Origin: Actinomycetes bacterium
GTDB lineage: Bacteria; Actinomycetota; Actinomycetes; Streptosporangiales; Streptosporangiaceae
Assembly: GCA_021792405.1 (NCBI GenBank)
Contig: JAJYUU010000014.1
Coordinates: 1 to 44,819 of the forward strand
Length of the DNA stretch: 44,819 nt
Direction of reading: 5' to 3'
Notes under the pieces: generated by a model
Database searches by the model: none
The model's input: only the letters and a program-made list of their open reading frames with translations
What the model was told of the DNA's origin: nothing
Program-made: the position numbers and the translations under genes
Part shown: in pieces, positions 1 through 44,819 of the stretch
How positions within the stretch are numbered: the first letter of the stretch is position 1
Layout of the letters: each line of letters opens with the position of its first letter

Positions 1-122
1 ACGCCCTCGCCGGGCACCCCTGGATACCACCCATCACCGCCAGCACCTGAACCACGCCCGAAACCCATTACACACAGCGACTCAGGCGTAACTCAGCCAG
101 GGCAAGCCCGGGACCTGAATGC

Positions 123-626
123 TTACCTTATAAGTCCAGCCAAGTCATACGAGTATGATCTTGCAAGTATCTTGGTGCCGTTTACGCGCCGCTCGATTTG
201 CTTTGCATTACTCTGCAATACGCCTTCGGCAACCCCCGGCGTTAATGGCTGCCTAGGTACGATTCGGTAGATGCCAATATCCTTACCGAGCAAGCCACGT
301 TGCTGTAGTATCGCGTTTATTTGCTCAGGCACCGAGCTTGGCTCAGTGTCAATCATCAAGGTGGGCCCTCCTGCGACGTGCCACATGTAGTCCGGTTCGT
401 TAGAGTAGTCTGCGATTGCGTATCCGTCACGTGCTATGTACACGACTAAGGAAGGCGCACTTAGATACGGGGATATTGCCAACTGCGGATATCCGCACCC
501 ATCCAGTGGCGCAGCCGTGAAGCGCTCATATTCCTTGCGATAGATTCGAATGTACTCATCTAGATACGCGGCGATTGTGCGAGCAGAAGCTACTTCACGA
601 CTGCGATGTGAATGGGGGTTAGCCAC
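123..626 (-). CDS. Hypothetical protein, AT-rich, probably acquired
   Basis: A 167-residue soluble protein that I do not recognise. It has no signal peptide, no membrane segment and no obvious catalytic motif; hydrophobic strands alternate with charged stretches, suggesting a small alpha/beta domain. The start is a GTG at 626. Upstream on the same strand an AACAAT box lies about 6 nt before the GTG, so a leaderless transcript is possible; there is no clear Shine-Dalgarno. Codon use differs from every neighbour: A/T-ending codons such as TAT, ATA and GAA are common, and GC is visibly nearer half than the roughly 70 percent of the rest. That and the adjacent restriction-endonuclease remnant suggest horizontal acquisition. 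A perfect dyad (CCGGGC-ct-GCCCGG, 646-659) sits just upstream at the border with GC-rich DNA. The ORF is open and probably real; the function is unknown. Confidence 0.6.
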   Translation of the reverse strand: MANPHSHRSREVASARTIAAYLDEYIRIYRKEYERFTAAPLDGCGYPQLAISPYLSAPSLVVYIARDGYAIADYSNEPDYMWHVAGGPTLMIDTEPSSVPEQINAILQQRGLLGKDIGIYRIVPRQPLTPGVAEGVLQSNAKQIERRVNGTKILARSYSYDLAGLIR

Positions 627-790
627 AAAGCTATTGTTACATGAGCCGGGCCTGCCCGGAGCGGGGGTCGCGAACCGCGCGCGACCGAACCCTCCGGGAG
701 CGGCGGCATGGAGCTAGCCGATGTGTGAGCGGAACCGGGCGATTCGGACCGCGGGTGGTCGCTGCCTATCAGCAGGTAAGCGGCCGCGAC

Positions 791-1110
791 TGTGAGAGGC
801 CCTTGCCTAACCGTGCTGACGCGACGGCTACTCCGACGTACAGGTATCCGGCGATGCTGGCGACTTGGGAGCCGAGATGAGCAGTAACCCGCCTACGGCC
901 ACAACTCGTCATCCGGGCCAATCGGTACGCCACCGACAACCTGGTAACCGGGCAGGACGTTCGCCGGAACCTGCCGCACAATCCACCTCGCCAACATCGC
1001 CGCAGTCGTCATCACATCAACGTTCACCAAGCAAGCACGAGAGATGGCCGCGCACGTAGGCTTCCTGCTGTTCGACGCTGACGGGCTAGGCTGCTGGGCA
1101 TCAGGAACCG
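791..1110 (+). pseudogene. Mrr-like restriction endonuclease remnant
   Basis: Three reading frames read in succession give pieces of one Mrr-type nuclease fold. Around 823-879 one frame reads RDGYSDVQVSGDAGDLGAEM, matching the family pattern around the catalytic Asp (GGAGDLGAD). From about 905 the next frame reads LVIRANRYATDNLVTGQDVR, the position of the QxK motif. From about 966 the third frame reads GTCRTIHLANIAAVVITS followed by TFTKQAREMAAHVG and LLFDADGL, the usual end of the domain. At least two frameshifts are therefore needed, and a TGA lies upstream in the first frame. The catalytic QxK reads R-A-N, so even the intact ancestor of this copy may have been inactive. It is a dead defence gene next to an atypical-composition ORF. 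Homology is inferred from motif order and spacing. Confidence 0.62.
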
Positions 1111-1441
1111 GCCGTCATCCCCTGGATTGCGGGCGTGCCAGCCCCGCCAGTCGCGGTACCGGGTCGGAAGCCAATGGGGCAGCATGCGCGGGCGGGAGCG
1201 TAGCTGGCTCTCCTTGAAATCAGCGGTTCTCGTGCGGCCGACAGCTGAGGACTCTTGCGGGACGAAGCATTGAGAACCCAGCCGCACAACACGGACCATA
1301 TCGAGCGCGGCGGTGCGGCGTGAGAGCCGCGGATAGCTGTGTCTGCGCGTCAAGCGGCGGTTACGCGTTGTGCGTTCCGGTTGCTGTGTGTGGTTAAGTC
1401 CTTCACGGGGTTTTCAAGATCAAGTCTCAGGAGGTCCCCCC
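1111..1441. other. Intergenic stretch without a recognisable gene
   Basis: Open frames exist on both strands (for example 1024-1353 minus), but they show no actinobacterial third-position GC bias, no recognisable motif and no ribosome binding site. The stretch probably consists of decayed DNA trailing the nuclease remnant. Nothing else could be supported. A run of seven C residues lies close to its right end. Confidence 0.4.
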
Positions 1442-1480
1442 CAAACCCATGAAGTTCGCCGGGACGCAAAGCGCGGCCCG
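1442..1480 (+). promoter_or_regulatory. Fragment resembling a cyclic-di-GMP-I riboswitch
   Basis: CAAACCC at 1442-1448 is followed 12 nt later by GGGACGCAAAGC at 1461-1472 and then a GC-rich run. In the cyclic-di-GMP-I (GEMM) aptamer the order is GGCAAACC, a short GNRA-capped hairpin, GGGACGCAAAGCC. The second block matches this consensus over 12 bases. The hairpin between the blocks is poor (GAAG instead of a GNRA loop), the GG before CAAACC is missing, and no convincing 3' half with the tetraloop receptor follows. The element runs into the 3' end of the opposite-strand PLP enzyme gene, so no plus-strand gene could be controlled. It is best read as a truncated or degenerate aptamer, or chance similarity. 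Confidence 0.3.
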
Positions 1481-1492
1481 GCCCGCTACTGG

Positions 1493-2479
1493 CTACCAGC
1501 CGCGCAGGTCGATCGGCCAGATGTCGACGACAGTGTCACCCGAAAACAAATAGGCGCGCTCATGGCAGGACATCGTCGGGTCGATGTGGGCGGGCGCCAG
1601 CCAGGCCAGTTCACCGACCGCTCGCGGCGGCGCGAACGTCACGTGCTCATCGGAGCAGAACATGACGGTGCCGTCGGCTAGTTGCGGATTCCCGTGGTCC
1701 ATGCCGAACGCCTTGAGTCCGGCGTTGCCGACCGCCCAGCCGTCCGACCGCGACACGACCGTCGTCAGCACGAAAGCCGCCTGCCTGAACGGCAGTCCGA
1801 GGCGGCCGTAGGCGGTGTCCATCAGCGCATAGGACCCGGCCTGGATCTCATTCGCCCAGGTATTGATCGCATAGGTACCGGTGCCGCCGGCCGAGACGAG
1901 TTCACCGCCGACATCGGCATGCGCGGCGAGGAGCATCTCCATCGCGACCTTGCACTTCTGCGCCCGGTCGGCCGCGTCGGGCAAGCCGACAACGTGGCCT
2001 TCGTATCCCATCACACCGCGGACCTCCAGCCCGTGGCCGCGGGCGAGATCGGCAAGCCGCCCGGCATCCTGCACGGAGCAGCCGCAGCGCGGCAGTCCGA
2101 CGTTGACGTCGATCAGTACCTCGCGTACCCCGCCAGCGACGGCTGCCTGGATGGTTTCGGCCGAGTCGACCGCTACCGTCACCCGCGCCCCCGCGGCCAC
2201 CAGGTTGCCCAGGCGCCGGGTGTCGAGTACCTCATTCGCCAGCAGCAGGTCCTCTCCGAGGCCGGCCGCGGCCATGCCCTCGCACTCCCGGATCGTGGCG
2301 CACGTGAAGCTGCGATGCCCTGCGGCAGCCTGCCGCCGGGCGAGGGCGGTGCACTTGTGCGCTTTCACGTGCGGCCGCAGCCGGGTGCCAGGCAGGGCGG
2401 CCGCCATCGTGGCAAGGTTTTCCTCCAGCGCTACCGCGTCGATCAGCAGCGCCGGGGTGTCGATATCGGCGACGAGCAT
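1493..2479 (-). CDS. D-threonine aldolase-like PLP enzyme (DSD1 family)
   Basis: A 328-residue fold-type III PLP enzyme with an N-terminal alanine-racemase-like barrel and a C-terminal D-serine-dehydratase-like domain. RPHVKAHK near residues 35-42 holds the likely Schiff-base lysine (K39). Near the C-terminus PAHID places His298 and Asp300 in the metal site. D-threonine aldolases use a His-x-Asp pair, whereas eukaryotic D-serine dehydratases use His-x-Cys, so the sequence favours an aldolase acting on D-beta-hydroxy amino acids, giving glycine plus an aldehyde. The glycine-rich SAGGTGTY motif probably binds the phosphate. It is slightly shorter than typical members (about 370), mainly at the N-terminus. 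The start is ATG at 2479 without a clear Shine-Dalgarno. It is cytoplasmic. The decayed gene upstream (2526-3057) lies on the same strand 46 nt away. Substrate is inferred, not shown. Confidence 0.8.
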   Translation of the reverse strand: MLVADIDTPALLIDAVALEENLATMAAALPGTRLRPHVKAHKCTALARRQAAAGHRSFTCATIRECEGMAAAGLGEDLLLANEVLDTRRLGNLVAAGARVTVAVDSAETIQAAVAGGVREVLIDVNVGLPRCGCSVQDAGRLADLARGHGLEVRGVMGYEGHVVGLPDAADRAQKCKVAMEMLLAAHADVGGELVSAGGTGTYAINTWANEIQAGSYALMDTAYGRLGLPFRQAAFVLTTVVSRSDGWAVGNAGLKAFGMDHGNPQLADGTVMFCSDEHVTFAPPRAVGELAWLAPAHIDPTMSCHERAYLFSGDTVVDIWPIDLRGW

Positions 2480-2525
2480 TAGCCCGGCCGGTCGGCCAGG
2501 CCTGGTTCGCCCAGGTCGCCCGAGG

Positions 2526-3057
2526 TCACAGGATCTCTCGCTCGATCATCCCGGCGACGCCGCCGCCAGCCCCGAAGCCGAGGCCTGCTCCGCGATTCGC
2601 CTGCTGCCGCCGCTCGTCGTGGATCGCCTCGATGGCTAGCACGAGCGCGAGCAGGAACGCCTGGTTCTCGTCATCCGCGACATCCACTGCGAACTTCTCC
2701 CGCAGCGAGAACTTGCGGACCATCCGGGCGACCGGTGCTCCACCGCGGCTGATCGTGTAATCGCCGCCGTCGAAGTGACCGCGCGCATCCAGCCTGCCGA
2801 AACCCGACTCGATGTCGTACTTGTCGCCGAAGATCCCCGCATGCCGTACCTGGGCGATGCGCTGACCTCCGACGTACACCTCGTGAGTGTCGGTCATCAG
2901 GTGCTTGCGGATCTCGGCAACTTCCTGACCACCGGAGTCGAGCAGCGATATCCGCGCGCCGAGATGGCCCCGCGCCTCGAACATCGGGGTGCCCGACTGG
3001 TCGGGTAATCTCGAAGCGCTCCATCAGCGACCAACGGCTGGACATCACGTATTCCAT
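2526..3057 (-). pseudogene. LURP-one/tubby-like protein, frameshifted
   Basis: The open frame from 2984 to 2526 encodes 152 residues of a LURP-one-related (tubby-like beta-barrel) protein: FGDKYDI, GHFDGGDYTI, and a C-terminal helix with LALVLAIEAIHDE. The conserved N-terminal strands are missing from that frame but present just upstream in another: an ATG at 3057 reads MEYVMSSRWSLMERFEITR and then leaves the family pattern. Joining the frames near 3001-3003 gives FEITR-DQSGTPMFEARG, a perfect family-like N-terminus. Restoring one CG dinucleotide (ACCCGAC to ACCCGCGAC) repairs the gene to about 177 residues, so a two-base deletion, or a sequencing error in a GC-rich run, is the simplest cause. 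The role of bacterial members is unclear; a membrane or lipid-associated function is often suggested. Confidence 0.72.
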
Positions 3058-3154
3058 GCCAGGACTCTCGCGTAGCCGACTGGTCAGCGCAACGGTGATG
3101 ACCAAACCGATATCGTCGCGAACCAGCAAGCGCCAGTCATGCGCCAACGATGAC

Positions 3155-4336
3155 TCAGACCGGCTCAGCGACGGATGCAAGCAACTGCGCGCGCGCCTGG
3201 TCGACTGCGGCCAGGATCGCGCCGCGCAGGACCGGCCAGCCGTCGACGGCGCTCGGCACCACCGTCGGCCTGGCCGGACAGAGCCGGCCGACGTCGGCCG
3301 CTACCCGGCTGGCCAGCTCGGTCCCGCCGGCGAGGCCCACGTCGCCGCCGAGTACCACCAGGCCGGGGTCCAGGACGACCGAGATCGCCGCGACCCCGGT
3401 GGCAACCCGGACGGCCAGTTCGCGCAGGAAGTCGTCGGCAGCGCGCTCCACCGCAGCGGCGACCGCGGCAGCCACCGCCGCCGCAGCGGTCGGCTCGGTG
3501 AATCCGTAGGACCTGGCCAGCGGCAGTACGGCCTGGGCGCCGACGAGGCGCTGAAACGCGCCGGTCGCGGGGTGCGTCAGATCCTCCGGCAGCGGGACGC
3601 CCGGCACCGGCAGGTAGCCGATCTCGCCGGCCGCGCCGCCCACGCCGCGGTGCAGCTTCCCGCCGAGAACCGTTGCCAGTCCGAGGCCGATGCCGATCCA
3701 GACCAGCACAAAGTCCGGCACGCCGAGCGCCGCCCCGGCCGCTCGCTCGGCCATCGCGGCCAGGTTCACGTCGTTCTCCAGCGTCACCGGTCTGCCAAGG
3801 TCACTGCGCAGCGCGTCCAGGACGCCTTCGTGCCAGGCCGGCAGGTTGACCGCAAGCCGCGGGTCGCCGGTACGCGGATCGAGTACGCCAGGCGTGCCGA
3901 TGACGAACGCGCGCAATGACTCCACCGGGACGCCGGCCGAGGCGCAGGCTGTCAGCACGGCGCCGCGCACGAGCGCGACGGGGTCCGCCGAGTCGCTCGG
4001 GTCCACCGAGATCCGGGCGATTACGTTCCCGGTGATGTCGGCGACGCCGGCGCTCACCTCGTCCCGCTCGACATGCAGCCCGGCCACATAGGCGGTGGAC
4101 GGGACCACCGCGTACAGCGCCGCGTTCGGCCCTCGCCCGCCAGCTAGCTCGCCAGCTACCGCGACGATGCCGCGATCCTCGAGCCGGGCCAGCAACTGCG
4201 ACGCGGTCACTTTCGAGAGCCCGGTGTGCTTGCCGAGCTGCGAGCGGGTCATCGGCCCGCCAGTGAGCAGCAGTTCGAGCGCGGACCTGTCGTTCAGCTC
4301 GCGCAGCAAGCTGGGCGTTCCCGGCCGTCGCTGCAT
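3155..4336 (-). CDS. ROK family transcriptional repressor
   Basis: A 393-residue regulator with a winged helix-turn-helix at residues 29-58 (TRSQLGKHTGLSKVTASQLL) and a ROK sugar-kinase-like domain from about 84 onward. The ROK domain shows VIGTPGVL, the LENDVNLAA segment holding the Asn-Asp of the active site, and GGAAGEIGY. The zinc-binding pattern of classical NagC/Mlc proteins is absent: EIGH reads EIGY and there is no CxCGxxGC cluster, as in many actinobacterial members. It is transcribed divergently from the sugar-ABC/GH3 operon at 4671 and is the obvious local regulator; a perfect AGGAAA-G-TTTCCT palindrome lies in the shared intergenic region. By analogy an amino sugar or its phosphate would be the inducer. 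The start ATG at 4336 places the HTH normally. Confidence 0.87.
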   Translation of the reverse strand: MQRRPGTPSLLRELNDRSALELLLTGGPMTRSQLGKHTGLSKVTASQLLARLEDRGIVAVAGELAGGRGPNAALYAVVPSTAYVAGLHVERDEVSAGVADITGNVIARISVDPSDSADPVALVRGAVLTACASAGVPVESLRAFVIGTPGVLDPRTGDPRLAVNLPAWHEGVLDALRSDLGRPVTLENDVNLAAMAERAAGAALGVPDFVLVWIGIGLGLATVLGGKLHRGVGGAAGEIGYLPVPGVPLPEDLTHPATGAFQRLVGAQAVLPLARSYGFTEPTAAAAVAAAVAAAVERAADDFLRELAVRVATGVAAISVVLDPGLVVLGGDVGLAGGTELASRVAADVGRLCPARPTVVPSAVDGWPVLRGAILAAVDQARAQLLASVAEPV

Positions 4337-4421
4337 TACCCACCCCTCACTCCGGCTGCGCCCGCTCGCGCGCCCACCTTCCCACCGAAACCATAGGCCG
4401 GGCGGGACGGTTTGGTGTCGT

Positions 4422-4450
4422 TTGACCTGCTCGGACGCAACGTGTATTTC
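4422..4450 (+). promoter_or_regulatory. Candidate promoter of the sugar ABC operon
   Basis: TTGACC at 4422-4427 and TATTTC at 4445-4450 are separated by 17 bp, a good spacing for a vegetative sigma factor. The predicted transcription start (about 4457) lies just upstream of the palindrome at 4471-4493, so a repressor bound there would block elongation or open-complex formation. The leader would be about 210 nt long. Confidence 0.4.
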
Positions 4451-4470
4451 AATCTGGCAACGGAGTCTAT

Positions 4471-4493
4471 CTTATAGGAAAGTTTCCTGTTAG
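4471..4493. promoter_or_regulatory. Palindromic operator, likely ROK repressor site
   Basis: AGGAAA (4476-4481), G, TTTCCT (4483-4488) is a perfect 13-bp inverted repeat. Symmetry extends imperfectly to 23 bp (CTxAx on the left, xTxAG on the right). It lies in an AT-rich island between the ROK repressor gene (start 4336) and the transporter operon (start 4671). AGGAAA/TTTCCT half-sites resemble operators described for ROK repressors of amino-sugar genes in actinomycetes, as far as I recall. Binding of the adjacent regulator is inferred from position and symmetry. Confidence 0.62.
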
Positions 4494-4670
4494 TTTTCTG
4501 CGCAAGCAAGCAAAGGGGCTCAGCCCTGGCAGGCGCCAGCAGCTTCCGGCGGGCCGGACTCGTCAGGTCCGCCACCTAGAGTAGGCGCCGGCCGTCAGGC
4601 CAAGCCCGGCCGGAGACGTCCGCCCGGAGGACGTGACTTCCGCTTACACAGCCGGGAAGGAGATCGGTCA

Positions 4671-6023
4671 GTGACTTTCACCAGATCGGCGGCCGCACTA
4701 GGGGTGGCCGTCGCGCTCGCGGGAACGGCCGCGGGCATCGCGGGCTGCGGCAGCGCCAGCCCCTCATCGTCGGCGTCGTCGGCCCCGGCGAAGCTCGTCG
4801 TCTGGCGGATGGGCGGCTCCGTTCCGTCTCAGGTGACCTGGATGAACGGCGTGGTCGCGCAGTTCCACAAGCAGTACCCGCAGTACTCCAAGACCAAGGT
4901 AGTCGTGGACTGGATCCCCTGGGGCAACCGGACCACCGACTGGACCAACGCCCTGACCAGCGGGAAGGGCGGGCCTGACATCACCGAGCTTGGTAACACC
5001 GACACGCCGGGCGTGGCCTCGCAGGGTGCGCTGGCGAACATCACCAGTAGCGTGCACTCCTGGTCGGACGGCTCGCAGATCATTCCCGGCAACCTGGCCA
5101 ACGACACCGTCAACGGCAAGGTCTACGCGGTGCCGTGGTTCGGCGGCGTGCGCGGCATCTGGTACAACAAGAACCAGTTCGCGGCGGCCGGCATCACCTC
5201 GCCACCCACCACCTGGGCGCAGCTGGTCAGCGACGCCAAGGCGCTGATGAAGAAGTTCCCTGGCACCTACGGTCTCGGCGCCCCGAGCGATTACACGAAC
5301 GCGATCGTCAGCTTCATCTGGGGCGCTGGCGGCCAGGTAGCCGTGAAGCAGAACGGCAAGTGGGTAGCGGAGCTCAACTCGCCGCAGTCGGAGGCCGGCA
5401 TCAAGTTCTACGCCGACCTTTACCTCACCGACCACGTCTCGCCGGCCAAGTACATCGGCGAGACCGAGCTCGGCACCGTCGGGGCAACGTCGGGCGGATC
5501 GAACGAGGATTTCGCGCTCGGCAAGCTCGACATGTACATCGATGGCCCGTGGGCGGAGTCCCAGCTGGCCGCGGTCAGCACGAAGAACGAGTCACAGTGG
5601 GCCTCCTTCCCGATCCCGAGCGAGAACGGGCCGAACCCGGCTCCGGCGTTCGCCGGCGGATCAGACCTGGGCGTCTGGGTGAACAGCAAGTACAAGACCG
5701 CTGACTTCGACCTGATAAAGGTGATGGACAGCCCGGCCAACGCGACCACGTTCGCCAACTCCCAGGGCTTCTTCCCCGAGTTCACCTCGGCACTGTCCGG
5801 CGGGGCTTACTCGGGCAGCGCGATCATGTCAGGCTTCGCCAAGGCAGCGGCTTACACCCAGATCTCCCCGCTCAACTCGAAGAACTGGGCCACCGCCGAC
5901 GCGACCGACAACATCATTCCCGACATGATGAAGGCACTGATGCAGGGCGCCAACTTCACGGCCACCGTGAACAAGGCGAACACCGAGATGCAGAACGTGC
6001 TGAACACCGGCAGCGAGAGCTGA
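4671..6023 (+). CDS. Sugar-binding lipoprotein of an ABC importer
   Basis: A 450-residue extracellular solute-binding protein of the MalE/family 1 type. The N-terminus is a lipoprotein signal: short charged start, hydrophobic stretch, and lipobox I-A-G-C with Cys26 as lipidated residue. A Ser/Ala-rich linker follows, then the binding domain with typical segments such as VPWFGGVRGIWYNKNQF and SPQSEAGIKFYADL. The GTG start at 4671 is supported by GAAGGAGA at 4656-4663. It captures an oligosaccharide outside the membrane and delivers it to the two permeases encoded next. The GH3 beta-N-acetylhexosaminidase at the operon end suggests N-acetylglucosamine oligomers or cell-wall fragments, as in Das/Ngc-type systems of streptomycetes. 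The operon lacks its own ATPase, so a shared MsiK-like ATPase is expected elsewhere. Ligand is inferred. Confidence 0.88.
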   Translation: MTFTRSAAALGVAVALAGTAAGIAGCGSASPSSSASSAPAKLVVWRMGGSVPSQVTWMNGVVAQFHKQYPQYSKTKVVVDWIPWGNRTTDWTNALTSGKGGPDITELGNTDTPGVASQGALANITSSVHSWSDGSQIIPGNLANDTVNGKVYAVPWFGGVRGIWYNKNQFAAAGITSPPTTWAQLVSDAKALMKKFPGTYGLGAPSDYTNAIVSFIWGAGGQVAVKQNGKWVAELNSPQSEAGIKFYADLYLTDHVSPAKYIGETELGTVGATSGGSNEDFALGKLDMYIDGPWAESQLAAVSTKNESQWASFPIPSENGPNPAPAFAGGSDLGVWVNSKYKTADFDLIKVMDSPANATTFANSQGFFPEFTSALSGGAYSGSAIMSGFAKAAAYTQISPLNSKNWATADATDNIIPDMMKALMQGANFTATVNKANTEMQNVLNTGSES

Positions 6024-6118
6024 CCCGGCCCTGAGTTCCCGGCCGGCCTGCCCGCCAGCGCGGGCCGGCCGGGATTCCAGACCCGCGCACACGAGAAGGC
6101 GAGAGGAGTGCGGCCCTG

Positions 6119-7120
6119 ATGGCGCAGAGCATCCGCAGCGACCACGCCCCGCGTTCGGTGCCGCGGCTGAGCGGGCCAGGCTCGGCGCGGGAGCGCCTTC
6201 GCACCTTCATCCGCCGCCACAAGCTCGCGCCGTATCTGCTGCTCGCGCCCGCGCTGATCGGCATCGCACTGGTGCTGCTCTGGCCGCTGGCCCAGGTGGC
6301 CATCTACTCGTTCCAGAACTACGGGCTTGCGCAGATCACCGGTGTCCTGCCTACCCAGTGGGTCGGGTTCGCCAACTTCAGCACCACCTTCACCGACCCG
6401 GAGTTCTGGCTGTCGCTGCGCAACAGCGTGCTGTTCGCGGTCGTCGCTGTCCCGCTCAACCTGCTCGTCGGCACGATCGTCGGATTGCTGCTGAACCGGC
6501 TGGGCAAGAAGATGTCGATCTTCGTCAGCACGGCCGCCCTGCTCGCCTGGGCGACTCCCCCGGTATCGGCCAGCGTGCTGTTCTACTGGATGTTCAATCC
6601 CGACGGCGGCATCGTCGACTGGGCACTGGCCCGGATGCCGCACTGGCTAGTCGGCAGCACCGACTGGGCGGGGTACAACTGGGCCACCAACGGCCCGGTG
6701 CAGGCGTACACGATGATCGCCATCCTGGTGATCTGGCAAGCCTTCCCGTTCGTCGCGGTCACCCTGCTCGCCGGGCTGAAGACCATCCCGGCCGAGCTGA
6801 CCGAGGCCGCCAGGGTCGACGGAGCAGGCCCGTGGCGGGTGTTCCGCCGGATCACCTTCCCGCTGCTGAAGCCGATCTACCTGGTGCTCTTGCTGCTCTC
6901 GGTGATCTGGGACTTCAATATCTTCACCCAGAGCTACATCATCATCAGCCTGGGCAACCAGAACGAGTACAACCTGTCGATGTACATCTACGACAAGGCG
7001 TTCGGCTTCCCGCCGAGCTATGGCCTCGGCGGTGCACTCGCGCTGATCTTCGCGCTGATCCTGCTGGTCGTCACCGTCGGGTACGTCCGCGCCTCGATCA
7101 GGCAGGGGGCCCTGACATGA
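6119..7120 (+). CDS. Sugar ABC transporter permease, MalF type
   Basis: A 333-residue inner-membrane permease with about six transmembrane segments; the first spans roughly residues 38-60 (LLLAPALIGIALVLLWPL). The cytoplasmic EAA loop that docks the ATPase is clear: EAARVDGAGPWRVFRRITFP. The N-terminus is a basic cytoplasmic tail. The ATG at 6119 follows a GAGAGGAG element. It overlaps the next permease gene by 4 bp (ATGA at 7117), so the two are probably translationally coupled and form the heterodimeric channel. The gene lies 95 nt after the binding-protein gene, whose spacer contains a GC-rich repeat of the kind that often tunes high binding-protein expression over permease expression. Confidence 0.9.
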   Translation: MAQSIRSDHAPRSVPRLSGPGSARERLRTFIRRHKLAPYLLLAPALIGIALVLLWPLAQVAIYSFQNYGLAQITGVLPTQWVGFANFSTTFTDPEFWLSLRNSVLFAVVAVPLNLLVGTIVGLLLNRLGKKMSIFVSTAALLAWATPPVSASVLFYWMFNPDGGIVDWALARMPHWLVGSTDWAGYNWATNGPVQAYTMIAILVIWQAFPFVAVTLLAGLKTIPAELTEAARVDGAGPWRVFRRITFPLLKPIYLVLLLLSVIWDFNIFTQSYIIISLGNQNEYNLSMYIYDKAFGFPPSYGLGGALALIFALILLVVTVGYVRASIRQGALT

Positions 7121-8079
7121 CCGGAACGGAACTGACCGGGACGGAACTGACCGGAACGACGATGGCGCCGCCAGCGAGGGGCCAGGCCGGCCCGGCAGGC
7201 CGACGGGACTCGGCCAGGATCTCGGCCCGGACCGTCCGGCAGGCCAAGTCCGTCAGCCTGAACGGCCTCGGGCTGCTGATCGCGCTCGTCACGCTGTTCC
7301 CGATCTTCTGGATGGTCAGCACGGCGTTCAAGCCATCGCAGGAGATCTACTCGCTGACCCCCAGCCTGCTGCCAGCCCACCCGACAGTCGGCAACTTCGA
7401 TCAGGTGATCAGCGGGCAGGTAACGGGCGGCATCGGGCCGATCTGGCTGTTCTTCCGCAACAGCCTGGCGGTGACGCTGAGCACCGTGGTATTCGCGTCG
7501 ATCCTTTCGCTGCTCGCTTCCGTGGCGGTCGCGAGGTTCAGGTTCCGGCTGCGCACCACCCTCCTGGTGCTGCTGCTGATCGTGCAGATGATCCCCGGCC
7601 AGGCGCTGATCATCGCGCTCTTCCTCGACTTCAAGTCACTGAACTTGCTGGGCAGTCTGCTGGGCCTGATCGTCGTCTACTCGGCGCAGGCGCTGCCGGT
7701 GACGATCTGGATGCTGCGCAACTTCGTCGCCACGATCCCCAGGGAGCTCGAGGAGGCCGCCGCGATCGATGGCGCGACCGCGCAGCGGATCTTCTGGCGG
7801 ATCCTCTTCCCGCTGGTCGCGCCGGGCCTGGTGGCCACCAGCATCTTCGCCTTCATCACCGCCTACAACGAGTTCATCGTCGCCTTGACGTTCCTCGGCC
7901 AGGCCCAGTCGGCCTACACGCTGCCGATCTACGTGACGTACTTCTTCGGCCGGGGCGGCGCGGCATGGGGCCCGATCATGGCCGCATCCACCCTGTACAC
8001 GATCCCCGTGATGATCTTCTTCCTGATCGTCCGGCGGCGGCTCGTGGGCGGCCTGGTCGCGGGCGCGGTGAAGGGATGA
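7117..8079 (+). CDS. Sugar ABC transporter permease, MalG type
   Basis: A 320-residue permease with about six membrane segments and the EAA loop EEAAAIDGATAQRIFWRILF. The start is the ATG at 7117 inside the ATGA overlap with the upstream gene; the longer open frame reaching left of this is only the shadow of the MalF-type gene. The first 15 residues are encoded by a 15-bp tandem duplication giving TGTELTGTELTGT, unlike the usual N-termini of this family. A second ATG at 7162 (Met16) could serve as start if the repeat is untranslated, but its ribosome binding site is weaker than coupling from the overlap. It pairs with the MalF-type subunit and overlaps the glycosidase gene by 4 bp at 8076. 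Confidence 0.9.
   Translation: MTGTELTGTELTGTTMAPPARGQAGPAGRRDSARISARTVRQAKSVSLNGLGLLIALVTLFPIFWMVSTAFKPSQEIYSLTPSLLPAHPTVGNFDQVISGQVTGGIGPIWLFFRNSLAVTLSTVVFASILSLLASVAVARFRFRLRTTLLVLLLIVQMIPGQALIIALFLDFKSLNLLGSLLGLIVVYSAQALPVTIWMLRNFVATIPRELEEAAAIDGATAQRIFWRILFPLVAPGLVATSIFAFITAYNEFIVALTFLGQAQSAYTLPIYVTYFFGRGGAAWGPIMAASTLYTIPVMIFFLIVRRRLVGGLVAGAVKG
7120..7160 (+). repeat. 15-bp tandem repeat at the malG-type 5' end
   Basis: ACCGGAACGGAACTG (7120-7134) is repeated with one change at 7135-7149, and a partial third copy covers 7150-7160. It encodes TGTEL-TGTEL-TGT. The unit length is a multiple of three, so slippage changes protein length without frameshift. Confidence 0.85.
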
Positions 8080-9593
8080 CCCAGGAGCTCCAGGCCGACC
8101 CAGTCCTGGGCCGGCTAGCCGACTCGGTCCTGATTCCCCCGTTCCCCGGTGCTCGTGAGCCCGGCTGGGTCCGCGCCGCGCTCACCGGCGGGCTGGCCGG
8201 GGTCACCCTGTACGGGCCGAACGTCGAGGACAACAACCAGCTGGCCGCGCTCACCGCCCGGCTGCGGTCGGCCGCCGCGGAACCGGTCATCGCGATCGAC
8301 GAGGAAGGCGGCGACGTCACCAGGATCTCCCACCAGGACGGCAGCGACTATCCGGGGAACGCGGCTCTCGGAGCCATCGATGACGTCGAGCTGACCAGGT
8401 CTGTGTACGCGGCGCTGGGCGCCGATCTGGCTGCGCTCGGCATCAACTTGAACCTGGCCCCGGCGGTCGACGTCAACACGGCGGCCGGCAATCCGGTGAT
8501 CGGCACCAGGTCGTTCGGTGCCGATCCGGACCTGGTGGCGCGGCATGGGGCGGCCGCGGTGGCTGGCATGCAATCGGCCGGCGTCGCCGCCTGCGCCAAG
8601 CACTTTCCCGGTCACGGCAGCACGATGCAGGACTCCCACCTCGTGCTCGCCACGGTCGACGCGCCGCTGAGCGTGCTGGCGGCCAGGGACCTGCCGCCGT
8701 TCGAGGCGGCCATCGCGGCCGGGGTGCGGGCGATCATGCCGAGCCACCTGCGGGTGCCCGAGCTCACCGGCGAGCTGCCCGCTTCGCTGTCCCGCCGCGC
8801 CCAGACCGACTTGCTGCGCGGCGAGCTAGGTTTCACCGGCGTCATCGTGTCCGACGGGCTGGAGATGCAGGCGGTCAGCGAGCGCTACGGCATTCCCGAA
8901 GCCGCCGTGCTGGCCGTGATGGCCGGCACCGACTTGCTCTGCCTGGGCCGCGAGCAGGACCAGCTCAGTTTCCTCGCGGTCAAGTCCGCGCTGCTGGAGG
9001 CGGTGCGGTCGGGCAGACTTCGCGGTGAGCGGCTCGAGGAGGCGGCCGCCAGGGTGGCCGGGCTGCGAGCCTGGATGGCGGCAGTGGCACCGGTCGCGGG
9101 ATCTCCCGCCGCAGCGGGCGTGACGGCGGCCGACCCGATCGGGCTGGCGGCGGCGCGGCGGGCCATCTCGGTATCCGGGACGCTGCCGCCGCCGAGCCAG
9201 CCGCTTGTCGTCCAGTTCGTACCGCCGTCCAATCTCGCAGCCGGCACGGTCCCCTGGGGCCTGCGACCGTACCTGCCAGCCGGCAGCTACCGGGAGGTTA
9301 GCACCGGCACGCCGCCCGCCAGCCTGGCTGACGTGGTCGCCGGGATCGTCGCTGAGGCCGACGGGCGCACGCTGATCGTCGTCGTCCGGGACGCCCACCG
9401 GCACCCGGCGGCCGCCGCGGCGGCGGAACTGATGCTGGCCGCGCGGCCAGATGCGGTGGTGGTCGAGATGGGCCTGCCGGTCTGGCGGCCAGACTCCGCC
9501 AATGGCTGGCACGGCAGCTACGTCGCGACCTACGGCGCCGCGCGCAGCAACAGCCGCGCGGCAGCCGAAGTCCTCAGCCTGACCGCGCCGTAG
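8076..9593 (+). CDS. Glycoside hydrolase family 3 beta-N-acetylhexosaminidase
   Basis: A 505-residue enzyme without signal peptide, therefore cytoplasmic. The N-terminal NagZ-like barrel shows DEEGG (residues 75-79), KHFPGHG (175-181) followed by D186-S-H188, the Asp/His acid-base pair specific to beta-N-acetylglucosaminidases of family 3, and the nucleophile Asp260 in VIVSDGLEM. After about residue 350 a further alpha/beta domain follows, as in longer NagZ relatives. It should release terminal GlcNAc from imported chito-oligosaccharides or muropeptide-derived sugars, linking directly to the transporter encoded upstream. The start is the ATG at 8076, overlapping the permease stop (ATGA). The glycosidase domain is confident; exact substrate is inferred from the DSH motif and operon. 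Confidence 0.88.
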   Translation: MTQELQADPVLGRLADSVLIPPFPGAREPGWVRAALTGGLAGVTLYGPNVEDNNQLAALTARLRSAAAEPVIAIDEEGGDVTRISHQDGSDYPGNAALGAIDDVELTRSVYAALGADLAALGINLNLAPAVDVNTAAGNPVIGTRSFGADPDLVARHGAAAVAGMQSAGVAACAKHFPGHGSTMQDSHLVLATVDAPLSVLAARDLPPFEAAIAAGVRAIMPSHLRVPELTGELPASLSRRAQTDLLRGELGFTGVIVSDGLEMQAVSERYGIPEAAVLAVMAGTDLLCLGREQDQLSFLAVKSALLEAVRSGRLRGERLEEAAARVAGLRAWMAAVAPVAGSPAAAGVTAADPIGLAAARRAISVSGTLPPPSQPLVVQFVPPSNLAAGTVPWGLRPYLPAGSYREVSTGTPPASLADVVAGIVAEADGRTLIVVVRDAHRHPAAAAAAELMLAARPDAVVVEMGLPVWRPDSANGWHGSYVATYGAARSNSRAAAEVLSLTAP

Positions 9594-9656
9594 CCGCTGC
9601 GGGCCATATCGTGCATCCCGCACCAGAGCGCCGCGCCCGCCGGTCGCGGCTACCTG

Positions 9657-9662
9657 CATAAT
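9657..9662 (+). promoter_or_regulatory. -10 box implying leaderless Rrf2 transcript
   Basis: CATAAT differs from TATAAT by one base and ends 7 nt before the ATG at 9670. This places the transcription start at the start codon and explains the absence of a Shine-Dalgarno sequence. No strong -35 element is seen. Confidence 0.45.
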
Positions 9663-9669
9663 GCTGCCT

Positions 9670-10134
9670 ATGCGCCTGTCCGCTCGCTCCGATTACGCGC
9701 TGCGAGCCGCAATCGAGCTTGCCGCTTCCGACGGCGGCCACGTCACGGCGGACCAACTCGCCCGGACGCAGGCCATCCCTGGGAAGTTTCTCGAGGCGAT
9801 CTTGACCCAGTTGCGCCGGGCAGGCCTGGTCCGCAGCCAGCGCGGCCCGGACGGCGGGTTCTGGCTGGCGCGTCCGGCCAGCGACATCTCCCTGGCCGAC
9901 ATCATCAGGGCAATCGACGGCCCGCTGGTCGGGGTACGCGGTGAACGCCCGGAGAACCTCGGCTACGGCGGCGCGGCTGAGCCGCTCCAGGCGGTCTGGA
10001 TCGCTCTGAGGGCCAGCGAGCGCGCGATCCTCGAGGAAGTCACGCTCGAGCACATCGTGTCCGGCAGCCTCCCGGCCAGCGTGCGGAAGCTCGCCGACAA
10101 CCCGGCAGCCTGGACGTCACACTCGATGGCCTGA
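9670..10134 (+). CDS. Rrf2 family transcriptional regulator without Fe-S cysteines
   Basis: A 154-residue Rrf2-type regulator starting MRLSARSDYALRA, the standard opening of the family. The winged HTH covers about residues 18-70, with IPGKFLEAIL and the wing RGPDGGFWLA. The upstream ATG at 9661 would add three residues, but a CATAAT box just before 9670 and family alignment favour 9670. Members that sense iron-sulfur clusters or nitric oxide (IscR, NsrR, RsrR) carry cysteines in the C-terminal half; this protein has none, so cluster binding is excluded and another signal or protein partner is expected. It stands alone between the GH3 operon and clgR, convergent with clgR. Targets are unknown. 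Confidence 0.87.
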   Translation: MRLSARSDYALRAAIELAASDGGHVTADQLARTQAIPGKFLEAILTQLRRAGLVRSQRGPDGGFWLARPASDISLADIIRAIDGPLVGVRGERPENLGYGGAAEPLQAVWIALRASERAILEEVTLEHIVSGSLPASVRKLADNPAAWTSHSMA

Positions 10135-10209
10135 GCAGCTCACGCGGTCCTGCCGTCCGGGCACAGCTGGCCAGGTCGGCCACAGCGGCCTGCTACTCGT
10201 GGATTCGGG

Positions 10210-10737
10210 TCAGACCGGCACCATGTCGGTGATATCCCTGGCCAGCTTATCGAACTTCGGCTCGGAGCCGGGCAGCTTGACTGGCTCGAGCACCGGCTCG
10301 GCGGGTGCGAGGTGCTGGCCAGTGCGCACGGTCAGCTTGCGCGGCGGCAGCACCATCCGCTGCGAGCCCGGCCGCGACCGCGCGGTCGGCAACTGAGGCC
10401 TACCAGCGGGCGCCACCGCCGCCGTGGCCGGTGCCGCACGCGGGGTAGCCTGGCCGGCCATCGCGGGCTCAAGCGGCACGCCGAACGCTGGCTCGTTCTG
10501 CAGTTCGGCGAGGGCAAACCCGTCGGACACTTCCCGCAATACCTGCGAAAGCGGCGCACCCAGGGCATCGCAGATCGACGCGAGCAACTCGGACGACGCT
10601 TCCTTCCGGCCGCGCTCTACCTCCGACAGATAGCCCAGGGATACCCGCGCGGTCGCTGAGACCTCACGTAGGGTGCGACCCTGGCGCACACGAAGTCGCC
10701 GAAGCGCGTCACCGAGCAAGTGACGAAGCAGGACCAT
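10210..10737 (-). CDS. clgR: ClgR-type XRE regulator of protease genes
   Basis: A 175-residue DNA-binding protein. The XRE helix-turn-helix spans about residues 18-58, with [20 protein letters not shown] and [11 protein letters not shown], the near-invariant core of ClgR (activator of clp protease genes, also called PopR). The C-terminal half is Pro/Ala-rich and low in complexity, and the last residues are charged; ClgR is itself degraded by ClpP in studied actinobacteria. I chose the ATG at 10737 ([10 protein letters not shown]) because it has a GGGAGGG ribosome binding site and matches the family start; the longer frame back to 10854 overlaps the cinA end and lacks similarity. It lies 110 nt after cinA on the same strand, the normal actinobacterial order. 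Confidence 0.88.
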
Positions 10738-10847
10738 CGTCGCGCTCCCTCCCTGAGGCCGACCTGCTGACTCCTCTACCGTACCCGCCCTGACGGACCA
10801 TGTGGGAGAGGGCAATGCTGCGTGTTCACAGGCTCGTAACACTGTAA

Positions 10848-11366
10848 TCACCAATCGTCTTCCCGCAAGACGCTGACCAGCAGCGACAGCACGGACCGGA
10901 CCGACTCGTCGCGAACCTGCCCGCGATCCCCAGTCAGGCTGAGCCCGGCTCCGGCAGCGCCGGCCGGCCCCTCGACCGCTACGAACACTGTGCCCTGCGG
11001 CTTTCCTTCCGCCGGACCGGGTCCGGCCACCCCCGTAGTGGCGGCCCCGTATGTCGCACCGAGGCGCTGGCGCACCCCGCTCGCCATCGCCGCGGCCACG
11101 TCCGGGTGAACCGCGCCATGCCGGGCAAGCAGGTCCGACGGCACGCCCAGCAGCGCCGTCTTGAGTTCGGTCGCGTAGGCGACGACTCCGCCCCGGACGA
11201 CCGCGGAGGCGCCGGGCACGCTCGTAAGCGCGGCGGCCACCAAGCCGCCGGTCAGCGATTCGGCGACCGCGACGGTCTGCCCCGCCGCGACCAGCAACCC
11301 GATTGCCTCCCTGGCAAGCTGGGCTGCGTCAGCCCCGGGGAGTGCCGACTCGGCTGTGGGCGTCAC
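10848..11366 (-). CDS. cinA: CinA C-terminal-type nicotinamide-nucleotide amidase
   Basis: A 172-residue stand-alone CinA C-terminal domain (PncC family). The motif AESLTGG, with Ser37 as likely nucleophile, is followed by [11 protein letters not shown] and [18 protein letters not shown]. In characterised enzymes this domain deamidates nicotinamide mononucleotide to nicotinate mononucleotide in pyridine nucleotide salvage. The N-terminal molybdopterin-like domain of full CinA is absent, as is usual here. Its ATG overlaps the pgsA stop by 4 bp (11363-11366), so it is translationally coupled to pgsA. It is cytoplasmic. In many bacteria the gene is co-transcribed with recA, but recA is not in this window. 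Confidence 0.9.
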
Positions 11367-11989
11367 TGCACCGCCTGGCGCAGCCGGATCGCCCTGGCCG
11401 TGTAATCAATCCCCGTCACCACCGTCACCACCAGCGCCGCCGCCATCACGATCTCCCTGGCCAGGGTCAGGTGCCACGGCAGCACGTAGAGGCTGATGGC
11501 GACGACCTGCAGCATCGTCTTGGCCTTCCCGCCGCGGCTGGCCGCGATGACGCCGCGCCTGATGACCCAGAACCGCAGTCCGGTGACCGCGAGTTCCCGT
11601 ACCACGATGATGGCCGTGACCCACCACGACAGTTCCCCTAGGTAGGACAGCGTGATGAGGGCGGACCCGGTGAGCGCCTTGTCCGCGATCGGATCGGCGA
11701 TCTTGCCGAAGTCCGTGATCAGGCCGCGCCGCCTGGCGATCTCGCCGTCGAGCAGGTCGGTGACGGAGGCGAGCGCGAACGTTACGAACGCGATCGAGCG
11801 GGCTGTGTTACCGCCGGCGAGCAGGAACCAGACGAAAACCGGAACTACCGCGAGCCGCAGCACGGTAAGGGCATTTGCCACGTTCACCAGGCCGGGCGCC
11901 GGGATTTCCGCCTCGGCGGCCGGCCTGCGGCCGGCCTTCTCCGGCCCGCCGTTGCGGTCCCGGTGAGCGCCAGGAGGTGCCGCGCTCAA
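11363..11989 (-). CDS. pgsA: CDP-diacylglycerol-glycerol-3-phosphate phosphatidyltransferase
   Basis: A 208-residue membrane enzyme that makes phosphatidylglycerophosphate from CDP-diacylglycerol and glycerol 3-phosphate. The CDP-alcohol phosphotransferase signature is complete: D-L-L-D-G-x2-A-R-x8-G-x3-D-P-I-A-D, in the stretch starting [10 protein letters not shown]. About five hydrophobic segments follow a short polar N-terminus rich in Pro, Arg and Glu. It overlaps rimO upstream (ATGA at 11986-11989) and cinA downstream by 4 bp each, forming a tightly coupled rimO-pgsA-cinA operon. Related phosphotransferases exist (PgsA paralogues for phosphatidylinositol phosphate), but the conserved neighbourhood supports the glycerophosphate enzyme. 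Confidence 0.9.
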
Positions 11990-13503
11990 CCGGGGCCCGT
12001 GTCCCGGCCTCCGCCCGCCGCACCGGCGCCGGCCGCGAGTTCAGAGTCGGCCGCCAGGTCGGCGTCGGCCGCCAGGTCAACCCCGTCACTGGCGGTGACG
12101 ACCGCGCTGACGAGGTCACCCGGCTGAAGCAGGCGCGTACTCCGGACCTCGGTCGTGCCATCCACCTCCGGCGCCTGATGATCCGCCCGGCCCAGATAGC
12201 GGCCGGCCGCCAGCACCTCATCGATCAGCACGTCCACGGACTGGCCGATCCGCTCCGCCGCGCGCTCGGCCATCAGCGCGTCGGCCAGATCAGCCAACTC
12301 CTCGACCCGCTCGGCGATCTCGGCCTCGGGCAGATGGCCGGGCAGGTCAGCCGCTTGCGTTCGGTCTTCGTCCGAGTAGCCGAACACGCCGATGGCGTCC
12401 AGCCTGGCATCTGCCAGGAACGCCTGCAGTTCGGCGAAGTCAGCCACCGTCTCGCCGGGGAAGCCCACGATGAAGTTGGACCTGATTCCGGCGTCCGGCG
12501 CCAGGCTCCTGATCTGCTCCGTGAGCCGGATGAATCGCTCCCGGTCGCCGAACCTTCGCATCAGCCGGAGCACCGGCCCGCTGGCATGCTGGAACGAGAG
12601 GTCGAAGTACCTGGCTACGCCGGGCGTGCCGGCCAGCACCTCGATCAGCCCTGGCCGCACCTCGGCCGGCTGGAGGTAGCTGACCCGGACCCGGCTGACG
12701 CCTGGCACCTCGGCAAGTTGCGGGAGCAGCTTCTCGAGCAGCCTCAGGTCTCCCAGGTCTTTGCCATACGACGTGGAGTTCTCGCTGACCAGCAGCAGTT
12801 CACGAGCGCCGTGGCCGGCCAGCCAGCCCGCCTCGGCGATGAGATCGTCCGGTTGCCGGGAGACGAAGGCACCGCGAAAGGCCGGGATCGCGCAGAAGGC
12901 GCAGCGCCGGTCACAGCCAGACGCGATCTTCAGCGGCGCAACCACCCCCCCGCCGAGCCGGCGCCGCAGCACTCGCGGCCCGGAGGCCGGAGCCACGCCC
13001 GGCGGCAGCTCAGTTATCCCGCTGACCACCCCGTGTCCCGGCAGGTGCTCGCCGCCGCGGCCGGGCCTGGCGGCCGGCGACAGCGGCAGCAGCATGCGCC
13101 GGTCTCGTGGCTGGTGCGCGTCCCATCGCTGGCCGGCCAGCACTGCGTCGAGCTTGGCTGCGATGTCCGCATAGTCGTCGAAGCTCAGGATCTGCGCCTC
13201 TGGCATCGCCCCGGCAAGCTCGGAGCCATAGCGCTCGGCCAGACAGCCCGCGGCCACCACCGTCGCTCCCCCGGCGGCCGCGTCGAGCAGTTCGCCGATC
13301 GATTCCTGCTTCGCCGCCTGGATGAAGCCGCACGTGTTCACCAGGACGACACTGGCGCCTGCCGGGTCGTCCGCCAGCTCCCAGCCGCCGTTCTCCAGCC
13401 GCGCGGCAAGTTCCTCGGAATCAACCTCATTGCGAGCGCAACCGAGGGTCACGATCTGGACCCGGCGGGTGACGGCAGGTTGGTTTAGCTGGCTAGACGG
13501 CAC
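11986..13503 (-). CDS. rimO: Ribosomal protein S12 methylthiotransferase RimO
   Basis: A 505-residue radical SAM enzyme that adds a methylthio group to an aspartate of ribosomal protein S12. The N-terminal UPF0004 domain carries three cluster cysteines: Cys22 in [15 protein letters not shown], one in VNTCGF and one in AAGCLAERY. The radical SAM cluster motif reads [11 protein letters not shown] (CxxxCxxC). The TRAM domain at the C-terminus includes VDVLIDEV. The NEVDSEEL opening distinguishes RimO from the tRNA enzyme MiaB. A Ser/Gly/Ala tail of about 30 residues is extra. The upstream boundary is 73 nt from the rodZ-like gene; no Shine-Dalgarno stands out at the ATG of 13503. Confidence 0.93.
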
Positions 13504-13576
13504 ACCGGCAGACTACGGTAACGGTGCCGGTGCCAGCGCACCCGCACCGAGCCTGCCGACCTGCCCGGTGCCGTGC

Positions 13577-14326
13577 TCAGCCGACGTACGTGGTCCTGCA
13601 CGCCGTCCTAGAGCACACGACGGTGATCGGCACGGTGGTCTCCGAAAACGGCTGCTTCTTCCCGTCCAGGTACAAGGTCGCGCCGCCCGGATTCCCGAAC
13701 TGGAGCTTCAGCGAGCGCCTCGCGGTCCAGGACTTCGCCACAATGCCGGCCGAGGCGCCGATGTCACCCTGGTAGATCACGGTGCCGGTTGCCAGGCTCA
13801 GCTGGACCCAGGTCAGGCCGCCTTGGTGAGCGACCACCCTGACAAACACGTGAGCTGGCGGCGAAGCCGCCTGCGCCCGCGCCGGTGCCGGCGTCTTGTT
13901 CTTGCGGGCAGGCTGCACCGTAGGCGCCGGCCGCGGCGGCTTGGCGGTGGCCGAGCCGAGGTACCGGTAGCCGGCCACGCCCAGCACGGCAATAAGGCCG
14001 ATCACCAGCACGACGCTCCAGTTAGCCCGGCGGCGCTCCTTCAAACGCACCGGAGCGAACGGCTGGAACACATCCGCAGCGGTCATCTGCTGCGGCGGTG
14101 CGGACGTGGCGTCGTACTCGCGGATCAGTTCCTCGGGATCGAGCCCGACGGCGCGGGCGATGCTGCGGATGTGCCCGCGGGCATAAAAATCACCGCCGCA
14201 GGCCGAGTAGTCCCCTCGCTCGATGCCACCGATGATCGTCTCCCTGATGCAGGTCCGCTGGCTAACCTGCGTGACCGTGAGACCGGCCTGGCGGCGCGCC
14301 GCCGCCAACCTATCGCCGATACTCAC
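13577..14326 (-). CDS. RodZ-like membrane protein with N-terminal HTH
   Basis: A 249-residue bitopic membrane protein. Residues 1-72 form an XRE-like helix-turn-helix (IGDRLAAARRQAGLTVTQVS) of the RodZ type, which binds cytoskeletal partners rather than DNA in model species. A charged linker leads to one transmembrane helix at about 103-120. A Pro/Lys/Ala-rich spacer (about 125-155) and a C-terminal beta domain (DUF4115/RodZ C-terminal-like) lie outside. Two cysteines near the end (VCSRTAC) could form an extracytoplasmic disulfide. It sits between ftsK and rimO, all on the minus strand, as in other actinobacteria. A role in envelope morphogenesis or division is inferred; no MreB is encoded here. 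Confidence 0.82.
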   Translation of the reverse strand: MSIGDRLAAARRQAGLTVTQVSQRTCIRETIIGGIERGDYSACGGDFYARGHIRSIARAVGLDPEELIREYDATSAPPQQMTAADVFQPFAPVRLKERRRANWSVVLVIGLIAVLGVAGYRYLGSATAKPPRPAPTVQPARKNKTPAPARAQAASPPAHVFVRVVAHQGGLTWVQLSLATGTVIYQGDIGASAGIVAKSWTARRSLKLQFGNPGGATLYLDGKKQPFSETTVPITVVCSRTACRTTYVG

Positions 14327-14360
14327 GCAGCGCCTCCACTAATCATGCTGCATCCCGACC

Positions 14361-14382
14361 CGGGCAGCCGACTAGCTGCCCG
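14361..14382 (-). other. Perfect hairpin upstream of the rodZ-like gene
   Basis: CGGGCAGC (14361-14368), six-base loop, GCTGCCCG (14375-14382) is a perfect 8-bp GC-rich stem. It lies about 35 nt upstream of the rodZ-like start on the same strand. It could be a terminator for ftsK transcription, but no T-run follows in either direction, or a 5'-leader structure. Confidence 0.45.
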
Positions 14383-14453
14383 AATGTCCGACGTTCGCTT
14401 CCCCCCGGATCCCAAGCCCAGGATCGGTCACTAAGTGTAGACAGCTGGTTACC

Positions 14454-14475
14454 GCCCGACACCGGCTGGTCGGGC
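14454..14475 (-). terminator. Candidate terminator hairpin after ftsK
   Basis: GCCCGAC (14454-14460), eight-base loop, GTCGGGC (14469-14475) forms a perfect 7-bp stem about 60 nt beyond the ftsK stop. No U-tract follows, which is common for actinobacterial terminators, so the assignment stays tentative. Confidence 0.35.
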
Positions 14476-14536
14476 TTCCGTACTCCGGACTACTCCCGCG
14501 GCCGCCACCGGCAGCCGCCGACTGAGGTCGGCCATC

Positions 14537-17221
14537 TCAGTTCTCGCCGCGCAGCGACGCCAGCAGTGCCGCCAGGTCGTCCGGTCGTATCAGTACGTCA
14601 CGTGCCTTAGACCCCTCGCTCGGACCTACCACGCCACGGCTCTCCAGCAGGTCCATCAGCCGGCCGGCCTTCGCGAAGCCCACCCGCAGCTTGCGCTGCA
14701 GCATCGAGGTCGAGCCGAACTGGGTGGTCACGATCAGCTCGGCGGCCTGCACGAGCAGGTCCAGGTCATCGCCGATGTCCGCGTCGACCTCGCGCTGCTT
14801 GCCTTCTGCCGCGACCACGTCGTCACGGTAGACCGGCTCTCCCTGCTTCTTGCAGTGCGTGACGATCTCGCGGATTTCCTTCTCGGTGACGAACGCGTTC
14901 TGCAGCCGGATCGGCTTGCTCGTGCCCATCGGCAGGAACAGGGCGTCGCCCTGGCCCACCAGTTTCTCCGCGCCCGGCTGGTCGAGAATCACCCGGCTGT
15001 CGGTCAGGCTCGACGTGGCGAACGCCAGCCGCGACGGCACGTTGGCCTTGATGAGGCCGGTGACCACGTCCACGCTGGGCCGCTGGGTGGCAAGCACCAG
15101 GTGGATGCCGGCCGCGCGGGCAAGCTGAGTGATGCGGACGACCGCATCCTCGACGTCCCGCGGCGCCACAATCATCAGGTCGGCGAGTTCGTCGACGATG
15201 ACCAGCAGATAAGGGTAGGGCGCATAGACCCGCTCGGACCCCGGCGGCGCGGTCACCCGGCCGGCCCTGACCGCTTTGTTGAAGTCATCCAGGTGCCGGA
15301 AGCCGGCCGCCGCCAGGTCATCGTAGCGGCGTTCCATCTCCCCGACGACCCACTGCAGGGCGTCCGAGGCCTTCTTGGGGTTGGTGATGATCTGGGTGAT
15401 CAGGTGCGGGATCCCGGCGTAGGCGGCCAGCTCCACCCGCTTCGGGTCGATCAGCACCATCCGCACTTCATCCGGCGTTGCCCGCAGCAGGACGGAGGTG
15501 ATCAGCCCGTTGAGGCACACCGACTTGCCGGACCCGGTGGCACCGGCGATCAGCATGTGCGGCATCTTCGCCAGGTTCGCCACGACAGTCCGGCCCTCGA
15601 CGTCCTTGCCGAGGCCGACGACCATCGGATGCTGGTCCGTGGTCGCAACCGGTGACCGCAGGATGTCGCCGAGGCTGACAACGTCCCGGTCGGTGTTCGG
15701 TATCTCGACCCCGATCGCGGACTTGCCGGGGATCGGCGACAAGATCCGGACGTCCGCGCTCTTCACTGCGTAGGCAATGTTCTTCGACAGCGCGGTGACC
15801 CGCTCCACCTTCACCGCGGGCGCCAGCTCGATCTCGTACCTGGTGACGGTCGGGCCCCGGGTGAATCCGGTGACCTGGGCGTCCACTTCGAACTGCTCGA
15901 GCACCGCGGACAGCGCCTCGACCATGGAGTCGTTCGCCCTGGTCCGCGCGCGGGCCACCGTGCCCGGCTTCAGCAGTGCGAGCGGCGGCAGCGTGTAGCT
16001 GCCATCGGTCACCGCGGCAAGGGTGAGCTGTTCCGCCTTCTTCGGCAGCTTTCCGGCCGGCGCCCCGACGGTCGGCGCGTCACCGGCAGCGGACCAGGGC
16101 TCATCGGCTGCCGGGGGTGTCGTGTCGGCCGGCCCGAACGACAGTCCCTCGGTGGTAGCGCCGACCCCGGCAGCGGGCGTTCCCGCCGCTTCGCTGCCGG
16201 GCTGGAGATCCTTCGGCACGTCCCGGCGGCCGAGGAAGCCGCCGATCAGCGGGGTGTCGTAAGCGCGGTCGCGGGCGCCTACCTCGAGCGCCTCGGTCTT
16301 CCGCCGGCTGAGCCGCGCCGCCGGGCGGGCTGCCTGGCCGCCCTCGCCGGCCTCCTCCTCGACGTAGACCTGCCTGCGCAGCAGGAACGCGCGGAGTTCG
16401 GCAATGCGATCGGGAACGCGGTGTACCGGCGTACCGGTAATGACCAGCAGGCCGAATCCGGCAACCAGGGCCAGTACCGGGACGGCGGCCCACTTCGTGA
16501 CGACGGCGGCCAGCGGCGCCGATGCGGCGTAACCCACCAGCCCGCCTGCCGCGGCGATGGCGTGCAGCCCGGCTCGCATGCCGGGGGTGCCGGCCGCGAT
16601 ATGCAGCAGGCCGAGCACCGCGAGCAGGAGCGTGCTCCAGCCGACCACCATCCGCGCGGTGTCGGCGTTGCTGTCCGGATGCCGCAGGAACCGCCACGCC
16701 AGCAGCGCCAGCAGGACCGGCGCTGCCCACGTCCCTGAGCCGAACAGCGTGTGGGCGGCGGTGCCGACCGGGTGCAGCGGTCCGGCGACGTGCCACCAGG
16801 TAGCTACGGCGAGGATGATCGCGGCGCACAGGACGGTCAGGCCGACCCCGTCCCGGCGGTGCATCGGGTCCAGGTCGCGCGCACTGCGGCCGAGCACGCG
16901 GCAGGCTGCGCCCACCGTGTGCGCCAGGGCCAGCCACGCGGCCGCGATTGCGGCACCAATCCAGCCCGCGAGGATGACGAACGGATTGCTGGGCGGCGCG
17001 GGCTTGCTGACGCGTCGGCCGCCGGCCGACTTGGTGCTGCGGGCCGGCGAACGTGACCGGTTATTCGCAGAGCTTGAGCCCCGGCGATTGCGCGTCGACG
17101 TTCCGGAGCGGTCGCGGGCCGAACTGCCCGGCTGCCGCGGGCGGCTGGCCGTGCCGCTACGAGGGCGCGCTGCACCGTTGCCGCTCGGGCGCGCCGCGCC
17201 ATTGGGCGCACGAGTCGCCAT
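14537..17221 (-). CDS. ftsK: DNA translocase FtsK/SpoIIIE
   Basis: An 894-residue septal DNA pump that clears chromosomal DNA from the closing division septum. The N-terminal 70 residues are a basic, Arg/Ser/Gly-rich tail, followed by four to five membrane segments up to about residue 265. After a Pro/Ala-rich linker the motor domain shows the Walker A sequence GATGSGKS, Walker B MVLIDPK, and LVIVDELADLM. The C-terminal winged-helix gamma domain (LMDLLESRGVVGPSEGSKAR) recognises polar DNA motifs. I chose ATG at 17221 over the GTG at 17230, three codons upstream, as neither has a strong Shine-Dalgarno. Length is typical of actinobacterial FtsK. It is transcribed away from the GntR locus. Confidence 0.95.
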   Translation of the reverse strand: MATRAPNGAARPSGNGAARPRSGTASRPRQPGSSARDRSGTSTRNRRGSSSANNRSRSPARSTKSAGGRRVSKPAPPSNPFVILAGWIGAAIAAAWLALAHTVGAACRVLGRSARDLDPMHRRDGVGLTVLCAAIILAVATWWHVAGPLHPVGTAAHTLFGSGTWAAPVLLALLAWRFLRHPDSNADTARMVVGWSTLLLAVLGLLHIAAGTPGMRAGLHAIAAAGGLVGYAASAPLAAVVTKWAAVPVLALVAGFGLLVITGTPVHRVPDRIAELRAFLLRRQVYVEEEAGEGGQAARPAARLSRRKTEALEVGARDRAYDTPLIGGFLGRRDVPKDLQPGSEAAGTPAAGVGATTEGLSFGPADTTPPAADEPWSAAGDAPTVGAPAGKLPKKAEQLTLAAVTDGSYTLPPLALLKPGTVARARTRANDSMVEALSAVLEQFEVDAQVTGFTRGPTVTRYEIELAPAVKVERVTALSKNIAYAVKSADVRILSPIPGKSAIGVEIPNTDRDVVSLGDILRSPVATTDQHPMVVGLGKDVEGRTVVANLAKMPHMLIAGATGSGKSVCLNGLITSVLLRATPDEVRMVLIDPKRVELAAYAGIPHLITQIITNPKKASDALQWVVGEMERRYDDLAAAGFRHLDDFNKAVRAGRVTAPPGSERVYAPYPYLLVIVDELADLMIVAPRDVEDAVVRITQLARAAGIHLVLATQRPSVDVVTGLIKANVPSRLAFATSSLTDSRVILDQPGAEKLVGQGDALFLPMGTSKPIRLQNAFVTEKEIREIVTHCKKQGEPVYRDDVVAAEGKQREVDADIGDDLDLLVQAAELIVTTQFGSTSMLQRKLRVGFAKAGRLMDLLESRGVVGPSEGSKARDVLIRPDDLAALLASLRGEN

Positions 17222-17308
17222 GATGCCCACCGTAACCAGCCCGCCGCCGGTTGGTCAGCAACTGCCGCCGGCGTGTCGCGATCCGGCTTGCCAGCGCTGC
17301 GTACGCAA

Positions 17309-17351
17309 TTGACGCTGAGCACCCTAGCGTCCTATAGTGCTAGGCACCTAG
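17309..17351 (+). promoter_or_regulatory. Promoter and operator of the GntR locus
   Basis: TTGACG (17309-17314), 18-bp spacer, TATAGT (17333-17338) is one of the best vegetative promoters in the window. Immediately downstream CTAGG-CA-CCTAG (17340-17351) is a perfect dyad overlapping the expected transcription start, the usual position of an autoregulatory GntR/YtrA operator. An AGGAGG ribosome binding site follows at about 17357-17363 before the GTG at 17372. The control region is intact although the operon behind it is decayed. Confidence 0.65.
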
Positions 17352-17371
17352 ATAAATAGGAGGCCAGGCCG

Positions 17372-17848
17372 GTGATCGAGTTCCATCTGGACACGCGATC
17401 CGGTGTCGCGCCGTACTTGCAGCTGATTCAGCAGGTGCGGCAGGCGCTGCGGCTCGGCTTGCTCCGCGAAGGCGATCAGCTGCCGACCGTCAAGGAAGTC
17501 TCGGGGGCCCTGGCGATCAACCCGAACACCGTGCTCAAGGCGTACCGCGAGCTTGAGTACGAGGGACTTGCGGCAGCCAAACCCGGCGTGGGCACGTTCG
17601 TGACCAGGACGCTGAGCGACGGCTCTATCGCCGCGCACCGGCAGCTCAGCCGGGAACTGCTGCTCTGGTATCGCAAAGCCAGGGCGGCAGGCCTGGACGG
17701 CGAGAGCATCGACGGCATTTACCAGCAGACCATGAGGTCCGCCCTTCTGAGCGTCGAAGATCACCTTCGGTTCGGCGCGCACATGAATCCGGCCTGGGAT
17801 AACGATCTTGGCGCTCAACCGGGTCCACCAGGTAGGCCTGGATCTTAA
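17372..17848 (+). CDS. GntR/YtrA regulator, fused to ABC fragment by deletion
   Basis: Residues 1 to about 122 are a YtrA-subfamily GntR regulator: winged HTH with EGDQLPTVKEVSGALAIN followed by PNTVLKAYRELEYEGL and GVGTFV, then a short helical effector-free tail. From about residue 125 the frame continues as the middle of an ABC ATPase (SVEDHLRFGAHMNPAWD), then a one-base frameshift near 17810 ends it after a nonsense tail (AQPGPPGRPGS). The natural regulator end and the ATPase start with its Walker A were thus removed by one deletion that joined the two genes in frame. The DNA-binding domain is complete and may still work as a repressor on its own operator. Such regulators normally control the ABC genes behind them. 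Confidence 0.75.
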   Translation: MIEFHLDTRSGVAPYLQLIQQVRQALRLGLLREGDQLPTVKEVSGALAINPNTVLKAYRELEYEGLAAAKPGVGTFVTRTLSDGSIAAHRQLSRELLLWYRKARAAGLDGESIDGIYQQTMRSALLSVEDHLRFGAHMNPAWDNDLGAQPGPPGRPGS

Positions 17849-18227
17849 GCAGCACGCCGGAAAGCTCTCTGGCGGCCAGCGGGCCCAGCTCGCGCTGACC
17901 CTGGCGATCGCCAAGCGGCCGCAGCTACTCATGCTGGACGAGCCAATCGCCAGCCTGGATCCGCTAGCCCGGCGGGAGTTCCTGCAGATCCTGATGGAGA
18001 GCTTCCGGCTGGCCTGGAACCAGAGCGTTTCGCGCGCTCGCTGGATCGCCGTGAAGCTCGGCCTCGTCGGCCTGGCCGCCATGGCCACCGCCGGGCTGCT
18101 CAGCCTGATGACGAGCTGGTGGGCCAGCCCGATCTACGTGACCGGCGACGATGAGTTTCGCGCGACGCTGCAGTTCGGTGTGACGATCCGGCCGGCGACG
18201 CTGGTCCGGACTGGCCCGCTGACCTAG
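17744..18227 (+). pseudogene. Collapsed ABC ATPase and ABC permease remnants
   Basis: Reading from 17744 the ABC ATPase lacks its first half including Walker A. At 17810-17811 an extra G shifts the frame: removing it gives PAWDNDL-ALNRVHQVGLDLKQ, a continuous family-like sequence. The second frame (from 17811) keeps the signature KLSGGQRAQ, Walker B LLMLDEP and the D-loop SLDPLARREFL. At about 18000 it jumps, without stop, into a permease piece, SFRLAWNQSVSRARW plus AVKLGLVGLAAMATAGLLS, which in relatives lies in the first third of the partner permease. The frame ends at 18227 after an unrelated tail. So at least two large deletions and one frameshift destroyed a GntR-ATPase-permease operon. 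No function as a transporter is possible. Confidence 0.85.
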
Positions 18228-18253
18228 GCCACGCCTGATGCCGCCGGGTCCGG

Positions 18254-18784
18254 CTACCGCACCCGCTGGCCGATGTAGGCGGTCGTATCCCTGCGCCACA
18301 GCAGCACGATGGTGACCAGGCCAACTAGCCAGCCCACCGCGAAGAAGATGACGCTGATGCTAGCCCGTCCTGCCACCAGCACCAGCAGGATCGTGTTCAG
18401 CCCGAACAGCACCGAGGCCACGATGCGCGCCCAGTTGCTGCCCTTGTTGTTGGCCCAGGCCATCCACAGCCAGAGCAGGACGCCGACGATCCCGCCGATG
18501 GCAAGCAGCACGACATAGGCGTTCGCCAGCGAGTGGATCTGCGCGGTGGTCAGCGTCGCCTTGCCCGCGCGGGCGTTCGTCGCGTTGGCCTTCTGCGCTG
18601 CCGTCATCACCGCGTTCTTGATCCTGCTGCTGTACACGAGCGTGATGATCGTGCTCAGCAGCGCGAGACCGGCGCCAGCCAGCATGAGCCGTACGGCGGT
18701 GCGGACGGTCGCTGGCTGCGGCGGCCGTTCCCCGCTGGATACCTGGTTACTGCCGCCCCCGGTTGGATACGGCTGGTAGGTCAT
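18254..18784 (-). CDS. Four-helix membrane protein, unknown function
   Basis: A 176-residue protein I cannot assign. Residues 1-25 are polar and rich in Pro, Gly and Ser; four hydrophobic segments follow at about 28-50, 90-110, 118-140 and 143-162. The loop between the first and second (AVMTAAQKANATNARAGKAT) is long, polar and probably outside. The C-terminus is basic (LLWRRDTTAYIGQRVR) and cytoplasmic. Third-position GC is high, so the frame is real. It is divergent from the CoA-ligase gene at 18934, with a 149-bp shared upstream region. Similar small actinobacterial membrane proteins with Pro-rich N-termini are common and uncharacterised. Confidence 0.7.
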   Translation of the reverse strand: MTYQPYPTGGGSNQVSSGERPPQPATVRTAVRLMLAGAGLALLSTIITLVYSSRIKNAVMTAAQKANATNARAGKATLTTAQIHSLANAYVVLLAIGGIVGVLLWLWMAWANNKGSNWARIVASVLFGLNTILLVLVAGRASISVIFFAVGWLVGLVTIVLLWRRDTTAYIGQRVR

Positions 18785-18933
18785 CCTGACTCCTTGTCCT
18801 TCCCCCGTCTCGGTGCGGCCCGCCGAGGACTGCCCACTCGCGTCTCCCTTCCTACCACTTCGCCGCGTGGCCGGATGGCCCGGCGAGCGGCATACTGGGA
18901 CCGTCCTGGTGGCGTTCCGAGAAGGGTCCGGAC

Positions 18934-20613
18934 ATGCAGCTCTCGCCGTCCGCCTACGCCGACACGTTCTGCCGGGATAGCCTGCCGCCCCCGGATCAGT
19001 GGCCGGACCTGGACTTCGCTTTGCCCGAGCTGCATTATCCGGACCGGCTGAATGCCGCCGACGAGCTACTGAACAACACTATCGGGAACGGGGGTTCCGG
19101 CCGCCGGTGCCTGCTGTCGCCGACTCAGAGCTGGAGCTACGGCGAGGCGGCTGGCCGGGCCAGCCAGATAGCCCGGGTACTGACCGAGGACCTGGGCCTA
19201 ATCCCTGGCAACCGGGTGCTGCTGCGCGGGCCGAACAACCCCTGGCTCGCCGCTTGCTGGCTCGGCGTGCTCAAGGCTGGCGGAGTCGCCGTCACCACCA
19301 TGCCGATGCTGCGCGCCGCCGAGCTCAGCCGCATCTGCGACATCTCCCGGCCGCAGCTAGCGTTGTGCGATCACCGGTTCACTGCCGAGCTTGCCGCGGC
19401 AGCGGTGCCTGGCCTGCGGATGGTCAGCATCGGCGGTGCCGTGCCGGACGACCTGACAGCGACGGCCGCAGCGAAGCCGGCCGCGTTCGACTCGGTGCAG
19501 ACCGCAGCGGATGACGTAGCGATGATCGCATTCACCTCGGGCACCACCGGGCGGCCGAAGGCTGCCATGCACTTCCACCGGGACCTGCTCGCGGTGGCGG
19601 ACACCTTCTCGGCGCGGGTGCTGAAGCCGGTGCCGGACGACCTGTTCGCCGGCACGCCGCCGCTGGCCTTCACGTTCGGCCTCGGCGCGCTGCTGCTGTT
19701 CCCGCTGCGGGTCGGCGCGGCCACGCTGCTGGTCGAGAAGGCCACGCCAGCCGAACTCGCCGACCTCATCGCCGCGCACGGCGTAACCGTCCTGTCGACA
19801 GCGCCGACCGCCTACCGGGCAATGCTGGCTGTCGGCAAAGCTGACCAGTTGCGCGGTCTGCGCAGGCCGGTATCGGCCGGCGAGCCACTGCCGGAGTCGA
19901 CCTGGACCGCGTTTTACCAGGCGACCGGTGTGAAGATTATCGACGGCATCGGCAGCACCGAAATGCTGCACATCTTCATCGGCTCGGCCGACGACGACAT
20001 CAGGCCGGGATCGACGGGCCGGGTAGTACCGGGCTACAGCGCCGCGGTCGTTGACGACGACGGCAAGCCGGTGCCCGATGGCGAGCCCGGCCGGCTTGCG
20101 GTCAAGGGACCGACCGGCTGCCGGTACCTCAACGACGAGCGGCAGCGCAGCTACGTGCGGAATGGCTGGAACCTGACCGGCGACACCTACATCCGGGACG
20201 CGGAGGGCTACTTCTGGTACCAGGCACGGTCCGATGACATGATCATCTCCGGCGGCTACAACATCGCCGGCCCGGAGATCGAAGACGTGCTACTCTGCCA
20301 TCCCGACGTGGCCGAGTGCGGCGTGGTCGGCGCGCCGGACGAAGCCCGCGGCAATATCGTCAAGGCCTACGTGGTCCTGCGCGACGGAGCGGTCGGCGAC
20401 GAGGCGAAGGCGCTCGAGCTGCAAAACCTCGTCAAGGCAAAGATCGCGCCCTACAAGTACCCGCGGGCGGTCGAGTTCGTCACGACGCTCCCCCGGACCA
20501 ACACCGGGAAGCTGCAACGGTTCCTGCTGCGCGAGCAGGCCGCCGGGCGAGGGCCGGTGACGGCTGGCCGTGAGCCGGAACCGCCGGCCCGCGATCTCGC
20601 CCCAGCCCGCTAG
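18934..20613 (+). CDS. 2-aminobenzoate/benzoate-CoA ligase-like enzyme
   Basis: A 559-residue member of the ANL adenylate-forming family. The N-terminus (SAYADTFCRDSLPPPDQW) is characteristic of the 2-aminobenzoate-CoA ligase branch. Core motifs are complete: A3 TSGTTGRPKA, A5 DGIGSTEMLHIF, A7 TGDTYIRD, A8 RSDDMIISGGYNIAGPEIED and A10 PRTNTGKLQRF with the catalytic Lys. It should activate an aromatic acid to its acyl-CoA via an adenylate. No ring-cleaving or aromatic-degradation partner lies nearby, so the substrate is open. A CATACT -10-like box at 18891-18896 and a GAAGGG ribosome binding site precede the ATG at 18934. The last 25 residues are a Pro/Arg/Ala-rich extension. Confidence 0.85.
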   Translation: MQLSPSAYADTFCRDSLPPPDQWPDLDFALPELHYPDRLNAADELLNNTIGNGGSGRRCLLSPTQSWSYGEAAGRASQIARVLTEDLGLIPGNRVLLRGPNNPWLAACWLGVLKAGGVAVTTMPMLRAAELSRICDISRPQLALCDHRFTAELAAAAVPGLRMVSIGGAVPDDLTATAAAKPAAFDSVQTAADDVAMIAFTSGTTGRPKAAMHFHRDLLAVADTFSARVLKPVPDDLFAGTPPLAFTFGLGALLLFPLRVGAATLLVEKATPAELADLIAAHGVTVLSTAPTAYRAMLAVGKADQLRGLRRPVSAGEPLPESTWTAFYQATGVKIIDGIGSTEMLHIFIGSADDDIRPGSTGRVVPGYSAAVVDDDGKPVPDGEPGRLAVKGPTGCRYLNDERQRSYVRNGWNLTGDTYIRDAEGYFWYQARSDDMIISGGYNIAGPEIEDVLLCHPDVAECGVVGAPDEARGNIVKAYVVLRDGAVGDEAKALELQNLVKAKIAPYKYPRAVEFVTTLPRTNTGKLQRFLLREQAAGRGPVTAGREPEPPARDLAPAR

Positions 20614-20742
20614 CCAACCGGGCAACGACAACGGCTGCCGCGCCTGGCGCGGCCGCCAGCTTGCGGCACCGCCAGGGCAACCTGACAGCATGGCGGCCGC
20701 CTCTATCTGGTGTGACCGGAAGCCTCAAGAAAGACTCGCGGC

Positions 20743-21087
20743 ATGACGTCGCGGCATGACGGGGAGTTCGCCGCCGATATGGCGGCGCGGCTGACTGCCC
20801 TGCGACGGCTGGCGTTCCTGCTGTGCCAGGACTGGCACAAGGCCGACGATCTCGCGCAGGCCACGGCGATCAAGACCTACACGCACTGGGCCATGAGCAG
20901 TCGCCTCGCACGCTCCTCCAACCGCGGCTACCGGCTCTTGCTCGGCGTCCTCCGCACTGGGAAACATGGTCATGCGCAAACGTATCTAGACCTTTGCGGT
21001 ATCGTCCACGGCCTCGGCCCTGGCCTTGCGGTCGACGTCGAAGAGAGCCGCCGAAGCCGACCGCGAGCGCGGCAACCAGCACCCTAG
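20743..21087 (+). pseudogene. Truncated ECF sigma factor remnant
   Basis: Residues 1 to about 50 match the start of SigE-type ECF sigma factors: EFAADMAARLTALRRLAFLL, then CQDWHKADDLAQATAIKTYTHW, which is sigma region 2 with the DD/AE-type core-binding helix. After the Trp the similarity fades (SSRLARSSNRGYRLLLGVLR may be a degraded region 2.4/linker), and region 4, needed for -35 recognition, is absent. The frame ends at 21087 with an Arg/Pro-rich tail. A functional sigma factor would be about 170 residues. No anti-sigma gene is adjacent. The 245 bp between this remnant and the rnj stop (21088-21332) hold no recognisable gene. Confidence 0.7.
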
Positions 21088-21332
21088 CCGCTTGCTGGCC
21101 ACAAAACGGGCAAATCCACCGTTCAGAGCCAGCAACGGGCTAGGGTGTCGAACCCTGCCCTGGCGAACCGTGCCCTCGCTGGCGCCTGCTGCCCTGGTGA
21201 TGCTGCCGCGTACCCACGTCCGCCCGTTGTCGCGCCGACCCGATGCTGGCGCCCAGGATAGGGCTCTGACCAGCGGGAAACTGCCGGATCAGCAGATCGT
21301 GAAGCAGCCGTGCAGCGCGTCAGGCGACAGTG

Positions 21333-23027
21333 TCAGGCCTCGACGACCACCGGGATGATCATCGGCCGCCGCCGGTAGTTGTCGCTGACCCAGCGGCCGA
21401 CCGCCCGGCGCACCAGCTGGCGGAGCTGGTGCACCTCGCTGATGCCCTCCTTGGCCGCGCCGGCTAGGGCTTCCTCGATGAGCTGCCGCACCTCGGCCAG
21501 GCCCGCGTCGTCGATGCCGGAACCCCTGGCATGGATCTCCGGTCCGGCCACCAGCTTGCCGCTGGTCGAGTCGACAACCACGACGACCGAGATGAATCCC
21601 TCCTCGCCAAGGATCAGCCGGTCCTTCAGCGACGCCTCGGTGACCTCGCCTACCGACAGCCCGTCCACGTAGATGTAACCGCAGGGGACCTGCCCTGCCA
21701 CCGAGATCTGCCCGTCGATGAGGTCGACGACGACCCCGTCCTCGGCAATCACGATGTTGCGCTGCGGTACCCCGGTCAGCGCGGCGAGGTCCGCGTGCGC
21801 CTTCAGGTGACGCCACTCGCCGTGAACGGGGATGAAGTTGCGCGGCCGGACCAGGTTCTGCACGTACAGCAGTTCTCCGGCCGGAGCGTGGCCGGAGACG
21901 TGCACCAGCGCGTTCTCCCGGTGCACGACCCTGGCCCCGAGCCTGGTCAGGTCGTTGATGATCCGGAAGACGGCCGACTCATTGCCCGGGATAAGCGACG
22001 AGGCGAGGATCACGGTGTCGCCCTCGGCGATCCGGATCGGGTGGTCGCGCCCGGCCATCCGGGACAGGGCCGACATCGGTTCGCCCTGGGATCCGGTCGA
22101 GATCAGCACTATCTGGTCCGGGGGCATCTCCTCGGCCTCGCCCAGGTCGACGAGCAGCCCGCCATGCACTGCCGGGATCTTGAGGTAGCCGAGATCGCGC
22201 GCGATTCCCATGTTCTTGACCATCGACCGGCCCACCAGCGCAACCTTGCGGCCGTGCTGCGCGGCGGCGTCCATGACCTGCTGCACCCGGTGCACGTGAC
22301 TGGCAAAGCAGGACACGATAATCCGCTGCGCGGCCGCAGCGAACACTTCGGACAAGACCGGCCCGATCGCCCGCTCGGAAGTGACGATGCCCGGAACCTC
22401 GGCATTGGTCGAATCGGCCATCAGCAGGTCGACCCCGGCGGCACCGAGCCGCGCGAAGCCGGCCAGATCGGTCAGCCTCCCGTCCAGCGGCAACTGGTCC
22501 ATCTTGAAATCACCGGTATGCAGGACCAATCCGGCCGCGGACTTGATCGCGACCGCGAGGGCGTCCGGGATCGAGTGGTTGACGGCGAGGAATTCCAGTT
22601 CCCACAGCCCGAACGCCCGCTTCGCGCCGGCCTCGACCTCGACCTCGACGGGCGTGATCCGGTGCTCGGTGAGCTTGCTGCGGACTAGTGCCAGCGTCAG
22701 CGGCGACCCGATCAGCGGGATATCAGCGCGCCGGCGCAGCAGGTACGGGACTCCGCCGATGTGATCCTCGTGACCGTGGGTCAGCACCAGCGCATCGATC
22801 TGGTGCAGCCTGCCCTCCAGAGCGGAGAAGTCCGGCAGGATCAGGTCGACGCCAGGCTGGCCGTCCTCGGGGAACAGCACGCCGCAGTCGACGACGAGCA
22901 GCCGGCCGGCGTGCTCGAACACGGTCATGTTGCGGCCGATCTCGCCGAGGCCGCCGAGCGCGACGACGCGCAGGCCGCCGGGAGCAAGAGGCGGCGGTGT
23001 TGCCAGCTCAGGGTGCGGATGGCTCAC
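21333..23027 (-). CDS. rnj: Ribonuclease J
   Basis: A 564-residue metallo-beta-lactamase/beta-CASP nuclease with 5'-to-3' exonuclease and endonuclease activity in RNA decay and rRNA maturation. The zinc motif HGHEDH occupies residues 84-89. Further ligands lie in LHTGDFK and ADSTNAE, and the beta-CASP motifs in SCFASHVHRVQQ, STGSQGEP and HVSGHA. The C-terminal domain closes with the conserved VSDNYRRRPMIIPVV. Its ATG overlaps the dapA stop by 4 bp (23024-23027), so dapA and rnj are co-transcribed and coupled. Alternative upstream starts are unlikely for this reason. The pairing with dapA is conserved in actinobacteria. Confidence 0.94.
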   Translation of the reverse strand: MSHPHPELATPPPLAPGGLRVVALGGLGEIGRNMTVFEHAGRLLVVDCGVLFPEDGQPGVDLILPDFSALEGRLHQIDALVLTHGHEDHIGGVPYLLRRRADIPLIGSPLTLALVRSKLTEHRITPVEVEVEAGAKRAFGLWELEFLAVNHSIPDALAVAIKSAAGLVLHTGDFKMDQLPLDGRLTDLAGFARLGAAGVDLLMADSTNAEVPGIVTSERAIGPVLSEVFAAAAQRIIVSCFASHVHRVQQVMDAAAQHGRKVALVGRSMVKNMGIARDLGYLKIPAVHGGLLVDLGEAEEMPPDQIVLISTGSQGEPMSALSRMAGRDHPIRIAEGDTVILASSLIPGNESAVFRIINDLTRLGARVVHRENALVHVSGHAPAGELLYVQNLVRPRNFIPVHGEWRHLKAHADLAALTGVPQRNIVIAEDGVVVDLIDGQISVAGQVPCGYIYVDGLSVGEVTEASLKDRLILGEEGFISVVVVVDSTSGKLVAGPEIHARGSGIDDAGLAEVRQLIEEALAGAAKEGISEVHQLRQLVRRAVGRWVSDNYRRRPMIIPVVVEA

Positions 23028-23944
23028 TTCAGCTTGACCCCTGCCGCTGCAAGGTCGGTCCGCAGCCGGTCGGCTTCCGCGGCGGTCGCGTTCGACAGCG
23101 GCAACCGGACCGGCCCGCCCGGCAAGCCGAGCAGCTCCAGCGCCGCCTTCGTCATGATGACACCCTGGTTGCGGAACAACCCGGTGTACACCGGCAGCAG
23201 TTCGCGGTGCAGCCGCAATGCCTGCGCTACCTCGCCCGCCAGGTACGCGTCGATCAGCTCGCGCAGCTTGTCACCGGCCACATGCCCGGCCACGCTGACG
23301 AATCCGGCCGCGCCGAGTGAGAGCCAGGGCAGGTTCAGCATGTCATCGCCGCTGTAATAGGCCAGCGGGGTGCAGTTCATGACATGCGATGCCGCGCCGA
23401 AGTCACCCTTGGCATCTTTGACAGCGACAATCCGCGGATGCTCGGCCAACTGGATCAGCGTCTCGGCCGCGATGGGCGTGCCGGTTCGGCCTGGGATGTC
23501 GTACAGCATGTTGGGTAGCCCGGTGGCATCGGCGACCTGCCGGAAGTGCGCGACCAGTCCGCTTTGAGGTGGCTTGTTATAATAAGGTGTCACCACCAGC
23601 AGGGCGTGAGCACCGGCCCGCTCGGCGGCCCTGGCCAGCTCGCAGCTATGGGCGGTGTCGTTAGTTCCCACGCCAGCCACTACGGCGGCTCGATCGCCCA
23701 CTGCCGCTAGCACGACGTCGAGAAGCCGGGCCTTCTCCAGGTCCGACGTCGTCGGCGACTCGCCGGTGGTGCCGCTGACGACCAGGCCGTCGTTGCGCAT
23801 CTCGGTGACCAGGTAGTCGGCGAGCCGCGCGGCACCCCCGTAGTCGACCGCGCCGCTGGAATCCATGGGCGTGACCATCGCCGTCAGCATGCGCCCGAAC
23901 GGCGCAGCGGCCGGGCCGGTGGCCGGGTTTGCTGTCTGCGTCAT
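23024..23944 (-). CDS. dapA: 4-hydroxy-tetrahydrodipicolinate synthase
   Basis: A 306-residue class I aldolase that condenses pyruvate with aspartate semialdehyde at the entry to lysine and diaminopimelate synthesis. Visible residues: GTTGES (58-63), the catalytic Tyr in YDIPGRTG (Tyr148) and the Schiff-base Lys176 in VAVKDAKGD; their 28-residue spacing equals that of the E. coli enzyme. I start at ATG 23944 (MTQTANPATG); the much longer open frame to 25075 is antisense to the btu locus and has no family similarity. TAGCGT (23957-23952 on the minus strand) ends 7 nt before the ATG, and no Shine-Dalgarno is seen, so the mRNA is probably leaderless. It is coupled to rnj downstream. Confidence 0.94.
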   Translation of the reverse strand: MTQTANPATGPAAAPFGRMLTAMVTPMDSSGAVDYGGAARLADYLVTEMRNDGLVVSGTTGESPTTSDLEKARLLDVVLAAVGDRAAVVAGVGTNDTAHSCELARAAERAGAHALLVVTPYYNKPPQSGLVAHFRQVADATGLPNMLYDIPGRTGTPIAAETLIQLAEHPRIVAVKDAKGDFGAASHVMNCTPLAYYSGDDMLNLPWLSLGAAGFVSVAGHVAGDKLRELIDAYLAGEVAQALRLHRELLPVYTGLFRNQGVIMTKAALELLGLPGGPVRLPLSNATAAEADRLRTDLAAAGVKLK

Positions 23945-24194
23945 ATACCGAACGCTACCGGGCGGAGACTCGGCGGTGTACCGCCGGCGCGGTCGCAACC
24001 CGCGATCGGCCCCGGCGGGCGGCGGCCAGGCCGCCTGCAGACGCGGCGGCGTGAGCTCGGGGGTACCGACGCCGCCTGCGTCTGACTGGTGATCGCGGTC
24101 GACTGTGCCGGGCGTTACACGCCGCCCCAGCAAATCGGAGACGACGGCGTGTCGGTCCCGGAATGCGCGAGCGTGCCGCGGGACAATATCGGAC

Positions 24195-24225
24195 AGGCCC
24201 CTCCAGGTATGAGATGGAGGGGCCT
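24195..24225. other. Strong hairpin between dapA and the btu riboswitch
   Basis: AGGCCCCTCCA (24195-24205), a nine-base loop, and TGGAGGGGCCT (24215-24225) form a perfect 11-bp stem. It resembles an intrinsic terminator but lacks a T-run on both strands, and no gene ends here: dapA starts at 23944 going left and btuF at 24503 going right. The remaining part of 23945-24240 shows no gene. Confidence 0.5.
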
Positions 24226-24271
24226 TGCCTGTCGCGGTCGCGTAGTCGGTCAGTCGCCGCGCGGTTACCCG

Positions 24272-24410
24272 CGCGCTGCGATAGGCTGCCCGCGTCCCGG
24301 GTTCAGATCCCGGGCGGCGCAGTGCCCAGCGAAGCCGGTGAGATCCCGGCGCTGTCCCGCAACGGTGATGCCTCGGACCGAGGACGAGCCCGGACGCCTG
24401 GCCTGCACCA
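24272..24410 (+). promoter_or_regulatory. Cobalamin riboswitch
   Basis: The core AGCCGGTGAGATCCCGGCGC, followed by TGTCCCGCAACGGTGA (about 24333-24369), matches the conserved J6/3-P7 part of cobalamin aptamers (CCGGTGcgAATCCGG, then CTGtCCCGCAACtGT). A B12-box-like GAGCCCGGACGCCTGGCCTG lies at 24386-24405. The 5' arm GATAGGCTGCCC near 24280 fits the P2/P3 entry, and the GGGTTCAGATCCC hairpin fits a peripheral stem. It precedes btuF by about 90 nt and should shut down the importer when adenosyl- or other cobalamin binds. Boundaries are approximate, since no covariance search could be run. Confidence 0.85.
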
Positions 24411-24476
24411 ACGAGGAGTCCTCGGAGGAAGGGCGGCTCGTTCCGATGCCACCAGGCGTCGCAGCGAAACGCACTT

Positions 24477-24499
24477 CGTCCTCCAGCAACCGGAGGATG
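24477..24499 (+). promoter_or_regulatory. SD-sequestering hairpin of the btu riboswitch
   Basis: TCCTCC (24479-24484) pairs perfectly with GGAGGA (24492-24497) across a seven-base loop, with two further pairs (C-G, G-U) at the base. GGAGG at 24492-24496 is the ribosome binding site of btuF (ATG 24503). A second copy of GGAGGA at 24424-24429, just after the aptamer, could pair with the same TCCTCC and free the ribosome binding site. This gives a plausible translational ON/OFF switch. Confidence 0.6.
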
Positions 24500-24502
24500 A
24501 TC

Positions 24503-25468
24503 ATGCGGGCAGTTACCCGTCACTTGCCGGCCTTGGTGGCCGCCACGGCTATCGCCGTCGTATGCACGGCATGTTCCAGTTCCGCCGCGAGCCCGCCGCC
24601 TGCCTCGGGCTCGGCCGCGCCGGCCAGGGCCGGTTTCCCGGTGACAGTCACCACCGCCGGCGGCACGACGCATCTGGCGTCCAGGCCGGACGCGATCGTG
24701 TCGCTCTCCCCGACGGCGACCGAGATGCTCTACGCGATCGGCGCAGGCAGCCAGGTCAAGGCCGTTGACAACGACTCCGACTATCCACCGCAAGCGCCGC
24801 GGACCAAGCTGTCCGGTTACACCCCGAACGTCGAGGCGATCGCCGCCTACAAGCCGGACCTGGTGATCATCTCTAACAACATCGACGGCATCGCGGGCAA
24901 GCTCACCGCACTGTCCATCCCGGTTCTCGACCTGCCTGCGGCGGCGAGCCTGACCGGCGTGTACGCGGAGTTCACCGAACTGGGCGCCGCTACCGGTCAC
25001 GTCGCGCAGGCCAAGACGGAGAACAGTAGCCTGAAGGCCGGCATCAGGCAGATCGTGGCGTCGCAGCCGGCCCATGCCAAGCCGCTGACGTACTACTACG
25101 AGCTCTCGACCGACCCGTATTACTCGGTCACCTCGTCCACGTTCGTCGGCAGCCTACTGTCACTGCTCGGCATGAAGAGCATCGCCGACGCGGCCACCGG
25201 GGCTGCCGCTGCCGGCGGTTATCCGGTGCTGTCTGCCGAGTACATCCTGCGGGCTAACCCTGATTACATCATCCTGACCGATACCGGCAGCACCGGCGGC
25301 GGGCAGGACGCCGCCACCGTCAGTGCGCGGCCGGGCTGGTCAGCGCTGACTGCGGTGAAGGACAAGCACATCATCCTGCTGAACACCGACATCGCGTCAC
25401 GCTGGGGACCGCGCATCATCGACCTGCTCAAAGACGTAGCCGCGGGCATCAGGTCCGGAAGTCCGTGA
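24503..25468 (+). CDS. btuF: Cobalamin-binding lipoprotein of ABC importer
   Basis: A 321-residue periplasmic-type binding protein of the BtuF/FhuD class. The signal peptide ends in C-T-A-C, with Cys24 as probable lipidation site; the -3 Cys is unusual for a lipobox. The mature part has two lobes: VSLSPTATEMLYAIGAGSQV opens the first lobe, VEAIAAYKPDLVI is the conserved strand-helix, and PDYIILTDTG lies in the second lobe. Two ATG codons compete (24497 and 24503); GGAGG at 24492-24496 overlaps the first and sits 6 nt before the second, so I choose 24503. A cobalamin riboswitch lies directly upstream, which fixes the ligand as a corrinoid more firmly than the protein alone. It ends in a GTGA overlap with btuC. 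Confidence 0.88.
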   Translation: MRAVTRHLPALVAATAIAVVCTACSSSAASPPPASGSAAPARAGFPVTVTTAGGTTHLASRPDAIVSLSPTATEMLYAIGAGSQVKAVDNDSDYPPQAPRTKLSGYTPNVEAIAAYKPDLVIISNNIDGIAGKLTALSIPVLDLPAAASLTGVYAEFTELGAATGHVAQAKTENSSLKAGIRQIVASQPAHAKPLTYYYELSTDPYYSVTSSTFVGSLLSLLGMKSIADAATGAAAAGGYPVLSAEYILRANPDYIILTDTGSTGGGQDAATVSARPGWSALTAVKDKHIILLNTDIASRWGPRIIDLLKDVAAGIRSGSP

Positions 25469-26637
25469 CAGCGACCACGCAGGGCCAGGGCCAGGGCCAG
25501 GGCCAGGGCCAGGGCACCGGCAGCGCCGATGGCGACGGCGGCACTGGCAGCGGCACTGGCAGCAGCGCGCGACCTGGCCAGCTAGCTGACCCGCTCGTCC
25601 GGCGGATCCGGTCCGGCCCGGCGGTTGCCGTCGCGAGCGCCGCGCTCCTCATCACGATCATTGCCGCGGTAGCCGTCGGGCCGGCCGACTTGTCAGTGCT
25701 GCAGGTGCTCGACACGCTGATGGTCAAGCTGCCGTGGCATCCGCACGTGGCCGTCCCGGCACTCGACACCGCGATCGTCTGGCAGATCAGGCTGCCGCGC
25801 GTCGTTCTCGGCGTGCTCGTCGGCTCGATGCTCGCCGGCGGCGGCGCTGCCTACCAGGGCGTGTTCCGCAACCCGCTGGCCGACCCCTACCTGCTCGGGG
25901 TCGCGGCGGGCGCGGGCCTCGGTGCCACGATCGTGATCGTCTCCGGGGCGAGCACGGCCCTCACGCCGCCGGCCGCGTTCGCCGGCGCCGTCGTGGCCGT
26001 TGCCCTCACCTATGCGCTCGGCCTCAGCGCGGGCCGGGCCGGTGCGACGGCGACAGCCAGGAGCGGTACCGGGTCAATCCTGCTCGCCGGGATCGCGGTA
26101 GCGGCGATGTTCACCGCCCTCCAGACCTACCTGCAAGAGCAGCACACCCAGATACTGGCCTACGTCTACGCCTGGATCCTCGGCGGGCTGTCAGCCGCGA
26201 CCTGGTCAGACGTGTGGCTGATCCTACCGTATGTCGTGGTGTCCGCGGCCGCGCTGCTGGCCCATCGCCGGCTGCTGGACGTGCTGCGGGTCGGTGAGGA
26301 CGAGGCAGCGGCCCTGGGCGTCAACGTGGCCAGGGTGCGCCTCGCGATCGTGGTGGCTGCCACCCTCGGCGTCTCGGCCGCAGTCGCGGTGAGCGGCCTG
26401 ATCGGCTTCGTCGGCATCATCGTGCCGCACGCCGTGCGGCTGACGGCCGGACCCAGTTACCGGGTCCTGCTGCCGGTCTCGATGATCGGGGGCGCCGCGT
26501 TCCTGGTGCTGGCCGACCTCATCGCGCGGACGGCGCAGGCCCCCGCCGAGGTCCCGATCGGCGTGATCACGGCGCTGATCGGCGGCCCGTTCTTCCTGTT
26601 CGTGCTCTCCTCGCGCCGGGCCAGGCAGGGACTGTAA
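25465..26637 (+). CDS. btuC: Cobalamin ABC importer permease
   Basis: A 390-residue FecCD/BtuC-type permease with about ten transmembrane helices. Recognisable parts are LPRVVLGVLVGSMLAGGGAA, GVFRNPLADPYLLGVAAGAG (the best conserved family segment) and VSGLIGFVGIIVPHAVRL, the loop that meets the ATPase. The first 45 residues are polar and unusual: a run of Gln-Gly repeats encoded by a CCAGGG hexamer array, then a Gly/Ser/Thr-rich stretch. The GTG start at 25465 overlaps the btuF stop (GTGA), which fixes it despite the odd N-terminus. It forms the channel with BtuF and BtuD. Confidence 0.9.
   Translation: MTATTQGQGQGQGQGQGTGSADGDGGTGSGTGSSARPGQLADPLVRRIRSGPAVAVASAALLITIIAAVAVGPADLSVLQVLDTLMVKLPWHPHVAVPALDTAIVWQIRLPRVVLGVLVGSMLAGGGAAYQGVFRNPLADPYLLGVAAGAGLGATIVIVSGASTALTPPAAFAGAVVAVALTYALGLSAGRAGATATARSGTGSILLAGIAVAAMFTALQTYLQEQHTQILAYVYAWILGGLSAATWSDVWLILPYVVVSAAALLAHRRLLDVLRVGEDEAAALGVNVARVRLAIVVAATLGVSAAVAVSGLIGFVGIIVPHAVRLTAGPSYRVLLPVSMIGGAAFLVLADLIARTAQAPAEVPIGVITALIGGPFFLFVLSSRRARQGL
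25481..25516 (+). repeat. AGGGCC hexamer tandem array in btuC
   Basis: AGGGCC is repeated five times in a row, plus a partial sixth copy (AGGGC), near the 5' end of btuC. It encodes five Gln-Gly pairs. A six-base unit keeps the frame upon slippage, so N-terminal length may vary between strains. Confidence 0.9.
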
Positions 26638-26638
26638 G

Positions 26639-27424
26639 GTGATCGCCTTCAACGGCCTCACAGTCCGGTACGGCAGCGCCGTCGCGCTCGACGGCGTCTG
26701 CGGGCAGGTGGCCGACGGCGAATGGCTCGGACTCATCGGCCCGAACGGCGCGGGCAAGACGACGCTGCTCAACGCCATTACCCGGCTGACGCCGTCCACT
26801 GGCAATGTCTTCATCTCCGGCCAGCGCGCGAACGGGCTCAGCCGCCGGCAGCTAGCCCGGCTGATCGCCTACGTGCCGCAGCGCCCGCTCTTGCCGCCGG
26901 ACATGACGGTCAGCGACTACGTGCTGCTAGGCCGCACTGCGCATATCGGCTACCTGCGCACCGAGACGGCGGCGGACCGCCGGGCCTGTGCGGGCGTGAT
27001 CGGCCGGCTGGACCTCGGCCCGATGGCGGGCCGGCAGCTGCGCACGCTGTCCGGCGGGGAGTTGCAGCGCGTGGTCATCGCCCGCGCCCTCGCGCAGGAG
27101 GCTCCGCTGCTCGTGCTCGACGAGCCGACCAGCGCTCTGGACCTCGGCCGACGGATGGAAGCGCTGGAGCTGATCGACGAGGTCCGGCGAGAGCGCTCGC
27201 TGACGGTGCTGTCGGCGATTCACGACCTGACGCTCGCCGGCCAGTTCGCTGGCCGGCTGATGCTAATGGCTGACGGCCGGATCGCGGCTGACGGCCGGCC
27301 GGCGGAAGTGCTGCGGGAGGAGTTGCTCGTCAGCTATTTCGGGCCCTTGATCCGGGTGATGACGACAGACGCCGGCGAGCTGGCGGTCATCTCGCGCCGG
27401 TCGCCGCGCAGCGCCGGCTCGTAG
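26639..27424 (+). CDS. btuD: Cobalamin ABC importer ATPase
   Basis: A 261-residue ABC ATPase of the FepC/BtuD type. Walker A GPNGAGKTT, Q-loop YVPQRP, signature LSGGELQR, Walker B LLVLDEPTSALD and the switch His in AIHDLTLA are all intact. The GTG start at 26639 follows the btuC TAA by one base, so it is translated by coupling. The short C-terminal extension is of the normal size for this family. Together with BtuF and BtuC it completes a corrinoid importer under riboswitch control. A weak hairpin (GCGGAA-ACG-TTCCGC) follows about 30 nt after the stop and could help terminate both this operon and the convergent HNH gene. Confidence 0.92.
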   Translation: MIAFNGLTVRYGSAVALDGVCGQVADGEWLGLIGPNGAGKTTLLNAITRLTPSTGNVFISGQRANGLSRRQLARLIAYVPQRPLLPPDMTVSDYVLLGRTAHIGYLRTETAADRRACAGVIGRLDLGPMAGRQLRTLSGGELQRVVIARALAQEAPLLVLDEPTSALDLGRRMEALELIDEVRRERSLTVLSAIHDLTLAGQFAGRLMLMADGRIAADGRPAEVLREELLVSYFGPLIRVMTTDAGELAVISRRSPRSAGS

Positions 27425-27478
27425 CATGCGGCTCGCTGCTATCCGCGCGTTCCCGCGGAAACGTTCCGCAGGACGACG

Positions 27479-27991
27479 CTAGGCAGCGCTTGATTCCGCA
27501 AGGTAAGCGACCCACTGGGGGTCGCCGTCGTTGATAGCGCCGATGAGTCGCCAGTGTGGTCCGTGCGGGACAGCCGGATCCCTGGCCAGCGTCCAGCCGA
27601 GTTCCTCGATGAGCCGGTCAGCCTTGCGATGGTTACACCGAGTACAGGACGCGACGCAGTTCTCCCAGGCATGCGGGCCGCCCCTGCTGCGCGGAATCAC
27701 ATGATCAATGGTGTCGGCCTTGGTGCCGCAATAGGCGCACAGGTAGTTGTCGCGGCGCATGAGCGCGGCCCTGGTCAGCGGCACACGGCTGCGGTGTGGC
27801 ACGCGGATGTACCGGCGCAGCCGGATGACCGAGGGGATCGCCAGCCGGACCGTCTCCGACCGCAACTCGATTCCGCTGACGTCGGAATGCAGGACGTCAG
27901 CCTTCTCCCCGAGCACGAGGCAAACGGCGCGGTGCATGCCGACGGTAGTCAGCGGCTCATAGGTGATGTTGAGCAACAGCACCCTGCGCAC
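27479..27991 (-). CDS. HNH endonuclease family protein
   Basis: A 170-residue protein with an N-terminal domain (LLLNITYEPLTTVGMHRAV) found in the common actinobacterial chromosomal HNH proteins, and a C-terminal HNH domain. Zinc-ribbon cysteines are Cys85, Cys88, Cys116 and Cys119; the catalytic set is Asp96-His97 (TIDHVIPRSRGG), Asn111 and His121 (CNHRKAD). I start at GTG 27991, preceded by GGGAGG at good distance; the longer frame to 28162 has no family similarity. The protein lacks a toxin delivery domain or immunity partner and is not linked to phage genes. Its role may lie in DNA repair or metabolism, but this is not established. Convergent with btuD. Confidence 0.88.
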   Translation of the reverse strand: MRRVLLLNITYEPLTTVGMHRAVCLVLGEKADVLHSDVSGIELRSETVRLAIPSVIRLRRYIRVPHRSRVPLTRAALMRRDNYLCAYCGTKADTIDHVIPRSRGGPHAWENCVASCTRCNHRKADRLIEELGWTLARDPAVPHGPHWRLIGAINDGDPQWVAYLAESSAA

Positions 27992-28233
27992 GTGCACCTC
28001 CCGTTCAGGACGGGTCCAATCCAATCGCCGGGCGCCGCTGGCCACCGCCGCCGCGGCGCACGTGACCAGTGTGACGGCCAGCCGCCCGGTTAGCCAACAC
28101 CAAATCGGCAATCGCGGCGCGACCGCTGGGCCAACGCAGCCGGAAGCCCGGGCAAAAGCCATGCTAACCGCGACGGCGGGATGCGCTGACCTGCCAGTGC
28201 GGCCGGGTGCGGGCGGGCGAGGCCGCGGGACAT

Positions 28234-28239
28234 TACAGT
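28234..28239 (+). promoter_or_regulatory. -10 box implying a leaderless oligopeptidase mRNA
   Basis: TACAGT (28234-28239) fits TANNNT and ends 6 nt before the ATG at 28246, as in leaderless actinobacterial transcripts. There is no Shine-Dalgarno between the box and the ATG. Confidence 0.5.
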
Positions 28240-28245
28240 CGTGCC

Positions 28246-30402
28246 ATGTCGATGCCGCCCTATCCCGATGCCATCCGGCTGGAGCTGACCGAGTCTATCC
28301 ACGGCCGCCAGGTATCCGACCCCTACCGCTGGCTGGAGGACGCCGACAGCAGCGAGGCCAGGAGCTGGCTGACGGCCCAGGACGAGCTGTACGCCCGCTA
28401 CCTCGCCGGGCTGCCCGGCCGGGAGACGTTCGCGGCCCGCCTCACCGAACTGCTCGCCGCGGGCGAGGCCGGCCTGCCGGCCTGGCGGGGTGACCGGCAG
28501 TTCTTCACCCGGCGTGATCCGGGCCAGGAGCACGCCGTGCTGTACACGGCTGGCGGCAGCGGGAATGGCGACGGCGAGCGGGCGCTCGTCGACCCGGTCG
28601 CCATCGACCCGGCCGGCCTGACCACGCTGGACGCCTGGCACCCGGATAAGGACGGCCGGCTGCTGGCCTACCAGCTTTCCCAGGGCGGCAGCGAGGAGTC
28701 CATGCTCCGCGTGATGGACGTCGCGACCGGCCGGGACGTTGACGGCCCGATCGACCGCTGCCGGTACTCGGACGTGGCCTGGCTGCCCGGTGGCCAGGCG
28801 TTCTACTACAGCCGAAGGCTCCCCCCGCAGGCCGTGCCCGCTGGCGAGGAGCAGTTCCACCGGCGGGTTTACCTGCACCGGGTGGGCACGCCCCCCGATG
28901 CCGACGTGGAGATACTCGGCGACGGCATGGACAAGACGAACTATTACGGCCTATCGGTCAGCCATGACGGGCGCTGGCTGGTTATCACAGCCTCGGCCGG
29001 AACAGCGCCGCGTAATGACGCCTGGGTCGCCGACCTGTCCGCAAGCGCACCAGAAGCGCCCAACTTGCAGGTCATGCAGCAGGACGTGGACGCCAGGAGC
29101 TGGCCCCGGCCGGGCCGCGACGGCCGGTTCTGCGTGCTGACCGACCGGGGCGCTCCACGCGGCCGGATCATGGTCACCGAACCAGCCGATCCCGCCTTTC
29201 CCGAATTCGCGAGCTGGCAGGAACTCATCCCGGAGGACCCCGGCGCGGTACTGACGGACTTCGCGATCCTCGACGGTGCTGGCTTGGGAGGGGCTGGCAC
29301 GGCAGGGGCAGACGCCCTCGAGCCGGCACTGCTGATCGCCCGCGCCCGGCATGCGATCAGCGAGGTCAGCGTGCACGACCTCGCGTTCGGTGAACTGCTC
29401 CGGCACATCACGCTGCCTGGCCCCGGCACCGTCAGCGGGCTGTCCGAGCGTCCCGAGGGCGGCCACGAGGCCTGGATCGGCTACACCGACTACACCACGC
29501 CGGCCATGGTGCTGCACTACGACGCGGCCGCTGACGCCGAGTCCGAGTGGCAGCGCGCGCCGGGCACCGTTGACCTGCCTGCCATCCAGGCCCGGCAGAT
29601 CAGCTACGCCTCGGCCGACGGCACCACCGTCCGGATGGTAGTGATTTCCGGGCACGAGCCCGTTCCCGGCCGCGCACGGCCAGCGATCCTTTACGGATAC
29701 GGCGGCTTCGGCGTCAGCCTGACGCCTGCGTTCTCCGCCGGGATCCTGGCCTGGGTTGAGGCGGGCGGCAGCTACGCGGTCGCCGGCCTGCGCGGCGGCG
29801 GCGAGGAGGGCGAGGACTGGCACCGGGCGGGCATGCGGGATCGCAAGCAGAACGTCTTCGACGACTTCCACGCGGCAGCCGAGAAGCTCATCGCCGATGG
29901 CTGGACGACCAGCAGCCAGCTCGCCGTGTGGGGCGGATCCAATGGCGGCCTGCTGGTGGGCGCCTCGGTGACGCAGCGGCCGGACCTGAGTGCCGCGGCG
30001 GTGTGCTCCGCCCCGCTGCTGGACATGGTGCGGTATGAGCGGTTCGGACTCGGGGAGTCGTGGAACGACGAGTACGGCACGGCCGCCGACCCCGAGGAGT
30101 TTGACTGGCTGATCGGCTACTCTCCGTATCACCATGTACGCTCCGGCGTCAGGTACCCGGCAGTGCTGTTCACCGTGTTCGACGGCGATACCCGGGTGGA
30201 TCCGCTGCATGCGCGGAAAATGTGCGCGGCCCTGCAGCACGCCACCCTGGCCCCCGCCGCGCAGCGCCCGATCCTGCTGCGGAACGAGGCCGAGGTCGGG
30301 CACGGCGCCCGCTCGGTCAGCCGGTCCATCGCACTGCTGGCTGAGAGCCTCGCATTCGCCGCCGCGCAAACGGGCCTGCAGGTCGCGCCCGCCAGGGCGT
30401 AA
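28246..30402 (+). CDS. Prolyl oligopeptidase family serine peptidase
   Basis: A 718-residue S9A peptidase. The N-terminal part ([18 protein letters not shown]) is the signature opening of the family; a seven-bladed propeller covers about residues 70-430 and limits access to short peptides. The alpha/beta hydrolase domain holds the catalytic triad Ser565 (GGSNGG), Asp648 (GDTRVDPLH) and His686 (VGHGAR), in the normal order and spacing. No signal peptide is seen, so the enzyme is cytoplasmic and cleaves after proline in small peptides. I start at ATG 28246, since MSMPPYPDA matches family starts and a -10 box lies just upstream; the frame from 28207 would add 13 unsupported residues. Confidence 0.92.
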
Positions 30403-30436
30403 CCGCGAGGGCGCAGCGGCTAGGCTGGGGCCCGAG

Positions 30437-30865
30437 ATGAGCGAAACCCAAGCCCCGAGCTTGTACGAGGCAATCGGCGGCGAGCCAGCCTTCCGTCGCC
30501 TGGCCCAGCGGTTTTACGCCGAGGTCGCCGCCGATCCGCAACTGCGCCGGGTTTACCCAAGCCGCGATCTCGGGCCTGCGGAGGAGAACCTGCGGCTGTT
30601 CCTGATCCAGTACTGGGGCGGTCCGGCGCGCTACAACGAACTGCGCGGGCACCCCCGGCTCAGGATGCGCCACGCGCACTTCGCCATCGGCCCGGCCGAG
30701 CGCGATGCCTGGCTCCGGCACATGCGAACTGCCCTGGACGAGCTGGAACTCGACCCGGCACACGACGCGGAGCTGTGGGAGTACCTCGTCATGGCCGCGC
30801 ACAGCCTGGTGAACCAGCCCGGCGACCGCAGCGGCGGACCTGACCTGGGCCTGAGCCCGGCCTGA
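30437..30865 (+). CDS. glbO: Group II truncated haemoglobin (trHbO)
   Basis: A 142-residue 2-on-2 haemoglobin. Comparison with mycobacterial trHbO, offset by four residues, places distal Tyr27 (B10) in RFYAEV, Tyr40 (CD1) in RRVYP, proximal His79 (F8) in RMRHAHF and Trp92 (G8) in [29 protein letters not shown] and MAAHSLVN are nearly invariant. Such proteins bind oxygen and react with nitric oxide or peroxide; physiological roles are debated. The C-terminal 18 residues ([16 protein letters not shown] region) extend beyond the globin fold. A TAGGCT box at 30421-30426 lies 10 nt before the ATG, suggesting a very short leader. It follows the oligopeptidase stop by 34 nt. Confidence 0.94.
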
Positions 30866-31007
30866 CGCCCTTTTTCGGCCGAGCCGTTTGCGGTGCCAGG
30901 CGCATCCCAAGATACTGGGAACCACCAGATATCACCTGGCGCATCCGTGGCACCGCCAACGCTTAGTCCAGGGCGCCGGACTGCCCCGCCGCTGGAGGGC
31001 CCTAGCA

Positions 31008-32549
31008 GTGACACAGGACGTTCGCTCCGGCCATGGGGGCCTGGTTCCGGGCGACCAGGTGGCTGGCTACCAGATCCAGGAACAGATCGGCCGTGGCGGC
31101 ATGGCCGTCGTGTACCGGGCGCTGGACCTGAGGCTCCGGCGAGTCGCGGCCCTCAAGGTCCTGGCACCTCATCTCGGTGAGGACGAAGCCTTCCGGCAGC
31201 GGTTCATCCGCGAGTCCCGCGCGGCGGCTGGCGTCGATCACCCGCACATCGTCCCGGTCTACGAGGCGGGGGAAGCGGGCGATGTGCTCTTCATCGCCAT
31301 GCGCTACGTCGAGCACGGTGACGTGCGCTCTCTTCTCGATGCCGAAGGCCCGCTGAGCCCCTCGCGCGCGGCGGTGATCGCCTTCCAGGCCGCGTCGGCG
31401 CTGGACAGCGCGCATGCTCACGGGCTCGTGCACCGGGACGTCAAGCCGGGGAACATGCTGCTCGCGCGGGCCAGCAACGACACCGACCACGTCTACCTGT
31501 CCGATTTCGGGCTGAGCAAGCACGCGCTCACCCCGTCGACGCTCACCTCGACCGGCCAGTTCCTCGGCACGCTCGACTATGTCGCGCCCGAGCAGATCCA
31601 GGGCCATCCGGTCGACGGCCGGGCCGATCAGTACGCGCTGGCCTGCACCGTCGTCGAGATGCTCACTGGCGCGCCGCCCTTCAGGCGGGACGACAGCATG
31701 GCGCTCATGTGGGCCCAGCTCGAGTCCGAGCCGCCTCGGCTGACGCAGCGCAGGCCCGACCTGCCGCCCGCCGTCGACCAGGTGATCGCGGCCGCCCTGG
31801 CCAAGTCGCCGGCCGGCCGGTACCCCACCTGCCGGGACTTTGCCGTTGCGCTGGCAGCGGCCTGCGCCCCGGCCGGCCGGCCGCACACTGCCGCACCGCG
31901 CATCGCGGACGACTGGCAGCCGCCGCTGCAGGCGCCGCCGCTGAAGCCACCGGCTCCCACCACGGCGGGAACGCGGCCTGCCCTGCCAGACACCAGGCCA
32001 TCCGCACGCGTCCAGGAGCGGAGCCAGCACGCGGGGAACCAGCACGCCGGGAACCAGCACGCCGGGAACCAGCACGCCGGGAACCAGCACGCCGGGAACC
32101 AGCACGCCGGGAACCAGCGCCCTCGCGATCTCGCGCTCATCGTGGTGCTGGTGCTCGCCTGCCTGGTCGGCCTGGCCGGCATCGGGTACGCCCTGTCCCA
32201 TCGCGGTGGCCCGCCTCCGCCAGCCACCGGGACCGGCGCATCGGGGCTCCAGGCCGGCGCGGGCCATCCCGCCTGGGTCGTGCGCGAGTATTTCGCCGCG
32301 ATCAACCATCATCGCTACCTGATCGCCTACCGGCTCAGCGACCAAAGCCAGAGCGAGCCGCTGGCCACGTTCGAAGCCGGGTTCAAGGGCACCCTGCACG
32401 ACACTGTGCTGATCCAGTCCGTCTCGGGCGATGTCGTCACGGCCCGCCTCGTCGCCTGGCAGGCGAACGGCACGAGGAAAACCTTCCAGGGCACCTACAC
32501 CGTGGTTAACGGGAAGATCAGCAAGTCCGACATCATTCAGGTGAGCTAG
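31008..32549 (+). CDS. Transmembrane Ser/Thr protein kinase
   Basis: A 513-residue Hanks-type kinase. The kinase domain (about 20-285) has the glycine loop GRGGMAVVY, Lys50, the catalytic Asp144 in HRDVKPGN, Asp166 in DFG, an activation loop rich in Ser/Thr (LTPSTLTSTGQF) and GTLDYVAPEQ. A Pro/Ala-rich juxtamembrane region follows, with six exact QHAGN repeats at residues 340-369. One transmembrane helix lies at about 376-396. The outer part (about 420-513) is a small globular domain that resembles NTF2/DUF4878-like sensors; PASTA repeats are absent. I chose GTG 31008, with GGAGGG at 30994-30999. The activating ligand is unknown. It is convergent with the flavoprotein gene, 30 bp apart. Confidence 0.92.
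   Translation: MTQDVRSGHGGLVPGDQVAGYQIQEQIGRGGMAVVYRALDLRLRRVAALKVLAPHLGEDEAFRQRFIRESRAAAGVDHPHIVPVYEAGEAGDVLFIAMRYVEHGDVRSLLDAEGPLSPSRAAVIAFQAASALDSAHAHGLVHRDVKPGNMLLARASNDTDHVYLSDFGLSKHALTPSTLTSTGQFLGTLDYVAPEQIQGHPVDGRADQYALACTVVEMLTGAPPFRRDDSMALMWAQLESEPPRLTQRRPDLPPAVDQVIAAALAKSPAGRYPTCRDFAVALAAACAPAGRPHTAAPRIADDWQPPLQAPPLKPPAPTTAGTRPALPDTRPSARVQERSQHAGNQHAGNQHAGNQHAGNQHAGNQHAGNQRPRDLALIVVLVLACLVGLAGIGYALSHRGGPPPPATGTGASGLQAGAGHPAWVVREYFAAINHHRYLIAYRLSDQSQSEPLATFEAGFKGTLHDTVLIQSVSGDVVTARLVAWQANGTRKTFQGTYTVVNGKISKSDIIQVS
32025..32114 (+). repeat. Six 15-bp tandem repeats in the kinase linker
   Basis: Six in-frame copies of CAGCACGCCGGGAAC cover 90 bp and encode six QHAGN units directly before the transmembrane helix. 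Copy 1 differs at one base (GCG for GCC); copies 2-6 are identical, which points to recent expansion. Confidence 0.95.
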
Positions 32550-32579
32550 CCCGGGACCGGATGGCGGCCGGGCTGCAGC

Positions 32580-35102
32580 TCACATCCGGACGCGCCTGTT
32601 GTCCGGGTCGTAGAGCGGGCGCAGCGAGACCCGCGCCGGGACAACGCGCTGGCCGATCTGCACGCTCCAGTCGGCAGCGTCCAGCCAGGCCTGGTCGACC
32701 GCGGGGCCGCCGGAGTCGACCATGGCAAGGCCGACCGCACCGCCCAGGGTCCAGCCGTAGGAAGCGGCCCTGACATAGCCGACCTCGGCGCCATCGCGGC
32801 GGACGATCTCGGCGTGGAACATCAGCGGCTCGGGGTCGGTCAGCAGCACCTGGACTAGCCGCCTGGTCAGCGGGCCCGCTGCCTTCTGGGCGGCCACCGC
32901 ATCCCGGCCGATGAAGCCACCCGGCTTGTCCAGCGCAACCGCGAACCCCAGGCCCGCCTCCAGCACCGTGTCGGTGTTGTCGATGTCATGGCCGTAGTCG
33001 CGGTAGCCCTTCTCCATCCGCAGGCTGGACAGGGCCTTCAGGCCGGCGTGCCGCAGGCCGAACTCACGGCCCGCTTCGACCAGCCGGTCGTAGACGTGCA
33101 CCGCCTGCTCGGCGGGAATGTGCAGCTCGTAGCCGAGCTCGCCGAGGTAGGTGATCCGGATGCACAAGACGCGCGCGAAGCCGATGTCGAGCTGCCGGGC
33201 CGACCGGAAGCCGAACGCCGCGTCGCTGACGTCCGCGCTCGTGACCGCCGCCAGCAGCTCGCGCGACCTTGGCCCCTGCACGTTGAGCTGAGCGTAGGCC
33301 GAGGTGACGTCGGTCACGAATGCGTGCGCGCCGCTCGCCGCGAACTGACGGCGCAGCCTAGTCAGCGCATGCCGGTGCGCGGTGTCGGAGGCGACCACGT
33401 AGAAGTCGTCATCGGCGAGCTTGGTGACGGTCAGGTCCGCCTCGAGCGTGCCGCCGTCGTTGAGCCACTGCGTGTAGGTGATCAGGCCGCTCGCCCCGTT
33501 GACCCGGCCGGCCGACAGCCTGTCGAGCTCGCAGCCGGCGTCGCGGCCCTGGACGGCGAACTTCGCCATGAACGACATGTCCATCAGGATTACGCCGTCG
33601 CGGCAGGCCTGGTGCTCAGCCTCCCAGTACTTGTACCAGTCCTGACGGCCGAAGGACAGCTCGCCTGCCTCTGGCGCGGCGCCCGGCGCTACCGAGCCCT
33701 CCGGGGCGTACCAGTCCGCGCCCTCCCAGCCACTGACGTCGCGGAAGAAAGCGCCTTGCTCCGCCAGCCGGTGGTGGACGGGTGACAGCTTCGCGCCCCG
33801 GGCGGTCTGCATCGACCTGCCGGGGTAATGCGTTGCGTAAACCAGGCCGAGCGACTCGACGGTCCTGGTTGCGCGGTACTGCGGGTTTGCCTGGTAGGGA
33901 TGCAGCCGGTCGATGTTCATCCCGGTCACGTCGGCATCCGGGCGCCCGTTGAGTATCCAGTGCGCCATCAGCCTTCCGATGCCGCCACCGGTAAGGATGC
34001 CGATCGAGTTAAGGCCCGCGGCGACGAAGTAGTTCTTCAGCTCCGGCGCCTCGCCGAGAACCGGGGCCAGGTCGGGGGTGAAGCTCTCCGGGCCGCAGAA
34101 GAACTTGCGGATGCCGGTCTGCGCGGCGATCGGGATGCGCGACATCGTCTTCTCCAGGAACGGGGCCATCCGGTCCCAGTCCGGCGGCAGTTCGCCGAAG
34201 GAGAAGTCGGCCGGGATGCCGTCCACTCGCCAGGGCGCGCAGACCGGCTCGAACATGCCGAGCATCAGGCCACCGCCTTCTTCGCGGAAGTAGCCGTAGT
34301 TCGCCGGGTCTTCCAGTACCGGCCAATCCCGGCTCACGGCCTCGATCGGCTCAGTGAGGAGGTAATAGTGCTCGGCCGCCTGCAGCGGGATGCTGACGCC
34401 GGCCAATTCGCCGAGCTGCCGGGCCCACATGCCGGCGCAGTTCACCACGAACTCCGCTTCGATGGTGCCCTCGGCGGTGCGGACGCCGGTCACCGCGCGA
34501 GTGCCCGCCTGGCCGCCTGAGGTGAGAAAGCCGGTGACGGCGACTCCCTCGATGATCCGGGCGCCCTGCTGGCGGGCTCCCTTTGCCAGCGACATCGTGA
34601 CGTCGACTGGGTTCACCCGGCCATCGGCCGGGATGTAGAACCCCGCAAGCACGTCGTCGGTTCTGGCCAGCGGCCACAGTTCGGCGACCTGCGCGGCGGA
34701 GATCTCGTGTACCTCGACGCCGCAGTGCCGGTTGAACGCCGCGACACGACGGTATTCCTCCAGCCGCCCCGCTTCGATCGCGAGCTCGATCAAGCCCACC
34801 TGGCGCATCCCGGTGGCCAGCCCGGTCTCGGCCTCCAGCTTCAGGTACAAATCACGGGTGTAGGTGCGCAGCTCGGTGGAGGTCTGCGAGGTGGAGCCGA
34901 AGGTGGCCATCAGGCCGGCGGCGTGCCAGGTAGTGCCCGACGTCAGCCGGTCCCGCTCGAGCAGCACGACGTCCCGAACGCCTAGGTGCGCCAGGTGATA
35001 GGCCACAGAGGTACCAATAATCCCGCCGCCGACGACGACAACCCTCGCCCGGTCCGGCAGGCGCTGGCCGGTGCCGCCAGCCGGCTGCTCACTGGTGATC
35101 AT
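32580..35102 (-). CDS. Dimethylglycine/sarcosine dehydrogenase-like flavoprotein
   Basis: An 840-residue fusion of a DAO-type FAD domain and a GcvT-like folate domain. The Rossmann motif VVVVGGGIIGTSVAYHL lies at residues 21-37. TTWHAAGL places His60 at the position that carries covalent FAD in dimethylglycine and sarcosine dehydrogenases. An FAO-M middle domain follows, then from about residue 440 the aminomethyltransferase fold with LSAGRVNGASGLITYTQWLN and LGELGYELHIP, which in relatives passes formaldehyde to tetrahydrofolate. It should oxidatively demethylate an N-methyl amine; exact substrate is open. I start at ATG 35102, 13 nt after the ettA stop; the longer frame to 35291 lies inside ettA. 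Glycine and methylene-tetrahydrofolate products link it to glyA in the same window. Confidence 0.87.
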   Translation of the reverse strand: MITSEQPAGGTGQRLPDRARVVVVGGGIIGTSVAYHLAHLGVRDVVLLERDRLTSGTTWHAAGLMATFGSTSQTSTELRTYTRDLYLKLEAETGLATGMRQVGLIELAIEAGRLEEYRRVAAFNRHCGVEVHEISAAQVAELWPLARTDDVLAGFYIPADGRVNPVDVTMSLAKGARQQGARIIEGVAVTGFLTSGGQAGTRAVTGVRTAEGTIEAEFVVNCAGMWARQLGELAGVSIPLQAAEHYYLLTEPIEAVSRDWPVLEDPANYGYFREEGGGLMLGMFEPVCAPWRVDGIPADFSFGELPPDWDRMAPFLEKTMSRIPIAAQTGIRKFFCGPESFTPDLAPVLGEAPELKNYFVAAGLNSIGILTGGGIGRLMAHWILNGRPDADVTGMNIDRLHPYQANPQYRATRTVESLGLVYATHYPGRSMQTARGAKLSPVHHRLAEQGAFFRDVSGWEGADWYAPEGSVAPGAAPEAGELSFGRQDWYKYWEAEHQACRDGVILMDMSFMAKFAVQGRDAGCELDRLSAGRVNGASGLITYTQWLNDGGTLEADLTVTKLADDDFYVVASDTAHRHALTRLRRQFAASGAHAFVTDVTSAYAQLNVQGPRSRELLAAVTSADVSDAAFGFRSARQLDIGFARVLCIRITYLGELGYELHIPAEQAVHVYDRLVEAGREFGLRHAGLKALSSLRMEKGYRDYGHDIDNTDTVLEAGLGFAVALDKPGGFIGRDAVAAQKAAGPLTRRLVQVLLTDPEPLMFHAEIVRRDGAEVGYVRAASYGWTLGGAVGLAMVDSGGPAVDQAWLDAADWSVQIGQRVVPARVSLRPLYDPDNRRVRM

Positions 35103-35115
35103 GCCAGCCTGTCGC

Positions 35116-36780
35116 TTAGCCCCGGGTGAGCTTGCGATAGGTGACGCGGTGCGGGCGGGCGGCGTCGGCGCCAAGACGGTCGATCTTGTTCTTCTCGTAG
35201 CCTTCGAAGTTGCCCTCGAACCAGTACCAGTTAGCGCCGCCTTCCCAGGCCAGGATGTGGGTGGCGATCCGGTCCAGGAACCACCGGTCATGACTGGTGA
35301 TCACGGCGCAGCCGGGGAACTCCAGCAGGGCGTTCTCCAGCGACGACAGGGTCTCCACGTCCAGGTCGTTTGCGGGCTCGTCCAGCAGCAGCAGGTTGCC
35401 GCCCTGCTTCAGGGTGAGCGCGAGGTTGACCCTGCCCCGTTCCCCGCCGGACATCAGCCCTGCGGGCTTTTGCTGGTCGCTGCCCTTGAAGCCGAACGCG
35501 GCCACGTACGCGCGGCTCGGAATCTCGGTCTTGCCGACGGTGATGGAGGTTTGCCCGTCAGAGATCGCCTCCCATACCGTCTTGCCAGGATCGATGCCGG
35601 ACCGCAACTGGTCGACGTAGGAGATGCGGACGGTGTCGCCGATCGTGATCGCGCCGGCGTCCGGCTGTTCCTCCCCGATGATCATCTTGAACAAGGTGGT
35701 CTTGCCCACGCCGTTGGGGCCGATCACGCCGACGATGCCGCCCTGGGGCAGGCTGAAGCTCAGGTCCTCGAACAGCTCCCGGTCACCGAACCCCTTGGAC
35801 AGGCCGTCGACGGTCACGACCTGGGTGCCGAGACGCGGACCAGGCGGGATCTGGATCTCCTCGAAGTCCAGCTTGCGCTGCTTGTCAGCCTCGGCTGCCA
35901 TCTCCTCATACCGCTGCAGCCGGGCCCGGCTCTTGGCCTGCCGCGCCCGCGGCGACGACCGCACCCATTCCAGCTCATCTTCCAGCCGCTTGCGCTTCTT
36001 GGCGTCCTTGGCGCCCTCGACCTTCAGCCGGGCTGCCTTGGTCTCCAAGTAGGTGGAGTAGTTGCCCTCGTACGGGTAGGCGTGCCCGCGGTCCAGCTCC
36101 AGGATCCAGCCGGCCACGTTGTCCAGGAAATACCGGTCGTGGGTGACGGCCACGACGGTGCCGGGATACTTCTCCAGGTGCTGCTCAAGCCACTGCACGC
36201 TCTCGGCGTCCAGATGGTTCGTCGGCTCGTCCAGCAACAGCAGGTCCGGCTGCGCCAGCAGCAGCCGGCACAACGCCACCCGCCGTCGCTCACCACCCGA
36301 CAGCACGCTCACATCGGCGTCCGGCGGCGGGCAGCGCAGCGCATCCATCGCCTGCTCTAGCTGGCTGTCCAGGTCCCAGGCGTTCTTATGGTCCAGCTGC
36401 TCCTGCAGCACGCCCATCTCCGCCAGCAGCTCATCGGAGTAATCCGTCGCCATCTGCTCGGCGATCTGGTTATACCGGTCCAGCAGCGCCTTAGTCTCCG
36501 CAACGCCGCCCTCCACGTTGCCGAGAACGGACTTGGCGTCATCCAGTTCGGGCTCCTGCTCCAAGATCCCGACTGTGAACCCCGGCATCAGCCTGGCGTC
36601 GCCGTTCGACGGCTGCTCCACCCCGGCCATCATCCGCAGCAGCGTCGACTTGCCCGCGCCATTCGGGCCGACCACGCCGATCTTCGCGCCCGGCAGGAAC
36701 GCAAGCGTGACGTCATCGAGGATGACCTTGTCGCCGTGCGCCTTGCGGACACGGCTCATCTGGTAGATGAACTCCGGCAT
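35116..36780 (-). CDS. ettA: ABC-F translational throttle protein EttA
   Basis: A 554-residue soluble protein with two ABC domains and no membrane segments. Domain 1: Walker A GPNGAGKS (38-45), signature LSGGERRR, Walker B DEPTNHLD. Domain 2: GPNGVGKTT, MSGGERGR and DEPANDLD. The arm motif of EttA inside domain 1 and the linker with KSRARLQRYEEM are present. In E. coli EttA binds the ribosomal E site and gates entry into elongation according to the ATP/ADP ratio. The second domain carries DEPA where T is standard; the adjoining residues remain intact. The gene lies 114 nt after ssb and 13 nt before the flavoprotein gene on the same strand. Confidence 0.93.
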   Translation of the reverse strand: MPEFIYQMSRVRKAHGDKVILDDVTLAFLPGAKIGVVGPNGAGKSTLLRMMAGVEQPSNGDARLMPGFTVGILEQEPELDDAKSVLGNVEGGVAETKALLDRYNQIAEQMATDYSDELLAEMGVLQEQLDHKNAWDLDSQLEQAMDALRCPPPDADVSVLSGGERRRVALCRLLLAQPDLLLLDEPTNHLDAESVQWLEQHLEKYPGTVVAVTHDRYFLDNVAGWILELDRGHAYPYEGNYSTYLETKAARLKVEGAKDAKKRKRLEDELEWVRSSPRARQAKSRARLQRYEEMAAEADKQRKLDFEEIQIPPGPRLGTQVVTVDGLSKGFGDRELFEDLSFSLPQGGIVGVIGPNGVGKTTLFKMIIGEEQPDAGAITIGDTVRISYVDQLRSGIDPGKTVWEAISDGQTSITVGKTEIPSRAYVAAFGFKGSDQQKPAGLMSGGERGRVNLALTLKQGGNLLLLDEPANDLDVETLSSLENALLEFPGCAVITSHDRWFLDRIATHILAWEGGANWYWFEGNFEGYEKNKIDRLGADAARPHRVTYRKLTRG

Positions 36781-36894
36781 GCCACCAAGGGTAGGGGCTC
36801 CCAGCCATGGCTACGAACCGGCCAGCTAATCTCGCGGCTCCGGGCCCCGCCGGCGTGCTCCGCGCGGCCGGGCCCGGAGCCCGCCCGGTCCCGG

Positions 36895-37491
36895 TCAGGT
36901 CGCGGCCCCGGCTGGCTCGGCTGCCACCTCCGCGTCCGCGAGGATCCGCCGGGCCTCCTCATCGTCGAACGCGTCGCTGTCCGCAAGCTCAGCCTCGTCT
37001 GGCACTGGGCAGTCCTCGCCGGGTCCGGTGCCATCCCGTTCCGCTGGCCCGCGGTCCCCCGGCAGCGGCTCACGCGGCCCGGCCGCCGCCTCCCGCTCAC
37101 GCTCGGCTGCCGTCTTCTCGAGCTGCTCTGTCGACTTCTTGAAGATTGTGACGCCGCGCGACAGGTCGTGCCCGATGGCATCGGCGATGACCTCGACGAC
37201 GGTTCGCCTGGGACCGTTCCCGTCACCCTGCTCCCGGACCCGCAGGCTGCCTTTGACCACGACCGGGTCCCCCCTGCGCAGGCAGACCGCGGCGTTCTCC
37301 GCTACCTTGCCGTAACAGATGACACTGACGAAATTAGTAGGCTGATCAGCCCACTCTCCAGTAGTTTTGTCGATCCGGCGTGGCGTCCAGGCGAGTCTCA
37401 TGAACAGGGACCGCGTTCCGCTCTTCGTCCATCCGCACGTCGGCGCCGTCGCTACGTAGCCAGTCACGCTGAAGCTCGCTTCGTTAACCAT
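36895..37491 (-). CDS. ssb: Single-stranded DNA-binding protein
   Basis: A 198-residue OB-fold protein. The fold spans about residues 1-115 (FSVTGYVATAPTCGW, FVSVICYGKVAENAAVCLRR and GDPVVVKGSLRVRE). Beyond it lies a long acidic and Pro/Gly-rich tail (about 130-198) that ends AAEPAGAAT; the canonical acidic tip D-D-x-P-F, which recruits replication and repair proteins, is missing. This points to a secondary SSB rather than the replicative copy, which normally sits between rpsF and rpsR. I chose ATG 37491 with GAGGAG upstream; the extension to 37596 is unlike the family. It lies between the GTPase pair and ettA. Confidence 0.9.
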   Translation of the reverse strand: MVNEASFSVTGYVATAPTCGWTKSGTRSLFMRLAWTPRRIDKTTGEWADQPTNFVSVICYGKVAENAAVCLRRGDPVVVKGSLRVREQGDGNGPRRTVVEVIADAIGHDLSRGVTIFKKSTEQLEKTAAEREREAAAGPREPLPGDRGPAERDGTGPGEDCPVPDEAELADSDAFDDEEARRILADAEVAAEPAGAAT

Positions 37492-37625
37492 TCCGGGTCT
37501 CCTCGACATCTGCCGCGGCGGCCCTGCGCCGCCGGCGCGTGTCAAGGATCTGCCTGGTTGCCTGTGCCGGGCTCGTGGCATCGGCAGCTTGTGCACAACT
37601 GCGGGCGGCGCGGTGAAGCTGTGGA

Positions 37626-39338
37626 CTACGCAGGCAGTGCGGCGCCGGCCGCGATCCGCAGCGCGGTCCGGAACCGTTCCAGTTCCTCGAGTTCCGACTC
37701 GGCCGGGGCGATCACCAGATCGCCCGCTACCTCTGCCAGCCGTCGCACGATGTCCTCAGTCAGCGCTTCCGCCTCGCGGGCGGCCGCGCGCCTGACCGCG
37801 CGAGTGCAGACTCGCGCCGTCAGCCAGCCCCCGGCCAGGCCGGCTATGCCCATGGCGGCGGCCCACGGCAGCAGCCACGCATCGCTGAACAGCCTCGGGA
37901 CGCCCGAGCCAACGTGCGCCGCGCCGAAGACGATCAGCGAGGCGAGCCAGGCGATGCCGACGAGCACGCAGCCGAGCAGCAGCCCCTGCGCCACGCCGAC
38001 CAGCCGCCACCACCGGTCGACCACAGCGCGGGCAGGCAGTGCGGCGCCGATCTGTTCGCCAATAGCGGCCGGAATGTCCGCAGCCCTTGACCTGACGGCC
38101 GCCCGGACGGTCCGCGACCACGGCGGCGGCAGCGGCGGGACGCTCTCGTCGGCCACCCTGGTCAGCGCATTGTCGATCGCTGCCGGCTGGGCGCCAGAAG
38201 GGCCGGCGGTGACGCCGCGCAACTGGTCCCATAGCTTGCCGAGCCTGATCTTGCGGGCCGGGTCCGAGCTGGTCAGCCGCTCAGCGACCCAGCTCACCGG
38301 CCAGCCCACATAGTCCCTGGCGCGCAACTCGCGCGCGCTGCGCAGTGCGTCCCCGATGGCGAAGACGCCAGCCGCCGCGGCGAAATCCGCTGCCAGCCCG
38401 GCTGCCGTTCCCGTCCGAAGCTGGATGGCGCCTGCCCCGCCCGGCTCCAGCGAATCAGACGGGAAGCCCGGCTCGATCGCACCGTGGGCCTCGAACCTGG
38501 CCACCAGGTTGTCGACATCGGCCGAGATCCGGACGGCTGCCGCTGTCCGGGCGGTCACCGTCTCGATGAGGAGCTTGCGAAGCTCCTCAATGCCGGCCCC
38601 GCTCTTTGCCGAGGTGACCAGTATCTGCACATCGCCAAGGCCCTCGGAGTCGAGCAGCCGGCGAAGGTCGTGGACGCAGTCCTCGACCTGGCCCGCCGAC
38701 AGCAGGTCGGCCTGGTTCAGCACGACGGCGACGACCTCAGAATGCCCGGCCAGCGGGACCAGGAAGCGCCGGTGCACCGCCGCATCCGCGTACTTCTGCG
38801 GATCAAGCACCCAGACGATCAGATCCGACAGGCCGACCAGCTGACCGACAAGGTCCGTGGCGTGGCCCATCACCGAGTCGTGGTCGGGCAGGTCCAGCAG
38901 CACCAGCCCGTTCATCAACTGCTCGCCGCTGCCCAGCGCGCTCGCCCTGGCATAGCGGTGCCGGCGCGGCACGCCGAGCCACTCCAGCAGCGGACCGGAG
39001 CCGGAAACGCCCCAGACGCAGGCATGCACCTGCCTGGTCACCGGCCTGGTCACGCCGACCGTGGAGAAGTCTGCCCCGGCAAGCTGGTTGAACAAGGACG
39101 ACTTTCCGCTGCCGGTGCCGCCTGCCAGCGAGACCACGGTGTGCCGGGAGGAGAGCATCAGCCGCTGCCCGGCCCTGGTCAGTGCATCGCTGGCCGCTGT
39201 CAGCAAATCCTCGCCAAAACCGTCCGGACCGGTCCGCGCGGCACCTATCTGCACGAGCCTGGCCAGCGCCGCCAGCCGGGCGGACAACCCGGTAAGGTCG
39301 CCACTGTCCGGAATCTGGGTAGTCGGTACGCCGGTCAT
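37626..39338 (-). CDS. Membrane-anchored YfjP/dynamin-like GTPase
   Basis: A 570-residue GTPase. The G domain near the N-terminus has G1 GGTGSGKSS (around residue 73), G3 DLPDHDS, and G4 NQAD in VVLNQADLLS, with VTSAKSGAG as G5-like loop. Helical regions follow, then two close hydrophobic segments at about 451-475 (LLGCVLVGIAWLASLIVFG) and 488-510 (LLPWAAAMGIAGLAGGWLTA), which suggest a hairpin or two-pass anchor, and a helical C-terminus. Its ATG overlaps the stop of the upstream GTPase gene by 4 bp, so both are made together. The arrangement recalls bacterial dynamin pairs in which one partner has membrane segments and one does not; whether it remodels membranes is unknown. Confidence 0.83.
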   Translation of the reverse strand: MTGVPTTQIPDSGDLTGLSARLAALARLVQIGAARTGPDGFGEDLLTAASDALTRAGQRLMLSSRHTVVSLAGGTGSGKSSLFNQLAGADFSTVGVTRPVTRQVHACVWGVSGSGPLLEWLGVPRRHRYARASALGSGEQLMNGLVLLDLPDHDSVMGHATDLVGQLVGLSDLIVWVLDPQKYADAAVHRRFLVPLAGHSEVVAVVLNQADLLSAGQVEDCVHDLRRLLDSEGLGDVQILVTSAKSGAGIEELRKLLIETVTARTAAAVRISADVDNLVARFEAHGAIEPGFPSDSLEPGGAGAIQLRTGTAAGLAADFAAAAGVFAIGDALRSARELRARDYVGWPVSWVAERLTSSDPARKIRLGKLWDQLRGVTAGPSGAQPAAIDNALTRVADESVPPLPPPWSRTVRAAVRSRAADIPAAIGEQIGAALPARAVVDRWWRLVGVAQGLLLGCVLVGIAWLASLIVFGAAHVGSGVPRLFSDAWLLPWAAAMGIAGLAGGWLTARVCTRAVRRAAAREAEALTEDIVRRLAEVAGDLVIAPAESELEELERFRTALRIAAGAALPA

Positions 39339-41569
39339 CGCGCTCTCTCAAGCGCCTCGCCGGCCTGCAGCAACTCGCTGGCCGCGCTGTCGTCCGGCAG
39401 GCCGGCCGAGTCGATGAGCGCGAAGAACCGCTCCGCTTCGGCCGTGAGCAGGCGGCCCGCGCGCTCACGCAAGTCCAGCCGGATGCGCGCACCGATGTCA
39501 CGCAGCAGGCCAGCGCCGAAGAGCGACTCCAGCATCTGCCGCGGCACCGCTTCGACCGCTGTGCCGCCCTGGACCGCTGTGCCGCCCGGTGCGGCGCCCG
39601 AGCTAATTACACCGATCGTCAGCACCAGGGCCAGGGCCTCGTCGTCGAACGACACGACCCTGGCGATCGACCGCTTGGTGACGTTCTCGGCCCTGACCAG
39701 CCGGCGGACATGGTGCTGCCACTCGCTGACCGCCGCCGCAGCGGCCGTCGCGAGTCCTGCGGTCGCCCTGGCGAGCGCTGCTGGGTCGCTGTCGGCTGCA
39801 TTCGCGCCGGGGTCGCTGACCAGGCCCAGGTCGGCCAGCGCGGAGGCGACGAAGTCCGACTCAGTCGGCCCGTCATGGCTGCCTCCGGCCGCCCCGCGCT
39901 CGGCGAGCAAGCCGCTGCCGGCGGGCTGGCGCTGCCAGCCCGCCACCACGAGCTCGGCAGCCCGGTCGGCGGTCGCCATGACCAGCGCAACCATGCTCGC
40001 CTGAAGCGCGCCCTTCAGAGCGATCGCCCTGGCTGGCAGCTGCTGCTTCCGCTGCCGACCACCGCCCCGGCCGCGCCGCGCCGCAAGCGTACGCAGCAGA
40101 TCACCAGCCCCGGCGAAATCCTGCCAGCGCGCCAGCACCTCGCCACGCAACAGCGATCCGTCTCCGGTAGCCTGCTCGAACTCAGCCAGGCCAGCCGTGA
40201 AGGCCGCCTCGACCGTCTCGCGGAGCTGGTGCCGCAGCGCAAGCTGGGCAGTCACCTCGTCGGCCAGGGCCGGCACCCGAGTGCGGAAGGTATCGAGGAC
40301 GCCGGACATGGTCTGGGTCAGCACGGCGACCCGCCGGTCGTCCCGCCTCGCCGTGTCGGCAAGCCACTCGCGAATCGGGGCAGCGACCTCGGCCGGCAGC
40401 TGAGCGTCGGTGATCACGGTCTCAGGGATGATGAACCTGCGGACGTCACTCAAGCCGTTGGCCTCGAGCATCGCGTCGAAATGAGCCGAGAGCTCGGCCG
40501 CCGCGGGAGGGGGGACCCTCGACAGCGCAATCGCCAGCGCGGCCCCGCGATCGCGGGCAGACTGCAGCATTTCCCAGACTGCGGCATCGGCGTAACGGCG
40601 GGCGGTCGTGACGAACAGCCACAGGTCGGACGCATCCAGGAACTGGTCGGCGAAATCCCGGTGGGCCTGCACGACCGAGTCGATGTCCGGCGTGTCCAGC
40701 ACGGCGACGCCCTTCGGCATGCCCTCGCTGGCGGCCAGCACCAGCAGCCCGTCCCGGCCGGGCATGGCCAGGCCCTGCTGGCGGACGCGCGGCAGCGTCG
40801 GCAGGAAGACATTCTCGGCAAACCATCTCATGTCGTCCGGATGACAGGCCAGGACCGGGCTGTTCGTGGTCGGGCGCCGGATCCCGGTGGCACTGACCTG
40901 CCTGGCGACCACGCTGTTCATCAGCGTCGACTTGCCCGCGCCGGTCGACCCGACGAGCGCCACCAGGATCGGCGCGCCCGACTGGCGCAGCCGCGGCAGC
41001 AGGTAGTCGTCGATCTGACTGAGCAGCTTGACCCGTTCCGCCCTCGCGTCGGCGACGCCGGGAGACTCGAAGAGCAGCGGAACGGTGCGGATCGGGTGGC
41101 GCAGGCCGAGCAGGGCAGCCTCGAGTTTCCGGGCGTCAACACGGGCGAACGGCTCATCGTCCGCAGCGGCCCGCACCGTCCCGGCGGTCCCAGCAGCCCC
41201 GGCAGTCTCCGCGACCCCGGCCGTCTCCCCGACCCCGGCGGCGCCGGAGTCACCTGGTTCGGTAGCGGCCGACCGCGTCCAGATCGACCCGGCCCCGGCC
41301 GGCTGGCCGGTCGGCTGGCCAGCGGGCACGCCGGCCTGGCTGGCACCGCTGGCCTGGCTGGCATCACTGGCGCCCTCGACCGTAGCCAGGCCCTGGGGGC
41401 CGGCCGGCACCGGTGCAGTCATCGCCACCTCGGCGAACGAAGCCGGTGGCCCGCCGTGGCCGGGCACAGCCTGGGCACCGCGGAATGACTGGTCAGCAGC
41501 AGCCGGCCTGGGCCAGCCGGGTCCGCCCGGCAGGCTCTGCGCCGCAGCCGCGTCCATTCCCTCGGTCAT
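39335..41569 (-). CDS. Soluble dynamin-like GTPase, partner of YfjP-like GTPase
   Basis: A 744-residue GTPase without membrane segments. Residues 1 to about 150 are low-complexity (Ala/Gly/Pro, repeated GAAG/TAG-like units). The G domain begins near 200: G1 GSTGAGKS, G3 LDTPDIDS (around 293), then LWLFVTTARRYADAAVWE, a region also found in the partner as LIVWVLDPQKYADAAVH. No clear NKxD is seen; ALSRVP occupies that place, as in dynamin-family members with a divergent G4. A long helical region follows up to the end. I start at ATG 41569 (MTEGMDAAA) with AGGAGA upstream; the frame to 41710 is unsupported. The two genes look like ancient duplicates that now act as a heteromeric pair. Confidence 0.82.
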   Translation of the reverse strand: MTEGMDAAAAQSLPGGPGWPRPAAADQSFRGAQAVPGHGGPPASFAEVAMTAPVPAGPQGLATVEGASDASQASGASQAGVPAGQPTGQPAGAGSIWTRSAATEPGDSGAAGVGETAGVAETAGAAGTAGTVRAAADDEPFARVDARKLEAALLGLRHPIRTVPLLFESPGVADARAERVKLLSQIDDYLLPRLRQSGAPILVALVGSTGAGKSTLMNSVVARQVSATGIRRPTTNSPVLACHPDDMRWFAENVFLPTLPRVRQQGLAMPGRDGLLVLAASEGMPKGVAVLDTPDIDSVVQAHRDFADQFLDASDLWLFVTTARRYADAAVWEMLQSARDRGAALAIALSRVPPPAAAELSAHFDAMLEANGLSDVRRFIIPETVITDAQLPAEVAAPIREWLADTARRDDRRVAVLTQTMSGVLDTFRTRVPALADEVTAQLALRHQLRETVEAAFTAGLAEFEQATGDGSLLRGEVLARWQDFAGAGDLLRTLAARRGRGGGRQRKQQLPARAIALKGALQASMVALVMATADRAAELVVAGWQRQPAGSGLLAERGAAGGSHDGPTESDFVASALADLGLVSDPGANAADSDPAALARATAGLATAAAAAVSEWQHHVRRLVRAENVTKRSIARVVSFDDEALALVLTIGVISSGAAPGGTAVQGGTAVEAVPRQMLESLFGAGLLRDIGARIRLDLRERAGRLLTAEAERFFALIDSAGLPDDSAASELLQAGEALERAR

Positions 41570-41999
41570 ACTTCCGGGTCTCCTGCCCCAGCAGTGCCGT
41601 TGTTCCTGCACATGCCCCGTGCGGTGGCCGCACGGGGCCGGTTCCCGGCGGCACCGCAGGTCTGCTCTCGCCGCTCGCACCGCCTGGTGCAGGCACGCCG
41701 AGCAGGTCACGCTCCACCATCATGACTTTCAAACGCCGGAACCACAGTTGTCCAGTCCCGGGCCGACAGTATCCGCCCTGTACCTAATTGTGCGCTGCTA
41801 GCGCAGATTACCGGCAGTAATACTGCAACCGGGACAACTAGCTGGCGCTCTACCACCGGCCATCCTGCAATCACGCAGTCAGACAGCACTTATCGATCAT
41901 TCATTCGATCCATGCCCGCGCTGCTTACCGGTCACTTCGGCCAGGCCGAGGACGGCTCAATCGGACAGAGCCGACGAAGTCCCCGCAAACCTGCGTGCT
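41570..41999. other. 430-bp intergenic region with three dyads
   Basis: No gene is visible. Besides the hairpin at 41614-41638 it holds two small palindromes 8 bp apart: TGCGCT-gct-AGCGCA (41791-41805) and GCAGTA-A-TACTGC (41814-41826). The middle part (about 41735-41910) is less GC-rich than its surroundings and is the likely promoter area of the GTPase operon on the minus strand. The two dyads are candidate operators. Confidence 0.5.
41614..41638 (-). promoter_or_regulatory. Perfect hairpin in the GTPase operon leader
   Basis: GCCCCGTGCGG (41614-41624), loop TGG, CCGCACGGGGC (41628-41638) is an 11-bp perfect stem about 45 nt before the start codon at 41569. It would lie in the 5' untranslated region if transcription begins upstream, and could stabilise the mRNA or attenuate it; no T-run follows. 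Confidence 0.5.
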
Positions 42000-42644
42000 T
42001 CAGACCGTGCCGTCGTCGTCGGCGAGCCCAGCCTTCTGGTCCGGCCCCCAGCCCGCAAGCGATCCGGGTGCCGCCAGTGCGCTGCTGAGCAGTGCGTTGA
42101 ATGCCGCGACGGCAACCGCCGGGCCGCCCTTCTCGGACACGTTGCTCACCGACCGGATGCCGCTTGCCCGCAGTGCGTCCTTGGCCTCGGCCGCGCCGAC
42201 AAAGCCGGCCGGCAGGCCAACGACGAACGCCGGCTCGACCCGGCGGCTGAGAATCTCGGCAAGCGCCTCCGGCCCGCCGCCGACGACCCAGACAGCGCCC
42301 GGTCCCGCCTCCCCGAACGCCAGCCGTACGGCGGCCGCGGCCCGGCTGATCGACGCAGTCCTGGCCAGCCGCTGCGTCAGCGGTTCGCCGATCTTGCACA
42401 GGACCGGGCTGCCGGTGATGCCGGCGGCGACCATCGCCGAGTCGGCGATGACCGGCGCCCCTGCCGCCAGCGCGGCGACCGCCTCGGCGAGCGACTGCTC
42501 GTCACAGACCAGGTCGGTGAAGTAGTCGAAGTCAGCACTGGCATGAATGACCCGTTCGGTTACGTCTCGGCTGAACTTCGGCAGCCGGGAGAAGTCGATC
42601 CGGGAGCGCAGTATCCGGTACGACTCCTCGGTAACCGGGTTCAT
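42000..42644 (-). CDS. cobH: Precorrin-8X methylmutase
   Basis: A 214-residue enzyme that moves a methyl group from C11 to C12 of the corrin ring, giving hydrogenobyrinate (aerobic route) or the cobalt form (CbiC, anaerobic route). RVIHASADFDY holds the catalytic His34; ADSAMVAAGI and KGGPAVAVAAFNAL are conserved. The N-terminus MNPVTEESYRILRSRID is typical, so the ATG at 42644 is secure. It stands alone: no other cob/cbi gene is nearby, although a complete B12 importer lies 15 kb to the left. It could be a separated part of an intact pathway elsewhere or a leftover. A 3-nt gap separates it from the GtrA-like gene upstream, implying one transcript. Confidence 0.9.
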   Translation of the reverse strand: MNPVTEESYRILRSRIDFSRLPKFSRDVTERVIHASADFDYFTDLVCDEQSLAEAVAALAAGAPVIADSAMVAAGITGSPVLCKIGEPLTQRLARTASISRAAAAVRLAFGEAGPGAVWVVGGGPEALAEILSRRVEPAFVVGLPAGFVGAAEAKDALRASGIRSVSNVSEKGGPAVAVAAFNALLSSALAAPGSLAGWGPDQKAGLADDDGTV

Positions 42645-42647
42645 GAC

Positions 42648-43256
42648 TCAGCGACGCGGCGGCCCGGGGTCGCCAGGCACCAGGGCGAGCGGCCCGGTGT
42701 CAGTTCCGCTCGTGGTCTCCGCGGTCGCAAGGTCCGCTCCGACCGAAGCCGCAGCCTGCTCGTCCCGGCCCCGGCCGGTAAAGAGGAGGTAGTGGAAGAT
42801 CAGGAACCGGGACACGAAGGTAACGCAGTTCATCAGGAAGTACGCGCCCTGAACGACAACGTGCTTCATCAGGTGGGTATAGCCCATCGAGTGCGCCCAG
42901 ACGCTCGCATAGTGCGACGTCAGGCCGAGGATGACCCAGACGGCGATGGAGACGGCCCAGAACGGCAGGGTCTCCCTCAGCCAGTCCGGCCTCCCCTTGC
43001 GCTCCCAGGCCCAGCGACTGAGCAGATAGCTCACCAGAGCCGCGGTCATCGAGGCGATGACGCCCGAGGCGCCCGCGCTGAGGTTCACCGGACCAGTCAG
43101 CAGGCCGAGCACGATCTGGCTGGTGATCACCGCGGCGAGGGCGGCGGGCACGAACCGAACGAACCGGTTCCCCGCATCGGTGTGCAGCTTCCGCTCGATC
43201 GGAGCGGGGACGAAGCGCCACACAACCTGGGTGATCTTGTCCGGTACGGAGGTCAT
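42648..43256 (-). CDS. GtrA-like four-helix membrane protein
   Basis: A 202-residue protein of the GtrA/DPMS1 type. Four hydrophobic segments lie at about 33-55, 60-80, 100-120 and 140-160, with conserved features SYLLSRWAWER (after the second) and NCVTFVSRFLIFHY (fourth), a family hallmark where an aromatic residue and a basic residue flank the helix. Members are proposed to flip undecaprenyl-linked sugars or to assist cell-wall glycosylation. The C-terminal 40 residues are polar and disordered. It starts at ATG 43256 and is transcribed into cobH. Two direct repeats just upstream may control it. Confidence 0.8.
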   Translation of the reverse strand: MTSVPDKITQVVWRFVPAPIERKLHTDAGNRFVRFVPAALAAVITSQIVLGLLTGPVNLSAGASGVIASMTAALVSYLLSRWAWERKGRPDWLRETLPFWAVSIAVWVILGLTSHYASVWAHSMGYTHLMKHVVVQGAYFLMNCVTFVSRFLIFHYLLFTGRGRDEQAAASVGADLATAETTSGTDTGPLALVPGDPGPPRR

Positions 43257-43283
43257 GAGTGTCCTAGCTACGGAAGTCTCTGG

Positions 43284-43313
43284 CTCGGTCAGACAGGTAT
43301 CTCGGTCAGACAG
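43284..43313. repeat. 13-bp direct repeats upstream of the GtrA-like gene
   Basis: CTCGGTCAGACAG occurs at 43284-43296 and again at 43301-43313, a 17-bp period. The pair ends 28 bp before the GtrA-like start on the minus strand. It could be a tandem regulator site or a small duplication. Confidence 0.6.
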
Positions 43314-43376
43314 CTATACAGTACGGGAACCTGGCCGGGGCTTAGCGCGAAACCCGCCGGGTCGCGCCGCCGCCTG

Positions 43377-43646
43377 TCAGGCGCGCCATAGCAGCCAGCG
43401 CCCGGAAGCCAGATCCCGGCACAGTTCATAGGTTGCCGGCGGCACGCTGCGCTCCGGTGCCGCCTCGAGGCGCCAGCGCTCGGTACCGCCTGCACCGGCA
43501 GTCGCGCCGTCGTCCGGCGTCGCCGCCAGCGTGACCCATCGCTCCAGCACGAAGATCACCGTGTGCATCCGCCCGCGCCAGACGAATCTCGCGGGGCGGC
43601 CGTCCCGCAGCCAGACCTCCACCGGCTCGCCGCGGATACCGCGCAT
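43377..43646 (-). CDS. Small DUF6504-like protein
   Basis: An 89-residue protein with GEPVEVWLRDGRPARFVWRG followed by an aromatic-rich C-terminus (YELCRDLASGRWLLWRA). This pattern is common in actinobacteria, often next to DNA polymerase or repair genes, and is annotated DUF6504; it has no known function. Two strands with conserved Trp and Arg suggest a small beta domain. The centre (ATPDDGATAGAGG) is a low-complexity loop. GGGAGCGGGAG precedes the ATG at 43646. It lies alone between the GtrA-like gene and glyA on the minus strand. Confidence 0.75.
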   Translation of the reverse strand: MRGIRGEPVEVWLRDGRPARFVWRGRMHTVIFVLERWVTLAATPDDGATAGAGGTERWRLEAAPERSVPPATYELCRDLASGRWLLWRA

Positions 43647-43787
43647 CTCCCGCTCCCTGGCACAGGCACCACGCGCGGTGCCGCCGCGTCGCCCAGGGGA
43701 AGACAGGCAGAACTATTGCATTCGAACATACATTCGCCAGGCTCCCACGGCAAGCGGGAACGCGCCAAAGGGCGCCGGCCAGCCGCC

Positions 43788-44819
43788 TCAGGCCGCGGCC
43801 CAGCCCGGCATCGGATAGCCCGCCAGCAGGTCACGCACTTCACCGGCGACGCGCTCGATCACCTCCTCGTCGTCCTTCGCCGCGGCCGTGATCGCCTCGT
43901 CCATCCACGCGGCGATCTGGCTCATGTGTTCCTGGGTCAGTCCCCTGGTCGTGATCGCCGGCGTGCCGATCCTGATGCCGGACGGGTCGAACGGCTTGCG
44001 GGTATCGAACGGGACGGTGTTGTAGTTCACTTCGATGCCCGCCCGGTCCAGCGCCTTAGCGGCAGGCTTGCCGCCGATGCCCTGCGCGGTAAGGTCCAGC
44101 AGGATCAGGTGGTTGTCGGTGCCGCCGGACACCAGCGTATAGCCCCGAGCGAGCAATGCGTCAGCGAGTGCCTTGGCGTTGGCGACGACCTGGTGTGCGT
44201 AGGCACGGAACGACGGTTGCGCGGCCTCCCGCAACGCGACGGCGATCGCGGCCGTGGTGTGGTTGTGCGGCCCGCCCTGAAGACCAGGGAAGACGGCCTT
44301 GTCCAGCGCCGGGCCGTGCTCGGCGGTCGACATGATCATCGCGCCGCGCGGACCGCGCAGCGTCTTGTGCGTGGTCGTCGTGAGCACGCTGGCGTAGCCG
44401 ACCGGCGACGGATGCGCACCGCCGGCGATCAGCCCGGCGATGTGCGCGATGTCCGCGACCAGGATGGCGCCGATCTCGTTAGCGATCTCGGCGAACCCCG
44501 GGAAGTCAATGATGCGCGGGATGGCCGTCCCGCCGCAGAAGATGACCTTCGGCCGCTCGCGCCTGGCCAGGTCGCGGACTTCGTCCAGATCGAGCCTGCC
44601 GGTGTCGGCGCGGACGCCGTACTGCACCGACCGGAACCACTTGCCGGTCACCGAGACCGGCCAGCCGTGGGTCAGATGACCGCCCATCGGCAGTGCCATC
44701 CCCATCACGGTGTCGCCGGGGGACGCGAAGGCCAGGTAAACGGCGAGGTTGGCGGGCGAGCCCGAGTACGGCTGGACGTTGGCGTGATCCACTCCGAACA
44801 GGCTCTCCGCCCGCTCGCA
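43788..44819 (-). CDS. glyA: Serine hydroxymethyltransferase, cut by window edge
   Basis: The 3' part of glyA, at least 343 codons; the gene continues beyond 44819. It interconverts serine plus tetrahydrofolate with glycine plus methylene-tetrahydrofolate. Seen here: LFGVDHANVQPYSGSPANLA (the window starts just before it), the PLP lysine in TTTTHKTLRGPRG, DIAHIAGL with the Asp and His of the cofactor site, and RIGTPAITTRG with the carboxylate-binding Arg. The GTG at 44792 lies inside the conserved region and is not the start. It could supply or use one-carbon units with the DMGDH-like enzyme at 32580. Confidence 0.94.
   Translation of the reverse strand, partial: CERAESLFGVDHANVQPYSGSPANLAVYLAFASPGDTVMGMALPMGGHLTHGWPVSVTGKWFRSVQYGVRADTGRLDLDEVRDLARRERPKVIFCGGTAIPRIIDFPGFAEIANEIGAILVADIAHIAGLIAGGAHPSPVGYASVLTTTTHKTLRGPRGAMIMSTAEHGPALDKAVFPGLQGGPHNHTTAAIAVALREAAQPSFRAYAHQVVANAKALADALLARGYTLVSGGTDNHLILLDLTAQGIGGKPAAKALDRAGIEVNYNTVPFDTRKPFDPSGIRIGTPAITTRGLTQEHMSQIAAWMDEAITAAAKDDEEVIERVAGEVRDLLAGYPMPGWAAA

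Follow-up and report, generated by a model that had tools for sequence, protein, structure and literature searches.

The window, the whole stretch of 44,819 nt of actinobacterial DNA analysed here, which comes from a near relative of the Streptosporangiaceae, very probably contains a dynA-dynB locus orthologous to Streptomyces DynA/DynB, whose products would form a heteromeric dynamin complex at the division site. The direct basis for this identity is the sequence of the two proteins, their predicted fold, their position in the family tree and the order of the genes around them. What we infer about function in the window organism, including the nucleotide site of DynA, would follow by analogy with S. 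venezuelae, in which the evidence consists of septal co-localisation with FtsZ, interaction of the partners and a Z-ring phenotype. In published work on S. venezuelae, dynAB is described as an operon (vnz_12110, vnz_12105), the products of which stabilise Z-rings, and DynB as a protein with two transmembrane segments that has DynA as its partner and co-localises with FtsZ at septa.

All genes of the locus lie on the reverse strand. The DynA-like protein (744 aa) is encoded at 39335..41569 and the DynB-like protein (570 aa) at 37626..39338, and the stop codon of the former overlaps the start codon of the latter by 4 bp (ATGA, 39335..39338). The same 4-bp overlap is present in 37 of 61 named loci and in 14 of 20 further loci, the DynB start codon closest to the dynA stop having been taken in each case, a choice that favours overlaps. 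Downstream are an SSB without an acidic tip (36895..37491; PF00436, 58.4 bits) and the ABC-F protein EttA (35116..36780; NF008775, 918.9 bits against a cut-off of 599). The SSB probably starts at 37491 rather than at 37596, because the ATG at 37491 comes after AGGAGACCCGGA on the coding strand. The coordinates given in an earlier note on this DNA for two overlapping open reading frames followed by SSB and EttA are exact; the immediate neighbours of the pair are CbiC-type, rhomboid/GtrA-like, SSB and EttA genes.

Since the same order recurs across many actinobacterial genera, this arrangement is more than chance. Among the 64 named loci from actinobacteria, dynA lies directly upstream of dynB in 62, the two loci counted as exceptions being L136, which is probably a DynA itself, and L086, which lies near a contig end. 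Downstream of the pair, ssb was found in 37 of the 64 loci, ettA in 36 and both in 33; for the 18 Streptomyces loci, dynA is upstream in 17, ssb downstream in 17 and ettA downstream in 15, ettA being some kilobases further off in this genus. The complete dynA-dynB-ssb-ettA order was found in all eight regions chosen from 30 relatives (six genomes of the same genus, one of the same family and one of the same order), so that its conservation, a point that the earlier note had singled out for checking, is borne out. The 20 further regions were chosen manually, and two of the genomes contributed second copies. The window has the neighbourhood of the Streptomyces type, and lineages that carry the pair with no ssb or ettA found in reach include Arthrobacter, Geodermatophilus and Actinomyces.

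The distribution of the pair is not explained by sporulation, because an SsgA-like gene is missing from 26 of the 118 genomes in which DynB is matched strongly, and a strong match to DynB from 53 of the 145 that carry SsgA; sporulation of the SsgA type is not the sole setting in which the pair occurs. The window genome itself has an SsgA-family gene, matched in full, and a partial SepF-family match (30 of 72 positions), which may correspond to the divisome partners SsgB and SepF.

DynB is predicted to have two C-terminal transmembrane segments. Helix 1 of the hairpin (residues 442-474; 37917..38015, reverse strand) is a helix of the model with a hydropathy of 2.67 at residues 453-471, and the second hydrophobic segment (residues 489-507; 37818..37874, reverse strand) begins the model helix 489-563. 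The latter is rich in Ala and Gly, and its hydropathy, 1.31 in the window and below the cut-off of 1.6, is 1.44-2.66 in six relatives of the same genus. Two windows of at least 1.6 were found in 43 of 58 DynB rows. The AlphaFold2 model of DynB (pLDDT 87.2, pTM 0.81) belongs to a protein with canonical G1, G3 and G4 motifs, G4 being NQxD, which matches the Dynamin_N profile (PF00350) at 27 bits, exactly the cut-off, and scores higher with RsgA_GTPase (32.7 bits, cut-off 30).

DynA matches Dynamin_N more clearly (36.1 bits, cut-off 27) and appears from its sequence to lack a transmembrane hairpin. It has one borderline segment at residues 645-663 (1.61), the next highest value, 1.56 at residue 515, being below 1.6, and none of 60 DynA rows has two segments of at least 1.6 in the last 180 residues. 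In its model (pLDDT 78.0, pTM 0.74), residues 1-141 (41147..41569, reverse strand) fall below a pLDDT of 50 and are predicted to be disordered. The DynA start is kept in the four relatives of the same genus whose contigs reach it (MTEG in three, MTER in one), two further contigs of the genus ending before it, and the disordered N-terminus varies in length among these relatives. The earlier description of one GTPase with two hydrophobic segments and one with a long disordered N-terminus, that is, of an anchored and an unanchored partner, agrees with models and hydropathy alike, one segment of DynB being strong and the other weaker.

DynB has the full set of G1, G3 and G4, whereas DynA, in which G1 and G3 are nearly unaltered across the family, is without NKxD. 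Its G4 (SRVP, residues 350-353; 40511..40522, reverse strand) follows a family pattern of D/N/S-Arg-V/T-Pro where NKxD is expected; Arg is present in 60 of 60 aligned rows and [NT]KxD in none, and the models show a G4 loop shortened by about three residues. The divergence of G4 seen earlier in this one protein is real and extends to the whole family. Profile comparison aligns the Asp of DRVP, found in 42 of the 60 rows, with the G4 Asp through a deletion of three residues, whereas MAFFT, together with the invariant Arg, instead suggests a change of Lys to Arg and of Asp to Pro; neither reading yields an Asp in the G4 of the window DynA, because the window copy has Ser at that position. The motif YADAAV, which had been noticed as shared around G3, is present in both proteins (from residue 183 in DynB and 326 in DynA), and in both the first Asp of G3 precedes it by 34 residues, which places it near that motif and not at it.

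These counts cover the window plus 59 of the 64 named loci for DynA and the window plus 57 for DynB, after filters on length, stop codons and contig ends; the structure alignments hold 46 and 39 rows. Row L136, counted as DynB, scores better as DynA (166 against 59 bits) and is probably a DynA, which would bring the true number of DynB rows to 57. The DynA row of L128 (Actinotignum) runs through into dynB and includes undetermined bases; a dynA-dynB fusion there is probably not real, the single frame containing runs of such bases. L135 is broken into frames.

As G4 departs from NKxD, DynA may not be guanine-specific. A precedent for a change of this kind is SpoIVA of Bacillus, described in the literature as a protein of the TRAFAC class with an altered NKxD (G4 = NSxR) and an ATPase derived from a GTPase; SpoIVA is not a dynamin, and the parallel concerns G4 only. 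That DynA is ATP-using, promiscuous or nucleotide-locked and paired with the true GTPase DynB, in an asymmetric two-nucleotide dynamin machine spread across Actinobacteria, is a tentative idea that we hold to be possible and rather less than probable. A search of the open-access literature on the G4 motif returned, judged by title, nothing on actinobacterial DynA.

The missing NKxD is regarded as a departure of the DynA half and is not taken as a ground for leaving DynA outside the dynamin superfamily, because its fold and other motifs fit. Both proteins are modelled as large GTPases with a helical trunk and a dynamin-type G domain, in keeping with the dynamin-like pair proposed earlier. The best Foldseek matches of DynA are BDLP and IniA, and those of DynB are the Campylobacter DLP pair, BDLP, mitofusin 1 and IniA. 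By VIA-align, the DynA model (residues 136-744) is closest to Fzo1/mitofusin (Z 22.9, rmsd 5.3, 330 residues) and DynB aligns with mitofusin 1 (Z 17.4, rmsd 3.6, 297 residues), Era ranking alongside mitofusin for DynB, so that the families are not separated there. Mitofusins and Fzo1 (9kfd, 5yew) are eukaryotic, mitochondrial proteins, and their identity to the window proteins is 9-15%; Mycobacterium IniA (6j72) and Nostoc BDLP (2j69) share the bacterial dynamin-like fold but have 12-14% identity over the Foldseek alignments. Sequence searches of solved structures gave matches of G-domain size only, for DynB among the best 60 of 110. Cj-DLP1/2 of Campylobacter (5owv, 5oxf), among the top fold matches, are likewise a heterotypic dynamin-like pair encoded side by side, but differ in having 9-14% identity; a knockout is reported to have no obvious division defect.

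In a tree of the A and B proteins (the window, 24 of the 64 named loci and four further loci, with two B rows missing), all A rows split from all B rows with a support of 100/100, and each side contains the window copy as well as five Streptomyces loci. Holding A and B proteins only, the tree speaks to A versus B and not to closeness relative to other dynamins. In both halves the window copy groups with ssb/ettA-linked copies of Streptosporangiaceae or Actinomadura. In seven of eight genomes of the Streptomyces type (S. microflavus and S. lydicus among them), nothing but the dynA belonging to this locus matches Dynamin_N with an E-value of at most 1e-5, and the eighth has three more; this search detects DynB weakly (E 2.8e-5 or worse) and might overlook another protein of the DynB type. 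The window thus shares with Streptomyces, represented here by species other than S. venezuelae, the adjacent dynA-dynB genes, a hairpin in DynB only, the downstream ssb and ettA and the A/B sides of the tree. It differs in the long disordered N-terminus of its DynA and in an identity of about 35%, while the DynB frames of Streptomyces, when read from the dynA-proximal start, which is uncertain, carry a long extension at the N-terminus. The suggestion that the pair resembles the sporulation dynamins in layout only is rejected on the A/B tree together with the shared gene order, and that of a distinct GTPase system does not agree with the tree position, the neighbourhood and the seven genomes with this dynA alone.

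Other explanations were weighed against this reading. That two unrelated GTPases are neighbours by chance might be argued from an alignment between the families that is confined to the G domains, but these align with a profile probability of 99.7 over 238 columns, and this comparison, the conserved adjacency (62/64) and the mirrored trees refute it, leaving it a negligible chance; placement in unrelated families, named earlier as a result that would count against the pair, was looked for and not found. We also consider it unlikely that the proteins are an envelope-stress or membrane-repair pair of the kind exemplified by B. subtilis DynA or IniA, which would be recruited to sites of membrane damage and not to the divisome. 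Among solved structures, BDLP, IniA and the Campylobacter pair resemble the models as closely as any, and the genomes without SsgA-like genes indicate that the ancestral job need not be sporulation; however, the characterised relatives with the same gene order, Streptomyces DynA/DynB, act in the divisome, and the CbiC-type, rhomboid/GtrA-like, SSB and EttA neighbours include no known envelope-stress gene.

More improbable still is a single module with SSB and EttA, in which the dynamins would link the membrane with the state of the DNA or of translation, for instance in chromosome clearance before septum closure. In its favour are the joint presence of ssb and ettA behind the pair, the linked SSB lacking the acidic tip that the other two SSBs of the genome carry, and a part played by Streptomyces SsbB in segregation during sporulation. 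Shared order alone is however weak evidence for a shared machine, the pairs of Arthrobacter, Geodermatophilus and Actinomyces were found with neither gene in reach, and DynA distances follow those of DynB (r 0.972) more than those of EttA (r 0.756). Beyond the correlation with EttA, that between DynA and DynB has a partial r of 0.935 over 33 loci (the window plus the 32 named loci that have all three of A, B and EttA; because many are from Streptomyces, the rows are not independent), and 0 of 2000 permutations were as high. The open-access literature searched yielded no report linking dynAB with ssbB or a single-stranded DNA-binding protein, none on actinobacterial dynamin-like proteins with EttA and none on SCO2683, and in titles and abstract openings none on S. 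coelicolor SsbB in segregation or sporulation.

For the division-site complex that we favour, DynA and DynB would probably be made by coupled translation from one message. DynB would be anchored in the cytoplasmic membrane through its C-terminal hairpin and DynA would bind the membrane-held DynB; together, at the site of division, the two would build a dynamin-like heteromer by which Z-ring and septal membrane would be kept in register. DynB would be the canonical GTPase half, whereas the nucleotide site of DynA may be relaxed or non-guanine, as its altered G4 suggests; SSB and EttA would be conserved neighbours, probably outside the complex.

On this identification, a characterised division dynamin pair would be extended to an uncharacterised genus, and the order dynAB-ssb-ettA is found widely among Actinobacteria and can be uncoupled from the SsgA-type sporulation genes. 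The altered G4 raises a concrete biochemical question for the family, namely which nucleotide, if any, DynA uses.

The earlier note had described two overlapping dynamin-like genes followed by an SSB and EttA, and this layout was correctly seen. The dynA-type ORF (39335-41569) and the dynB-type ORF (37626-39338), which overlap by 4 bp, precede the genes for SSB (36895 to 37491, the latter being the probable start) and EttA (35116-36780), all four in the same orientation on the minus strand. On the 5' side of dynA lie a gene of CbiC type and one for a small membrane protein resembling rhomboid/GtrA. At 32580-35291, an ORF that by eye resembles a FAD-dependent oxidase or aminomethyltransferase has a listed start that overlaps ettA at its 3' end; the true start of this ORF probably sits further in. 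In Pfam, DynA passes the Dynamin_N cut-off (36.1 bits against 27), and DynB scores 27 bits, exactly the cut-off, with RsgA_GTPase higher (32.7 against 30), so that on Pfam alone DynB would be called simply a GTPase; the NCBIfam scores of both proteins are far under the family cut-offs.

Both proteins were modelled with AlphaFold2 from alignments of named relatives (DynB: pLDDT 87.2, pTM 0.81; DynA: pLDDT 78.0, pTM 0.74, with residues 1-141 predicted as disordered). The best Foldseek matches were the Campylobacter dynamin pair, Nostoc BDLP, mitofusin 1 and IniA for DynB, and BDLP, IniA and the Campylobacter pair for DynA. Whole-model TM-scores were low for both (about 0.2-0.4), probably because the angle between trunk and G domain differs, and the support therefore reaches the superfamily and not any particular state. 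By VIA-align, residues 136-744 of DynA align to Fzo1 (Z 22.9, rmsd 5.3, 330 residues, 9% identity), and DynB has Era at the top (Z 18.3), with mitofusin 1 at Z 17.4 over 297 residues. DynB is predicted to carry a C-terminal helical hairpin, in which one segment is strongly hydrophobic and the other is rich in Ala/Gly, the latter being of higher hydropathy in same-genus relatives than in the window. The window DynA has one borderline hydrophobic segment only, which we infer to be a membrane-touching tip; within the last 180 residues, one stretch at or above the hydropathy cut-off of 1.6 was found in 47 of 60 aligned DynA sequences and two in none of the 60.

We take the window pair to be very probably orthologous to DynA/DynB of Streptomyces, the species compared being other than S. 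venezuelae. In S. venezuelae, dynAB is described as an operon (vnz_12110 and vnz_12105) whose products steady FtsZ rings during sporulation septation via contacts with other divisome proteins (PMC6428758). Published work also describes DynB as having two transmembrane segments, DynA as its partner, and co-localisation with FtsZ. We searched eight Streptomyces-type genomes with Dynamin_N; two of them, G267 and G268, are those of the S. microflavus and S. lydicus loci, and the others are so called by family code, up to 12 SsgA-like genes and one DynB 85% identical to that of S. panaciradicis. In seven of the eight, the sole match at E 1e-5 or better was dynA of the dynAB locus. Among the weaker matches were dynB and, in other frames of 364 to 553 aa and up, short P-loop hits presumed from frame size to be Era-, Der- or ABC-like. 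Genome G072, also of Streptomyces type, carries three further strong, neighbouring dynamin-like genes apart from dynAB (G072:C1:6512468-6516813), and the window's own genome has, outside the pair, a separate match to Dynamin_N that scores higher (84 bits, in a frame of 631 aa; G000:C92:10908-11381).

The DynB profile matched at E 0.001 in 138 of 246 genomes of the class, strongly (E 1e-40 or better) in 118 and weakly in the remaining 20. A scan of named genomes gave at least 64 dynB loci, 18 of the listed ones from Streptomyces and others from genera including Nocardioides, Actinomadura, Microbispora, Geodermatophilus, Arthrobacter, Actinomyces and Brevibacterium. Among the 64 listed, 62 have dynA immediately upstream; on the downstream side, 37 have an ssb no further than 3.5 kb away (35/53 where sequence room suffices) and 36 have ettA no further than 9 kb away (33/49 with sufficient room); the exact 4-bp overlap recurs in 37/61. 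The order GTPase-GTPase-ssb-ettA, to which the earlier note had drawn attention, recurs: it is intact in all eight regions from near relatives (six genomes of the same genus, one of the same family and one of the same order), and ssb and ettA occur together downstream in 33/64 listed loci. Twenty hand-picked regions from 18 genomes gave upstream dynA in 20, downstream ssb in 10 and downstream ettA in 13. Neither ssb nor ettA was found within reach of dynAB at the listed loci of Arthrobacter, Actinomyces, Geodermatophilus and others. In Promicromonospora (L111:3133-5466) ssb and ettA form a block on the upstream side of dynA, not downstream. An apparent dynA-dynB fusion in Actinotignum (L128:9704-12022), a single 772-aa frame containing unknown bases, was set aside as a probable artefact.

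A tree of 56 sequences, which covers DynA and DynB and so does not rank the pair against other dynamin families, split all 29 DynA from all 27 DynB (support 100/100). Window DynB clusters with ssb/ettA-linked Streptosporangiaceae copies (100/100), and window DynA with linked Streptosporangiaceae and Actinomadura copies (97/93). Streptosporangiaceae also hold a second dynAB-like pair (loci L057, L058, L092, L109 and L112) with no ssb or ettA within reach, forming a separate clade in each half of the tree; it coexists with the linked pair in genomes G153 and G162 and is the sole locus fetched from three others. Since linked and unlinked pairs group alike in both halves, dynA and dynB travel as a unit. 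Over 33 loci, the distances of DynA track those of DynB (r 0.972) more closely than either set tracks the EttA distances (r 0.756 and 0.772); the partial r is 0.935.

The dyn-linked SSB of the window's genome, one of three, has no acidic tip; the two unlinked SSBs have one, with the sequence DEPPF, and a frame resembling ribosomal protein S18 adjoins one of them. At the listed named dyn loci, none of 38 SSB-like frames had the acidic-tip pattern, in a rough count where some frames overrun the true gene; three frames finish with PF but have no acidic residues next to it. The dynAB-ssb linkage is real, as gene order alone.

One gene of the SsgA family was found in the window's genome. An SsgA-like gene is present in 92 and absent in 26 of the 118 strong-DynB genomes; 53 of the 246 have SsgA without strong DynB and 75 have neither (Fisher p 7e-9, the genomes not being independent). 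SsgA-like genes and DynB are thus associated yet separable. Genomes of family f17, with two to five SsgA-like genes and no strong DynB match, possibly represent a lineage septating without the pair.

In the nucleotide-binding motifs of 60 aligned DynA sequences, G1 keeps its Lys in 59 and its Gly in all 60, and G3 keeps its first Asp and its Pro in all 60 and its second Asp in 59, both motifs being almost invariant. DynB has NQxD at G4 (Asn 58/58, Asp 57/58, the single exception probably being a DynA). At the equivalent DynA site the first position is D in 42, N in 11, S in 5, A in 1 and Q in 1, the second Arg in all 60, the third V in 47 or T in 9, and the fourth Pro in 52 or Asp in 2; [NT]KxD occurs in none of the 60. 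In the predicted models, the strand-to-helix G4 loop of DynA appears about three residues shorter. A precedent is SpoIVA, for which PMC7952092 describes a comparable G4 change accompanying a switch from GTP to ATP.

The system of the window is widely conserved and largely known, and is very probably orthologous to the division dynamins DynA/DynB. What may surprise specialists is that NKxD is consistently lost from DynA and that the order dynAB-ssb-ettA is so widespread.
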